DNA from: Flavobacteriales bacterium
GTDB lineage: Bacteria; Bacteroidota; Bacteroidia; Flavobacteriales_C; GCA-002722245
DNA: 51,129 bases
Assembly: GCA_023251075.1 (NCBI GenBank)
Contig: JAHEZM010000025.1
Span: 1 to 51,129, forward strand
Direction of reading: 5' to 3'
Shown: piece by piece, positions 1 to 51,129 of the stretch
Layout of the letters: the number at the start of each line of letters is the position of its first letter
Position numbering within the stretch: position 1 is the stretch's first letter
The notes under the pieces: model-generated
Seen by the model: only the letters and a program-made list of their open reading frames with translations
Told to the model about the DNA's origin: nothing
Database searches by the model: none
Translations under genes and position numbers: made by a program

Positions 1-530
1 ACATTCAATCCAAGTACAGCTGGAACTACAGCAGTAACTTATTCTTATACTGATGCGAATTCATGTTCGAATACCATCACCACGAATCAGGTGGTGAACG
101 CAAAACCAGTTTTAACTTTTACCACCACACCGGTATGTGAAGGCTCTGCAACGATTAATTTTACAGCTACTCCGGCAGGAGGAACTTTTTCAACAGGAGC
201 AACCTTCAATCCAAGTACACCTGGAACCACAGCAGTAACTTATTCTTATACCGATGCAAATTCATGTTTGAATACTGTCACAACAAATCAAGTAGTGAAT
301 GCAAAACCAAATCCAACTTTTACTACTACACCAGTGTGTGAAGGTTCTGTAGCTATTACTTTTAATGGTGCTCCAACAGGTGGTGTTTATAGCGGAACAG
401 GAATAAGTGGCGCAACATTTTCACCTACTACGCCGGGAAGCACATTGGTTACATATACTTATACTGATGCAAATTCTTGTGTGAATTCTGTAAGTGCAAC
501 ACAGGTGGTAAATCCTAAACCATTAATTAA
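1..530. repeat. tandem DNA repeat encoding Ig-like units
   Basis: The stretch starting at base 1 recurs from about 202 (period 201 bases) with near-identical wording, and again, more diverged, from about 415 (period about 213). Each unit encodes the TFNPST..GTT..VTYxYTDANSC block. The array probably continues upstream of the window. Such in-frame repeats can expand or contract by recombination and change the length of the surface protein. Confidence 0.8.
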
Positions 531-2085
531 TTTACCTGATCAAACTATTTGTCCGGGGGGTTCAACTAATCTTGATGCAGGTCTAGGCTTTAATAGTTAT
601 GTGTGGGCGCCAGGTAATGTTCCTGCACAAGTTATTCCGGTGAATGCTGCGGGTACTTATACAATAACTGTAACAGATAATAATGGCTGTCAGAACTCTG
701 ATGATGTTGTTGTAAGCGTTAATTCTAATTTGAATATTGATTTAGGACCAGATAAAGAAATTTGTATTGGTGGGTCTCAAACTTTTACTGTAAATTATTC
801 TGCTCTGGGTGTAATATATACCTGGTTGAGTGGTGAGAATACAAAAACCATTACTGCAACTACAGGTGGTACCTATCATGTGGATGTGGTTGATCCTTTG
901 GGTTGTTCTGGCTCGGATGATGTTGTATTAACAGTAAATCCACTACCACAACCAATATTGGTTGATAGAAAAATTTGTGAAGGACAATCGTACACTTTCG
1001 ACGGTGGAAATTTTAGTAAGTACAGTTGGAGTTCAGGTGAACAAACCAAAACGATTAATAAATCTGTAGGAGGTTCTTATATACTTACCGTTACCGATGC
1101 TAAAAATTGTGTGGCTTCTGATACAGCAAATTTAGTGGTGAATCAAAATCCAGTGGTGAATTTAGGAAATGATTATTCGGGTTGCGAAGGAACAAATGTG
1201 ATTTTCGATGCAGGGAATACGGGTAGTACCTATTTGTGGAATACAGGAGCATCAACACAAACCATTAATGTAACAACAACTGGTTCTTATTCAGTTCTTG
1301 TGACCGATGCTAATAATTGCAAAGGAAAAGATACTGCCAATACCAATTTTATTGAAGTACCTCAATTGGAAATAGGAAGTGATAAAGAAATTTGTGAAGG
1401 TGAAACAGTGGATTTAAATGCAACAGTGAGTCCGGCTTCCTCAGTGGTGAGATGGAGTACCAACGAAACCGGACTAAGTATCAATGTTTCTTCTGCAGGA
1501 AAATATATTGCTACTGCAAGCAATGGAGGTATTTGTTCTGCAAAAGATACCTTAGAACTGTTTACTCACAACAAGCCCAAAATTTTTCCGATGGCAGAAC
1601 AAACACTTTGCTTTTTAGATACCAATGCAACGGAAATTACAGTGGAATCAGATGGCGCTACTTTTTTATGGAATAACAATGCAACTACTTCAACCATTTC
1701 TGTAGCGCAGGGAGGAACTTATTCTGTAGATGTTTTTAGTGCCTTCGGATGTAAAGCTTCTGAATCCGTAGTGATTCATGAAAAATGTGAATCTTCTCTT
1801 TTTGTTCCTAATGCTTTTTCTCCTAATGAAGATGGAAAAAATGATGTGTTTTATGTTGAAGGCGTGAATATTTATGACTTTGAATTATGGATTTTTGATC
1901 GTTGGGGTGAAATGATTTACCATTGCCAGGACATGTCGCAAGGCTGGAATGGAAAAAGAAATAACACCATGCAAGAGGCGCAAATAGATGTGTATGTTTG
2001 GAAAATAAATTACAAATATTGGGACGATAAAGAAAAAGGGAAACCATTAAAAGAAAGAGTGGGAACGGTAACGATCATTAAATAA
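1..2085 (+). CDS. T9SS-secreted repetitive cell-surface protein, 3' part (5' end outside the window)
   Basis: The frame is open from base 1, so the gene starts upstream and only the last 694 residues are seen. The visible part is a string of Ig/PKD-like repeats: about three units of 67-71 residues sharing the phrase YTDANSC, then several units of about 75-80 residues with motifs such as LGPDKEIC and GGTYxVxVTD. The last ~95 residues are a gliding-motility-type (type B) C-terminal sorting domain, with FVPNAFSPNEDGKNDVF, IFDRWGEMI and GWNGKRNN. That domain directs export through the type IX secretion system to the cell surface, so the protein is probably an adhesin or surface-matrix component. 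No enzymatic domain is visible. The N-terminal signal peptide is expected upstream but not seen. There is no clear terminator behind it. Confidence 0.9.
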   Translation, partial: TFNPSTAGTTAVTYSYTDANSCSNTITTNQVVNAKPVLTFTTTPVCEGSATINFTATPAGGTFSTGATFNPSTPGTTAVTYSYTDANSCLNTVTTNQVVNAKPNPTFTTTPVCEGSVAITFNGAPTGGVYSGTGISGATFSPTTPGSTLVTYTYTDANSCVNSVSATQVVNPKPLINLPDQTICPGGSTNLDAGLGFNSYVWAPGNVPAQVIPVNAAGTYTITVTDNNGCQNSDDVVVSVNSNLNIDLGPDKEICIGGSQTFTVNYSALGVIYTWLSGENTKTITATTGGTYHVDVVDPLGCSGSDDVVLTVNPLPQPILVDRKICEGQSYTFDGGNFSKYSWSSGEQTKTINKSVGGSYILTVTDAKNCVASDTANLVVNQNPVVNLGNDYSGCEGTNVIFDAGNTGSTYLWNTGASTQTINVTTTGSYSVLVTDANNCKGKDTANTNFIEVPQLEIGSDKEICEGETVDLNATVSPASSVVRWSTNETGLSINVSSAGKYIATASNGGICSAKDTLELFTHNKPKIFPMAEQTLCFLDTNATEITVESDGATFLWNNNATTSTISVAQGGTYSVDVFSAFGCKASESVVIHEKCESSLFVPNAFSPNEDGKNDVFYVEGVNIYDFELWIFDRWGEMIYHCQDMSQGWNGKRNNTMQEAQIDVYVWKINYKYWDDKEKGKPLKERVGTVTIIK

Positions 2086-2234
2086 TTTGCATTTCCGAAA
2101 AATTGACTGCGGGATTTTGCAATTCATTTTATAAATCGTTTACAACAATAATTGATGGATTAGTTAAAATGATTTAATTTGCTGCACGAATGTTGGTTCA
2201 AGTCTTCATTTGAACTATTTCTAACTGCAGCTTA
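2086..2234 (+). promoter_or_regulatory. upstream region of the lipid operon with a small inverted repeat
   Basis: This 149-base gap precedes the nine-gene operon and must hold its promoter if the operon is independent of the surface-protein gene. A short inverted repeat (GTTCAA, 8-base spacer, TTGAAC) lies at 2196-2215, about 20 bases before the first start codon. A near match to the Bacteroidota -7 box (TTAATTTG) sits at about 2174-2181. Neither element is strong. Confidence 0.3.
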
Positions 2235-3188
2235 ATGTCAACACTAGTAAACCATCCTAATGAATTGAGAGGCCTTGTTCCTAGGGATACTCTAAAATCA
2301 TTACATGAAGTAAATACTTTGCGCGGAATTCTCTCCATTGTTATAGAATGGACTTTAATTATTACTGCTGCTTATTTCTGTGAAAAATATTTTTATTGGC
2401 CTGTTTATATTTTCGCTGTTATTTTTATTGGAGCTCGTTTGCTGGCTCTCGGATTAATTATGCACGAGTCGGTGCATTATCTCATTTCTAAAAATAAAAC
2501 ACTTAATGATTTTGTAGCTGAACTTTTTTGTGCCTGGCCTTTGTTTATTTCAATGAGATCGTATCGTGTTAAACATTTAGCCCATCACAAATGGCTGAAT
2601 ACTGAAAAGGATCCTGATTATGTTGCCAAAACCGATGAAAACTGGCGCTTTCCAATGTCGGTAAAAAAATTCATTAAAATTATTTTTACGCAAATAAGCG
2701 GATTAGGTGTTTTTGAAACTTTCAAAGTAATGTCGAGCAAACAAATGAAAGTCAAAAAAGAAAATCCACCACTTTGGTATCCTATATTCAGAATTTTATT
2801 TTATGTAATAGTGATCTCTTCTTTTGTTTATTTTGATAAAGGAATGTTGTTGGTGAAATATTGGATTATTCCTTTTGCAACATGGACTCAGGTAGCTAAC
2901 CGATTGAGGAGAATTGCTGAACATTCGGGCATTGAAGGAAAACATCTGTCTATGCAAACGCGAACAACAAAACACGGATTTTTATCGCATTTACTTTTAG
3001 TACCTAAAAATATTTCTTACCACTGCGAGCATCATTTGTATCCCGGAATACCCTGTTATCATTTACCTAAAGTGCATAATGAATTGTTGAGGCATGAAAC
3101 AGTGAAAGAGAATTTTCATGTTTCGGATACCTATACCGATGTTTTTAAAGATTGTATTATTACCACTAAAAATTCTGAAATAGTATAA
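2235..3188 (+). CDS. membrane fatty acid desaturase / hydroxylase family protein (first gene of lipid operon)
   Basis: This is a 317-residue integral membrane di-iron enzyme of the fatty-acid desaturase superfamily. All three histidine boxes are present: HESVH at residues 77-81, HLAHH at 114-118 and HCEHH at 263-267. Hydrophobic segments lie at about 33-75, 95-107 and 183-215. Family members insert a double bond or hydroxyl into acyl chains, sphingoid bases or carotenoids, and the substrate cannot be read from the sequence. Its TAA stop overlaps the ATG of the HMG-CoA reductase fusion by one base (TAATG), which implies translational coupling. Context suggests a tailoring role on the lipid made by this operon. 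A carotenoid-ring hydroxylase is a possible alternative. Confidence 0.85.
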   Translation: MSTLVNHPNELRGLVPRDTLKSLHEVNTLRGILSIVIEWTLIITAAYFCEKYFYWPVYIFAVIFIGARLLALGLIMHESVHYLISKNKTLNDFVAELFCAWPLFISMRSYRVKHLAHHKWLNTEKDPDYVAKTDENWRFPMSVKKFIKIIFTQISGLGVFETFKVMSSKQMKVKKENPPLWYPIFRILFYVIVISSFVYFDKGMLLVKYWIIPFATWTQVANRLRRIAEHSGIEGKHLSMQTRTTKHGFLSHLLLVPKNISYHCEHHLYPGIPCYHLPKVHNELLRHETVKENFHVSDTYTDVFKDCIITTKNSEIV

Positions 3189-5503
3189 TGAGTACGTTGC
3201 CTATTGTTCCTGGTAGAGGATTAGTAACCAATACTTCTACACAAATGCGTTTAGATTTTTTAAAAGACAATCATTTGCCTTTTAAAAATTTAGCGAATTC
3301 ATCTTTGGATATTTCTCAATTACAAAACAATATTGAGTCGTACATTGGCACTGTAGAGATTCCAGTTGGCGTGGTGGGTCCCTTGTTGTTCAATAGTAAT
3401 CAACAATCAGAATTGGTGTATTGCGTAGCCGGAACTTTAGAAGGGGCCTTGGTTGCCAGCATGAATCGCGGCGCTAAAGCTGTGAGTTTAAGTGGTGGAT
3501 TTTCTGCCAAAGTGCTGTGGCAAAAAATGTGTAGAGCACCTTTGTTTTTATTCAACAATGAAATAGATGCTAATGTTTTTGTAGTTTTTGTGGAATCTGT
3601 TTTTGAGGAAGTTAAAGCCATCACCCAAAAATATTCTAATCATGCTCAATTATTAGAAATTAAAATTATTCAGCAAAATGAAAATGTTCATTTAAAGTTT
3701 GTTTATAGTACCGGTGATGCATCAGGACAAAATATGACCACCACCTGTACCTGGCATGCCATGCTTTTTATTGTTGAAGAGTTTAAAAATAAAACAGGAA
3801 TAGTGCCTGTTGATTTTGTGATTGAAGGCAATGGTGCTTCCGATAAAAAAATATCGCACTATAATATTCAGGAAGGACGAGGTACTCATGTGGTGGCTGA
3901 ATGTTTTTTGAGTGAAAAAATTATTCGTGAAGTTTTGCGTACTACTTCAGAAAAAATGGAAAATTGTTTTCATCCTTCTAAAAAATTGGCGAAACAAGAT
4001 GGAATGGTGGGTTACAATATCAATGTGGCCAATGCTATTGCTTCTGTTTTTGTGGCAACCGGACAAGATTTGGCCTCTGTGCACGAATCGGGGGTAGGTA
4101 TTCTGAATTTAGAAAGAAGAGATGGTGGATTGTATTTACAACTCACCCTTCCCAATTTAGTGATAGGAACTGTGGGTGGCGGTACTCATTTGGCAAAACA
4201 ATCGGAAGCACTCGCTGTGATGGGTTGTTTGGGAAGTGGGAAAGTAGAACGTTTTGCTCAATTGATTGCCGGATTTGCATTGGGTTTAGAGATTTCAACT
4301 TATGCGGCCATAGTGAGTGGTGAATTTGCTAAAGCGCACGAAAAGTTAGGACGAAATAAACCGGTTAAATGGTTGTTGAAATCAGAATTAAAACAAGATT
4401 TTCTTTTTAAATGTTTGAATTCTAAATACAGCAGTTCTGTTCTTCAAAGTATTAAAGTGATGGATGAATCACTTCTGGAAAATGGAATTATTACCAACGT
4501 CGCTGCGAAAATAAGTAAGAAATTAATGGGTTTTGTTCCTCTGCAATTTACATACTGTACTGAGCATAGCGATGAAGTGCTTTCCCGGAAATTATTGCTG
4601 AAATCGAAACCATTGGATGAAGAAGTAATTAAGGGTTTGCATGTTATTTCAGCTTCTATCGATCCCAAACTTTCCGATTTAATTAAAGCGTACAAAAACA
4701 CCTTAGAATACAAAAATTCTCATTTGAAAGAATTGGATATTTATACCTTTTTATTTCACGAGAATTTTAAATTCATTCCCAATTATTATGGTAAGTTGGT
4801 GAATGAAACCCGTGAAATTTATTTTTTCATTCAGGAGTTTTTAGATTACTCTCAAATGAGTATTATTAATTCAGAGAATCAACCTGAGTTATGGACTAGA
4901 AATTATATTGTAAATGTTTTACAGGTGATGTCGGGTTTTCATACTAATACTAAAACTCAAGAAATAAAATCTGTACAAGAATTTTCAGCATGGAAAGCTC
5001 TCCCTTTGTATGAAAAATTATTGTCGATTATCATCACTGAAAGAAGCGAATCATATGACATTTTACAGTTGAAAGAGATTATTAGCGATATGCAAAATTG
5101 GGAAAAAGAAGCCCGCGAAATCAGTATTCCTAAAGTTGTAATTCACAATGATTGTAATCCCAGAAATATAGCAATTCGCAACAATGGAGAGCCATGTATT
5201 TATGATTGGGAGCTGGCTGTTATTGATTTTCCCAGCAGAGATATAGTGGAGTTCTTAAGTTTTGTTTTATCTCCCCATTTCTCAAAAGAGGAGATGATGT
5301 TTTATTTGAATTATTACGCCGATTTAAACAGTAATTACACAAAAAAAGAATGGATCAGTGCCTATCGTTATTCTCTTAAAACATATATTGCTACTCGTGT
5401 TTCTTTTTATGAAGTATCGGGCATTTTAATTAAATATGATTTCTCTAATAGGATTTTATCTGTTGCTTTACGAATGTTAGATTTACTGAAAGAAAGTGAA
5501 TAA
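3188..5503 (+). CDS. HMG-CoA reductase fused to an APH/choline-kinase-type phosphotransferase
   Basis: This 771-residue protein has two domains. Residues ~1-398 are a class I-like HMG-CoA reductase, which makes mevalonate. By alignment to the human enzyme the catalytic residues are present: Glu85 (EGALVAS), Lys220 (SDKK), Asp294 (TGQD) and His384 (AKAHEKLGRN), plus the cofactor-binding motif GDASGQNM and GTVGGGTHL. Residues ~430-771 resemble an aminoglycoside/choline-kinase-fold phosphotransferase: candidate ATP lysine Lys472, catalytic loop HNDxxxxN (His653, Asp655, Asn660) and metal-binding Asp673 in IYDWE. Usual bacterial HMGRs are about 430 residues and lack a kinase. The kinase substrate is unknown: a prenol, mevalonate or another hydroxy compound is possible. 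One-base overlap with the desaturase upstream and eight-base overlap downstream place it in the operon. Confidence 0.88.
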   Translation: MSTLPIVPGRGLVTNTSTQMRLDFLKDNHLPFKNLANSSLDISQLQNNIESYIGTVEIPVGVVGPLLFNSNQQSELVYCVAGTLEGALVASMNRGAKAVSLSGGFSAKVLWQKMCRAPLFLFNNEIDANVFVVFVESVFEEVKAITQKYSNHAQLLEIKIIQQNENVHLKFVYSTGDASGQNMTTTCTWHAMLFIVEEFKNKTGIVPVDFVIEGNGASDKKISHYNIQEGRGTHVVAECFLSEKIIREVLRTTSEKMENCFHPSKKLAKQDGMVGYNINVANAIASVFVATGQDLASVHESGVGILNLERRDGGLYLQLTLPNLVIGTVGGGTHLAKQSEALAVMGCLGSGKVERFAQLIAGFALGLEISTYAAIVSGEFAKAHEKLGRNKPVKWLLKSELKQDFLFKCLNSKYSSSVLQSIKVMDESLLENGIITNVAAKISKKLMGFVPLQFTYCTEHSDEVLSRKLLLKSKPLDEEVIKGLHVISASIDPKLSDLIKAYKNTLEYKNSHLKELDIYTFLFHENFKFIPNYYGKLVNETREIYFFIQEFLDYSQMSIINSENQPELWTRNYIVNVLQVMSGFHTNTKTQEIKSVQEFSAWKALPLYEKLLSIIITERSESYDILQLKEIISDMQNWEKEAREISIPKVVIHNDCNPRNIAIRNNGEPCIYDWELAVIDFPSRDIVEFLSFVLSPHFSKEEMMFYLNYYADLNSNYTKKEWISAYRYSLKTYIATRVSFYEVSGILIKYDFSNRILSVALRMLDLLKESE

Positions 5504-6011
5504 TATTATACAACATACTTTAATAGTAGTAGTACCATTGGTATTAACCAATACTTTACACATGTTATTGGTAAAATATTCTTGGTTGAATTTTTTAAAT
5601 ATTCCTATTTCCGATAAGTTTTTTGGTAAAAATAAAACATGGAGAGGTTTTGTTTTTTTAATAGTAGTGAATGCTATTCTTGTTTTTCTTATTACTCAAC
5701 TATTTTCTATAGCACTCGATCATTCAGTATTGTTAGGTGCAATTTTAGGTTTTACTTATCTCTTGTTTGAATTGCCTAACTCTTACATGAAAAGAAAATT
5801 GGGTGTTGGTCCGGGTGAACAACATAAAAACTATCGTTATTTTTTTAGTTGGGTAGATAAATCTGATTCTGCTTTTGGTTTGAGTTTGGTGTATTTTCTT
5901 TTAGGTTATGTGGATTGGAAAATGGCCATACTTTTATATTTTATTTGTAGTGTTACACATATAGTGTCTTCGTTGATTTTAGTAGCTTTAAAAATTAAGT
6001 CTTCTTTTTAA
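5496..6011 (+). CDS. CDP-archaeol synthase (CarS)-like CTP transferase, membrane protein
   Basis: This 171-residue polytopic protein resembles the CarS/DUF46 family, which uses CTP to activate unsaturated archaetidic acid in archaeal lipid synthesis. Family-like motifs are NKTWRG (residues 46-51), an acidic/basic stretch ELPNSYMKRKLGVGPGE (92-108) and DKSDSAFG (121-128), set among four to five hydrophobic segments. The chosen start is GTG at 5496, overlapping the preceding stop by eight bases. An internal ATG would cut the first membrane segment. Its stop overlaps the next ATG by one base (TAATG). Archaeal-type CarS in a bacterium is unusual. The true substrate could instead be another prenyl- or acyl-glycerol phosphate, or a prenol. 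Confidence 0.72.
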   Translation: MNNIIQHTLIVVVPLVLTNTLHMLLVKYSWLNFLNIPISDKFFGKNKTWRGFVFLIVVNAILVFLITQLFSIALDHSVLLGAILGFTYLLFELPNSYMKRKLGVGPGEQHKNYRYFFSWVDKSDSAFGLSLVYFLLGYVDWKMAILLYFICSVTHIVSSLILVALKIKSSF

Positions 6012-8458
6012 TGTATATAGAAAGTTTAGATAGCGTACTCAAAGAAAGCCAATCGGGAGCCAAAGCATTTCATTTGTCTAAAATGAAAAGAGCTGGTTTT
6101 CTTGTGCCTGCTGGTTTTGTTATTAATGCAAATGCTTTTGAATATTTTTTTCTAAAGAATAATAATCTGGATCATGCTTTTAAAATCGCATTGAACGATG
6201 CTTTAGCAAATATTTCAGCGAAAAGCTATATGGTAAGAAGTTCTGCGATTGGGGAAGATGGTGCAGGTAATTCTTTTGCCGGACAATTAGAATCTTTTCA
6301 AGCGGAAAATAATGTAGAAGATATCATTGCGAAATTATTTCTTTGTTGGAAATCTTATCAGAAAGAGAATGTAAATGTTTATCAAAATTCTTCAGGCGTG
6401 AAGCTACAGGGTATGGCTGTGGTAGTGCAGGAGTTGGTTGATCCTGATTATGCGGGTGTGATATTCTCTCGCCATCCTTTGAATGAGAAAAATATTTTGG
6501 TGGAGCATGTAAAAGGTCACGGAGAGCAATTGGTTAGCGGTAAAGTGAATCCCGAAAGTTTTATTTATTCTCGCGAAAACAAAAATATTTCTGCTAACAT
6601 CCCTTTTGATTTTAAGGAAGGAATAAAAGTGGTAGAGCAGTTGGAGGTCTTATATAATCAAGCTTTAGACATTGAGTGGGCTATAAATAATAATCAATTT
6701 TATGTGCTACAGTCCCGACCAATCACTACTGCTGCGAAAAGTAAAAAGGTGTATTGGTCGAATACTAACGTAAACGAAAATTATCCCGATGCGATCACTC
6801 CGATTTTGTATTCTATTGCCCGAGATTCTTATTATCATTATTTTAAAAATCTTTCGAAATTATTTTTAATTCCTTCCGATAAGATTCAACAGCTAGAATC
6901 TGCCTATGCCAATGTTATTTCGGTTCATGGCTGTAAGATGTACTACAATATGAGTAGTATTCATGAGATCATTTCGGCTTCTCCTTTTTCGGAAATGCTG
7001 CTGAAATCTTTCGATAATTTTGTAGGCTATACGCAAGATAAAAAAGCCGAAATTAAAAAAGGGAAAGACAATAAAATCCGTTTTGTTAAAGAGGTTATTT
7101 CTTTTAATTATTCTTTAGAAAAAATTGTAAAAGAGTTTGAAGATAGAGCAAATCAATATCAGCGTGAAGCAGAAGAATCTATTTCCTTGGAGGAGCTGAA
7201 ACAAAGCTTTCATAACTTTATTGAAATACGTATGCACAGCTGGTACAAGGCGTCGCTGGCCGATTTTTTTGCTATGTTATATCACGGACTTTTGGGCAAA
7301 TTTTGCTCTAAATATTATACTGAAAATGCAGAAGGAATCCACAATCAGTTGATTCAGGCTATACCTGGCTTAATTAGCAGCGAACCCATTGTGCTGATGT
7401 ACAAAATAAAAATGGAGTTGCGTAAAAGTACTTTGGTTTATCAGAAATTCAAATCGTTGGGTGCTGTTGAATTTTGGGAATGGATAAAAGCAGATCCTTC
7501 TGTTTCGAGTACTAAAAATTTGATCAATAATTATTTGCAAAATTTTGGTTTTCGATGTTCAGGAGAATTAATGCTAACCAGTAAAAATTACACAGAGGAA
7601 CCTCATAAATTTATTGATTTACTGAAACAGTATGATGCTTTACCCGATGATAATCCTGAACTGATTATTGCCCAAAAGGGTGAGGAAAGAAAAAGAGTAA
7701 TTCGTGAATTTAAAAATAGAATTTGGAAAAAAAACGGATTGAATATTTTTAAATCATTGGCTCATGTTTTCTTTTTAAATACCTTGATTCGTTTAGCCTC
7801 TAAAGGAATTTCGGCCAGGGAGAGAGTGCGTTTGAAGCAAGCGAGTTTATATTTTCAATTTAAAAATATTGTTTTAAAATGTGGAAGCGAGTTACAGAAA
7901 AGAAAATTATTGCATGAATCCAACGATATCTTTTATCTCCGATATCAGGAAATTATTGAGCTGTTCAATTCATCTACCATGCTTCCTGCTGCTGTTAAGG
8001 AAAAAATACAGTTAACTAAAGAGTATTTTGCAGCGCAATCGAAATTGGTTTATCCCGATGATTTTTATAGTCATTTGGGAGAGTTTCCTTTACCTTCTGA
8101 ATTAGCAGATAAAATGAACTCACCAAACGATGCCTCTGTAATGAAGGGTTTGTGTGCTTGCGGAGGAAAAATTCAAGCGAGAGTAGTGGTGCTGAATTCG
8201 GTGATGGAAGCCCATAAATTACAAAAAGGCGATATTTTGGTTACGCGTCAAACCGACCCAGGTTGGGTGGTGGTTTTTCCTTTAATCAGTGGATTGATTG
8301 TAGAAAGAGGAGGAATGCTTTCTCATGGCGCTATTGTTTCCCGTGAGTTTGGAATTCCTGCGGTTGTGGGGGTAGAGGGTGCAACTACTAAATTGAAAGA
8401 TGGGGATGTAGTTGTTTTAAATGCCTTTACAGGCGAAATTATTTTAGTACATGAATAG
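6011..8458 (+). CDS. rifampicin-phosphotransferase-like / PEP-synthase-family dikinase
   Basis: This 815-residue protein has an N-terminal ATP-grasp (PPDK/PEP-synthase ATP-binding) domain at about residues 1-240, with VRSSAIGED at 75-83 and SFAGQ at 88-92, and LQSRPITT at its end. A central ~430-residue helical region begins with W-S-N-T-N-V-N-E-N-Y-P, as in rifampicin phosphotransferase. The C-terminal swivelling phosphohistidine domain carries GGMLSHGAIVSREFGIPAVVG with catalytic His772. The PEP/pyruvate barrel of true PEP synthase is missing. By analogy it should move the beta-phosphate of ATP via His772 to a hydroxyl of a small molecule bound in the middle domain. The acceptor is unknown. 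Antibiotic inactivation is possible, but the operon suggests a lipid or prenol precursor. It overlaps the next gene by eight bases. Confidence 0.83.
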   Translation: MYIESLDSVLKESQSGAKAFHLSKMKRAGFLVPAGFVINANAFEYFFLKNNNLDHAFKIALNDALANISAKSYMVRSSAIGEDGAGNSFAGQLESFQAENNVEDIIAKLFLCWKSYQKENVNVYQNSSGVKLQGMAVVVQELVDPDYAGVIFSRHPLNEKNILVEHVKGHGEQLVSGKVNPESFIYSRENKNISANIPFDFKEGIKVVEQLEVLYNQALDIEWAINNNQFYVLQSRPITTAAKSKKVYWSNTNVNENYPDAITPILYSIARDSYYHYFKNLSKLFLIPSDKIQQLESAYANVISVHGCKMYYNMSSIHEIISASPFSEMLLKSFDNFVGYTQDKKAEIKKGKDNKIRFVKEVISFNYSLEKIVKEFEDRANQYQREAEESISLEELKQSFHNFIEIRMHSWYKASLADFFAMLYHGLLGKFCSKYYTENAEGIHNQLIQAIPGLISSEPIVLMYKIKMELRKSTLVYQKFKSLGAVEFWEWIKADPSVSSTKNLINNYLQNFGFRCSGELMLTSKNYTEEPHKFIDLLKQYDALPDDNPELIIAQKGEERKRVIREFKNRIWKKNGLNIFKSLAHVFFLNTLIRLASKGISARERVRLKQASLYFQFKNIVLKCGSELQKRKLLHESNDIFYLRYQEIIELFNSSTMLPAAVKEKIQLTKEYFAAQSKLVYPDDFYSHLGEFPLPSELADKMNSPNDASVMKGLCACGGKIQARVVVLNSVMEAHKLQKGDILVTRQTDPGWVVVFPLISGLIVERGGMLSHGAIVSREFGIPAVVGVEGATTKLKDGDVVVLNAFTGEIILVHE

Positions 8459-9065
8459 TTTGAAGATATATTATAAACAAAGAATTAATCTGGCGTTGTG
8501 GAGTTTGGTTACTCTTTTTTTGGTTGCGTTATCGTTACAAGAATTCCATCTCTCTAAATTTCATATTCTTAGTTTTCCCTTTGTTTTGTTTTTTCTATTG
8601 AATATGCGATTGTTTGATGATTTGGCAAATGTTGAATTTGATGCGAACAAAGAAAATAGAGCTTATACCAATCCAATTCACCAGCAGGATTTAAAGAAGT
8701 TATTAATTGCAGGTAATTTAATTTTATTAATCACACTCTTTTTGTTCAGCCAGCAAAGAGCTCTCTACTTATTTCTCTTTTTGTTGCTCAATCAATTCTT
8801 TTACGCTTTTTTCATTAAGGTAGGTAATTTCAGGTATTTTCTTCCTTTGTTGAAATATCCTTTTGTTATTTTTTTATTGAATTTATCGTACTCTTATACC
8901 ATTTCTGAAGTGTTCATTGCTTTTATTGTTTTTGAAATTCTCGACGATAAAACATTCCCAGGCGAATTGTTGTCGTCAAATAAAATCTCTTTAAAAACAC
9001 AGAAAGTATTAGCGTACTTGTTTCTACTTTTAATTTTAGTATTTCACTTAATTTTAATTTACTAA
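8451..9065 (+). CDS. short UbiA-like prenyltransferase family membrane protein
   Basis: This 204-residue polytopic protein has about six hydrophobic segments. The phrase MRLFDDLANVEFDANKENR (residues ~52-70; Asp56, Asp57, Asp64) resembles the first aspartate-rich motif of UbiA prenyltransferases of the RxFDDxxDxxxD...R type. A second acidic pair, Asp165-Asp166 in EILDDKTFPGE, falls where a second motif could be. UbiA enzymes move prenyl chains from diphosphates to acceptors, including glycerol phosphate in archaeal DGGGP synthase. At 204 residues it is much shorter than the usual ~280-300 and may be a minimal or inactive member. It starts inside the end of the dikinase gene and is two bases from the methyltransferase. 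Confidence 0.6.
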   Translation: MNSLKIYYKQRINLALWSLVTLFLVALSLQEFHLSKFHILSFPFVLFFLLNMRLFDDLANVEFDANKENRAYTNPIHQQDLKKLLIAGNLILLITLFLFSQQRALYLFLFLLLNQFFYAFFIKVGNFRYFLPLLKYPFVIFLLNLSYSYTISEVFIAFIVFEILDDKTFPGELLSSNKISLKTQKVLAYLFLLLILVFHLILIY

Positions 9066-9067
9066 TC

Positions 9068-10039
9068 ATGTTTAATCCCCTAGAAGAAATAAAAAAATTA
9101 AACAATCCGGCTCGTTTTGTTTTTGAAGAAGTGTCGTGCTATCTCTGTGGTAGCAATAATTGCGAAAAATTCTTGGTAGGCGAAGATGATTTAACCGGTA
9201 AAGAAGGCGAGTTCCTTTATGTGAAATGCAAAAGCTGTTCTTTGGTGTATCAAAACCCACGCTTGCCCGTAGCTGGAATAAAAGAATTTTACGATTCAGA
9301 ATACATTGCTCACCGAAAGAAAAAAGACTGGGGTATTTTAACTCCCTTGTTCGAAAGAGCAATGACCAAACACGACAGAGAGAAAGAAAAGCTGGTGAAA
9401 AAATATTGTGATTTAAATGCCCATACAGAAATTTTGGATGTAGGTTGTGCGGTAGGTACTTTTTTACTTCACTTAAATAAAAAGTATGGATGTAAAATTA
9501 GCGGTGTTGATTTTAAAGAGGGTTTGTCGTATCCCGATTTTGATAAAATAAATTTCTATCAGGGTTTATTTTACGAGCAAAATATTCCCGAAAAGAAATT
9601 TGATGTGGTAACTATGTGGCATTTCTTTGAACACGATTACGATCCTAATCTGTCGTTGGAAATGGCTAAGAAAGTATTGAAGCCTGGTGGTAAATTAATT
9701 ATAGAAGTACCTCGTTTAGATTCACGCACTTTCAAATGGTTCAAAAGTAAATGGCCTGGAGTGCAGGCTCCGCAACACACGGCTTTGTATGATAAAAAGT
9801 GTTTTTTAGAAATGCTTAAAAAACACAATTTAGTGGTAGAGGAGTATTTACCTTATGGTGCTTTTCCAGCCTATTTCTACATATTCACTGGTATGTATTT
9901 CAAAATCATTGGCAAGGGCTTGAATTTGAATAAAATTATTTTTCCTTATTTCCTGGGACAGTTTTTATTAAGCCCCGTGTTGTGGTTTCAAAAGAAGTTA
10001 AATTTATCAATGCAAACTGTAGTATGTCAACTTCCTTAA
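9068..10039 (+). CDS. class I SAM-dependent methyltransferase with N-terminal zinc ribbon
   Basis: This 323-residue protein carries a four-cysteine zinc-ribbon-like N terminus (C24xxC27, C54xxC57) followed by a Rossmann methyltransferase domain with EILDVGCAVGTFL (residues 121-133) as the SAM-binding motif I and WHFFEHDYDP as the post-motif region. This arrangement is common in methyltransferases acting on lipids, quinones or sugars. The C-terminal ~80 residues contain a hydrophobic stretch that may touch the membrane. It lies between the UbiA-like gene and the acyltransferase, so an operon role in methylating the lipid head or chain is likely but inferred. Confidence 0.83.
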   Translation: MFNPLEEIKKLNNPARFVFEEVSCYLCGSNNCEKFLVGEDDLTGKEGEFLYVKCKSCSLVYQNPRLPVAGIKEFYDSEYIAHRKKKDWGILTPLFERAMTKHDREKEKLVKKYCDLNAHTEILDVGCAVGTFLLHLNKKYGCKISGVDFKEGLSYPDFDKINFYQGLFYEQNIPEKKFDVVTMWHFFEHDYDPNLSLEMAKKVLKPGGKLIIEVPRLDSRTFKWFKSKWPGVQAPQHTALYDKKCFLEMLKKHNLVVEEYLPYGAFPAYFYIFTGMYFKIIGKGLNLNKIIFPYFLGQFLLSPVLWFQKKLNLSMQTVVCQLP

Positions 10040-10770
10040 AAAATATTTATCAGCTGGTGATTGTTTTTACAGTAATGACTATTACCGGTTTAATAGCCCT
10101 GCTGCTTAGGATTATTTCATTGGGTTTACTTACCAATTTCAACCGTAAGTATTTCATTGTTTATTCTTCTAAATTCACCATGTTTTTAGTGGGAATTAAA
10201 CTAGTGTTACCTGATAAAAATCCAATACAGGAGGGACATTATTTCATTACATTTAATCACAATTCTTATCTCGATATATTTGCTCTAACTGCTTTAGGCT
10301 ATACCAATACTGTTTTTTTATTGTCGGAAATAACATTAAGAATTATACCCCTCACAATATCTGCTTTAGCTATTGGTACAGTATATATTCCACAAAAGAA
10401 AAGCGAGAAGAGAAGAATGAAGTTTTTTTATAAGCTAGAGAAAAAGATAGTAGAGAAAAAAATAAATGTGGCTGGTGCTTCTGAAGGAGTGCACGACCAT
10501 CATCATGGTATAGATAAATTCAATAGAGGCGTATACCATATGGCCAAAGTTTGTAATTTAAATATCATTCCCTTGTTTATTAATGTGCCTAAAGAATCAA
10601 ATCCATTCAATAAATACAAATACTTTAAGAGGGGCGCTATTCAAATTGAAATATTAGAAACAGTAAGTACTGAGCACTGGAAAATTGAAAATTTAGATCT
10701 ACATGTTCAGGAGATGCGGGATATTTATGTGAGAAAATTTAATCAAACGCATCAAGAAAAAATACAGTGA
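10024..10770 (+). CDS. PlsC-type 1-acyl-glycerol-3-phosphate acyltransferase family protein
   Basis: This 248-residue membrane-bound acyltransferase has the catalytic HX4D box at His79-Asp84 (NHNSYLD) and an EG-containing block III at Glu154-Gly155 (SEGVHDHHHGIDKF). The N terminus has a membrane segment (residues ~8-35). The family transfers acyl chains from acyl-CoA or acyl-ACP to lysophospholipids, glycerol phosphates or aminolipids. I take the ATG at 10024, not the upstream GTG at 9982. It overlaps the methyltransferase end by 16 bases. The stop overlaps the next ATG by one base (TGATG). Confidence 0.83.
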   Translation: MSTSLKNIYQLVIVFTVMTITGLIALLLRIISLGLLTNFNRKYFIVYSSKFTMFLVGIKLVLPDKNPIQEGHYFITFNHNSYLDIFALTALGYTNTVFLLSEITLRIIPLTISALAIGTVYIPQKKSEKRRMKFFYKLEKKIVEKKINVAGASEGVHDHHHGIDKFNRGVYHMAKVCNLNIIPLFINVPKESNPFNKYKYFKRGAIQIEILETVSTEHWKIENLDLHVQEMRDIYVRKFNQTHQEKIQ

Positions 10771-11729
10771 TGAATAAGCACCATCCAATAAAAGAATTTA
10801 AAGCAAGTAATAAAATGGCTCTGCTGTTTTTGTTGTCGCCTTTACTGTTTTTTGTTTCCGGACTCTATTTATCGTTAATGAATTCTTTAGGATTATTGTT
10901 TATTCTCGGACAAATTTCTTTATCTGTTTTCTTTTTTCAGTGTTTTATTTTACTACATGAAACAGGACATTTCAGTTATTTCAGATCAAGATTTCTTAAC
11001 AGAATTTCTGGAAATATTTTTGCTCTTTTGTCTTTTATTCCATTTACCAGTTGGGTAGCCATTCATAATTTACATCACAAATGGACTGGCTATCGTGATA
11101 AAGACCCTACTACAGAAGGAACAGTTTCTCCTAAATTTAGTGCCCCCCTAAAATTTTTAGTTAATTTCTCCTGGTTCTTTTTTGTTCCACTTTTTACAGT
11201 GGGATACAGGATTGGAAATTACTGGAACTTTAAAAAACTTCAACGACACCTGCCTGCTCAAAAATTACCGAAAATTTATTTCAATATCATGTTGCAAATT
11301 TTGTTTTATGTTTTTGTGTTTTACTTTTCTGGTAAATGGATAGTATATCATCTTCTCCCTGCTTATGTCTTAAGTTTGATGATTAGTGATTTATTTATTT
11401 TAAGTCAGCATTCTCATATCGAAATCCCTTTGTCTAATGGAAATAATGTGAAACCTATCCGATTTTCTGAGCAGGTTAAATATACCAGAAGTGTATCCTT
11501 ATTCAGAAATTTAGGAAGATATATTTATTTCAATTTTAACTTGCATGAATTACATCATGCGTATCCAATTTTACCTGCATATTATTTAGATAAAGTTCAT
11601 TTAAAAATGCCGAATACAGTGCGTTTTTTTACTTATCTGAAAGATGCAAAAATGATGAAGGGGATTGATTTTATTTTTAACACGTCGAAAAAACAAATTG
11701 GAAAAAATGGCGATATCAACAAGTATTGA
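10770..11729 (+). CDS. second membrane fatty acid desaturase
   Basis: This 319-residue desaturase has the three histidine boxes HETGH (63-67), HNLHH (99-103) and HELHH (259-263), and several membrane spans (about 18-60, 80-95, 125-150, 172-212). It resembles delta-12/omega-3-type acyl desaturases more than the first desaturase of the operon, so the two probably act on different bonds or substrates. The ATG at 10770 shares one base with the stop of the acyltransferase gene, which decides the start over the GTG three bases earlier. The next gene starts within its last 23 bases. Confidence 0.85.
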   Translation: MNKHHPIKEFKASNKMALLFLLSPLLFFVSGLYLSLMNSLGLLFILGQISLSVFFFQCFILLHETGHFSYFRSRFLNRISGNIFALLSFIPFTSWVAIHNLHHKWTGYRDKDPTTEGTVSPKFSAPLKFLVNFSWFFFVPLFTVGYRIGNYWNFKKLQRHLPAQKLPKIYFNIMLQILFYVFVFYFSGKWIVYHLLPAYVLSLMISDLFILSQHSHIEIPLSNGNNVKPIRFSEQVKYTRSVSLFRNLGRYIYFNFNLHELHHAYPILPAYYLDKVHLKMPNTVRFFTYLKDAKMMKGIDFIFNTSKKQIGKNGDINKY

Positions 11730-12345
11730 TAAAATATTTACTCGTAAAGAGGAATTTTTAAATATTATAACTTCTTGTATTGGTTTCGTTGCCAGTATTG
11801 TGGGTATAGTGGTTTTGTATCTTAAATCATCAGAAAACAACGTGTTAGCATTGATGATATACAGCACCACCATGATTTTCGTTTACCTTAGTTCGATTTT
11901 AGCACATAGTGTGAAATCGCGGGCAATAAAAATGCAAATGAATATTATTGATCATATTGCGGTTGATTTATTTATTGCGGGTACATACACTTCTTTAGTA
12001 GTAATACAACTTAAAGGTGAATTGGCAATATTGATCTTATGGTTGGCTTGGATATTATGTTTAACATCTGTAGTTTTTAAACTCCTTTATAAGGAAAAAC
12101 CACAATGGATTTCTGAAATTTGTTATTTTATTTTAAGTGTTTTATGGTTGCTGGCTTATGATCAAATTTCTCAAACATTCTCCGCAGAAAGTATTGTTTT
12201 ACTATTAGGTGGCATTGTGAGTTATTTGATAGGTTTATATATTTTTAAACTAGAACATCTCCCTTATAATCACCCTGTTTTCCACCTGTTTGTATTGTTG
12301 GGAACTACATTACACTTTATTCAGATTTATTTTTACTCTTTGTAG
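11707..12345 (+). CDS. hemolysin III / PAQR family membrane protein
   Basis: This 212-residue seven-span membrane protein is of the HlyIII/PAQR family. Family landmarks: the EE(F)LN-like start RKEEFLNI, the span ending SSILAHS, DHIAVDLFIAGTYTS, GGIVSYLIGLYIF and the C-terminal HPVFHL (HxxxH). The His of ILAHS and the two C-terminal His match the zinc ligands of adiponectin receptors. Those relatives hydrolyse ceramide-like lipids or respond to membrane fluidity, which fits the end of a lipid operon. An in-frame upstream start at 11665 exists, but the ATG at 11707 gives the family-like length. No terminator is evident downstream. Confidence 0.85.
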   Translation: MAISTSIDKIFTRKEEFLNIITSCIGFVASIVGIVVLYLKSSENNVLALMIYSTTMIFVYLSSILAHSVKSRAIKMQMNIIDHIAVDLFIAGTYTSLVVIQLKGELAILILWLAWILCLTSVVFKLLYKEKPQWISEICYFILSVLWLLAYDQISQTFSAESIVLLLGGIVSYLIGLYIFKLEHLPYNHPVFHLFVLLGTTLHFIQIYFYSL

Positions 12346-12387
12346 TTTTTCTGCATGGATAAATTGTAAGTCCAGTATAATCTCTTT

Positions 12388-12495
12388 TTAGTATGTTGAT
12401 ATCGACCATAACAGCAATAAGATTGCAAGCGGACAAACGATATACATAAAGATTCCCATCCCTTTGGAGATCTTAAATTCTTTTACATTATCCAT
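12388..12495 (-). CDS. possible 35-residue membrane microprotein or gene remnant
   Basis: An ATG-started reverse ORF of 35 codons has a charged N terminus (MDNVKEFKISKG) followed by a hydrophobic stretch (MYIVCPLAILLLLW), i.e. one predicted membrane span. The composition looks protein-like, but the ORF is short, sits alone in a decayed region and has no clear promoter. It may be a genuine microprotein, the N-terminal remnant of a larger membrane protein, or chance. Confidence 0.3.
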   Translation of the reverse strand: MDNVKEFKISKGMGIFMYIVCPLAILLLLWSISTY

Positions 12496-12591
12496 TTTAA
12501 CAAAGTATTGTTATGGATGAATTTAGCGATAAAAAATATCCATTGATACAGAACTTAGTGAAAGTGTGTTAAACCTTTATTTCCATGAAAT

Positions 12592-12950
12592 TTGCGGCTG
12601 GATTTGGAAAATTTCTTGTGTTTCTGTTTTCATCCTTTCAATAGCCTCTCTATAAAGAAAAATTTCGCGGTGTACGTACTCAATTTATTTACTTCAAATG
12701 GTGATGGAAAGTATAATTTATTTTATGCAACCGGAAGAAATTTTACAGGAGAGAAATATGAATTTTTAATTTTCAATAGATGAGGTGAATTAATCTTTAG
12801 AAGTACCACGCCTACAGAAGGTTGGAATGCTAAAAGAGACAATAGTGCGATGCACAGATTATTAAATCTACTGTTCCAAATAGTAATATTCGGGTAAAAA
12901 TAGTTTTTAAAATTCAATGGATTACTTCAGTTTTATTGATTCCAACTTAA
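12592..12950 (+). pseudogene. remnant of a gliding-type (T9SS type B) C-terminal sorting domain
   Basis: Translation from about 12650 gives NLFTSNGDGKYNLFYATG and YEFLIFNR, then TGA at 12781-12783, where the family has the Trp of NRWGE, then GELIFRSTTPTEGWNAKRDN. At about 12845 the homology moves to another frame, which reads DAQIIKSTVPNSN and VKIVFKIQW to a TAA at 12948-12950. The pattern matches the C terminus of the surface protein ending at 2085 (IFDRWGEMI, GWNGKRNN, EAQIDVYVWKINY). One nonsense change and one frameshift therefore separate it from an intact domain. No N-terminal body or signal peptide remains. Confidence 0.8.
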
Positions 12951-12963
12951 CAACTTTAATGTA

Positions 12964-15342
12964 ATGAACTTATTAATCTTTTTAAAAGGGAGCAACACAA
13001 GGGGAATTAGAGCTAAATTATTTTATTTAGTTCTTATTTCTTTTTTGTTCAATATCGATTCCGCCACTCTTAATGCCCAATCCTGTTCTGCAAATTATAA
13101 TAATCCTTGGCAGTGGGGACCGCATTCTACCTGGTTTTTTGGTGAAGGGGTTTTTATGAATTTCCCTAATGGAACAGGTGCTCCGGTGGTGACTTACAAA
13201 ACTGTGATGGGTGATAAGAACAGAAGTTATGAAGGTACTGCTACATTAAATGATAATGCAGGGAATTTAATTTCGTATTCCAACGGACGAGGTTTTTGGG
13301 ATGCAAGTGGTGCTGTTATTTCCAATGGTTTGCTAGCAGGAAATGAAGATGGCGCAGTTGGTGCGCGAAGTTCTGCTGTGCAAGGAATTGTTGCAGTTCG
13401 TCATCCATTTAATCCCGGAAAAATTTACATTTTTACTTGTGATGACGCTTTATCGAATATTTCAAACGGGGTGAATTACAGTGTGTATGATATTCAAACC
13501 AATACCATGACGACTCCTGTTCGTTTGAAAGATAATGCAGGAAATTACTACAGAACTACAGAGCAAGTAGATGCAACTTTTCATACCAATGGTTTTGATG
13601 TGTGGATTGTAGTTCGACAGTCGGGAGAGGCGAATTCTTCTGATTTTAAAAATTTCTACACCTACTTGCTTACTTGTAGTGGATTAAATACCACTCCTGT
13701 GAAATCGGTAGCCGGACCAACAATTAAAGGAACATGGAATAAGAATTGGGAAAGAGGATCGGTTAAATTTTCATGGAATGGAAAAAAAGCAGTTTCCGTT
13801 AATCATGTGAATGATTGGGCTTCTTATGATGAGGCAATAGTGGTTTACGATTTTAATCAAAGTACAGGTGTGCTCAGCAACACTAAAACAGTGGCAGGTA
13901 AATGGGGTGGAGGAACCTGGAGCGGACCCACCTACGAATCGATGTACGATTGTGAATGGGCGCCCGACAATAAGGGTATTTATATGGTTCCCGCTGGAGG
14001 TACAGCTCGCTTGTTGTGGATGAATGCTTCTTTTTCTACTAATGATTCTATTTACAATTCAATCAAAGTAGTTACTAATTTAGTTGCTATTCCCGGTGAT
14101 ATAAAATTGGGTGGTGATGGTAAATTGTATCAGGCTACTTTTCAGAATAATTTGAATGTGTACTCTTTTCCAACTGCAGCAGATTTGAATGCCGGAACCA
14201 ATATTACACGCACAGTAATGAATCTTACACAAAATTCAACTTTAGGTTTAACCAATATGTTTATTCCTCCTATTGATTATTTGGATATTCAAACTCCACC
14301 AGCTCTAACTTGTAATGATGCTCCTATTGATTTAGCTGTAAAATGGTTTTGCAGAGGTACCGATGCAGAAGATGTTGTGAATAATCCAAATGGTTGGAGT
14401 GCTTCTTGTGGCGCTTGCATTACCGATGCAGGGAAGGGAACTTTTGATCCATCCATAGCCGGACAAGGTTCTCATTCTATTTATTATAATTATGGCTCTT
14501 CGTGTTCTATCGCAGATACCATAGTGATGTCGGTAGGGCCCTGTAATACTTGTAAAGATACTTCCATTGCTTCTATTCCCGCTCAATGTACATCCAATGG
14601 AATTATTCATTTGGTAAATTATCAAGGCACTGCAAAAGTGGGCGTTTGGAGTATAGTTAGTATGCCAACAGGAGGAACAGCAAAGATTACTTCTGATAGT
14701 ATTTTTAATATCAACAATACAGTACCTGGTAATTATGTGGTGCAATATACCGTTAACAATCAGTTGCCTAATTGTGGAAATAATCCTAAAAGAACAATAA
14801 AAATTAATGGAGTTTCACAATTGAAAATAAATCCTGTAAAAATGGTGTGCTTTAGTAAGGGTGAAATCACTACTGCATCCGTAAGTGGTTCTTTTAATAC
14901 TTATGTTTGGTCAACCGGTTCAACAAATCCAACAACTTCAGTGCAGAAGAAAGGAAAGTTATCGGTGACAGTTAGCGATCAAAATTCATGTGTGGGAAAA
15001 GATTCTGTAGATGTTAAAGAAGATTGTTCTATTGTTCTGTGTATTCCCAATGTTTTTACACCTAATGGAGATTCAGAAAATGATGAGCTGAAGGTGTGTA
15101 AAGATATTTATAAGGGAATTGATGATCCAACTTTTATAATGGAACATCTGGTTAGTATTACTTTTGAAGTATACGATAGATGGGGCATAAAAATGTTTCA
15201 AAGTAAAGGTGTTTTACCTGCGTGGGATGGTAAGTACAACAGTAATGATGCTTCTGCCGGTGTGTATTATTGGATATTGAAATATACTGATACTACAAAT
15301 GTATCCTATGAACAAACTGGTTTTGCGCAGTTAATTCGATAA
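12964..15342 (+). CDS. T9SS-secreted protein with gliding-type C-terminal domain
   Basis: This 792-residue secreted protein has an N-terminal signal peptide at about residues 16-40 (hydrophobic KLFYLVLISFLF, cleavage near NAQ). Residues ~45-450 form a region like the WD40-like/beta-propeller N terminus of many Bacteroidota surface proteins. Two cysteine-containing Ig-like stretches follow. The last ~100 residues are a type B sorting domain: CIPNVFTPNGDSENDELKV, FEVYDRWGIKMF, AWDGKYNSNDASAGVYYW. It is probably exported by the T9SS and attached to the surface. No catalytic motif is seen. It lies directly behind the decayed sorting domain, so the older copy may be a relative. Confidence 0.9.
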   Translation: MNLLIFLKGSNTRGIRAKLFYLVLISFLFNIDSATLNAQSCSANYNNPWQWGPHSTWFFGEGVFMNFPNGTGAPVVTYKTVMGDKNRSYEGTATLNDNAGNLISYSNGRGFWDASGAVISNGLLAGNEDGAVGARSSAVQGIVAVRHPFNPGKIYIFTCDDALSNISNGVNYSVYDIQTNTMTTPVRLKDNAGNYYRTTEQVDATFHTNGFDVWIVVRQSGEANSSDFKNFYTYLLTCSGLNTTPVKSVAGPTIKGTWNKNWERGSVKFSWNGKKAVSVNHVNDWASYDEAIVVYDFNQSTGVLSNTKTVAGKWGGGTWSGPTYESMYDCEWAPDNKGIYMVPAGGTARLLWMNASFSTNDSIYNSIKVVTNLVAIPGDIKLGGDGKLYQATFQNNLNVYSFPTAADLNAGTNITRTVMNLTQNSTLGLTNMFIPPIDYLDIQTPPALTCNDAPIDLAVKWFCRGTDAEDVVNNPNGWSASCGACITDAGKGTFDPSIAGQGSHSIYYNYGSSCSIADTIVMSVGPCNTCKDTSIASIPAQCTSNGIIHLVNYQGTAKVGVWSIVSMPTGGTAKITSDSIFNINNTVPGNYVVQYTVNNQLPNCGNNPKRTIKINGVSQLKINPVKMVCFSKGEITTASVSGSFNTYVWSTGSTNPTTSVQKKGKLSVTVSDQNSCVGKDSVDVKEDCSIVLCIPNVFTPNGDSENDELKVCKDIYKGIDDPTFIMEHLVSITFEVYDRWGIKMFQSKGVLPAWDGKYNSNDASAGVYYWILKYTDTTNVSYEQTGFAQLIR

Positions 15343-15353
15343 ATAAATGCTTA

Positions 15354-15374
15354 CCTGAAAAGATATGTTTTCGG
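15354..15374. terminator. weak hairpin between convergent genes
   Basis: CC(T)GAAAA and TTTTCGG can form a stem of about seven pairs with one bulge. It lies between the stop of the T9SS cargo gene and the stop of the DinB-like gene. There is no strong T-tract on either side. Confidence 0.3.
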
Positions 15375-15390
15375 ATAAACATTATAAATA

Positions 15391-15942
15391 TCAATTGTTC
15401 ATGGATGCTTTTTCCGCTTGTATGATGTGCCTCTCATAGTGATAAATTACGAATCGTAAAGTGTCTCCTAAACGAAGTTTAATAATTTTAGAGATACTGA
15501 TATTGGTTTTTGTTTTTTGTAAATTTATTTTTCTGGCTTTTTCGATAAGTTTCAGCATGTTTTTTTGACCAATGATGAAATTATCTATACTTGTAATATC
15601 AAGCTTGCTGTTGGCTGGATTTTTATCTTTAAAGGTTTTTATTTTGCGAATACCTTTTTTGTTCGCCAGCATGGATAGGGCAAAATAATTTCCCAGCCAT
15701 CCACTTTTAAAATAAGTACTAGTAGTAAAATAGCTTCCTTCTATTTTTTTTGTAATTTCAGGAATGTAAAATTGATCATACAAATTCAAATGCTCTATAC
15801 ATTCCAATGTGCTCCAGCTTTCACTGCTTTCTTTTTTATTTAAAATATTTAAGGGAATATTTTTTAATTTTTCGCAACGTTCAATGTTAAGGTAAATTCG
15901 TTTTACTAAATCATTCAGTAATTCTTGAGAATTGAAAATCAT
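15391..15942 (-). CDS. DinB-like (DinB/YfiT superfamily) protein
   Basis: This 183-residue four-helix-bundle protein has the motifs WSTLECIEHLNLYDQF near residue 45 and GDTLRFVIYHYERHIIQAEKA near the C terminus. The His of EHL and the two His of YHYERH are where the DinB superfamily binds a divalent metal. Members include thiol transferases and damage-inducible proteins of unknown role, so the biochemical function is not clear here. It lies 52 bases downstream of the Crp/Fnr-type regulator on the same strand and may be co-transcribed. Confidence 0.8.
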   Translation of the reverse strand: MIFNSQELLNDLVKRIYLNIERCEKLKNIPLNILNKKESSESWSTLECIEHLNLYDQFYIPEITKKIEGSYFTTSTYFKSGWLGNYFALSMLANKKGIRKIKTFKDKNPANSKLDITSIDNFIIGQKNMLKLIEKARKINLQKTKTNISISKIIKLRLGDTLRFVIYHYERHIIQAEKASMNN

Positions 15943-15994
15943 ATTTTTTTATTTCAATAATAGAAGAAAGTATTTTTCTAATTCTTGATTCTAG

Positions 15995-16528
15995 TCAATG
16001 TTTTTTAATGCGCGATAAAGTTTCGGGACTCATACGCAAATATGAAGCAATGTATTTGAGCGGAACCTCTTGAAATAATTGCGGGCTTCTTTTTTGTACT
16101 CTTCTGTAACGTTCTTCAGGAGAGTAAGTTAGAAGATCCATTTCTCTTTCCAGCTGCTGTTCAATTAAATTTTCTAAAATAGCTTGCCATAATTTTAAGT
16201 ACTTCTCATCACTGTGAATGATATTCATGAATTTATTTTTGTTCAGTACTTTTACTTGTGTTTTTTTTAGTGCTTGAATGACTAAGGGAGAAGGTTTTCC
16301 ATTTATAAAAGAATCCAGGGCTGTAATTAATGATCCTTTATAACCAAATCGAATGTCATGTTCTTCTTTTTCATTGGTGATATAAATTCTTATGCAACCA
16401 CTTTCAATAAAGTATATGTTTTGATCTTTGCTACCTGCAATTTTCAGGAATTCATTTCTTTTTAATATAATTTTCTTGGTCCACTGATTATTAAGAAGTA
16501 CATCAAGTGATGATATCGCCACACTCAT
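15995..16528 (-). CDS. Crp/Fnr family transcriptional regulator
   Basis: This 177-residue protein has a cyclic-nucleotide-binding-like beta barrel (residues ~15-110; IYFIESGCIRIYI) and a helix-turn-helix at the C terminus (VPLKYIASYLRMSPETLSRIKK). No cysteine cluster typical of Fnr is seen. It starts inside the end of the NADH dehydrogenase gene (four-base overlap, ATGA), so the two are translationally coupled. It may regulate its own operon in response to redox or energy state, which is inferred from position only. Confidence 0.85.
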   Translation of the reverse strand: MSVAISSLDVLLNNQWTKKIILKRNEFLKIAGSKDQNIYFIESGCIRIYITNEKEEHDIRFGYKGSLITALDSFINGKPSPLVIQALKKTQVKVLNKNKFMNIIHSDEKYLKLWQAILENLIEQQLEREMDLLTYSPEERYRRVQKRSPQLFQEVPLKYIASYLRMSPETLSRIKKH

Positions 16529-17784
16529 GTATTATCGCTTTTTTGGTCTTTCAAAATTAATCTCAACGAGGTGTCTTTGGTAATGTAAGTCCACGCCCAA
16601 TGTATGAAAATAATCACTTTGCTTTGAACGCTTAAAATCAACATTAAATGTAAAAACATCCAAACAAACCAAGCCATATATCCTTTAAATTTCATAAATG
16701 GTAAATCAACTACCGCTTTGTGTTTTCCAACGGTTGCCATAGTACCTAAATTGGTGTATTCGTATTCTTTTTGTGTTTTATTTTTCACCAGTGCTTTGAA
16801 ATTTTTTGCAAGGGTTTTCCCTTGATTAATGGCAACATTTGCCACTTGCGGATGTCCTTTTGGATAAAGAGAAGTTTCCATATAGGCAATGTCTCCCAAT
16901 GCGTAAATGTTCTTGCTTCCGTCCACTAAATTGTATCTATCTACTTTGATCCTGCTGCGATTGATTATTGTTTTTTCATCAATGCCATCAATTAAATTTC
17001 CTGCAACACCCGCCGCCCAAATTACATGTTTACTTTTTATGGTTTCACCATTTTTTAATGTAACGGTTTTTCCATCATATGTTTTAACAATCGTTTTTGT
17101 TTTCACTTTAACACCCAGCGATTTTAAATATTCTTCAGAAGTGTTTTTTGCTAAATCACTCATGCTGTTTAAAGTGTGATCGCTTCCTTCTAACAGGGTG
17201 ATGGTTAAGTTTTTGAAATCGATATTGGGATAATCTTTGGGTAAAATATTTTTTTTGATTTCAGCGAAAGAACCTGCTAACTCAACGCCGGTGGGCCCGC
17301 CACCCACAATAACGATATTCAATAAATATTCTTTTTCGTCCTCACTTGCCGATAAGAAATCTTCGAAACTTTGTAGCACGCTATTTCTTATTTTGATGGC
17401 GTCGTAAGTTGATTTTAATCCGTAGGCATTTTTTTCTAAATCAGCATTGCCATAAAAATTGGTTGTACAACCAGTAGCGATCACTAAATAATCATATGTA
17501 AAATCTCCAATGTTAGTGTTTACTATGTTTTGAGTTGCATCTACTTTTTTTACTTCGGCCATTCTGATTTCCATATTTTTTCTGCCTTGAAAAATTTTTC
17601 TCAGTGGAAAAGAGATACTACTGGGTTCTAGTTGCGAAGTGGCGACTTGATAAAAAAGTGGTTGAAATTGGTGGTGGTTTAACTTGTCGATGAGCAATAC
17701 CTCAAATAAATTTTGATCTAATTTTTGTATGAAGTTGATTCCTGCGAATCCTCCTCCAATCACGATAACTTTTTTGAGTGGCAT
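16525..17784 (-). CDS. type II NADH dehydrogenase (NDH-2)-like FAD oxidoreductase
   Basis: This 419-residue protein has two Rossmann folds: the N-terminal FAD-binding VIGGGFAG (residues ~8-15) and the NADH-binding VIVGGGPTGVELAG in the middle. YLVIATG, VIWAAGV and YALGDIA are also present. The C terminus has a hydrophobic stretch (YMAWFVWMFLHLMLIL) typical of NDH-2 membrane anchoring. It moves electrons from NADH to quinone without proton pumping at the inner membrane face. It is the first gene of a two- or three-gene operon with the Crp/Fnr-type regulator. Confidence 0.9.
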   Translation of the reverse strand: MPLKKVIVIGGGFAGINFIQKLDQNLFEVLLIDKLNHHQFQPLFYQVATSQLEPSSISFPLRKIFQGRKNMEIRMAEVKKVDATQNIVNTNIGDFTYDYLVIATGCTTNFYGNADLEKNAYGLKSTYDAIKIRNSVLQSFEDFLSASEDEKEYLLNIVIVGGGPTGVELAGSFAEIKKNILPKDYPNIDFKNLTITLLEGSDHTLNSMSDLAKNTSEEYLKSLGVKVKTKTIVKTYDGKTVTLKNGETIKSKHVIWAAGVAGNLIDGIDEKTIINRSRIKVDRYNLVDGSKNIYALGDIAYMETSLYPKGHPQVANVAINQGKTLAKNFKALVKNKTQKEYEYTNLGTMATVGKHKAVVDLPFMKFKGYMAWFVWMFLHLMLILSVQSKVIIFIHWAWTYITKDTSLRLILKDQKSDNT

Positions 17785-17927
17785 AGGCGACTTTTATGCT
17801 ATTGAAGGTAAGAAAAAAAGAGCAATTAATGGGGAGTTGTAGATTGAAATAATTGTAAAAAGGAAAGATCGGTGGTTTTAAAGTCCTTATTGGTTTTTGC
17901 TTCGCTACGTTAATTAAATTCTCACTC

Positions 17928-18821
17928 TTATTTCTTCAATCCAATAATATAGTTAGAGGCTCGTTCTGCCCCCTTTTCTGAAACATGATCTCCATCGGGT
18001 ATAAAACAGTTATCATCAAAGTGTAAATTGTCAAAAGAAATTAATGGCTTATTATATTTCTTAATTAATGCCCCATATTTATTTTTATAGGATTCGGGAA
18101 CACCTTTTTTGTAATAGTAATGCAAAGGGGCTTGTAAAAAGCATAAATTAATTTTGTTTTCATCACAAAGCGCTATTATTTTTTCTAAATAGAAAATGTT
18201 TAGAGAGGAAAAATTTCGAATTTTCCCTTCTTTATAGAATTGAAACAGTAATCTTTTATCAATAGAGTTTTTATTAGCAGAAGTGTTCTCGAAATGATCG
18301 TCATTGGGTGCATTGATATAGGAGAAATTATAGCTTTCTGTAATTGTTTTTTTACAGAAACTGGTAACATTATGAGTATTCGCTTTTATCATTTTCAATT
18401 TTTCATTTAGCGGAAGCATAAGAAAATATTTGGGAGCAATTTGATCGGATAGAACACCGAAAATACAATCATCATAATAATTCGATAAATTATGATAATT
18501 AAATCCTAAGTATATTGTAGTAATTGAAGAATTTAATTCTATTATTTTCTTACACTTGAAAAAACTGAAATAGTAAGATTCACTTTGAATACTAATTTTT
18601 TTAGCATTCTTAAAAAGTTTATCATCTATACAATTATTTATATGCGAATCTCCAACAAATAATTCGCTTATTTTTTTATTCTTGTTTTCTTCAGTAAACA
18701 ACAATGAGTTATTTATTCTGTTTTGTAGAAATAAAAATAATAATACCATGAAAATGATTGGTATTCCTGTAAACCAGCATATGTATTTAATAAATAATTT
18801 GAGATTATTCATTGATTTCAA
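17928..18821 (-). CDS. SGNH/DHHW-like protein partnered with MBOAT acyltransferase
   Basis: This 297-residue protein has one N-terminal membrane span (residues ~14-32) and an extracytoplasmic domain. FVGDSH (57-60: G-D-S-H) resembles block I of SGNH hydrolases, and PDGDHVSEKGAE (Asp276, His279) resembles block V with the catalytic Asp/His. Its start overlaps the stop of the MBOAT gene by four bases. Such pairs usually move acetyl groups onto extracellular polysaccharides, with the MBOAT carrying acyl across the membrane and the SGNH partner transferring it (as AlgJ/AlgX or PatB). The polymer acylated here is not known. Confidence 0.7.
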   Translation of the reverse strand: MKSMNNLKLFIKYICWFTGIPIIFMVLLFLFLQNRINNSLLFTEENKNKKISELFVGDSHINNCIDDKLFKNAKKISIQSESYYFSFFKCKKIIELNSSITTIYLGFNYHNLSNYYDDCIFGVLSDQIAPKYFLMLPLNEKLKMIKANTHNVTSFCKKTITESYNFSYINAPNDDHFENTSANKNSIDKRLLFQFYKEGKIRNFSSLNIFYLEKIIALCDENKINLCFLQAPLHYYYKKGVPESYKNKYGALIKKYNKPLISFDNLHFDDNCFIPDGDHVSEKGAERASNYIIGLKK

Positions 18822-20254
18822 AATTGAAAATAGATAAATTTTTCATTCGATCCGGCGAAATTAAATATAACAAGGAGAATGAGGTAGTAAAGCATCCATC
18901 TTATACCGATGGGCTTAATGCTTTCAATTTTTGCAATTGCAAATTGTTCTTCTCTTCCTATCCATTCAACCACAAAGAAAATTGTGATCAATAAAATTAA
19001 CATTTTTGGAAATAATTTTGGAAATGTAAATAATGACATTGAAAATATTTCATTTATAAAATATAGCGCTTGACTTATGTTTTCTGATCTGAAAAATATC
19101 CAGGCGAATACTGTTAAAAGGAATGTGAAACTCATCGATAGAACTTCTACAAAAGTTGGGAATATTCTACCTTTCGCTACTGTATTGAGATTATTTCTAT
19201 TCGTATTAAAAATAATGGAAGGTAAAATATAAATGGCATTTAGTGCTCCCCATACAATGAAAGTCCAATTTGCTCCGTGCCAAAAGCCACTCAGCAAAAA
19301 GATAATAAAGATGTTTCTTATTTTGTTTACAGGGCTTACCTTACTTCCACCCAAAGGGATATAAACGTAATCTCTAAACCAAGTAGATAAAGAAATATGC
19401 CACCTTCTCCAGAACTCTGCTATGTTTCTTGAAAAGTAGGGGAAGGAGAAATTTCTAAGTAAATCGATACCAAATAATTTTGCCGTACCTATCGCAATAT
19501 CCGTATAACCTGAGAAGTCACCATAGATTTGAATAGAAAAAAAGAATGCTCCTAAGAGCAAAGAACTACCTGTTTCGTTAGTGTAGTTTTCAAATATTAA
19601 ATTGGCATATGTAGCACATTGATCAGCAATAACTACTTTTTTAAATAAGCCCCAAAGTATTTGTCGCATTCCATCTACTGCCTTCGTTAAATCAAATATT
19701 CGTGCTTTTTGTATTTGCGGTAAAAGGTGAGTTGCTCGTTCAATTGGACCAGCCACCAATAAGGGGAAAAACCCAACAAACAAAGAGTAGTTGATGTAAT
19801 TACGTTCAGGTGCTATTCTGTTTTTATAAATATCAATGACATAAGATAGTCCGTGAAAAGTGTAAAATGAAATCCCTACGGGTAAAATGATTTTTAAAGT
19901 CCATGGATCGATTCGAACATTAAAGTTTGCAAATAAATTGGCAAAGGATTCAGCAAAAAAATTAAAATATTTGAAAGCAGCTAAAAATCCAAGGTTTATA
20001 GAAATACTTATGTAAAACCAAAGTTTTTTGGTGTTTTGATTATTGGCAGTTGATATTTTTAATCCAGAGAAATAATCTAAAAAAGTGGAGAACATTAACA
20101 AAAATAAAAATCGCCAATCCCAACAAGTATAAAAAAAGTAACTTGCTACTAATAGCAAGATGTTTTGAAGCTTAATGTTTTTATTTTTTACAAACCAGTA
20201 TAAGAGAAATACTATTGTTAAAAAGAGCCCAAAATATATAGAGTTAAAGGACAT
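18818..20254 (-). CDS. MBOAT family membrane O-acyltransferase (AlgI/DltB type)
   Basis: This 478-residue polytopic membrane protein has FWRRWHISLSTWFRDYVYIP (conserved His286) and LLSGFWHGANW (catalytic His326), typical of AlgI/DltB/PatA proteins. It hands acyl groups from the cytoplasm to an outside acceptor, with the SGNH-like protein translated in a four-base overlap downstream. There is no neighbouring polysaccharide synthesis cluster, so the target may be a wall or lipid glycan encoded elsewhere. Confidence 0.92.
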   Translation of the reverse strand: MSFNSIYFGLFLTIVFLLYWFVKNKNIKLQNILLLVASYFFYTCWDWRFLFLLMFSTFLDYFSGLKISTANNQNTKKLWFYISISINLGFLAAFKYFNFFAESFANLFANFNVRIDPWTLKIILPVGISFYTFHGLSYVIDIYKNRIAPERNYINYSLFVGFFPLLVAGPIERATHLLPQIQKARIFDLTKAVDGMRQILWGLFKKVVIADQCATYANLIFENYTNETGSSLLLGAFFFSIQIYGDFSGYTDIAIGTAKLFGIDLLRNFSFPYFSRNIAEFWRRWHISLSTWFRDYVYIPLGGSKVSPVNKIRNIFIIFLLSGFWHGANWTFIVWGALNAIYILPSIIFNTNRNNLNTVAKGRIFPTFVEVLSMSFTFLLTVFAWIFFRSENISQALYFINEIFSMSLFTFPKLFPKMLILLITIFFVVEWIGREEQFAIAKIESIKPIGIRWMLYYLILLVIFNFAGSNEKFIYFQF

Positions 20255-20400
20255 TTAAGGATTTTTTCTAGTTGTTTCTTTTGCCATTTTATAGTTGGCG
20301 AAAATTACTTTTAGAGAATGACGTCAATTTTACTGATTTTTTGTATTTGGTTTGAATGTGTAAAGATGTTCAATTAAGCTCACTTTGGCAAGGTATAAAA

Positions 20401-21441
20401 TTATTCTTGCTTTTTCTTTTTTAAGTGTGGACGTAATCTGCTTTTATACACCGATAAAGCATTCTCTTTTTTTCGTCCTTTTCGAATTACTTTTTGTTCT
20501 TCTAAGGGTAGTGAAGCAATATGCATACATTCAGGAGTACAGCATCCTTTCATTTGTTCGGCACATTTTTCACACTGAATAAAAAGCAGGTGACAATCGT
20601 CGTTTGCACAGTTTACATGCGTATCACAAGGAGCATCGCATTGATGACAGTGTGCAATGATATGATCGGTAATTCTTTCACCTACGCGCTCATCAAAAAC
20701 GAAATTTTTTCCAATAAATTTAGAAGGTAATCCTTCAGCTTTTATTTGTCGAACGTAATCGATAATTCCTCCGTGCAACTGATTTACATCCTGAAATCCG
20801 TGATGTTTGAAGTAAGCGCTTGCTTTCTCGCAACGTACACCACCAGTACAATACATCAATATTTTTTTGTCTTTTTTGTCTTTCAGTTCTTCTAAAACAA
20901 TGGGTAATTCTTCACGGAAGGTATCGGCATCGGGAGTAATAGCGCCTTCAAATTTGCCTACTTCACTTTCGTAATGATTACGCATGTCCACCACAATGGT
21001 ATTTTCATCTTCCATCGCTTCGTTGAATTCTTTGGCGGTTAAGTGATTTCCAACATTGGTAACGTCGAATGTATCGTCGGGTAAGCCATCGGCAACTATT
21101 TTCGGACGAACCTTTATAGTGAGTTTATAGAAAGATTTTCCGTCATCTTCTACTGCTATTTTGAATGGTACCCCGTTGAATTTTATATTCGAATAAAGCT
21201 CTTTTTTAAAAGCATCGAAATTATCCTCGGGCACGCTCATTTGAGCATTGATACCTTCGTGTGCAACATATATTCTTCCGAGGATATTTAACCTTTGCCA
21301 CTTAGCGAAAAGTTCATCGCGCAATTCTTGCGGATTATTAATAATAACGTAGCGGTAAAACGAAACGGTAGTACGCTTTATGGTTTCTTCCTGAATTCGT
21401 TTTTTAAGCTCCTTTTTGTTAACTCTGTTTTGCAGTAACAT
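20401..21441 (-). CDS. trhO: tRNA uridine(34) hydroxylase (rhodanese family)
   Basis: This 346-residue member of the TrhO/YceA family uses molecular oxygen to make 5-hydroxyuridine at tRNA position 34. There is an N-terminal UPF0176-like domain (HEGINAQMS at ~61-69), a rhodanese domain with active Cys198 ([12 protein letters not shown]), and a cysteine-rich C-terminal part (residues ~260-310, [14 protein letters not shown] and further CxxC pairs). The length suits the family. It faces the transglutaminase-like gene divergently, with a shared 120-base promoter region. Confidence 0.92.
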
Positions 21442-21561
21442 AGTTTCGGGGATTTAAAATTAGAGTACGAAGATATGTAATTTTGGAATGGGAGGGAAGT
21501 GGTGAAGGTTGATATAGATCAGGAATTCTTTAGCTCTGTTTTAAAACACTATTTTTACTTC

Positions 21562-22413
21562 ATGGAGTTTTCTGTTTCAAGTTCGTTGTCGTACAATGTT
21601 TTGTCTACAACAACTTTCTTTTTCAATATAATGGCTTTGAAATCCACCACTCAATTGATTTTGGAGGAGTCGCTGGTTGTTACACCTGCCATTGCTTTTG
21701 AAGAATTTTCCATCGACAGCTCTAACGCGCGATTTATAAAAATGGAAGTAGAGAAAGGAAAATCTTTTACCATCACATATAAAGCGAAAGTAGATGTGAT
21801 GTTTACACAAATTAAGGAAGAAGATCTTTTAGCGTCTATCTCTTTTATGGAGATGGATCATGATGTGCTTCCCTTTATTGCGCCAAGCCGACATTGCGAA
21901 TCTGATAAATTAATGGAATTTGCCATCAATAAATTTGGCACTCTTCCCAATGCTTATGCAAAGGTTTTGGCTATTGAAGATTGGATTTTCAACAATGTGA
22001 AATATACCACGGGCTCAACAAATTCTAGTGCATCGGCCACCGATACCATTATGCGTGGCGTAGGCGTTTGCAAAGATGTTGCTCATTTAGGTATTGCTTT
22101 GTGCAGAGCCTTAGATATACCTGCCCGCTATTTCACTTCCTATGCTTGCAATTTAACACCACCCGATTTTCACGCTTGTTTTGAAGCTTACATTAATGGA
22201 CACTGGATTGTTTTCGACCCAACTAAATTGGCACCACTTAACGGACTAGTAAAAATTTCAAATGGTAAAGATGCATCGGAAGTGGCTGTAGCTTCATATT
22301 TTGGTGAAATTTATTGTACAAATATGGATGTGCAATGCCATCCTTTATCGGATGAATTTGTGCCATTTAACTGGGAGAATAGAAGGGGCGAAGCCATCTC
22401 TTATTTATTCTAG
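21562..22413 (+). CDS. transglutaminase-like domain protein
   Basis: This 283-residue cytoplasmic protein has a transglutaminase/protease-like core with the catalytic triad Cys170 (GVCKDVAHL), His204 (FHACFEAY) and Asp219 (VFDPTK). The N-terminal ~120 residues form a beta-rich domain found in many bacterial members. The ATG at 21562 is preferred over an earlier start at 21499, which would add a non-conserved hydrophobic leader. The substrate is unknown: family members act as peptidases or amidases. Confidence 0.83.
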   Translation: MEFSVSSSLSYNVLSTTTFFFNIMALKSTTQLILEESLVVTPAIAFEEFSIDSSNARFIKMEVEKGKSFTITYKAKVDVMFTQIKEEDLLASISFMEMDHDVLPFIAPSRHCESDKLMEFAINKFGTLPNAYAKVLAIEDWIFNNVKYTTGSTNSSASATDTIMRGVGVCKDVAHLGIALCRALDIPARYFTSYACNLTPPDFHACFEAYINGHWIVFDPTKLAPLNGLVKISNGKDASEVAVASYFGEIYCTNMDVQCHPLSDEFVPFNWENRRGEAISYLF

Positions 22414-22422
22414 ATAAATCAA

Positions 22423-22452
22423 AAATCCCCGCGATTTTCATCGCGAGGATTT
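22423..22452. terminator. bidirectional terminator between transglutaminase gene and groEL
   Basis: AAATCCCCGCGA and TCGCGAGGATTT form a twelve-pair stem with one mismatch around a six-base loop. T-rich tracts follow on the reverse (groEL) strand and more weakly on the forward strand. It suits both convergent genes. Confidence 0.8.
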
Positions 22453-22475
22453 CCTATTTTAATAAGATGTTATTC

Positions 22476-24122
<1,647 letters not shown>

Positions 24123-24137
24123 TTAAATTTTAGTTAA

Positions 24138-24422
24138 TTATTTGGTTAAAATTGCGAACAAGTCGGCTTCTCTCATGATTAAATAATCTTTGCCATCTAT
24201 TGTAATCTCAGTACCAGCGTATTTTCCATAAAGAACAGAATCTCCTACTTTTACGGTTAGTGGTTCATCTTTTTTACCAGTACCTACTGCTATTACTTTT
24301 CCTTTTTGTGGTTTTTCTTTAGCGGTATCAGGAATGTATAATCCGCCTGCTGTTTTTGTTTCAGCCGCAGAAGCTTCTATGATCACTCTGTCGGCAAGAG
24401 GTTTGATTTTAATTGCTGCCAT
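24138..24422 (-). CDS. groES: co-chaperonin GroES
   Basis: This 94-residue Hsp10 has [22 protein letters not shown] at the N terminus and the mobile loop [15 protein letters not shown]. It caps the GroEL ring. The transcript probably starts between this gene and secG, because a terminator ends the secG operon at 24539-24565. Confidence 0.97.
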
Positions 24423-24465
24423 TTTTATTTGGGTTTAAATGTTATTAAAAATTATGTGGTTCGCG

Positions 24466-24485
24466 TTGGTCACAATTTGTGCCAA
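24466..24485. promoter_or_regulatory. imperfect palindrome upstream of groES (possible operator)
   Basis: TTGGTCACAA and TTTGTGCCAA are related by an imperfect twofold symmetry (TTGG/CCAA and CACAA/TTGTG arms with an offset), about 45-65 bases before the groES start. It does not match the CIRCE element. It could be a heat-shock control site or chance. Confidence 0.3.
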
Positions 24486-24538
24486 CACAATAAAAATTAA
24501 ATTAGAAGACAAATTTTCAGTGTAGTGATGAAATCAGG

Positions 24539-24565
24539 AAAAAAATGACAGTTCCCTTTTGTCAT
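24539..24565 (-). terminator. terminator of the miaB-secG operon
   Basis: On the reverse strand an ATGACA / TGTCAT stem with a nine-base loop is followed by seven T. It begins eight bases after the secG stop and separates the operon from groES. Confidence 0.7.
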
Positions 24566-24572
24566 AGTGACA

Positions 24573-24878
24573 TTACTCACCTTGTTGTGCAGGAGGATTA
24601 GTGCCTTGTTGAGGGGCTACTACTTCTTTTTTAGTTGCATTTCTGATGGCGTTTTCTTCGTCATCATTTGAACCAGAGTTTGCAGTAATCACAATACACA
24701 AAAGAGCAATTGAAGCAAACAATCCCCAGGTTATTTTTTCAATAATATCTGTAGTTCTTTTTGCGCCAAACGCAGAAGTTTGAGATGCGAAGCTAGAATC
24801 TAGTCCACCACCCTTAGTGTTTTGAATCAAAACCACTACTACCATTAGGACACTTAATATAACGAGAAGGATGCTCAT
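24573..24878 (-). CDS. secG: preprotein translocase subunit SecG
   Basis: This 101-residue small membrane protein has two spans (residues ~3-20 and ~50-66) and the family motif IQNTKGGGLDSSFA followed by G-A-K-R-T. It joins SecYE in the inner membrane and helps the translocation cycle. The C terminus is a low-complexity Gln/Pro/Asn tail. The start overlaps the stop of the upstream TPR protein by four bases. Confidence 0.93.
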   Translation of the reverse strand: MSILLVILSVLMVVVVLIQNTKGGGLDSSFASQTSAFGAKRTTDIIEKITWGLFASIALLCIVITANSGSNDDEENAIRNATKKEVVAPQQGTNPPAQQGE

Positions 24879-25663
24879 TTTTTATGTTTTTTTAATTCTT
24901 CAATTTCTTTTATGCGGGCGCTAAAGTAAGTATTTTTTTTCGGGAATTTCAAACTTAATTGATGGAAGGCCTTTAGTGCTTTGGTATAGTGCCCTTGTTG
25001 AGCATATAAATTGGCCAAAGTTTCTGATACTATTTCTTCGTCTTCTTCTACGCTTTTGCGGGCCATATTCACTGGCGAAAAGAACTCTTTTTTGGGAACA
25101 ATTTTAGGTTGATCGGTCAAAAATTTATCAATTAAATGGGCGTATTTCAGCTTAGGTGTTTCATCTTTTGGCTTTTCTAACCAGCTGTAAAAATCCTTAT
25201 TTTGATCGTTCCATTTTTCTGTTTCTTTCTCAACAGGTATTTCAGGTAATTTGGCAATTTCTTTTTCTATTTCATGTTCTAAGCTGAATCCAACTGCTTC
25301 AGCTAGTATTTGTGAATTCAATTGATCGAGTAGGGGATCGATCGCAGCGATAGATGCAGCAATTTTTTCTTCCGCCGTTATGGTTGCTTTTTCCTTTACT
25401 GCTTCAGGAAGTGAAATGGTTTTGCTTTCTTCCAACAGAAATTTTCGAATTCTACTTCTGTCGGAAAAATATACCGCACTCAGTTTTAAAGTGTCTTCAA
25501 AATCAATGTGACTTTCTGCATAATACTTTTTAAGTAGAGGTAAATAGGCGCTCTGACAATAAGGATATTTAGCAATAATATGTTTGATTTCAGCCAGGTA
25601 ATCGGTTGAAAGCGTGTGCCGTTCACTAATGATATTTTGAAAGATCTCTGCTTGCATTTTCAA
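24875..25663 (-). CDS. TPR-like protein of the lptE-secG operon
   Basis: This 262-residue protein shows no signal peptide. Residues ~210-250 look like a tetratricopeptide repeat (ETLANLYAQQGHYTKALKAF) and the N terminus is helical with an acidic, low-complexity middle. It is translated with four-base overlaps both with lptE upstream and secG downstream, so it probably acts in envelope assembly or secretion, likely as a protein-binding scaffold. Its molecular role is unknown. Confidence 0.7.
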   Translation of the reverse strand: MKMQAEIFQNIISERHTLSTDYLAEIKHIIAKYPYCQSAYLPLLKKYYAESHIDFEDTLKLSAVYFSDRSRIRKFLLEESKTISLPEAVKEKATITAEEKIAASIAAIDPLLDQLNSQILAEAVGFSLEHEIEKEIAKLPEIPVEKETEKWNDQNKDFYSWLEKPKDETPKLKYAHLIDKFLTDQPKIVPKKEFFSPVNMARKSVEEDEEIVSETLANLYAQQGHYTKALKAFHQLSLKFPKKNTYFSARIKEIEELKKHKK

Positions 25664-26190
25664 TCATCTTTTTTAGAAGATGCGGCTAATAAATCCAAAT
25701 AAATTTGTTGAGTAATTTTGTTAATGATGTCTTTCATTAAAGTCTCTTCAATACTTGAAAATGTTTCACTGGCTGAAAAATCAGAATATTCGGTGTAAGG
25801 TTTTTTGATAAAAGCATTTTTTGCACCGCCATAATTGGTATCGCAGGTAATATCAACTTTCACGGTTAATCTCGCCATACTTGCTGCTGTACCATTGGTA
25901 GCCGAAATAGGAGTTACGTCATATTGTAAAATAGTTCCTTTGAAAAGGTAAGTGGCAGAGTCAAATTTATCTACGTATTTCAAATTTGATTCATTAATTA
26001 TTTTCATTCTCAACCCATCCATCAAATTCTGTGTAAATGAACTTTGCGCTAACGCCGCTTCATTTTTAAAAGGAGCAATAGCGAAATTTTTACCCAAAAT
26101 TCTACCCTCTGTAAATGAAGCAGTAACGGTACATCGCTGAAATGTACACAGTAAAAGACTGACTATAATTAGTAGCGCGAAATTTCTCAT
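25660..26190 (-). CDS. lptE: LptE family LPS-assembly lipoprotein
   Basis: This 176-residue protein has an N-terminal lipoprotein signal with the likely lipidated cysteine in CTFQRC (residues ~15-20). The rest fits the short LptE of Bacteroidota: ILGKNFAIAPFKNEAALAQSSFTQ near the N terminus and a C-terminal amphipathic helix. LptE plugs the LptD barrel and helps place lipopolysaccharide in the outer leaflet. Four-base overlaps with the neighbours show translational coupling. Confidence 0.82.
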   Translation of the reverse strand: MRNFALLIIVSLLLCTFQRCTVTASFTEGRILGKNFAIAPFKNEAALAQSSFTQNLMDGLRMKIINESNLKYVDKFDSATYLFKGTILQYDVTPISATNGTAASMARLTVKVDITCDTNYGGAKNAFIKKPYTEYSDFSASETFSSIEETLMKDIINKITQQIYLDLLAASSKKDD

Positions 26191-27380
26191 TGAATGTCGT
26201 ATTCTTTTATTTTTCTGTATAATGTTCGCTCAGAAATTCCTAATTCTTTCGCTGCATTTTTTCTTTTGTTTCGGTGTTTTTCCAAGGCCTTAATGATAAA
26301 CTCTTTTTCTTTATCGGCCAAAGACAATGATTCTTCAATTTCTTCAACCTGATGAATAATAGCGTTATCGTTGGGTTGAACGGGATAATGATCGAAACTG
26401 GTATTTTCATTTTGATTGACCTCCAGTATGGAACCATGAGTATTGCTGCCTCCTAGCACCATTTTTTTCAAGTCATCCAATTCTTTTTTCATATCAAAAA
26501 TCACCTTGTACAACACTTCTTTTTCTTTGGAATCCATGCCCGATCCAAAGCTTTGTGTGTTATTGTATAGGGGCACAGGAAGGTTAATTCCATCGCTGGC
26601 ATTGGGTAAATATTTTAATAAAGTTGTTTTTGAAATCAACCTTTTTTCTTCAATCACAGAGATTTGTTCTGCAATGTTTTTTAGCTGACGAATATTTCCG
26701 GGCCAGCGGTATTGAACCAATAAATCCACCGCATCCTCTTCTAATTTTAATGCAGGCATTCTGTATTTGTCGGCAAAATCAATAGCAAATTTTTTAAACA
26801 ATAAATGAATATCACTTTTTCTTTCTCGCAGTGGTGGAATTTTAATGGGAACAGTATTCAGTCGGTAATATAAATCTTCTCTGAATTTCCCTTCTTTAAC
26901 AGCATTTTCAAGATTTACATTCGTTGCTGCAACAATGCGCACATTTGTTTTTTGAACTTTAGAAGACCCCACTCTGATAAATTCACCGCTTTCTAAAACC
27001 CTTAGTAGTCGTGCCTGAGTAGGCAATGGCAATTCTCCAATTTCATCTAAAAAAATAGTTCCCTTATCTACTACTTCAAAATATCCTTTGCGTGAATCTA
27101 CTGCTCCGGTAAAGGCTCCTTTTTCATGCCCGAATAATTCTGAATCTATTGTTCCTTCCGGAATTGCACCGCAGTTGATAGCGATATATTCAGCGTGTTT
27201 TCTGGCGCTGTTGTGATGTATAATTTGTGGAAATGCTTCTTTACCTGTTCCACTCTCTCCGGTAATTAAAACCGAAAGATCAGTAGGGGCTACCTGTATA
27301 GCAATATCTATGGCGCGATTCAGTTGTTCTGAGGAGCCAATTATGCCTAACCTTTGTTTTACAGTGTCAATTGTTGCCAT
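26187..27380 (-). CDS. sigma54-interacting transcriptional activator without receiver domain
   Basis: This 397-residue protein begins directly with the AAA+ sigma54-activator domain: Walker A GESGTGKE (41-48), GAFTGA loop (88-93), Walker B IFLDEIGELP. The C-terminal Fis-type helix-turn-helix (GISERTLYRKIKEYDIQ) completes it. There is no N-terminal receiver, PAS or GAF domain, so the activity signal must come by another route, e.g. level or partner protein. It sits one base after miaB and overlaps lptE by four bases. The target genes are not evident. Confidence 0.92.
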   Translation of the reverse strand: MATIDTVKQRLGIIGSSEQLNRAIDIAIQVAPTDLSVLITGESGTGKEAFPQIIHHNSARKHAEYIAINCGAIPEGTIDSELFGHEKGAFTGAVDSRKGYFEVVDKGTIFLDEIGELPLPTQARLLRVLESGEFIRVGSSKVQKTNVRIVAATNVNLENAVKEGKFREDLYYRLNTVPIKIPPLRERKSDIHLLFKKFAIDFADKYRMPALKLEEDAVDLLVQYRWPGNIRQLKNIAEQISVIEEKRLISKTTLLKYLPNASDGINLPVPLYNNTQSFGSGMDSKEKEVLYKVIFDMKKELDDLKKMVLGGSNTHGSILEVNQNENTSFDHYPVQPNDNAIIHQVEEIEESLSLADKEKEFIIKALEKHRNKRKNAAKELGISERTLYRKIKEYDIQ

Positions 27381-27381
27381 C

Positions 27382-28827
27382 TTATTCTACTACTACTCCC
27401 ATTAATGTTGCTCTGGTACATTCTGTTATTTTTACTTTCACATAATCTCCTGGTTTGTGGTTTCCTCGTGGGAAAACCACTACATGACTCTGACTATTTC
27501 TTCCCATCAATTCGTTTTCCGATTTTTTGGAAACTCCTTCTATCAAAACGTCATAAGTTTGATTCAAACATTTTTTAATGCTTTCTCTTTGTGAGTTATG
27601 TTGTGCTTCAATAATTTCCTGTAATCTTTTTTTCTTGGTTTCTTCGGGCACATCATCTTCGTATTTTTTTTCTGCCAGCGTTCCTGGTCGCTCTGAATAA
27701 TAATACATGTAAGCCATGTCGAATTGGGCCCATTTAATAAGGTTAACAGTATCTTGATGTTCTTCTTCGGTTTCGCTGCAGAACCCTGCAATAACATCAG
27801 TGGTAATTCCGCAATCGGGAATTATTTCCCTGATTCTATTTACTTTATTGATGTACCATTCGCGGGTGTAAGTTCTATTCATTTTTTCTAAAATTCTGGT
27901 ATTTCCACTTTGAATAGGTAAATGAATATAATTACAAATGTTGTTGTATTTTTTAATCATGAAAAGTACATCATCGGTAATGTCTTTCGGATGTGAAGTA
28001 GAAAAACGAACTCTTAAATCGGGTGATACCAAAGCCACCATTTCTAATAGTTTAGCAAAATTTACAATGTCATCACCCTCTGCTTCTTTCAGTTCCTTTC
28101 CTCGTAGTTCAGGGTTTGCCGACCAACGATAGGAATCTACATTTTGCCCTAATAGGGTTACTTCTTTATATCCTTGCTGATGTAAGTCTTGAGCTTCTTT
28201 TACTATAGTGAATGGATCACGACTTCTTTCTCTTCCTCTGGTAAATGGAACTACACAAAAAGAGCACATGTTATCGCAACCACGCATGATGGAAATGAAG
28301 GCAGTGATTCCATTACTTTGCATTCTTACCGGGGCAATTTCTGCATATGTTTCTTCTCTCGATAAAAGAACATTTACCGCTTTTTGTCCGCTCTCCACTT
28401 GTCCTATTAATTCAGGTAAACTTCTATAGGAATCTGGTCCGGCTACAATATCCACCAATCTTTCTTCTTCTAGAAATTTTGATTTTAATCTTTCGGCCAT
28501 ACAACCTAAAACACCAATAACTAATTCGGGATTATTCTTTTTTAAAACATTGAATTGCTTCAATTTATTTCTCGCAGCTACTTCAGCATTGTCTCTGATA
28601 GAGCAGGTATTGATAAAAATAACGTCGGCTTCTTCAACATTACGAGTAGTACTGTATCCTTTGTCTTTTAAAATAGAGGCAACGATTTCGCTGTCTGCAA
28701 AATTCATTGCACAGCCGTAACTTTCTAAATATAATTTTCTGCTTTCACTGTTTACAACAGCATCATCCAGTAACAAAGCTTCGCCTTGTCTTACCTCATC
28801 AATTTTCTTTTCCTCGTTTCCGTACAT
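27382..28827 (-). CDS. miaB: tRNA-2-methylthio-N6-dimethylallyladenosine synthase MiaB
   Basis: This 481-residue radical-SAM methylthiotransferase adds a methylthio group to i6A37 of tRNAs reading U-starting codons. The N-terminal UPF0004 domain carries three cluster cysteines (Cys39, Cys75, Cys109), the radical-SAM motif is GCDNMCSFC (Cys184, Cys188, Cys191), and a TRAM domain closes the protein. It is the first gene of the miaB-sigma54 regulator-lptE-TPR-secG operon, with a good promoter just upstream. Confidence 0.95.
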
Positions 28828-28854
28828 TATATATAGGTATAAGCCCTAGGAGGG

Positions 28855-28884
28855 CAAATTTAGTTAAAATTAAACAAGTGACAA
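28855..28884 (-). promoter_or_regulatory. Bacteroidota-type promoter of miaB
   Basis: Read on the reverse strand, TTG (28884-28882), 19 bases, then TAAATTTG (28862-28855) match the Bacteroidota -33/-7 consensus TTTG-N19-TAnnTTTG. It lies about 30-60 bases before the miaB start codon. Confidence 0.65.
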
Positions 28885-28932
28885 TGTGTCATGCTAGTTA
28901 AATACTTTAAATGAAATTTTTTTTATTCAAAG

Positions 28933-28966
28933 TAAGGCAGTATATATATTTATATATACTGCCTTA
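28933..28966. repeat. perfect 34-base palindrome in the miaB-topA divergent region
   Basis: TAAGGCAGTATATATA, two bases, then its exact reverse complement: 16 perfect pairs. There is no T-tract after either arm, so it is not a normal terminator. It sits between the candidate promoters of miaB (28855-28884) and topA (29001-29033). Confidence 0.95.
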
Positions 28967-29000
28967 GTACCTCTTTTCAGAGGGTCTATTTAATTTAAGG

Positions 29001-29033
29001 TTTGGAAATTCCATTTGCTTTTATTTTACTTTG
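29001..29033 (+). promoter_or_regulatory. candidate topA promoter
   Basis: TTTG at 29001-29004 and TTACTTTG at 29026-29033, spaced 21 bases, resemble the Bacteroidota -33/-7 elements with one mismatch in the -7 box. It would start transcription about 40 bases before topA. Confidence 0.45.
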
Positions 29034-29079
29034 CAGGGTCAGGGCTTATACAAATGGCTAAAATCCTGATCTTCTCATT

Positions 29080-31410
29080 ATGATAAAAAACCTAGTAATT
29101 GTTGAGTCACCTGCTAAAGCAAAAACCATAGAAAAGTTTTTGGGTAAAGACTTTATTGTGAAGTCGAGTGTTGGCCATATTCGAGATCTTGTTAAAAAAG
29201 GATTGGGTGTTGATACCACTAAGAACTATCAACCCACTTACGAAATATCGGAAGATAAAAAGGAAGTAGTAAAAGAGTTGAAAAAACTAGCCAAGGAAGC
29301 CGAAACGGTTTGGTTAGCTACCGATGAAGACCGCGAGGGAGAAGCTATTTCATGGCACCTTGCGGAAACCTTAGGTTTGGATGTGAAGAAGACTAAAAGA
29401 GTGGTTTATCATGAGATTACCAAAGAAGCAATTCAATCGGCCATTGATAACCCTCGAACGATAGATATTAATTTAGTAGATGCTCAACAAGCAAGAAGAG
29501 TTTTAGACAGATTGGTAGGTTTTGAACTTTCCCCAGTATTGTGGAAAAAAGTAAAACCTTCTTTATCTGCAGGTCGTGTTCAATCAGTAGCAGTGAGGAT
29601 TATTGTAGAACGTGAACGTGAAATTTCTGCTTTTAAAGGTGAAACTTTCTTTAAAGTACAAGCGCACTTCGACTTAAAAGGCAGAGGAATATTAAAGGCT
29701 GAATTACCCACCAGATTGGAAAAGGAAGAGGAAGCAACTGAATTTTTAAAAGAATGTGCTGAATCTCTTTTCAAAATTTCCGATTTAGAAACCAAACCTG
29801 CGAAACGTTCTCCGGCAGCACCTTTCACTACATCAACTCTTCAACAAGAGGCGAGTAGAAAATTGGGGTATTCTGTAGCGCAAACCATGTCGATTGCTCA
29901 GCGATTGTATGAGGAAGGGTTAATTACTTACATGAGAACCGACTCAGTGAATTTATCAGAAACAGCTTTAGTGGCTGCAGAGAAGGAAATTTCTAAGAGT
30001 TACGGTAAAGAATACGTAGAAATCCGTCATTATAAAACGAAGGCCAAAGGTGCTCAAGAAGCTCACGAAGCCATTCGTCCTGCCTATATTGAAAAGCATG
30101 AAATTGAAGGGGAACCTCAACACCAGAAATTGTATAACCTGATTTGGAGAAGAACTATTGCTTCTCAAATGGCTGATGCTGAATTGGAAAAAACTAACGT
30201 GGTAATTGATGTTTCAAAAAGCAAAAGAACTTTAGCTGCTCATGCTGAAGTGATGAAGTTCGACGGCTTTCTTAAGGTTTATATGGAATCTTCTGATGAC
30301 GAAAATGAAGAAGGAGAGACCAATAGCGTTTTACCGGCAATGAATGTGGGACAAGAAATGATTTTGACCGATATGATGGCGAAACAACGTTTTACCATGC
30401 ATCCTCCGCGTTATTCAGAGGCAAGCTTAGTAAAGCGATTGGAAGAAAAAGGGATTGGTCGCCCATCTACCTATGCTCCAACTATTTCTACTATTATTAA
30501 AAGAACTTATGTTTCTAAAGAAAGTAGAGAAGGGGAGGAGCGTCCATATAAAATTGTGACTTTAGAAAACGGTTTAACCCAATCTTTCACCAGAACAGAA
30601 ATTACAGGTGCAGAGAAAAACAAACTCTTCCCAACGGATATCGGAACCGTGGTAAACGACTTCTTAGAAAAGCATTTTAGCACTATCGTTGATTATAATT
30701 TTACTGCAACGGTTGAAAAACAATTCGATGAAATTGCTGCAGGCGAACAAGATTGGCAAAAAATGATTGACTCATTTTACAAGCCTTTTCATAAGAATGT
30801 AGAAGATACTACCGAGAACTCTGAACGTGCTACGGGCGAAAGAGCTCTGGGTGTTGACCCTGTTACAAAAAAGAATATTTTCGTAAGAATTGGTCGCTTC
30901 GGGCCAATGGCTCAGCTAGGAGAAACTCCCACTGAGGAGGATGGTGAAAAACCAAAATACGCGAAATTAAGACCTAATCAACGCTTGGAGACCATTACTT
31001 TGGAAGAGGCAATAGAACTTTTTAAAATGCCTAAAGATTTAGGCGAATATGAAGATAAAAAAGTGACTGTGGGTATTGGACGTTTCGGGCCATATGTACT
31101 TCATAATTCTAAATTTATTTCTATTCCAAAAGGTGAAGATCCAATGGAATTAGATCTTGAAAGAGCGAAAGAATTAATTGAAGCCAAACGTTTGGCTGAT
31201 ATCGAAAAATTCATTGCGAAGTATGAACATGAAGGTGAAGAAATTGAAGTGTTGAACGGGCGATTCGGACCGTATATCAAAAAAGGAAAAGAGAATTTTA
31301 AAATTCCTAAAGGTACTGATGCTAAAGCTTTAGATCTTGCCGAGTGTTTGAAAATAATGGCCGACACAGCCAATCAACCAAAGAAAAAGTTTGCCAGAAA
31401 GAAAAAGTAG
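29080..31410 (+). CDS. topA: DNA topoisomerase I (type IA)
   Basis: This 776-residue enzyme relaxes negative supercoils through a tyrosyl-DNA intermediate. The Toprim domain has ATDEDREGE (acidic residues Asp82, Asp84, Glu86, Glu88), and the catalytic Tyr284 is in LITYMRTDSVN. Two to three C-terminal repeats of the GRFGPY type (residues ~605-770) replace the zinc fingers of the E. coli enzyme, as usual in Bacteroidota. The last residues are a Lys/Arg tail. The next gene starts six bases after the stop. Confidence 0.97.
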   Translation: MIKNLVIVESPAKAKTIEKFLGKDFIVKSSVGHIRDLVKKGLGVDTTKNYQPTYEISEDKKEVVKELKKLAKEAETVWLATDEDREGEAISWHLAETLGLDVKKTKRVVYHEITKEAIQSAIDNPRTIDINLVDAQQARRVLDRLVGFELSPVLWKKVKPSLSAGRVQSVAVRIIVEREREISAFKGETFFKVQAHFDLKGRGILKAELPTRLEKEEEATEFLKECAESLFKISDLETKPAKRSPAAPFTTSTLQQEASRKLGYSVAQTMSIAQRLYEEGLITYMRTDSVNLSETALVAAEKEISKSYGKEYVEIRHYKTKAKGAQEAHEAIRPAYIEKHEIEGEPQHQKLYNLIWRRTIASQMADAELEKTNVVIDVSKSKRTLAAHAEVMKFDGFLKVYMESSDDENEEGETNSVLPAMNVGQEMILTDMMAKQRFTMHPPRYSEASLVKRLEEKGIGRPSTYAPTISTIIKRTYVSKESREGEERPYKIVTLENGLTQSFTRTEITGAEKNKLFPTDIGTVVNDFLEKHFSTIVDYNFTATVEKQFDEIAAGEQDWQKMIDSFYKPFHKNVEDTTENSERATGERALGVDPVTKKNIFVRIGRFGPMAQLGETPTEEDGEKPKYAKLRPNQRLETITLEEAIELFKMPKDLGEYEDKKVTVGIGRFGPYVLHNSKFISIPKGEDPMELDLERAKELIEAKRLADIEKFIAKYEHEGEEIEVLNGRFGPYIKKGKENFKIPKGTDAKALDLAECLKIMADTANQPKKKFARKKK

Positions 31411-31416
31411 TAGCCA

Positions 31417-32592
31417 ATGAATTTATCCATTTATTTAACGCCTACCAATCTCGATGAGCTCAACCAATCTTCTTGGGGTGCTTTCTCTTTGGGTAAGTCG
31501 GTAACTTTTTATCAGGGGGAGCAAGATGGCAATTTGCAACTTTCTGATTTTAAAGTGGCAATTATAGGTATTTGTGAAGAACGAAATGCAATTGATAACT
31601 CAGGTTGTGGTTCCGCTCCCGATAATATTCGCAGCTATTTATATCAATTATCTGCTGTAGCAGGTGTTAATTCAATTCTCGATTTAGGTAATGTTCTCCC
31701 AGGGGAAAGTGTTGAAGACACTTACTTTGCTGTTCAACAAGTGGCGGCAGAATTAGGTAGAAATCAAGTTCCTCTAGTTATTTTGGGAGGTAGCCAAGAT
31801 CTTACTTATCCTATTTATCAAGCCTACGAAAAGTTGGAACAAATGGTAAATGTAGTAACCATCGATCCTAAGTTTGATATTGGGGATTTGCAAGCCCCTT
31901 TAAATGCTCAAAATTACCTGAGCAAAATAATTTTACATCAACCCAATTACCTTTTCAATTTTAGTAATATCGGTTTTCAAAGTTATTTTGTGAACCCGGA
32001 AGAATTGGCTTTAATGCAGCGATTAAACTTTGATGCTTATCGTTTAGGGTGGGTGAGGTCAAATATGGAAGAGGTAGAAGCCGTGGTTCGTAATGCAGAT
32101 ATTTTATCCTTCGATCTTACCGCTATCAAATATTCTGACGCACCCGGTAATAACAATGTTTTGCCCAATGGTTTTTTGGGCGATGAAGCTTGCAGAATAT
32201 CTCGTTATGCAGGAATTAGTGATAAAATGTCCTGTTTTGGGCTATTTGAGTTGAATTCCGAAAAAGACAAGGTTGGAATAACGGCTTCGTTAGCCTCACA
32301 AATGGTTTGGTATTTTTTAGATGGTTTAGGTGCACGTAAAAGCGATTATCCGGTAAGTAGTACCGATAAGTATTTCAAGTACAATGTCACTTTTCAGAAC
32401 AACGATCATTTGGTGGTATTTTATAAAAGTGATAAAAGCGAGAGATGGTGGATGGAAGTACCTTTTCCACACGACAGAAAAACAAAATATATCCGACATC
32501 ACTTAGTGCCATGTAGCTATAAAGACTATCAAACAGCTTGTGCTGGAGATATTCCTGATAGATGGTGGCAGACTTATAATAAATTGCATTAG
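31417..32592 (+). CDS. arginase/formimidoylglutamase-fold protein with lost metal ligands
   Basis: This 391-residue protein follows the arginase/ureohydrolase fold (LVILGGSQDL at ~120-129, VVTIDPKFDIGD ~147-156, ILSFDLTAIKYSDAPG ~229-244). The manganese-binding residues are changed: the GGxH histidine is Gln127, DAHxD reads DPKFD (Lys152 for His), and SxDxDxxDP reads SFDLTAIK (Thr235 for Asp). The protein is unlikely to be an active ureohydrolase. The C-terminal ~80 residues have an added WW-rich part. It lies between topA and the PorP/SprF-gldKLMN genes and may serve the same system in a non-enzymatic role, which is inference. Confidence 0.75.
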   Translation: MNLSIYLTPTNLDELNQSSWGAFSLGKSVTFYQGEQDGNLQLSDFKVAIIGICEERNAIDNSGCGSAPDNIRSYLYQLSAVAGVNSILDLGNVLPGESVEDTYFAVQQVAAELGRNQVPLVILGGSQDLTYPIYQAYEKLEQMVNVVTIDPKFDIGDLQAPLNAQNYLSKIILHQPNYLFNFSNIGFQSYFVNPEELALMQRLNFDAYRLGWVRSNMEEVEAVVRNADILSFDLTAIKYSDAPGNNNVLPNGFLGDEACRISRYAGISDKMSCFGLFELNSEKDKVGITASLASQMVWYFLDGLGARKSDYPVSSTDKYFKYNVTFQNNDHLVVFYKSDKSERWWMEVPFPHDRKTKYIRHHLVPCSYKDYQTACAGDIPDRWWQTYNKLH

Positions 32593-32715
32593 CGAAAGGT
32601 AAATGCATCGAAAGAAAAAAGTTGATTTTTTGTGTTTGTATTAAAAATTATTTAGCTTTAGAATTCCTTTGATTGTGATTTTCAAAGTAATTTAGTCTTA
32701 CTTAGGGGTTTTTAT

Positions 32716-33699
32716 ATGAGAAAAATTTTAATAGCATTTTCGCTTGTAACCTTGTCTCTGACTGGCTTTGCTCAGCAAGATAAACAGCTTACACATTTCT
32801 TTTTTAACAATGTTACTACCAACCCTGGTGCGGCTGGAACAAATGATAATATTTGTTTTGGTTTGACTTTGCGTAACCAATGGACTGGTTTTCCTGGTAA
32901 TCCAAAAACAGGTGCTTTCACTTTCTCAACCGGTCTAACACCTCATAATGGCATCGGGATGGTTGTAATCGCTGATCAATTGGGAGCCTCTAGTGATTTT
33001 ACCTTCAAAGGAAGTTATTCTCGTCATTTTTTATTTAGCGGTGGAAGATCTTTAAGCATTGGTGTTAATGGTGGCTTTATAAGCAAAGGAATTAATTTTA
33101 ATCAGTTTTCAAATGGTGGTGTTCCTACGTATGTGGATATTACGGATCCTTATCTAGCCGGTCAGGCAGGATTAGTAAGTGTTTTGAAGCCAGATTTGGG
33201 TGCAGGTATTTATTATAAAGCCGAAAGATTATATTTTGGGGTTAGCGGACAAGAGCTGTTGGCTGGGACTTTAAAATATAATGCGGGTGGGGCTAACTTT
33301 GCTCAGTCGCACATTGCAAGACATTACTATTTGACTGGGGGGTACACTTATCCATTAAATGCAGGTACTACTAGGATAGATTTAAAACCTAGCTTTTTAC
33401 TTAAAAGTGACTTAACAGCAACTCAATTTGATTTTAATTTATTGGCGGAGATTAATAGTGCTTTCTGGGTTGGAGCAACTTATCGTTACCAGGATGCAGC
33501 AACCGCTTTGCTTGGAGCATTTGTTCCTGTTGGAGATAATAAATTAAGAATTGGTTACGCTTACGATTTTACTACAAGCGGTTTAGGAGAGCCTAAGCAA
33601 GGAGGAAGTAATGGTTCACATGAAATTTACTTAGGATATTGTATCAAAAAACCTGTTCCTCCGGTAGTTAAATACTGGGATCCAACGTGGGGGTATTAA
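32716..33699 (+). CDS. PorP/SprF family T9SS outer-membrane protein
   Basis: This 327-residue protein has an N-terminal signal peptide (~1-20, cut after GFAQ) and an outer-membrane beta-barrel of the PorP/SprF family, with FFFNNVTTNPGAAGT and LRNQWTGFPG near the N terminus and YLGYCIKK at the C terminus. Family members work with the T9SS and help attach or secrete SprB-like adhesins. It directly precedes gldK, as in many Bacteroidota. A weak terminator follows. Confidence 0.9.
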   Translation: MRKILIAFSLVTLSLTGFAQQDKQLTHFFFNNVTTNPGAAGTNDNICFGLTLRNQWTGFPGNPKTGAFTFSTGLTPHNGIGMVVIADQLGASSDFTFKGSYSRHFLFSGGRSLSIGVNGGFISKGINFNQFSNGGVPTYVDITDPYLAGQAGLVSVLKPDLGAGIYYKAERLYFGVSGQELLAGTLKYNAGGANFAQSHIARHYYLTGGYTYPLNAGTTRIDLKPSFLLKSDLTATQFDFNLLAEINSAFWVGATYRYQDAATALLGAFVPVGDNKLRIGYAYDFTTSGLGEPKQGGSNGSHEIYLGYCIKKPVPPVVKYWDPTWGY

Positions 33700-33717
33700 A
33701 ACCTTATTGGTTTTTTT
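33698..33717 (+). terminator. weak terminator after the PorP/SprF gene
   Basis: AAAACC and GGTTTT form a six-pair stem with a five-base loop, and the T-tract of seven overlaps the right arm. It could limit read-through into gldK or only attenuate it. Confidence 0.5.
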
Positions 33718-33804
33718 ATCGTTTGATTGCAAACTTCTTGTAACTTTTAGATATAATTGCATTATTGATTTAAGATTTTAAACTTGTATTCTTTAAAACT
33801 AAAT

Positions 33805-35190
33805 ATGGGAAATATGAAAAAGTTAACTGGCTTTTTTATTGCAGTGGTGGCCTTGTGGAGCTGTAGTAGTGGACCGAAAGGTGAGTTAGTAGGAACTAGA
33901 ACTTCCAACTTCTACCAAGAAACGCCTTTTGGAATGCTTTTCATTCCGCTCGGAGCGTTTCATATGGGACCAAGTTATGAGCAAATTACTCATAATCTTA
34001 CTTCTCAAAGTAAGAGTGTTTCTGTGCAATCTTTCTATATTGATGAAACTGAAATTACCAATGACGAGTACCGTCAGTTTGTGAATTATGTTCGCGACTC
34101 CATTGCACATTTTACATTAAATGAAAATGGTATTGATGATCATGTTCTAAATCCTGGTGAGCCTAATGAACAAATCAATTGGGATGAAAAAATTAAATGG
34201 GATGATCCTGATATGATCGATCCTTTGGCAAAATTATTTTTACCTGTTGAGGAGAGATTTTACAAAAAGAGACAATTGGATGCAAGAAGAATGAATTATG
34301 TTTACTGGTGGATCGATTTCAAAACTGCTGCTGTAAAAGGTGAGGTATCTAATCGTTATGAATACGATGATATCGTAAACGAAAAACCTAAAAAAGATAG
34401 AACTTTAGATTCTTGGAAATATCGTGATGCCTATGGTGATGGTATTACTGACCGTTCACAATTCATCAAAAGAGAAATCGTAAATGTTTACCCTGATACT
34501 TTATCTTGGGTGCACGATTTTACCTACTCTTTCAATGAACCTTTAACGGATATGTATTACTGGCATCCGGTTTACGACCACTATCCTGTGGTTGGTGTTA
34601 ACTGGAATCAAGCTAAAGCATTTTGTATTTGGAGAACGCATTTGATGAATGACTATAGAACAAGTATTGATCAGGCCATCGTAAATGATTTCCGTCTGCC
34701 TACAGAATCTGAATGGGAATATGCCGCTCGTGGTGGTTACGATCATTCTCCTTACCCTTGGGGTGGTCCTTACATTAGAAATAGTCGTGGTTGTTTCTTA
34801 GGAAACTTTAAACCATTAAGAGGTAATTACGTGGATGATGGTGGTTTACATACTATTGTTGTTGCCCACTACTGGCCAAATGGTTTTGGTTTATTTGATA
34901 TGGCGGGTAACGTAGCCGAATGGACTAGCAACGCTTTTGAAGAGTCTGCATATAATTTTGCACACGATTTAAATATGAACTATACATACGAGGCAGCTGA
35001 AAATGATATGCCTGCTTTAAAACGTAAAGTAATTAGAGGTGGATCTTGGAAAGATATTGGGTATTTCATGCAGACTGGTGCAAGAACTTACGAATATCAA
35101 GATACATCAAAATGCTTCGTCGGATTTAGATGCGTTCAAACTTACTTGGGACGTAAATTGGGCGATGTGAACGATTCTCAGGTTTACTAA
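33805..35190 (+). CDS. gldK: gliding motility / T9SS lipoprotein GldK
   Basis: This 461-residue lipoprotein is of the FGE-sulfatase (formylglycine-generating-enzyme) fold: a lipobox LWSCSSG near residue 17-25, then GMLFIPLGAFHMG, DETEITNDEYRQFV, FRLPTESEWEYAARGG, DMAGNVAEW and VIRGGSWKD. GldK forms the ring with GldN in the periplasm under the outer membrane and is needed for secretion and gliding. I use ATG 33805. ATG 33814 is equally possible and gives a tidier signal peptide. The ORF extends to a TTG at 33784, which is less likely. Confidence 0.95.
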   Translation: MGNMKKLTGFFIAVVALWSCSSGPKGELVGTRTSNFYQETPFGMLFIPLGAFHMGPSYEQITHNLTSQSKSVSVQSFYIDETEITNDEYRQFVNYVRDSIAHFTLNENGIDDHVLNPGEPNEQINWDEKIKWDDPDMIDPLAKLFLPVEERFYKKRQLDARRMNYVYWWIDFKTAAVKGEVSNRYEYDDIVNEKPKKDRTLDSWKYRDAYGDGITDRSQFIKREIVNVYPDTLSWVHDFTYSFNEPLTDMYYWHPVYDHYPVVGVNWNQAKAFCIWRTHLMNDYRTSIDQAIVNDFRLPTESEWEYAARGGYDHSPYPWGGPYIRNSRGCFLGNFKPLRGNYVDDGGLHTIVVAHYWPNGFGLFDMAGNVAEWTSNAFEESAYNFAHDLNMNYTYEAAENDMPALKRKVIRGGSWKDIGYFMQTGARTYEYQDTSKCFVGFRCVQTYLGRKLGDVNDSQVY

Positions 35191-35236
35191 AAAACAACTT
35201 AAACACTTAAAATTTAACCTTTAAAACTTAGAACTT

Positions 35237-36037
35237 ATGTCAGGAGGAAGCTACAAAAAGAAGAAGTTTATGGCGATGTCTACCGGTTTTGGTGCGGCCA
35301 TCGTAATCGTAGGAGCAATGTTTAAAATTCAGCACTGGCCAGGTGCGTCTTTCATGTTAATTTTCGGATTATCAGTGGAAGCGTTCCTTTTCATCATGGG
35401 TGCTTTTGAACCACCTCATATGGATATTGACTGGACTTTAGCTTATCCTGAGTTGGCTGGGGGCCATAAAGATGAGGAAGAAGCTGAAGCATCAGAAGAG
35501 GTATTAGAAGAGGCAGATCCTATAACTCAAAAATTGGATCAAATGTTTACGGCTGCTAATATTGGTCCTGAATTGATTGAATCTTTGGGCAAAGGTTTGA
35601 AAAGTTTAGGAGATACTGCTTCAAATATGAATACTATGGGTAATGCAGGTGCTGCTAGCACCGAATTTGCTGCAAAATTACAAAATGCGTCTGGTAATGT
35701 AGATAAACTTTCTGATTCATATACTAAAGCTTCTGAGGCTTTAACCGGATTAACTGATCTTAAAGGTCAAGGTTCTGTTTATGCCGATGAGTTAGTTAAA
35801 ATGACTGGTAATTTATCAGAATTAAATGATGTTTATGCTAAACAAGTAAAAGCATCTAAGGATAGCATGGGTATGTCGGCAGAAGTTTCTGAAAACATAA
35901 ATGAATTATTGAAACATTTAAGTGCTTCAGTAGAAGACACTAAAAAATACAAAGAAGAAGTTGCAGTTCTCGGACAAAACTTAAGTAAGTTGAACACTAT
36001 TTATGGTAACATGTTGTCAGCAATGACAATCCGTTAA
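35237..36037 (+). CDS. gldL: gliding motor protein GldL
   Basis: This 266-residue inner-membrane protein has two spans (residues ~14-30 and ~38-56) enclosing the family hallmark KIQHWPGA. The rest is a cytoplasmic, acidic, coiled-coil-rich region. Together with GldM it makes the proton-driven motor of gliding and T9SS. It is the second gene of gldKLMN, 46 bases after gldK. Confidence 0.96.
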   Translation: MSGGSYKKKKFMAMSTGFGAAIVIVGAMFKIQHWPGASFMLIFGLSVEAFLFIMGAFEPPHMDIDWTLAYPELAGGHKDEEEAEASEEVLEEADPITQKLDQMFTAANIGPELIESLGKGLKSLGDTASNMNTMGNAGAASTEFAAKLQNASGNVDKLSDSYTKASEALTGLTDLKGQGSVYADELVKMTGNLSELNDVYAKQVKASKDSMGMSAEVSENINELLKHLSASVEDTKKYKEEVAVLGQNLSKLNTIYGNMLSAMTIR

Positions 36038-36089
36038 TCTAAATAGAAAATAATTAAATTATAGTTTAACTACCTAAAGATAGTATACA

Positions 36090-37745
36090 ATGTCAGCAGA
36101 GAAACTCAGTCCCCGCCAGCAGATGATTGGTATCATGTACCTCGTACTTTTGGCGATGTTGGCGATGAATGCATCAAAAGACCTTTTGAATGCTTTCGTT
36201 GCTCTAGAAAATGGTATTGGAAGTACCAATAAAAATTTCGCAACTAAAAATGCAAGTGCTTATAGAGTAATCGAAAAAGCGGCTGCTAAAATTCCTTCGG
36301 CAAAGAAAATTGATGTTAAAGCTAAAATGTTGAAAGCGCAGGCAGATAAAATTTTCAAATTGCTTGAAGAAGATAAAAATTTCATGATTTATACGATGAC
36401 CGGAGGTAGGGATGAAGATTCAATTCCTCTTGGAAAAGATAATCAGGATAAAGGTGCTGAATATTACCTTACTAATGACGTTCCGAATGAAAAGGGAGAG
36501 CGTTTGAAGAAAGCGATGGAAGAATTTAGTGATTTGATTGCTAAAGGATTCGTTAAAGATTCTATCTTGAATCCAAAGGTTAAGGAAGATAAAGAATTAA
36601 TAGACAGATGCGTTAAGATGTTATCTACTAAAGATTCAACCGATAAAGATGGTGTTCACCATCCTTGGATTTCTTTGATTGCAGAACATATTCCTTTAGC
36701 GGCGGTTACAGCAAACTTAACCCTGCTTCAAACTTATGTTAGAAATGCCGAGGCTGAAGTTGTTGAAACTTTAGCTGCCCGATTAGAAGGGGATGGTATG
36801 ACAGTGAATAAGGCTGAAGGTATGGCCGTAATGAAATCGGGATATGTATTAACAGGTGAAGATATCGAAGGCTCAATCTTTATCTCAGCTTACAATAGCA
36901 ATATTGTACCTAAAATTTATTTAGGTGCGGTGGATACCACAAAATTTCCTGGTGGTGTGGCCGAAAATGTAGAAGACACAGAAGATTTTCTTAAATCGCT
37001 ATTCAAAAAAGGGAATTACGATGAAGAGGTTCCGGTTGTGGGCGGAAAAGGTGTAATTAAAAAGAAAGCAGGAACTCCTGGTCCTACTGATGTAATTGGT
37101 GTTATTAAAGTTCCTGGTAAAACCGGAATCAAGTATTACTATTATAAAACCAGCTATATGGTTGCTGTTCCATCAGCTACTATTGCTGCAACCAGTATGA
37201 ACGTATTTTATGTTGGGGTTGAAAATCCGGTATCAGTTTCTGCTCCTGGTGTGTCTCTTAAAGACATTAACGTAGCGGCTCCTGGTTTACAGTTTGTTTC
37301 CGCTGGGAAAGAGGGTACCTATAAAGTATTTCCTAAGGTGGCTAATGTAAAAGGTATTGAAGTATCTGTGACTAAAAAAGGTGGTGGGAAATTGGGCGGC
37401 ATGGTATTTCGTGTTAAACCTTTACCGGATCCGGTTGCTGAGGTGTTAGGTAAAAATGGTGGACCAGTAGGTGCATCTTTACTTAAAGCAGTAACTAAGG
37501 TTGACGCAGTAATGAAAAACTTTGACTTTGCTTTGAAAGTGGAGGTTGCGTCATTCGACCTTACCATGAATATGAAAGGTGACTTAAGAACGGTACAATC
37601 TAAATCTAAAAACTTAACTCCTGAGATGTCTTCAATGCTCTCTTCAGTGGGCAGAGGTACTAAGGTTTATTTTGAAAATATTAAAGTAAGAATGCCAAAC
37701 GGAGAGGTTCGTTCTTTAGGTTCTCTTTCGTTTACGGCAAACTAG
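36090..37745 (+). CDS. gldM: gliding motor protein GldM
   Basis: This 551-residue protein has one N-terminal span (QQMIGIMYLVLLAMLAMNAS) and a long periplasmic part with the beta-domains typical of GldM (MVAVPSATIAATSMNVFYVGVENPV). GldM links the GldL motor to the GldK/GldN ring across the periplasm. It is slightly longer than the ~515-residue norm. Confidence 0.96.
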   Translation: MSAEKLSPRQQMIGIMYLVLLAMLAMNASKDLLNAFVALENGIGSTNKNFATKNASAYRVIEKAAAKIPSAKKIDVKAKMLKAQADKIFKLLEEDKNFMIYTMTGGRDEDSIPLGKDNQDKGAEYYLTNDVPNEKGERLKKAMEEFSDLIAKGFVKDSILNPKVKEDKELIDRCVKMLSTKDSTDKDGVHHPWISLIAEHIPLAAVTANLTLLQTYVRNAEAEVVETLAARLEGDGMTVNKAEGMAVMKSGYVLTGEDIEGSIFISAYNSNIVPKIYLGAVDTTKFPGGVAENVEDTEDFLKSLFKKGNYDEEVPVVGGKGVIKKKAGTPGPTDVIGVIKVPGKTGIKYYYYKTSYMVAVPSATIAATSMNVFYVGVENPVSVSAPGVSLKDINVAAPGLQFVSAGKEGTYKVFPKVANVKGIEVSVTKKGGGKLGGMVFRVKPLPDPVAEVLGKNGGPVGASLLKAVTKVDAVMKNFDFALKVEVASFDLTMNMKGDLRTVQSKSKNLTPEMSSMLSSVGRGTKVYFENIKVRMPNGEVRSLGSLSFTAN

Positions 37746-37747
37746 AA

Positions 37748-38629
37748 ATGTTAAATTTAAATTCAACGGCTATGAAAGTGGTGATGAAAAATTGGAAAGC
37801 GATGATGGCATTCACATTGGTGTGTAGTGCTGCTGTAGCTCAGGAAGAGGAAACTGTTCGTGATGGTATTTATGTGCCGCAACACCATCAGGATAGAAAA
37901 GCAATTCCTTATCCTCCATTGACGGAGAGAGATGTTATGTGGTCGAAAAGAATTTGGAGAGTTATCGATTTGCGCGAGAAAATTAATCATCCAATGTATT
38001 TTCCGGTTGAACCAATTGGAAACCGTAAATCATTGACTCAGGTGATTATGGAAAACGTAAAGGAAGGTGGTACTGATTTATTAGGACTTACTGCTTATAG
38101 CTCTGTAAATGATGAATTTAAAATTAAATTAGAGCCATCGGAAGTTGAAAATATGTTGACTAAATATGATACCCTAAACATCACTGATGATGACGGTAAT
38201 ATTACTCAACAACCCATTAAAAACGAATTTAATCCGGGGTCTGTAAAAAGATACCGTTTAAAGGAAGATTGGTTTTTCGACAAACAACGTTCGGTTTTAG
38301 ATGTTAGAATTATTGGAATGTGCCCTGTTCAAGAGAGTTTTGACCAAGAAGGAAACTACAGAGGTGAAATGCCAATGTTCTGGATCTATTTTGATGAAGC
38401 TCGTCACATTTTCGCAAATGTTGAAGTTTTTAACCGTTATTCAGATTCTGAAAGAAGAACATTGGAAGATATTTTCTGGAAGAGATATTTCAGTTCTTAT
38501 ATCTACAAAGAAAGTAACGTGTACGATAGAAAAATCAGTGAGTATAAAAGTAATCTCGATTTATTGCTTGAGTCAAAAGCAATCAAAGACGGAATCTTTA
38601 ATATGGAACAAGATTTTTGGGAATACTAG
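37748..38629 (+). CDS. gldN: gliding / T9SS ring protein GldN
   Basis: This 293-residue periplasmic protein of the GldN/PorN family binds GldK and forms the T9SS ring. RDGIYVPQHHQDRKAIPYPP and WSKRIWRVIDLREKIN are family hallmarks. A signal peptide ends at AVAQ. The first ATG at 37748 is two bases after gldM. An ATG at 37772 would give a shorter, cleaner signal peptide. A strong terminator ends the gldKLMN unit. Confidence 0.95.
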   Translation: MLNLNSTAMKVVMKNWKAMMAFTLVCSAAVAQEEETVRDGIYVPQHHQDRKAIPYPPLTERDVMWSKRIWRVIDLREKINHPMYFPVEPIGNRKSLTQVIMENVKEGGTDLLGLTAYSSVNDEFKIKLEPSEVENMLTKYDTLNITDDDGNITQQPIKNEFNPGSVKRYRLKEDWFFDKQRSVLDVRIIGMCPVQESFDQEGNYRGEMPMFWIYFDEARHIFANVEVFNRYSDSERRTLEDIFWKRYFSSYIYKESNVYDRKISEYKSNLDLLLESKAIKDGIFNMEQDFWEY

Positions 38630-38638
38630 AAAATCTAC

Positions 38639-38670
38639 AAAACTCTCTCGATTCGAGAGAGTTTTTTTTT
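38639..38670 (+). terminator. terminator of the gldKLMN operon
   Basis: AAAACTCTCTCG and CGAGAGAGTTTT form a perfect twelve-pair stem around a three-base loop, followed by a run of T. It lies ten bases after the gldN stop. Confidence 0.92.
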
Positions 38671-38694
38671 ACTTAATATTTAATTTGTACTAAA

Positions 38695-39189
38695 ATGAAA
38701 AGAATTCTACTGTTTACATTACTTTGTTTTACTCTTTCTTATTCTTACGCTCAATATGAAATTGCTATTGGTGCCATTGGAGGAAAAGATGGTTATGGTT
38801 TAAGTTATAAGCAATTTGTGCAACCCGAACAGGATTTTCAAATCAATTTATTGTACAAAAAGAATTTTAGTAATTACGATGCTACTCTAATAGGTCTTTA
38901 TGAATTACACAAAGAAATCCACGCTTCTACTTTACATACTACCAATTTAAGCTGGTCATTTGGTGGTGGTTTTCACGTTGGCTACGGAAGTGCATATACG
39001 AATGTGGAATCAAAATATCGTGTTGGACTTGACCTGGCTCTAGGTTTAGAATATAATATTGATGTTATACCCTTTACTATTGGTGCTCAATTGAGACCTT
39101 ATGGGCAGTACAATACGGGAGATTTTAATGATCCATACAGATATTGGGGGGGTGATGCCTCAATTATTTTCCGTTATATTCTCCGTTAA
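38695..39189 (+). CDS. small outer-membrane beta-barrel protein
   Basis: This 164-residue protein has a signal peptide (~1-19, cut after SYAQ) and alternating aromatic and glycine residues typical of a small eight-strand barrel, ending with IFRYILR. No family is recognised. It lies between a terminator and a convergent permease gene whose last codons overlap its end by 30 bases. Its role is unknown. Confidence 0.75.
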   Translation: MKRILLFTLLCFTLSYSYAQYEIAIGAIGGKDGYGLSYKQFVQPEQDFQINLLYKKNFSNYDATLIGLYELHKEIHASTLHTTNLSWSFGGGFHVGYGSAYTNVESKYRVGLDLALGLEYNIDVIPFTIGAQLRPYGQYNTGDFNDPYRYWGGDASIIFRYILR

Positions 39190-40266
39190 AGAGTTATTTG
39201 GTTTTTTCCATACTTCTGAAATAATAATTCGCAGTATAGAATAACTTGGAATGGCAAAAATCATTGCTGTGATTCCACCTATATTTCCGGCAACTAATAT
39301 CACTAGAAAGATCTCTAGTGGATGGGCATTTACACTTGATGAGTAAATTAAGGGCTGTAGTATCATAGAGTCTATAAAATGAACAATAATCATCGTAATT
39401 AGTGTGGTGTAGATTAATGGAAGTAATTCTGTAGTAAAAGGCAACTGATAGTTGCTTGCCAGCACAATCACTACTCCAATAGCCATTGCTAGCAAAGGAC
39501 CTATGTAAGGAATAACATTCAATATAGCTGCGATAAATGCAATTAATAAAAATTCATCAACTCCCATTATCCATAAACCTAAAGAACCCAAAAGAAAAAC
39601 AGCTATTGTTTCTATCAATAATCCCACAAAATATCTGTTTAATTGAATCAATGATCGATCAATAATTGACTCAACTTTAACTTGATTTTGTTTAGATAAT
39701 AAACTCATAATCTTTGAATAGATTTCTTTTCCATCTTTTATTAAGAAGAAGGTAATAAATGTAATAGAAAACATAGCGAATAAAACATCTCCAGCAATAC
39801 TTGTAATTGAATTCACCCACGATGTTACATTACTTAAATTCAATATAGAGGTGAATTTTTCATGAAATAATTCTGTTAAATGGAGAGGTTCATTATTTTC
39901 TTTAATTGAAAATTTGTGAATGATAGAATTAACAGGCTCTTCAATACTTTGTATCACTTTTTCAGGATCAATTTCAGCTAAACTAGTTGCTTGAGAAAAA
40001 ATCATCGGTACTAAAATTCGTAGCCCAATAAAAATCAAAGAGTAGAAAAAAATAATAATGAGGATGCTGGATAGCCATCTTGGAATGCATCGCTTCTTCC
40101 ACTTAATGCTTTCCATTTTATTGGCCAAATTGTTTCCAATCACAGCCATACCCGACGAAATAAGAATGTAAAAAATAATATTGGATGCTTTCCAAACCAA
40201 GAAAAGAATGAGTACTAAGGCTGCAAAATTCAATAGTAAAGTTCTTTGGTTTTGAGTGATCGTCAT
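39160..40266 (-). CDS. AI-2E family transporter (PerM type)
   Basis: This 368-residue polytopic permease has hydrophobic segments at about 10-50, 65-90, 165-190, 225-300 and 315-345, with an ILNVIPYIGPLLAMAIG-type motif in the C-terminal half. Members have been called AI-2 exporters or Na+/H+-type antiporters, and the substrate here is unknown. I choose ATG 40266 (MTITQNQ), because the open frame extends to 40362 without a family-like start. Its tail overlaps the convergent small barrel gene by 30 bases. Confidence 0.88.
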   Translation of the reverse strand: MTITQNQRTLLLNFAALVLILFLVWKASNIIFYILISSGMAVIGNNLANKMESIKWKKRCIPRWLSSILIIIFFYSLIFIGLRILVPMIFSQATSLAEIDPEKVIQSIEEPVNSIIHKFSIKENNEPLHLTELFHEKFTSILNLSNVTSWVNSITSIAGDVLFAMFSITFITFFLIKDGKEIYSKIMSLLSKQNQVKVESIIDRSLIQLNRYFVGLLIETIAVFLLGSLGLWIMGVDEFLLIAFIAAILNVIPYIGPLLAMAIGVVIVLASNYQLPFTTELLPLIYTTLITMIIVHFIDSMILQPLIYSSSVNAHPLEIFLVILVAGNIGGITAMIFAIPSYSILRIIISEVWKKPNNSLTENITENN

Positions 40267-40371
40267 GTTGGAATTCTTGTGGTTTATAATAGTGGTAAAG
40301 CCTGAAATTAATAAAAATTTACTTTTCCGAACCTTTATTGTTGGTTGGGGTATAAATGGCAAAGAAATTTG

Positions 40372-42786
40372 ATGAACTTTTTTAATCGATTGAGTTTCAA
40401 AAAGAAACTGTTTTTATCGGCTATTTTTCCCCTTGTAATTTTGATTGGATTTTCAATCGATAAAATCTTTACTGCCCTTGCCGAAAAACACACTTTGGAA
40501 ATCATTGGAAAAAAAATGAATGAAATAAAGTTGATTTCTCCATTAGTACACGAAATTCAAAAAGAAAGAGACTATTCTGTCTTATACATCAACAAGGCCA
40601 CTTTCGATTCTAAGGTGAAATTACAAGAACAAGTAAAGCAAACGGATTCTGTGATTAGAGCACTTAAACTGGAAGCCTTAAAATCTGATTTTGACACTTC
40701 TTTTTTTATTGAAACCCGGAAAATTCAAAAGGTTAGAAAAGAAATCGAAGGGTTTAGATTTACCTATGAGGAAGCGGATGTTTTTTTCTCCTCTTCTATT
40801 GAACGACTGATTGATAGAATTTCAGCATTGGGGACTTCCACTAATACAGAGAAAACCAACGATCCTATTCGTGCATACATATCTTTGGTTCATACCAAAG
40901 AGTCGTTGGGCAGAATGCGAACTACATTAAACAAAGCATTCGACATGGGGATTTTTGATGGGTTAGATTACGGGAAATTTGCCGGTGAGAAAGGTGCATT
41001 TGAAAGCAATATGAAGTCGTTTATGAAATTGGCTTCTACCGGTTTAAATGATAATTTTCAACGTGATTTTAATCAGGGGAGTGTTGCCAAGATGCTGGAA
41101 ATGATTGAATTTTCTTTTTCTCACCCCCAAGATAAACTTTATGCTTATACTGCCGAAGACTGGTGGATTAGCTCTACCTCTGCTTTAAACATTGTTTATT
41201 CTGTTGAAGAATCTGCTTTAGCTGAAATTGATTTAATTATTCGTGATGATATAAAGCAAGCTAACATAGGAATAGAACTAACAATTCTATTGATTGTCCT
41301 TACTATTTTTATTGTAATCTCGTGGGTGATTTTTTCAATCAGGTCGGTAAATACTCAAATGAGAATTTTAAGTATAGCCGCCAATAAAATCAAAGATGGT
41401 AATACTGATGTTCAACTGGAAGTAGTAACTAATGATTCTATTGGTGACCTTACCAAAGCTTTTTTATCTCTTGTGCAAAATACTAAAGAATTGGCGGAGG
41501 TGGCGAATAAGATCGGACAAGGGAATTATAATGTGCCGATGAATATTAGGGGGCCTCATGATATATTGGCTACGTCTATCATTAACATGCAGGAATCTTT
41601 AAAAATGACTACTGCTGAACTAGGTACAACAGTTGAAGAATTGAAGTTGAGTAATCAGTATAAGTCGGAATTTTTAGCAAACATGTCGCATGAATTGCGA
41701 ACCCCATTGAATAGCCTTCTCATACTGTCTAAAATACTAATGGATAATAAAGAGAAAAACCTTACCCAAGATCAGATTGATTGTGCTTCTGTGATTTATA
41801 AATCGGGAAGTAGTTTATTGGTGTTGATTAATGATATTCTCGACTTATCGAAAATAGAAGCAGGTAAGTTGGATATTGAAATGGGAGAGGTGGATATCAA
41901 AGAAGTTTTATCTGATTTAAATAATTTATTTAAACCATTGGCAGAGCAAAAAAGTGTTCAATTAGAAATTGAAATGAATACTAAATATCAAACCTTTCAG
42001 TCAGATAAACACCGTTTGGGTCAGATTCTTAAAAATATGATTTCGAATGCAATAAAATTTACACCTGAAGGAGGGAAAGTAACGATACAAGCGAATGATT
42101 TTATCAATGAAAGAGGAAAGCTACAAGTAGGAATGTATTCTGACGTTATTAGTTTTGCGGTAATTGATACGGGTATTGGTATTCCTAAGAGTAAACAACA
42201 ACATGTTTTTGAGGCATTCCGACAAGCGGATGGTTCCATCTCTCGTAATTTTGGAGGAACAGGATTGGGTTTATCCATTACCAAAAAATTAGTTGCTTTA
42301 TTGGAGGGAGAGATTCTTTTGGAAAGTGAAGAGGGCAAAGGCACCACATTTACAGTTGTTTTTCCAGTGCAAGGCAACGGAGATTTTTCTGTTGAAGAAA
42401 ATCAGGAAGTGGTGGAATCCACGAAGCAAGATGAATGGATGATCAGTTCAGAAGAAATTATTGATACAGCTAATTTAAAAGGAAAAACAGTGGTTTTCTT
42501 TACGAAAGAAATCATGCATCTCTTTAGCGTGAATTCTTTGTTTGAGAAGTATTCAATGGATGTTATAGACGCTTCTGATATAAGCGAATTCCAAGAAAAA
42601 ATAAAAGCTCCTCATCATGTTGTAATTATTGATTCTACAGATTTGACGGAGGAGGAGATAAGTGTTTTGGGGAGTTTGAAAAATATATTGTGGATTGGTG
42701 CTCAACAAGAAAATTCGATCAGTACAATTCCATTCACGGAAAAGGAACTTTTAGAAAAAATTAAAAATATTATAAGCAATGTTTAA
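40372..42786 (+). CDS. membrane sensor histidine kinase with NIT domain and degenerate receiver
   Basis: This 804-residue sensor kinase has membrane spans at residues ~11-30 and ~304-323, bracketing a periplasmic helical domain that resembles the NIT sensor (LVHEIQKERDYS). One or two HAMP repeats follow (~326-410), then HisKA with phospho-acceptor His440 (NMSHELRTPLN) and HATPase (NAIKFTPEGG, DTGIGIP, GGTGLGLSI). The last ~105 residues look like a receiver domain lacking most of its usual acidic pocket. I use ATG 40372. An upstream TTG at 40345 is less likely. It overlaps the next hybrid kinase by eight bases. The sensed signal is unknown. Confidence 0.88.
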   Translation: MNFFNRLSFKKKLFLSAIFPLVILIGFSIDKIFTALAEKHTLEIIGKKMNEIKLISPLVHEIQKERDYSVLYINKATFDSKVKLQEQVKQTDSVIRALKLEALKSDFDTSFFIETRKIQKVRKEIEGFRFTYEEADVFFSSSIERLIDRISALGTSTNTEKTNDPIRAYISLVHTKESLGRMRTTLNKAFDMGIFDGLDYGKFAGEKGAFESNMKSFMKLASTGLNDNFQRDFNQGSVAKMLEMIEFSFSHPQDKLYAYTAEDWWISSTSALNIVYSVEESALAEIDLIIRDDIKQANIGIELTILLIVLTIFIVISWVIFSIRSVNTQMRILSIAANKIKDGNTDVQLEVVTNDSIGDLTKAFLSLVQNTKELAEVANKIGQGNYNVPMNIRGPHDILATSIINMQESLKMTTAELGTTVEELKLSNQYKSEFLANMSHELRTPLNSLLILSKILMDNKEKNLTQDQIDCASVIYKSGSSLLVLINDILDLSKIEAGKLDIEMGEVDIKEVLSDLNNLFKPLAEQKSVQLEIEMNTKYQTFQSDKHRLGQILKNMISNAIKFTPEGGKVTIQANDFINERGKLQVGMYSDVISFAVIDTGIGIPKSKQQHVFEAFRQADGSISRNFGGTGLGLSITKKLVALLEGEILLESEEGKGTTFTVVFPVQGNGDFSVEENQEVVESTKQDEWMISSEEIIDTANLKGKTVVFFTKEIMHLFSVNSLFEKYSMDVIDASDISEFQEKIKAPHHVVIIDSTDLTEEEISVLGSLKNILWIGAQQENSISTIPFTEKELLEKIKNIISNV

Positions 42787-44782
42787 AGCAGAACAAGGCA
42801 AAACAGAAAAGCTAAATATTTTGTTGGTTGATGATAAATCAGAAAATATTTTTGCTCTTGAGAAATTATTGGCCGAAGACAATAGAGTGTTTTTAAAAGC
42901 CACTTCAGGGAAAGCTGCTCTTAAACTAGCGTATACTAATGAGATAGCGCTAATTTTATTAGATGTTCAGATGCCCGAAATGAACGGTTTTGAAGTTGCT
43001 GAAATTTTAAAATCAAATAAAAAAACGGCAGGTATTTCTATCATTTTTGTGACTGCGATCAGCAAGGAGCAAAAGTATGTTTTAAAGGGTTACGAAACAG
43101 GGGCTGTCGATTATATGTTTAAACCTCTTGATCCTGAAATTACAAGGGCAAAGGTAAACACGCATTTGATTTTATATCAACAACAAAAAGAGTTAGAATA
43201 TAAGAATTTGATTCTGGAGAATTTAGCGAGTTTGGTGGATAACTCCATGGATCTAACCTGTATTTTCGATTTAAATACTTTTATTTTAGAACAGGTTAAC
43301 CAAACGTTTAAAACCCTTTTGGGTTATGAGCCCCAGGAAGTAATTGGAACTTCATTATTGAGTTATTTTAATAGTGATGATATTGAAGATACTAAAAGTA
43401 TTATTCAAGAAGAGCTTTCTAGTAATAGCGATATTTTTGTTTTTGAAAATCGACTTAAATCGATTGATGGGGGAGAGAAATGGATGCGATGGAAATTGGT
43501 AGTTAAAGGAGGAAAATGTTTTGCCAATGCAACTGATATTACCATTAGAAAACAAACAGAAAGAAAGTTAAGTGAGAATTTAGCGTATTTGGTTCGCATC
43601 AATAAAGAATTGGCAGAAGCCAAGCGTGTGGCAGAAGCTTCGGTAAAAGTCAAGCAAGATTTCATGGCCAATATGAGTCATGAGATTCGTACTCCAATGA
43701 ATGCTATTATTGGTTTTACCAATTTGGTTCTCAAATCTGATTTAACAGAAGAACAACGCAGCAGTTTGCAATCGGTTAAAATATCGGGTGAGAATTTGAT
43801 TGTTATCATTAATGACATTCTCGATTTTTCTAAAATTGAAGCAGGGAAAATGAGTATTGAATCAAGTGAATTTGATCTCAATAGTGTTTTAAACGAACTC
43901 ATCAAGTTACAAAAGCAAACAGCTATAGATAAAGGAGTTGATTTGGTTTTAAAGGTGGATGAAAAAGTACCTTCCAGTATGGTGGGAGATTCTGTTAGAA
44001 TCAACCAGATTTTGTTGAATTTAGTGAGCAATGCCATTAAATTTACAAGTAAAGGAGACGTGGTGTTGTCTGTTAAATCTTTGTCTGCTAATGAAAAAGA
44101 ATCAACATTAGAATTTAAAGTAAGCGATTCAGGAATAGGTATTCCGCAGGATAAACTGGAGAATATTTTCGAAAGTTTTACGCAAGCCAAAGGAGATACA
44201 ACTAGAAAATATGGTGGAACAGGTTTAGGGTTGACCATTGTGAAAAAGTTGATCAATTTAATGAAAGGAGAAATTAAGGTGGTAAGTGAACTAGATAAAG
44301 GGTCTCAGTTTATTGTTACTTTAACTCTTCCAAATGGAAGTTCGGCTGGAGTAAGAAAAAATACGGTAGAGGAAACGAAAGAGATTGTTCTGGGCAAGTT
44401 AAATATTTTATTGGCCGAAGATAATGAGTTGAATCAGATTCTGGCTAAAAGAGTATTGAATAATTTTGGCTGCGAGGTAGATATTGCGGAAAACGGTAAA
44501 ATTGCTCTAGATAAACTTAAAGTAAAGGATTACGATATTGTTTTGATGGATATTATGATGCCGGAGATGGATGGTTTGGAAGCAACTAAAATTATTCGAA
44601 ACGATTTTTCTGAGCCAAAGAAAAATATTCCTATCTTGGCAATGACTGCGTTTATTTTTACAGAAGGCGATGATAATAAATACATTGAAGCAGGAATGAA
44701 TGATTACATTTTAAAACCCTTCAATCCTGAAAAATTGAAACAAAAAATCGCAGCACTGGTACAAACGCAAATAACCAATTAG
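42779..44782 (+). CDS. hybrid histidine kinase REC-PAS-HisKA-HATPase-REC
   Basis: This 667-residue cytoplasmic hybrid kinase has an N-terminal receiver with Asp62 (LLDVQMPEMNG), a PAS domain (~140-265), HisKA with His301 (NMSHEIRTPMN), HATPase (NAIKFTSKG, DSGIGIP, GGTGLGLTI) and a C-terminal receiver with Asp591 (LMDIMMPEMDG). It is translated in overlap with the membrane sensor and followed four bases later by an Hpt gene, so the four genes likely form one phosphorelay: sensor kinase, hybrid kinase, Hpt, receiver. Confidence 0.93.
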   Translation: MFKAEQGKTEKLNILLVDDKSENIFALEKLLAEDNRVFLKATSGKAALKLAYTNEIALILLDVQMPEMNGFEVAEILKSNKKTAGISIIFVTAISKEQKYVLKGYETGAVDYMFKPLDPEITRAKVNTHLILYQQQKELEYKNLILENLASLVDNSMDLTCIFDLNTFILEQVNQTFKTLLGYEPQEVIGTSLLSYFNSDDIEDTKSIIQEELSSNSDIFVFENRLKSIDGGEKWMRWKLVVKGGKCFANATDITIRKQTERKLSENLAYLVRINKELAEAKRVAEASVKVKQDFMANMSHEIRTPMNAIIGFTNLVLKSDLTEEQRSSLQSVKISGENLIVIINDILDFSKIEAGKMSIESSEFDLNSVLNELIKLQKQTAIDKGVDLVLKVDEKVPSSMVGDSVRINQILLNLVSNAIKFTSKGDVVLSVKSLSANEKESTLEFKVSDSGIGIPQDKLENIFESFTQAKGDTTRKYGGTGLGLTIVKKLINLMKGEIKVVSELDKGSQFIVTLTLPNGSSAGVRKNTVEETKEIVLGKLNILLAEDNELNQILAKRVLNNFGCEVDIAENGKIALDKLKVKDYDIVLMDIMMPEMDGLEATKIIRNDFSEPKKNIPILAMTAFIFTEGDDNKYIEAGMNDYILKPFNPEKLKQKIAALVQTQITN

Positions 44783-44786
44783 ACTC

Positions 44787-45146
44787 ATGGCAAAATATCA
44801 ATATATTGATTTAAATTATTTGAATGATCTTTCTCTCGGAAGCAAAGATTTCATGCAAGACATCATTACTTCTTTTATAAAAACCACACCCGATTCCATT
44901 GCGAAAATGAAGGAATGTGTTAATACTGAAGACTGGCAGCAGGTAGGTGGTATTGCTCATAAATTGAAAACAAGTTTTTCTTTTATGGGGATGGATAGTA
45001 TGGTGGAAGTAAGTAAAGTTTTGCAGGATTATGGATTGAATGCAAAGGAAACCAATAAAATTGCAGCTTTGATTGAGCAGATGGATAAGGCATATGTTTT
45101 AGCTGAAGAGGAATTAAAAAAAGAATTATTACAATTGCAAAACTGA
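44787..45146 (+). CDS. Hpt histidine phosphotransfer protein
   Basis: This 119-residue helical protein has the phosphorylatable His58 in GGIAHKLKTSFSFMG, an Hpt signature. It should take phosphate from the receiver of the hybrid kinase (four bases upstream) and pass it on, with the membrane-anchored receiver downstream as an obvious partner. Confidence 0.9.
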   Translation: MAKYQYIDLNYLNDLSLGSKDFMQDIITSFIKTTPDSIAKMKECVNTEDWQQVGGIAHKLKTSFSFMGMDSMVEVSKVLQDYGLNAKETNKIAALIEQMDKAYVLAEEELKKELLQLQN

Positions 45147-45161
45147 ATTAATTAATATTAT

Positions 45162-45722
45162 ATGGCAAATACTCTAATATATTTGGTTGATGATGATGAA
45201 TTATATCTGAAAACAGCTCATCATAATCTTGGCCAAAACAAAGGTTTTACTATTAAAACATTTATGTCGGGCGAAGAGGTGCTAAAAGCCCTTAGTAAAA
45301 AACCTGACATTATTATTCTTGATTATTTCTTGGATAGCGAGAAACCCAATGCTATGTCGGGAATTAAAGTACTTCAAGAAATCAAACAAATTGCTCCGGA
45401 TGTTGAAGTTTTGATGCTTTCCGGACAAGAAGATATAGATGTTGCGGTGAACTCTGTTAAATATGGCGCCGTCGATTATATAGTAAAAAACAAAAGTGCC
45501 TTTATTCGTGTTCAAAATGATATTAAGCGAATAATGAAAGGTAAAGAAAAAGATAAGGATAATGCCGGATTTAGGAAGTTCGTGATTACCTTGGTTGCTT
45601 TCTTAATTTTGTTAATTATCTTCTTGATTATTTATGCGATAGATCATACTGTATTCGGCTTATTCCCTGATCCGGGTGCTCCTATTAAGGATCCTAATGA
45701 ATTGCCGGGTCTTAGTCATTAA
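45162..45722 (+). CDS. membrane-anchored single receiver (REC-TM)
   Basis: This 186-residue protein has an N-terminal receiver domain with acidic triad VDDDE (~9-13), phospho-acceptor Asp54 (IIILDYFLD), and LMLSGQ and DYIVKN motifs. Residues ~130-150 are a single membrane span (VITLVAFLILLIIFLIIYAI), leaving a short outside tail (PDPGAPIKDPNELPGLSH). No output domain such as a DNA-binding or enzymatic part is present. A receiver anchored at the membrane could be a phosphate sink or dock a partner at the envelope. It is the last gene of the phosphorelay operon and is followed by a strong terminator. Confidence 0.87.
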   Translation: MANTLIYLVDDDELYLKTAHHNLGQNKGFTIKTFMSGEEVLKALSKKPDIIILDYFLDSEKPNAMSGIKVLQEIKQIAPDVEVLMLSGQEDIDVAVNSVKYGAVDYIVKNKSAFIRVQNDIKRIMKGKEKDKDNAGFRKFVITLVAFLILLIIFLIIYAIDHTVFGLFPDPGAPIKDPNELPGLSH

Positions 45723-45747
45723 TTATTTTAAATATTTTTTTTGTAGA

Positions 45748-45788
45748 AACATCCGCTCGTCAGCTGACGGGCGGATGTTATTTTTTTT
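45748..45788 (+). terminator. terminator of the phosphorelay operon
   Basis: AACATCCGCTCGTCAG and CTGACGGGCGGATGTT form a near-perfect palindrome of 16 pairs with one G-T pair, followed by a T-rich run. It separates the phosphorelay from ilvD. Confidence 0.9.
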
Positions 45789-45818
45789 AGCATCTTTGCA
45801 ACTCATAAAATTTCAACC

Positions 45819-47495
45819 ATGGCAAAAGAATTAAATGTACACAGTAAAACGATTACGCAAGACCCTACTCAGCCTGCTTCTCAGGCGATGTTGTATGGTG
45901 TAGGTTTAACAGATGATGATATGAAAAAAGCCCAGGTGGGTATTGTGAGTACGGGTTATGAAGGTAACACTTGTAATATGCACTTAAATGGTTTCGCTGT
46001 AGACATTAAAAAAAGCGTGGTGGATGCTAATTTAGTGGGTTTGATTTTTCATACGATTGGGGTGAGTGATGGTATTTCTAACGGAACTCAAGGAATGAAA
46101 TATTCTTTAGTGTCTCGTGATATTATTGCCGATTCTATTGAAACAGTTGTAAATGCTCAGTTTTATGATGCAGTTATTCCTGTAGTAGGTTGCGATAAAA
46201 ATATGCCGGGAGCAATGATTGCTTTGGGAAGATTAAATCGTCCGGGTATTTTGGTGTATGGTGGTTCAATTGCAGGCGGACACTATTGTGGTAAAACATT
46301 AAACATTATTTCTGCATTTGAGGCTTTGGGAGAGAAAAATCAAGGTACATTGAATGATGAAGATTATAAAGGAATCATTAAAAATTCTTGTCCGGGTGCC
46401 GGCGCTTGTGGTGGTATGTATACTGCAAACACTATGTCTTCTGCTATAGAAGCAATGGGAATGAGCTTACCTTATTCTTCTTCTGCCCCAGCATTAAGCA
46501 AAGAGAAACAAGCCGAACTACAAAATGTAGGTGCGGCCATGAGAAACTTAATGGAGAAAGACATTAAACCCCGTGATATTATGACTCGCAAAGCATTTGA
46601 AAATGCGATGCGTGTAATCGTTATTTTAGGTGGTTCTACCAATGCGGTATTGCACTTAATTGCAATGGCGAAAGCGGTAGATGTTCCTCTGAACCTGAAT
46701 GATTTCCAAAAGATGAGTGATGAAACACCATTTTTGGCCGATTTGAAACCATCGGGTAAATATTTAATGGAAGATTTACATGCGGTAGGTGGTGTTCCTG
46801 CGGTAATGAAAATGTTGTTGGAGAAAGGTTTATTGCATGGAGACTGTATGACTGTAACTGGTAAAACACTGGCCGAGAATTTAGCTATTGTTCCTTCTTT
46901 AAAAGTGGGTCAGGATTTAATTATGCCTTTCGATAAACCATTAAAAGCAACGGGTCATATCCGCATTCTTTATGGAAATTTAGCAACGATGGGTTCTGTA
47001 GCAAAAATCACTGGTAAAGAAGGTGAATTGTTTGAGGGTCCAGCTGTAGTGTTCGATGATGAATTTGCTGCTATCGATGGTATTTTGGGTGGTAAAGTAA
47101 AAAAAGGGAATGTAATTGTAATTAGATATGAAGGTCCTAAAGGCGGACCTGGAATGCCTGAGATGTTGAAGCCAACTTCTGCGGTAATGGGTGCCGGTTT
47201 AGGAAAAGATGTTGCGTTGATTACCGATGGTCGGTTCAGTGGTGGCTCTCATGGTTTCATGGTGGGACATATTTGTCCGGAAGCCCAAGAGGGCGGAACT
47301 ATCGGTTTGGTGAAAGACGGTGATATCATTCGTATTGATGCCATTAAAAATACAATAGATGTGAAGGTTTCTGATGCTGAGTTGGCAGAACGCCGCAAAT
47401 CATGGAAACCTAAAGTAGGACCAACAAGAGGTATACTATATAAGTATGCTAAATGCGTTAGTCCTGCATCTGAGGGATGTGTAACAGATAATTAG
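45819..47495 (+). CDS. ilvD: dihydroxy-acid dehydratase
   Basis: This 558-residue Fe-S enzyme removes water from dihydroxy-isovalerate and dihydroxy-methylvalerate, the last common step before transamination to valine and isoleucine. Family motifs are [32 protein letters not shown] and [12 protein letters not shown], and the cluster cysteines are Cys in GCDK and CPGAGACGG. Length is normal. A probable promoter with a CATCTTTG -7 box lies just before the start. The attenuator and ilvBN-ilvA follow on the same strand. Confidence 0.97.
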
Positions 47496-47628
47496 CATTT
47501 GAAAAAGGTATAAAAAAAGTCTTGAGATAATTGATTTTACTGGTTAATCTAATGTTGTATCTGTTTTAAATCAAATATAAAGATGAAAATTAGCTAAACT
47601 TTATTAGGTGGTCAATTGATTCTTTTAT

Positions 47629-47636
47629 TATACTTG
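47629..47636 (+). promoter_or_regulatory. possible -7 box of the ilvBNA leader
   Basis: TATACTTG differs from TAnnTTTG by one base and lies 17-24 bases before the leader-peptide ATG. No good -33 element is seen at the proper distance, so the box is tentative. Confidence 0.35.
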
Positions 47637-47652
47637 TACTCTCAAATCGAAA

Positions 47653-47706
47653 ATGAATACAAAAAATAACAATATTATCGTCGTGGTTGTCTCCTCTCTG
47701 GGGTGA
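47653..47706 (+). CDS. ilv leader peptide (Ile/Val-rich, 17 residues)
   Basis: An ATG-started ORF encodes MNTKNNNIIVVVVSSLG, ending in TGA. The run of two Ile and four Val codons is typical of attenuation leader peptides of branched-chain amino acid operons, where a ribosome stalls when Ile- or Val-tRNA is short. A terminator with an alternative pairing follows before ilvB. Confidence 0.85.
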   Translation: MNTKNNNIIVVVVSSLG

Positions 47707-47762
47707 GAAAGCACGTCTGTAAAAGAACAAGCCTTTCTCGAAATCGGGAAAGGCTTTTTTAA
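47705..47762 (+). terminator. ilv attenuator: terminator with competing antiterminator pairing
   Basis: AAGCCTTTCTCG (47729-47740) pairs with CGGGAAAGGCTT (47745-47756) in a twelve-pair stem with one G-T pair, followed by a T-tract to 47761. GAGAAAG at 47705-47711, at the stop of the leader peptide, is complementary to CTTTCTC (47733-47739) in the terminator 5' arm, so the two can pair instead and block termination. A ribosome stalled on the Ile/Val codons would leave GAGAAAG free, allowing read-through into ilvB. Confidence 0.8.
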
Positions 47763-47774
47763 TAAATAGGGGTT

Positions 47775-49514
47775 ATGGAAATTATCATGGAACAAGAGAA
47801 AACGAAAACAGAAAAAAAATCAGAAATGAAAAAAGTAATTGGAGCTGAAGCTGTTGTTCTTTCTTTATTAGCAGAAGGAATTGAAGTTGTTTACGGTTAT
47901 CCTGGCGGAGCAATCATGCCGGTATATGACGAGTTGTATAAATACCAAGATAAAATTCACCACGTCTTAGTGCGTCACGAACAAGGAGCTGTTCATGCTG
48001 CTGAAGGAGCTGCACGTGTAACCAACAAAACTGCAGTTTGTATCGCTACATCGGGTCCTGGTGCTACCAATTTAGTTACAGGTATTGCTGATGCTATGAT
48101 TGATTCAACACCTATAGTTTGTATAACCGGACAAGTTTCGAGTTTGCTTTTAGGTACCGATGCTTTTCAAGAAACAGATATTATTGGCATTACAGCGCCT
48201 ATTACCAAATGGTCGTTCCAGGTAACCAAAGCATCTGAAATCCCTAAAGCAATTGCTAAGGCTTTCTATATTGCCAGCACAGGAAGACCTGGCCCGGTAT
48301 TGATTGATATTACTAAAGATGCACAATTTGCTTCATTTGATTTTGAATACAAAAAGTGCACACATATTCGCTCTTATCAGCCTAAACCCGAGTTGAACAT
48401 GGATTCAATTAAGGAAGCTGCTGCGGCCATCAACGGGGCGAAGAAACCATATTTGTTGGTTGGACATGGCGTATTGTTGTCGCATGCACAAGAGATATTA
48501 AAGGCGGTAATTGAAAAAGCAGGAATTCCTGCGGCATCAACCTTATTAGGTCTTTCAGCATTGCCAACAGATCATCCCTTGTATGTTGGATTTTTGGGAA
48601 TGCATGGAAACTACGGTCCGAATGTAAAAACCAACGAATGCGACGTATTGATTGCTGTAGGTATGCGTTTCGACGATCGTGTAACAGGAAAGTTAGATGC
48701 TTACGCAAAACAAGCAAAGGTTATTCATATTGAAATGGATAAATGCGAGATCAGCAAAAATGTTCATGCGCATATTCCTGTTCATGCTGACGCGAGTGAA
48801 GCTTTGCATGCTTTACTTCCTTTGCTGGATAAAAAAGAGCATAAAGAGTGGTTACAAGAATTTAAAGATTGCGATAAAATTGAGCATGAAAAAGTGTTTA
48901 AATTGGACTTAACGCCAACTACTCCTGCTATTAAAATGGCTGAAGTTATTCGCAAATTAAGCGACTTAACTAAAGGACAAGCAGTATTGGTTACCGACGT
49001 TGGTCAGCATCAAATGATTGCTACCAGATATTACGAATTCAAATCTACCAATGCCAATGTTTCGTCTGGAGGATTAGGTACGATGGGCTTCGGTTTGCCT
49101 GCGGCTTTTGGTGCCAAGATGGCTCAGCCCGAAAGAGAAGTTGTAGCTATTATTGGTGATGGTGGTTTTCAAATGAACATTCAGGAATTGGGTACTATTT
49201 TTCAAACCAATGCAGCGGTTAAAATCATTATTTTGAATAATAATTTTTTAGGAATGGTTCGTCAGTGGCAAGAGTTGTTTTTCGATAGAAGATATGCTCA
49301 AACCGAATTGATCAATCCTAATTTCTGCATGATTGCCCAAGGTTATGGCATTGAAGCTAAAAAAATTGAACAACGTTCTGATTTGGAAACTGCTTTAAAA
49401 ACTATGTTGGCGCACAACGGTCCGTATTTATTAGAAGTAATGGTTGAACAAGAAGGTAACGTATTTCCTATGATACCTCAAGGAGCGGCAGTTAATGAAG
49501 TAAGATTAGAGTGA
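47775..49514 (+). CDS. ilvB: acetolactate synthase large subunit
   Basis: This 579-residue thiamine-diphosphate enzyme joins two pyruvates to acetolactate (or pyruvate and 2-oxobutyrate), the first common step to valine, leucine and isoleucine. It has the Glu-containing [41 protein letters not shown] and the ThDP motif IGDGGFQMN...NN. Start ATG 47775. ATG 47787 is possible. It is expressed behind the attenuator and followed 58 bases later by its small subunit. Confidence 0.97.
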
Positions 49515-49572
49515 TTCAAAGGACATTAGTTCCTTCGTTTCTCAGGATGACAAACACAGAAAAAATAATACA
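49515..49572. repeat. intergenic fragment of the GTCATCCTGAG-type repeat
   Basis: On the reverse strand the 58-base ilvB-ilvN spacer holds GTCATCCTGAGAAACGAAGG, close to a short repeat that I recall from intergenic regions of many bacteria, including Bacteroidota. Only one copy was noticed in this window, so the assignment rests on recognition, not on a count. Confidence 0.4.
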
Positions 49573-50091
49573 ATGAGCACTGAAATAAAAAAATATACCA
49601 TTACAGTTTTCTCTGAAAATTACGCGGGGATACTTTATAGAATTACACAAATCTTCACCAGAAGAAAAATAAATATTGAGAGTTTAACTACTTCCGAATC
49701 GGAAAAAGAAGGAGTGCATCGCTTTACTATTGTAGTGATGACTACAGAGAAAACAGCACAAAACGTTACACTTCAAATTGAGAAATTGGTAGAAGTTTTA
49801 ATGGCTTCTTATTTTGCTGATGATGAAGTAGTGGCTCATGAAATTGCATTGTATAAAATGAAATCGGGACATGATTTCAATGCCATTGTACAAGCGCATA
49901 ATGCTAAGTTTTTGCATGTAGATCCTGAGTTTTGTGTAATTGAAAAAACCGGACATAAAGAAGATACACGTGCACTTTTTAATGCATTACAACCATTCGG
50001 AATATTAGAATTTGTGCGCTCGGGAAGAGTTGCTGTTTCTAAACCAATGAGAAATTTACATACTTACCTGCAAGAAATTGGAGAAGCATAA
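49573..50091 (+). CDS. ilvN: acetolactate synthase small subunit
   Basis: This 172-residue regulatory subunit has an N-terminal ACT domain (YTITVFSENYAGILYRITQIF, then KINIESLTTSESE) and a C-terminal ALS_ss_C part (from about residue 95). It binds the large subunit and gives feedback inhibition by valine. ilvA starts two bases after its stop, so no ilvC lies between them. Confidence 0.93.
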   Translation: MSTEIKKYTITVFSENYAGILYRITQIFTRRKINIESLTTSESEKEGVHRFTIVVMTTEKTAQNVTLQIEKLVEVLMASYFADDEVVAHEIALYKMKSGHDFNAIVQAHNAKFLHVDPEFCVIEKTGHKEDTRALFNALQPFGILEFVRSGRVAVSKPMRNLHTYLQEIGEA

Positions 50092-50093
50092 TC

Positions 50094-51129
50094 ATGAAAA
50101 CAGCAGAAGTTTTGGTTAGTATAGAGAATATAGATAAAGCCGCTGAGAATTTGAAAGGTGTTGCGATGCATACGCCTCTTCAAAAGAATTTGGCTTTATC
50201 AGATAAATATGATTGTGAAGTCTATTTGAAAAGAGAAGATTTACAATTGGTGCGTTCGTATAAAATTCGTGGAGCATACAATAAGATTCAATCTTTACCT
50301 AAAGAAATTTTAGATAAAGGAGTGATTTGCGCCAGTGCTGGAAATCATGCGCAAGGTTTTGCTTTTTCATGTAATTTGTTGGGTATTCACGGCAAGGTTT
50401 ACATGCCTTCTACTACGCCAAAACAGAAGGTTGAGAAAGTTAAAATGTTTGGAAAAGACAAGGTGGAAGTGGTTTTGGCGGGAGATACTTACGATGATAG
50501 TTACAAACAAGCGTTGGCTGTTTCTAAAGCAGAAGGTTTGACTTTTATTCATCCATTCGATGATTTAAAAGTGATAGAAGGACAAGGAACGGTAGCTAAA
50601 GAAATACATGAAGAATTAAAAAATATCGATATCATTTTTGTTCCTGTGGGTGGTGGTGGATTGATGAGTGGCTTGGGTTCGTATTTTAAAACTTTGAGTC
50701 CGAAAACAAAACTGGTGGGTGTTGAACCAGCCGGTGCACCCTCTCTAAAAAAATCCTTGGAAGCAGGAAAAGTAGTGGAGTTGGCTGAAATCGACAAATT
50801 TGTGGATGGCGCAGCAGTGCAAAGAATTGGCGACAAAACATTTGAAATTATCAAAGAAGTGATCGACGATGTGGTGTTGATTCCCGAAGGAAAAGTATGC
50901 AGCACTATTTTGAGTTTGTACAATGAAGAAGCTATAGTCGTGGAGCCAGCAGGCTCTTTATCGGTAGCTGCTTTAGATTTTTACAAAGAAGAGATAAAAG
51001 GAAAACGTGTGGTTTGTGTGGTGAGCGGAAGTAACAACGATATAGATAGAATGCAGGAAATAAAAGAGCGTTCAATGATTTACGAAGGATTGAAACACTT
51101 CTTTATCATTCGTTTTCCTCAGCGTCCGG
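50094..51129 (+). CDS. ilvA: threonine dehydratase, 5' part (continues past window)
   Basis: The frame is open from ATG 50094 to the end of the window, giving about 345 residues. The PLP lysine lies in SYKIRGAYNK, with the GNHAQG motif and GGGGLMSG phosphate-binding loop of the tryptophan synthase-beta-like fold. The ACT regulatory domain begins near the end (RSMIYEGLKHFFIIRFP). The enzyme makes 2-oxobutyrate for isoleucine and is placed two bases after ilvN, so it is part of the ilvBNA transcript. Confidence 0.95.
   Translation, partial: MKTAEVLVSIENIDKAAENLKGVAMHTPLQKNLALSDKYDCEVYLKREDLQLVRSYKIRGAYNKIQSLPKEILDKGVICASAGNHAQGFAFSCNLLGIHGKVYMPSTTPKQKVEKVKMFGKDKVEVVLAGDTYDDSYKQALAVSKAEGLTFIHPFDDLKVIEGQGTVAKEIHEELKNIDIIFVPVGGGGLMSGLGSYFKTLSPKTKLVGVEPAGAPSLKKSLEAGKVVELAEIDKFVDGAAVQRIGDKTFEIIKEVIDDVVLIPEGKVCSTILSLYNEEAIVVEPAGSLSVAALDFYKEEIKGKRVVCVVSGSNNDIDRMQEIKERSMIYEGLKHFFIIRFPQRP

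Follow-up and report, generated by a model that had tools for sequence, protein, structure and literature searches.

A classical ribosome-mediated transcription attenuator, sensing the charging of isoleucine and valine tRNAs, very probably lies directly upstream of ilvB in the 51,129-nucleotide stretch of DNA analysed here (the window); from the sequence comparisons and folding described below, we put the probability of this reading at about 0.92. Ribosome-mediated attenuation is a textbook type of switch, and each of the anatomical elements that the earlier note had assigned to it was found, is conserved within the genus and forms part of an architecture that recurs in the phylum. All features in the window are given on the forward strand. 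The leader peptide ORF, MNTKNNNIIVVVVSSLG, occupies 17 codons at 47653-47706, from an ATG at 47653 to a TGA stop codon at 47704-47706, and bears out the Ile/Val leader proposed before ilvB. Its codons 8-13 (ATT ATC GTC GTG GTT GTC, 47674-47691) specify Ile Ile Val Val Val Val, a run cognate to the product of the operon. The ilvB gene itself, identified by its homologues as the large subunit of acetolactate synthase (47775-49514; 579 amino acids from the ATG at 47775, with a start at the ATG at 47787 also possible), begins 13 nt past the terminator U-tract and has homologues of more than 60% identity in many Bacteroidota. It is followed by genes that, from their sequence and position, appear to encode an ilvN-like acetolactate synthase small subunit (49573-50091; 172 amino acids) and an ilvA-like threonine dehydratase that runs off the contig end (50094-51128). 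The upstream neighbour is an ORF of 558 amino acids at 45819-47495, which we take, on its sequence and operon context, to be an ilvD-like dihydroxyacid dehydratase gene; reading of the sequence upstream of it revealed no leader attenuator. Between a response-regulator gene and ilvD, at 45720-45815, the sequence ACATCCGC...GCGGATGT forms a strong hairpin with a T-run; it is probably the terminator of the upstream operon, and no leader ORF was noticed at it.

An intrinsic terminator sits between the leader and ilvB, as had been claimed. It comprises 12 base pairs at 47729-47756, formed by strand 3 (AAGCCTTTCTCG, 47729-47740) and strand 4 (CGGGAAAGGCTT, 47745-47756) on either side of AAAT, and runs into a U-tract at 47755-47761. 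This 3:4 hairpin has a calculated energy of -17.5 kcal/mol and was the sole terminator-like site found by the terminator scan within 47000-48400; folding of 47700-47760 gave a z-score of -4.1, with 0 shuffles folding as well. The overlapping alternative pairing described in the earlier note is also present: GAGAAAG (47705-47711) can pair over its full length with CTTTCTC (47733-47739), part of the 5' arm of the terminator, such that antiterminator and terminator are mutually exclusive, and both motifs are kept in 5/5 congeneric genomes. The 5' arm of the antiterminator, strand 2 (UGAGAAAG, 47704-47711), overlaps the leader stop codon, and its 3' arm (CTTTCTCG, 47733-47740) lies within strand 3; this 2:3 pairing becomes the minimum-energy fold (-9.8 kcal/mol) once the upstream part of the RNA is removed. 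A further hairpin at 47675-47722 pairs the Val codons with the antiterminator region (-14.8 kcal/mol, z about -2.2) and would act as the 1:2 protector or pause hairpin, so that folding yields three alternative structures, 1:2, 2:3 and 3:4. Judged from the window by itself, the 2:3 pairing is modest (p 0.15 relative to shuffled sequence), with a z-score of -0.05 when a longer stretch is folded and -2.1 with the exact 2:3 domain; the case for an attenuator therefore rests on comparison.

The direction and size of the response to starvation, and the coupling of transcription to translation that it would involve, are what we infer from this arrangement. A ribosome would translate the leader just behind RNA polymerase. 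With both Ile-tRNA and Val-tRNA charged, it would reach the stop codon and cover strand 2, leaving strand 3 to pair with strand 4, and transcription would stop before ilvB. With either amino acid in short supply, the ribosome would stall at codons 8-13 and strand 2 would remain free to pair with strand 3; the terminator would not form, and ilvB-ilvN-ilvA would be transcribed. If no ribosome were present on the leader, the 1:2 hairpin would sequester strand 2, making termination the default.

Comparison of the source genome of the window (G000) with four other genomes of its genus (G001-G004) reveals that the switch is retained as its surroundings change. The leaders read MNFLNNNISVVVVSSLG in G001, MKISTKNIISVVVVVS in G002, MKTSTKNIISVVVVVS in G003 and MKRSIQNISVVVVVSLRR in G004 (the last on the same contig as survey locus L002); their sequences differ from that of the window, and the reading frame, the Val run, the antiterminator and the terminator are kept in 4/4, with every change in length amounting to whole codons. 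GAGAAAG, CTTTCTC and the terminator are present in all of them, and strand 2 is invariant in 5/5 congeneric genomes. In G002 and G003 the last pair of the terminator is A-U in place of G-C. The 1:2 hairpin, which is variable outside the genus, is found in all five genomes; its outer stem is CGUG/CACG in G000 and G001 and is rebuilt as AGCGUC/GACGCU in G002-G004, so that the stem stays and its sequence changes. Across the genus the 2:3 fold has z-scores of -2.1 to -4.7, and conservation of this pairing in four genomes despite changed surroundings makes it, at the level of sequence, convincing. The earlier note had made its reading depend on conservation in relatives, and leader and terminator are kept in all four congeners. 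The same comparison bears on the alternative that the terminator merely closes the ilvD transcript or works constitutively, with ilvB expressed from another promoter and the Ile/Val-rich ORF arising by chance in AT-rich DNA. This has in its favor the position of ilvD directly upstream in the window genome; in G003 and G004, however, a gene other than ilvD precedes the attenuator, and leader, strand 2 and terminator nonetheless stay together in G002-G004. The attenuator thus belongs to ilvB and not to the end of ilvD. Elsewhere in the family, two loci from another genus (L089 and L090) keep a terminator before ilvB with a weak or unrecognizable branched-chain leader, and a locus from the sister genus (L091) has a weaker leader, MRHLKVISVELVLRSLFGF; the switch in the sister genus may be decaying or changing.

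The arrangement extends well beyond the genus. Our survey covered 98 ilvB loci, of which named genome records supplied 80 and other relatives the rest, and looked for an ATG-started ORF near a terminator with at least six Ile, Val or Leu residues in 8 codons. Such a leader accompanied 55 of the 69 terminator-like sites found upstream of ilvB; a score of at least 6 was reached at 8 of the 79 terminators used as controls, which lie downstream or on the opposite strand in these loci, and the mean best leader score was 2.3 in shuffled upstream sequence, figures to be read with the caution that the surveyed loci are related and pooled statistics overstate their independence. Representative leaders are MNKQILNIISIIVIVIMSRR in Aestuariivivens (L071), MMQISIIITSVVVVNVFSTSASGMV in Flavobacterium reichenbachii (L015), MKFSAIILVVVILIITSVSG in Thermoflexibacter (L064) and MKFNLHIVNIISIVIIHKE in a Saprospiraceae MAG (L042). 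Most leaders are found some 1.8-2.9 kb ahead of ilvB, level with ilvD or farther upstream and not directly before ilvB, and the same architecture precedes ilvD or ilvB in many Bacteroidota. Where 2.9 kb or more of upstream sequence was available (71 loci), an attenuator was detected in 45 and undetected in 26, all four Chitinophaga loci included, and the switch is thus not universal; a relaxed search of the loci lacking one suggested about three more (L055, L059 and L063). The control terminators confirm that AT-rich DNA produces some ORFs rich in branched-chain residues, as the chance explanation holds, but that explanation is at odds with the many genomes in which the attenuator precedes ilvD instead. 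Four loci (L039, L054, L072 and L078) carry two tandem leader-terminator units upstream of ilvB, at or above the ilvD position, with the second leader starting a short way past the first U-tract and frequently richer in Ile; these units possibly represent serial sensing. Three records titled as Thalassovita or Mariniblastus (L035, L040 and L068) encode an ilvB 63-65% identical to that of the window, and L035 additionally bears a branched-chain leader; the titles of these contigs may be wrong.

For tests of pairing we retained 55 attenuators, whose relatedness makes pooled figures look more independent than they are, consisting of 54 sites scoring at least 6 and one scoring 5, with one hit (a second leader match in L014, MWFLLLLEKLLNLK) dropped as chance. 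Pairing between the 5' arm of the terminator and a strand located at the leader stop is stronger than its own shuffle mean in 55/55; the strand 2-strand 3 duplex has a mean energy of -10.7 kcal/mol against -6.4 kcal/mol in shuffles (Wilcoxon test, 1e-10; n=55). In all 55, strand 2 begins between -18 and +10 nt relative to the first nucleotide of the stop codon, where 81% of shuffled regions would give a position at or before +10 nt; for the hit L060 the duplex method gave no sensible position for strand 2. If the ribosome is assumed to shield about 11 nt beyond its A-site codon, strand 2 would be partly masked in 55/55 once the stop codon is reached, and would stay free in 54/55 during a stall in the middle of the branched-chain run, which is the geometry of an attenuator. 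Fold z-scores below -1.5 against shuffles were obtained for the 2:3 domain in 39 of the 55 and for the 1:2 domain in 36. The last of these values, together with the position of strand 2 at the stop codon everywhere, would suit a variant in which the same leader acts mainly through masking of strand 2 by the ribosome, the 1:2 hairpin being unneeded, or in which reinitiation or Rho plays a part. This variant is compatible with attenuation by the leader, and we regard it as a real but rather unlikely possibility; the 1:2 hairpin persists in all five genomes of the genus despite sequence change, and an intrinsic terminator with its U-tract is present.

Other biosynthetic operons of the window genome carry leaders of the same type with different codons. 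A His leader, MNLTIHHHHHNNTCQ, lies about 156 nt before the hisG ATG (L112, contig G000:C34) and is accompanied by a GC-rich terminator-like hairpin, and Trp leaders are found before two different chorismate-binding (trpE-type) genes, MKKQFVNNSWWWFSTKVVNG (L115, G000:C18) and MILNTNTWRWQVSLS (L116, G000:C27), giving two Trp-type leader-terminator arrangements in one genome, each with a terminator-like hairpin downstream; the hairpins after the His and Trp leaders were read from the sequence and not scored. An automatic search identified His-rich leaders in 20/30 HisG loci of the class, the window genome included, and with the leader of L145 doubtful the share is about two thirds. No convincing leader was seen before pheA or leuA of the same genome, and we do not count an ORF before thrA (MKTLTTLHLHLSPTSLEKNK) as a Thr leader, since its Thr codons are merely scattered and it lacks a clear terminator. 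The match of the codon run to the pathway, whether Ile/Val, His or Trp, argues strongly that these leaders are read by ribosomes. Cognate His leaders before hisG are likewise hard to reconcile with a chance ORF beside an ilvD terminator, an explanation that we consider very improbable and, on the sequence comparisons, largely refuted. A sensor of branched-chain amino acids different from the ribosome (a riboswitch, a T-box or an RNA-binding protein, for example) could instead act on the leader region, and the 1:2 region does fold better than shuffles. No Rfam match was obtained in the whole window at gathering thresholds, whether to a T-box, a riboswitch or another cis-regulatory RNA; furthermore, genera differ in the primary sequence of the putative sensor but share the cognate codon runs, which change with the operon. 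We judge such a sensor extremely improbable. A search for phage DNA gave no match.

Ribosome-mediated attenuation would require that transcription begin upstream of the leader and that the leader be translated; the sequence features bearing on this are a putative promoter box and the conserved reading frame. A putative Bacteroidota -7 box, TATACTTG (consensus TAnnTTTG), is present at 47629-47636 and ends 16 nt before the leader ATG; no good -33 TTG was found at the usual spacing to this box. A TAn(1-4)TTG box precedes 40/55 attenuators, with a median distance to the ATG of 16 nt (range 5-38), and in the genus the distance is 9-16 nt, from which this loose motif predicts a 5' UTR of about 4-12 nt. 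None of the 55 leaders has GGAG, AGGA or GAGG at -18 to -4, as expected for a phylum whose members, according to a published study, lack Shine-Dalgarno sequences (PMC6847099). The predicted 5' UTR of the genus is short against the average of 33 nt that the same study gives for F. johnsoniae (PMC6847099).

If this reading is correct, the switch would turn on branched-chain amino-acid synthesis when Ile or Val is scarce, through a type of control that recurs across the phylum and has hardly been studied there. We see a roughly even chance that ribosome-mediated attenuators (Ile/Val, His and Trp, with some ilv units in tandem) form a suite found throughout the Bacteroidota, with leaders that lack Shine-Dalgarno sequences and very short, partly near-leaderless 5' UTRs; such a suite would imply tight coupling of transcription and translation from the first nucleotides. 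To our knowledge, this coupling has not been demonstrated in the Bacteroidota. The leader would serve as a direct reporter of it, since it lacks a Shine-Dalgarno sequence and must acquire a ribosome by the time about a hundred nucleotides have been transcribed, and the switch renders coupling in this phylum testable by ordinary genetics. It also offers a simple route to annotating amino-acid regulation where, as in this phylum, few attenuators have been described.

The closest architectural counterparts are the ilvBN and ilvGMEDA operons of Escherichia coli (ilvL type), in which a Val/Ile-rich leader, an intrinsic terminator and an antiterminator control an acetolactate synthase operon. Cognate Val/Ile codons, a terminator, an alternative antiterminator and an acetolactate synthase operon are common to these systems and the window; by contrast, the leader in the window is the shorter one at 17 codons, lacks a Shine-Dalgarno sequence and follows a predicted 5' UTR of only about 10 nt, and its strand 2 overlaps the stop codon. 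The likeness considered here is one of architecture. The Corynebacterium ilvBNC attenuator (ilvB-II motif) is likewise described as using a uORF and alternative hairpins to control ilvB transcription; it belongs to a different phylum (PMC10272879, PMC11857589). Within the Bacteroidota, no experimental test of attenuation was found in the open-access literature. In B. thetaiotaomicron, long 5' UTRs contain short ORFs that have been likened to attenuation leaders (PMC7366714) and that share with the window the phylum and the short 5' UTR ORF, the example given there being a hypothetical protein and not an amino-acid operon. In Flavobacterium psychrophilum, attenuation by leader peptides has already been put forward as a control of amino-acid operons; the main text of that paper names hisG and pheA and does not mention ilv, and the mechanism is there proposed, not tested (PMC9723704). 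In light of that proposal, the remark of the earlier note that such attenuators are rarely described in Bacteroidota is fair; the mechanism class is known, and calling it new is unwarranted. What the F. psychrophilum elements, as described there, have in common with the element before ilvB is the phylum, the control of amino-acid biosynthesis operons and structured 5' regions with leader peptides (PMC9723704).
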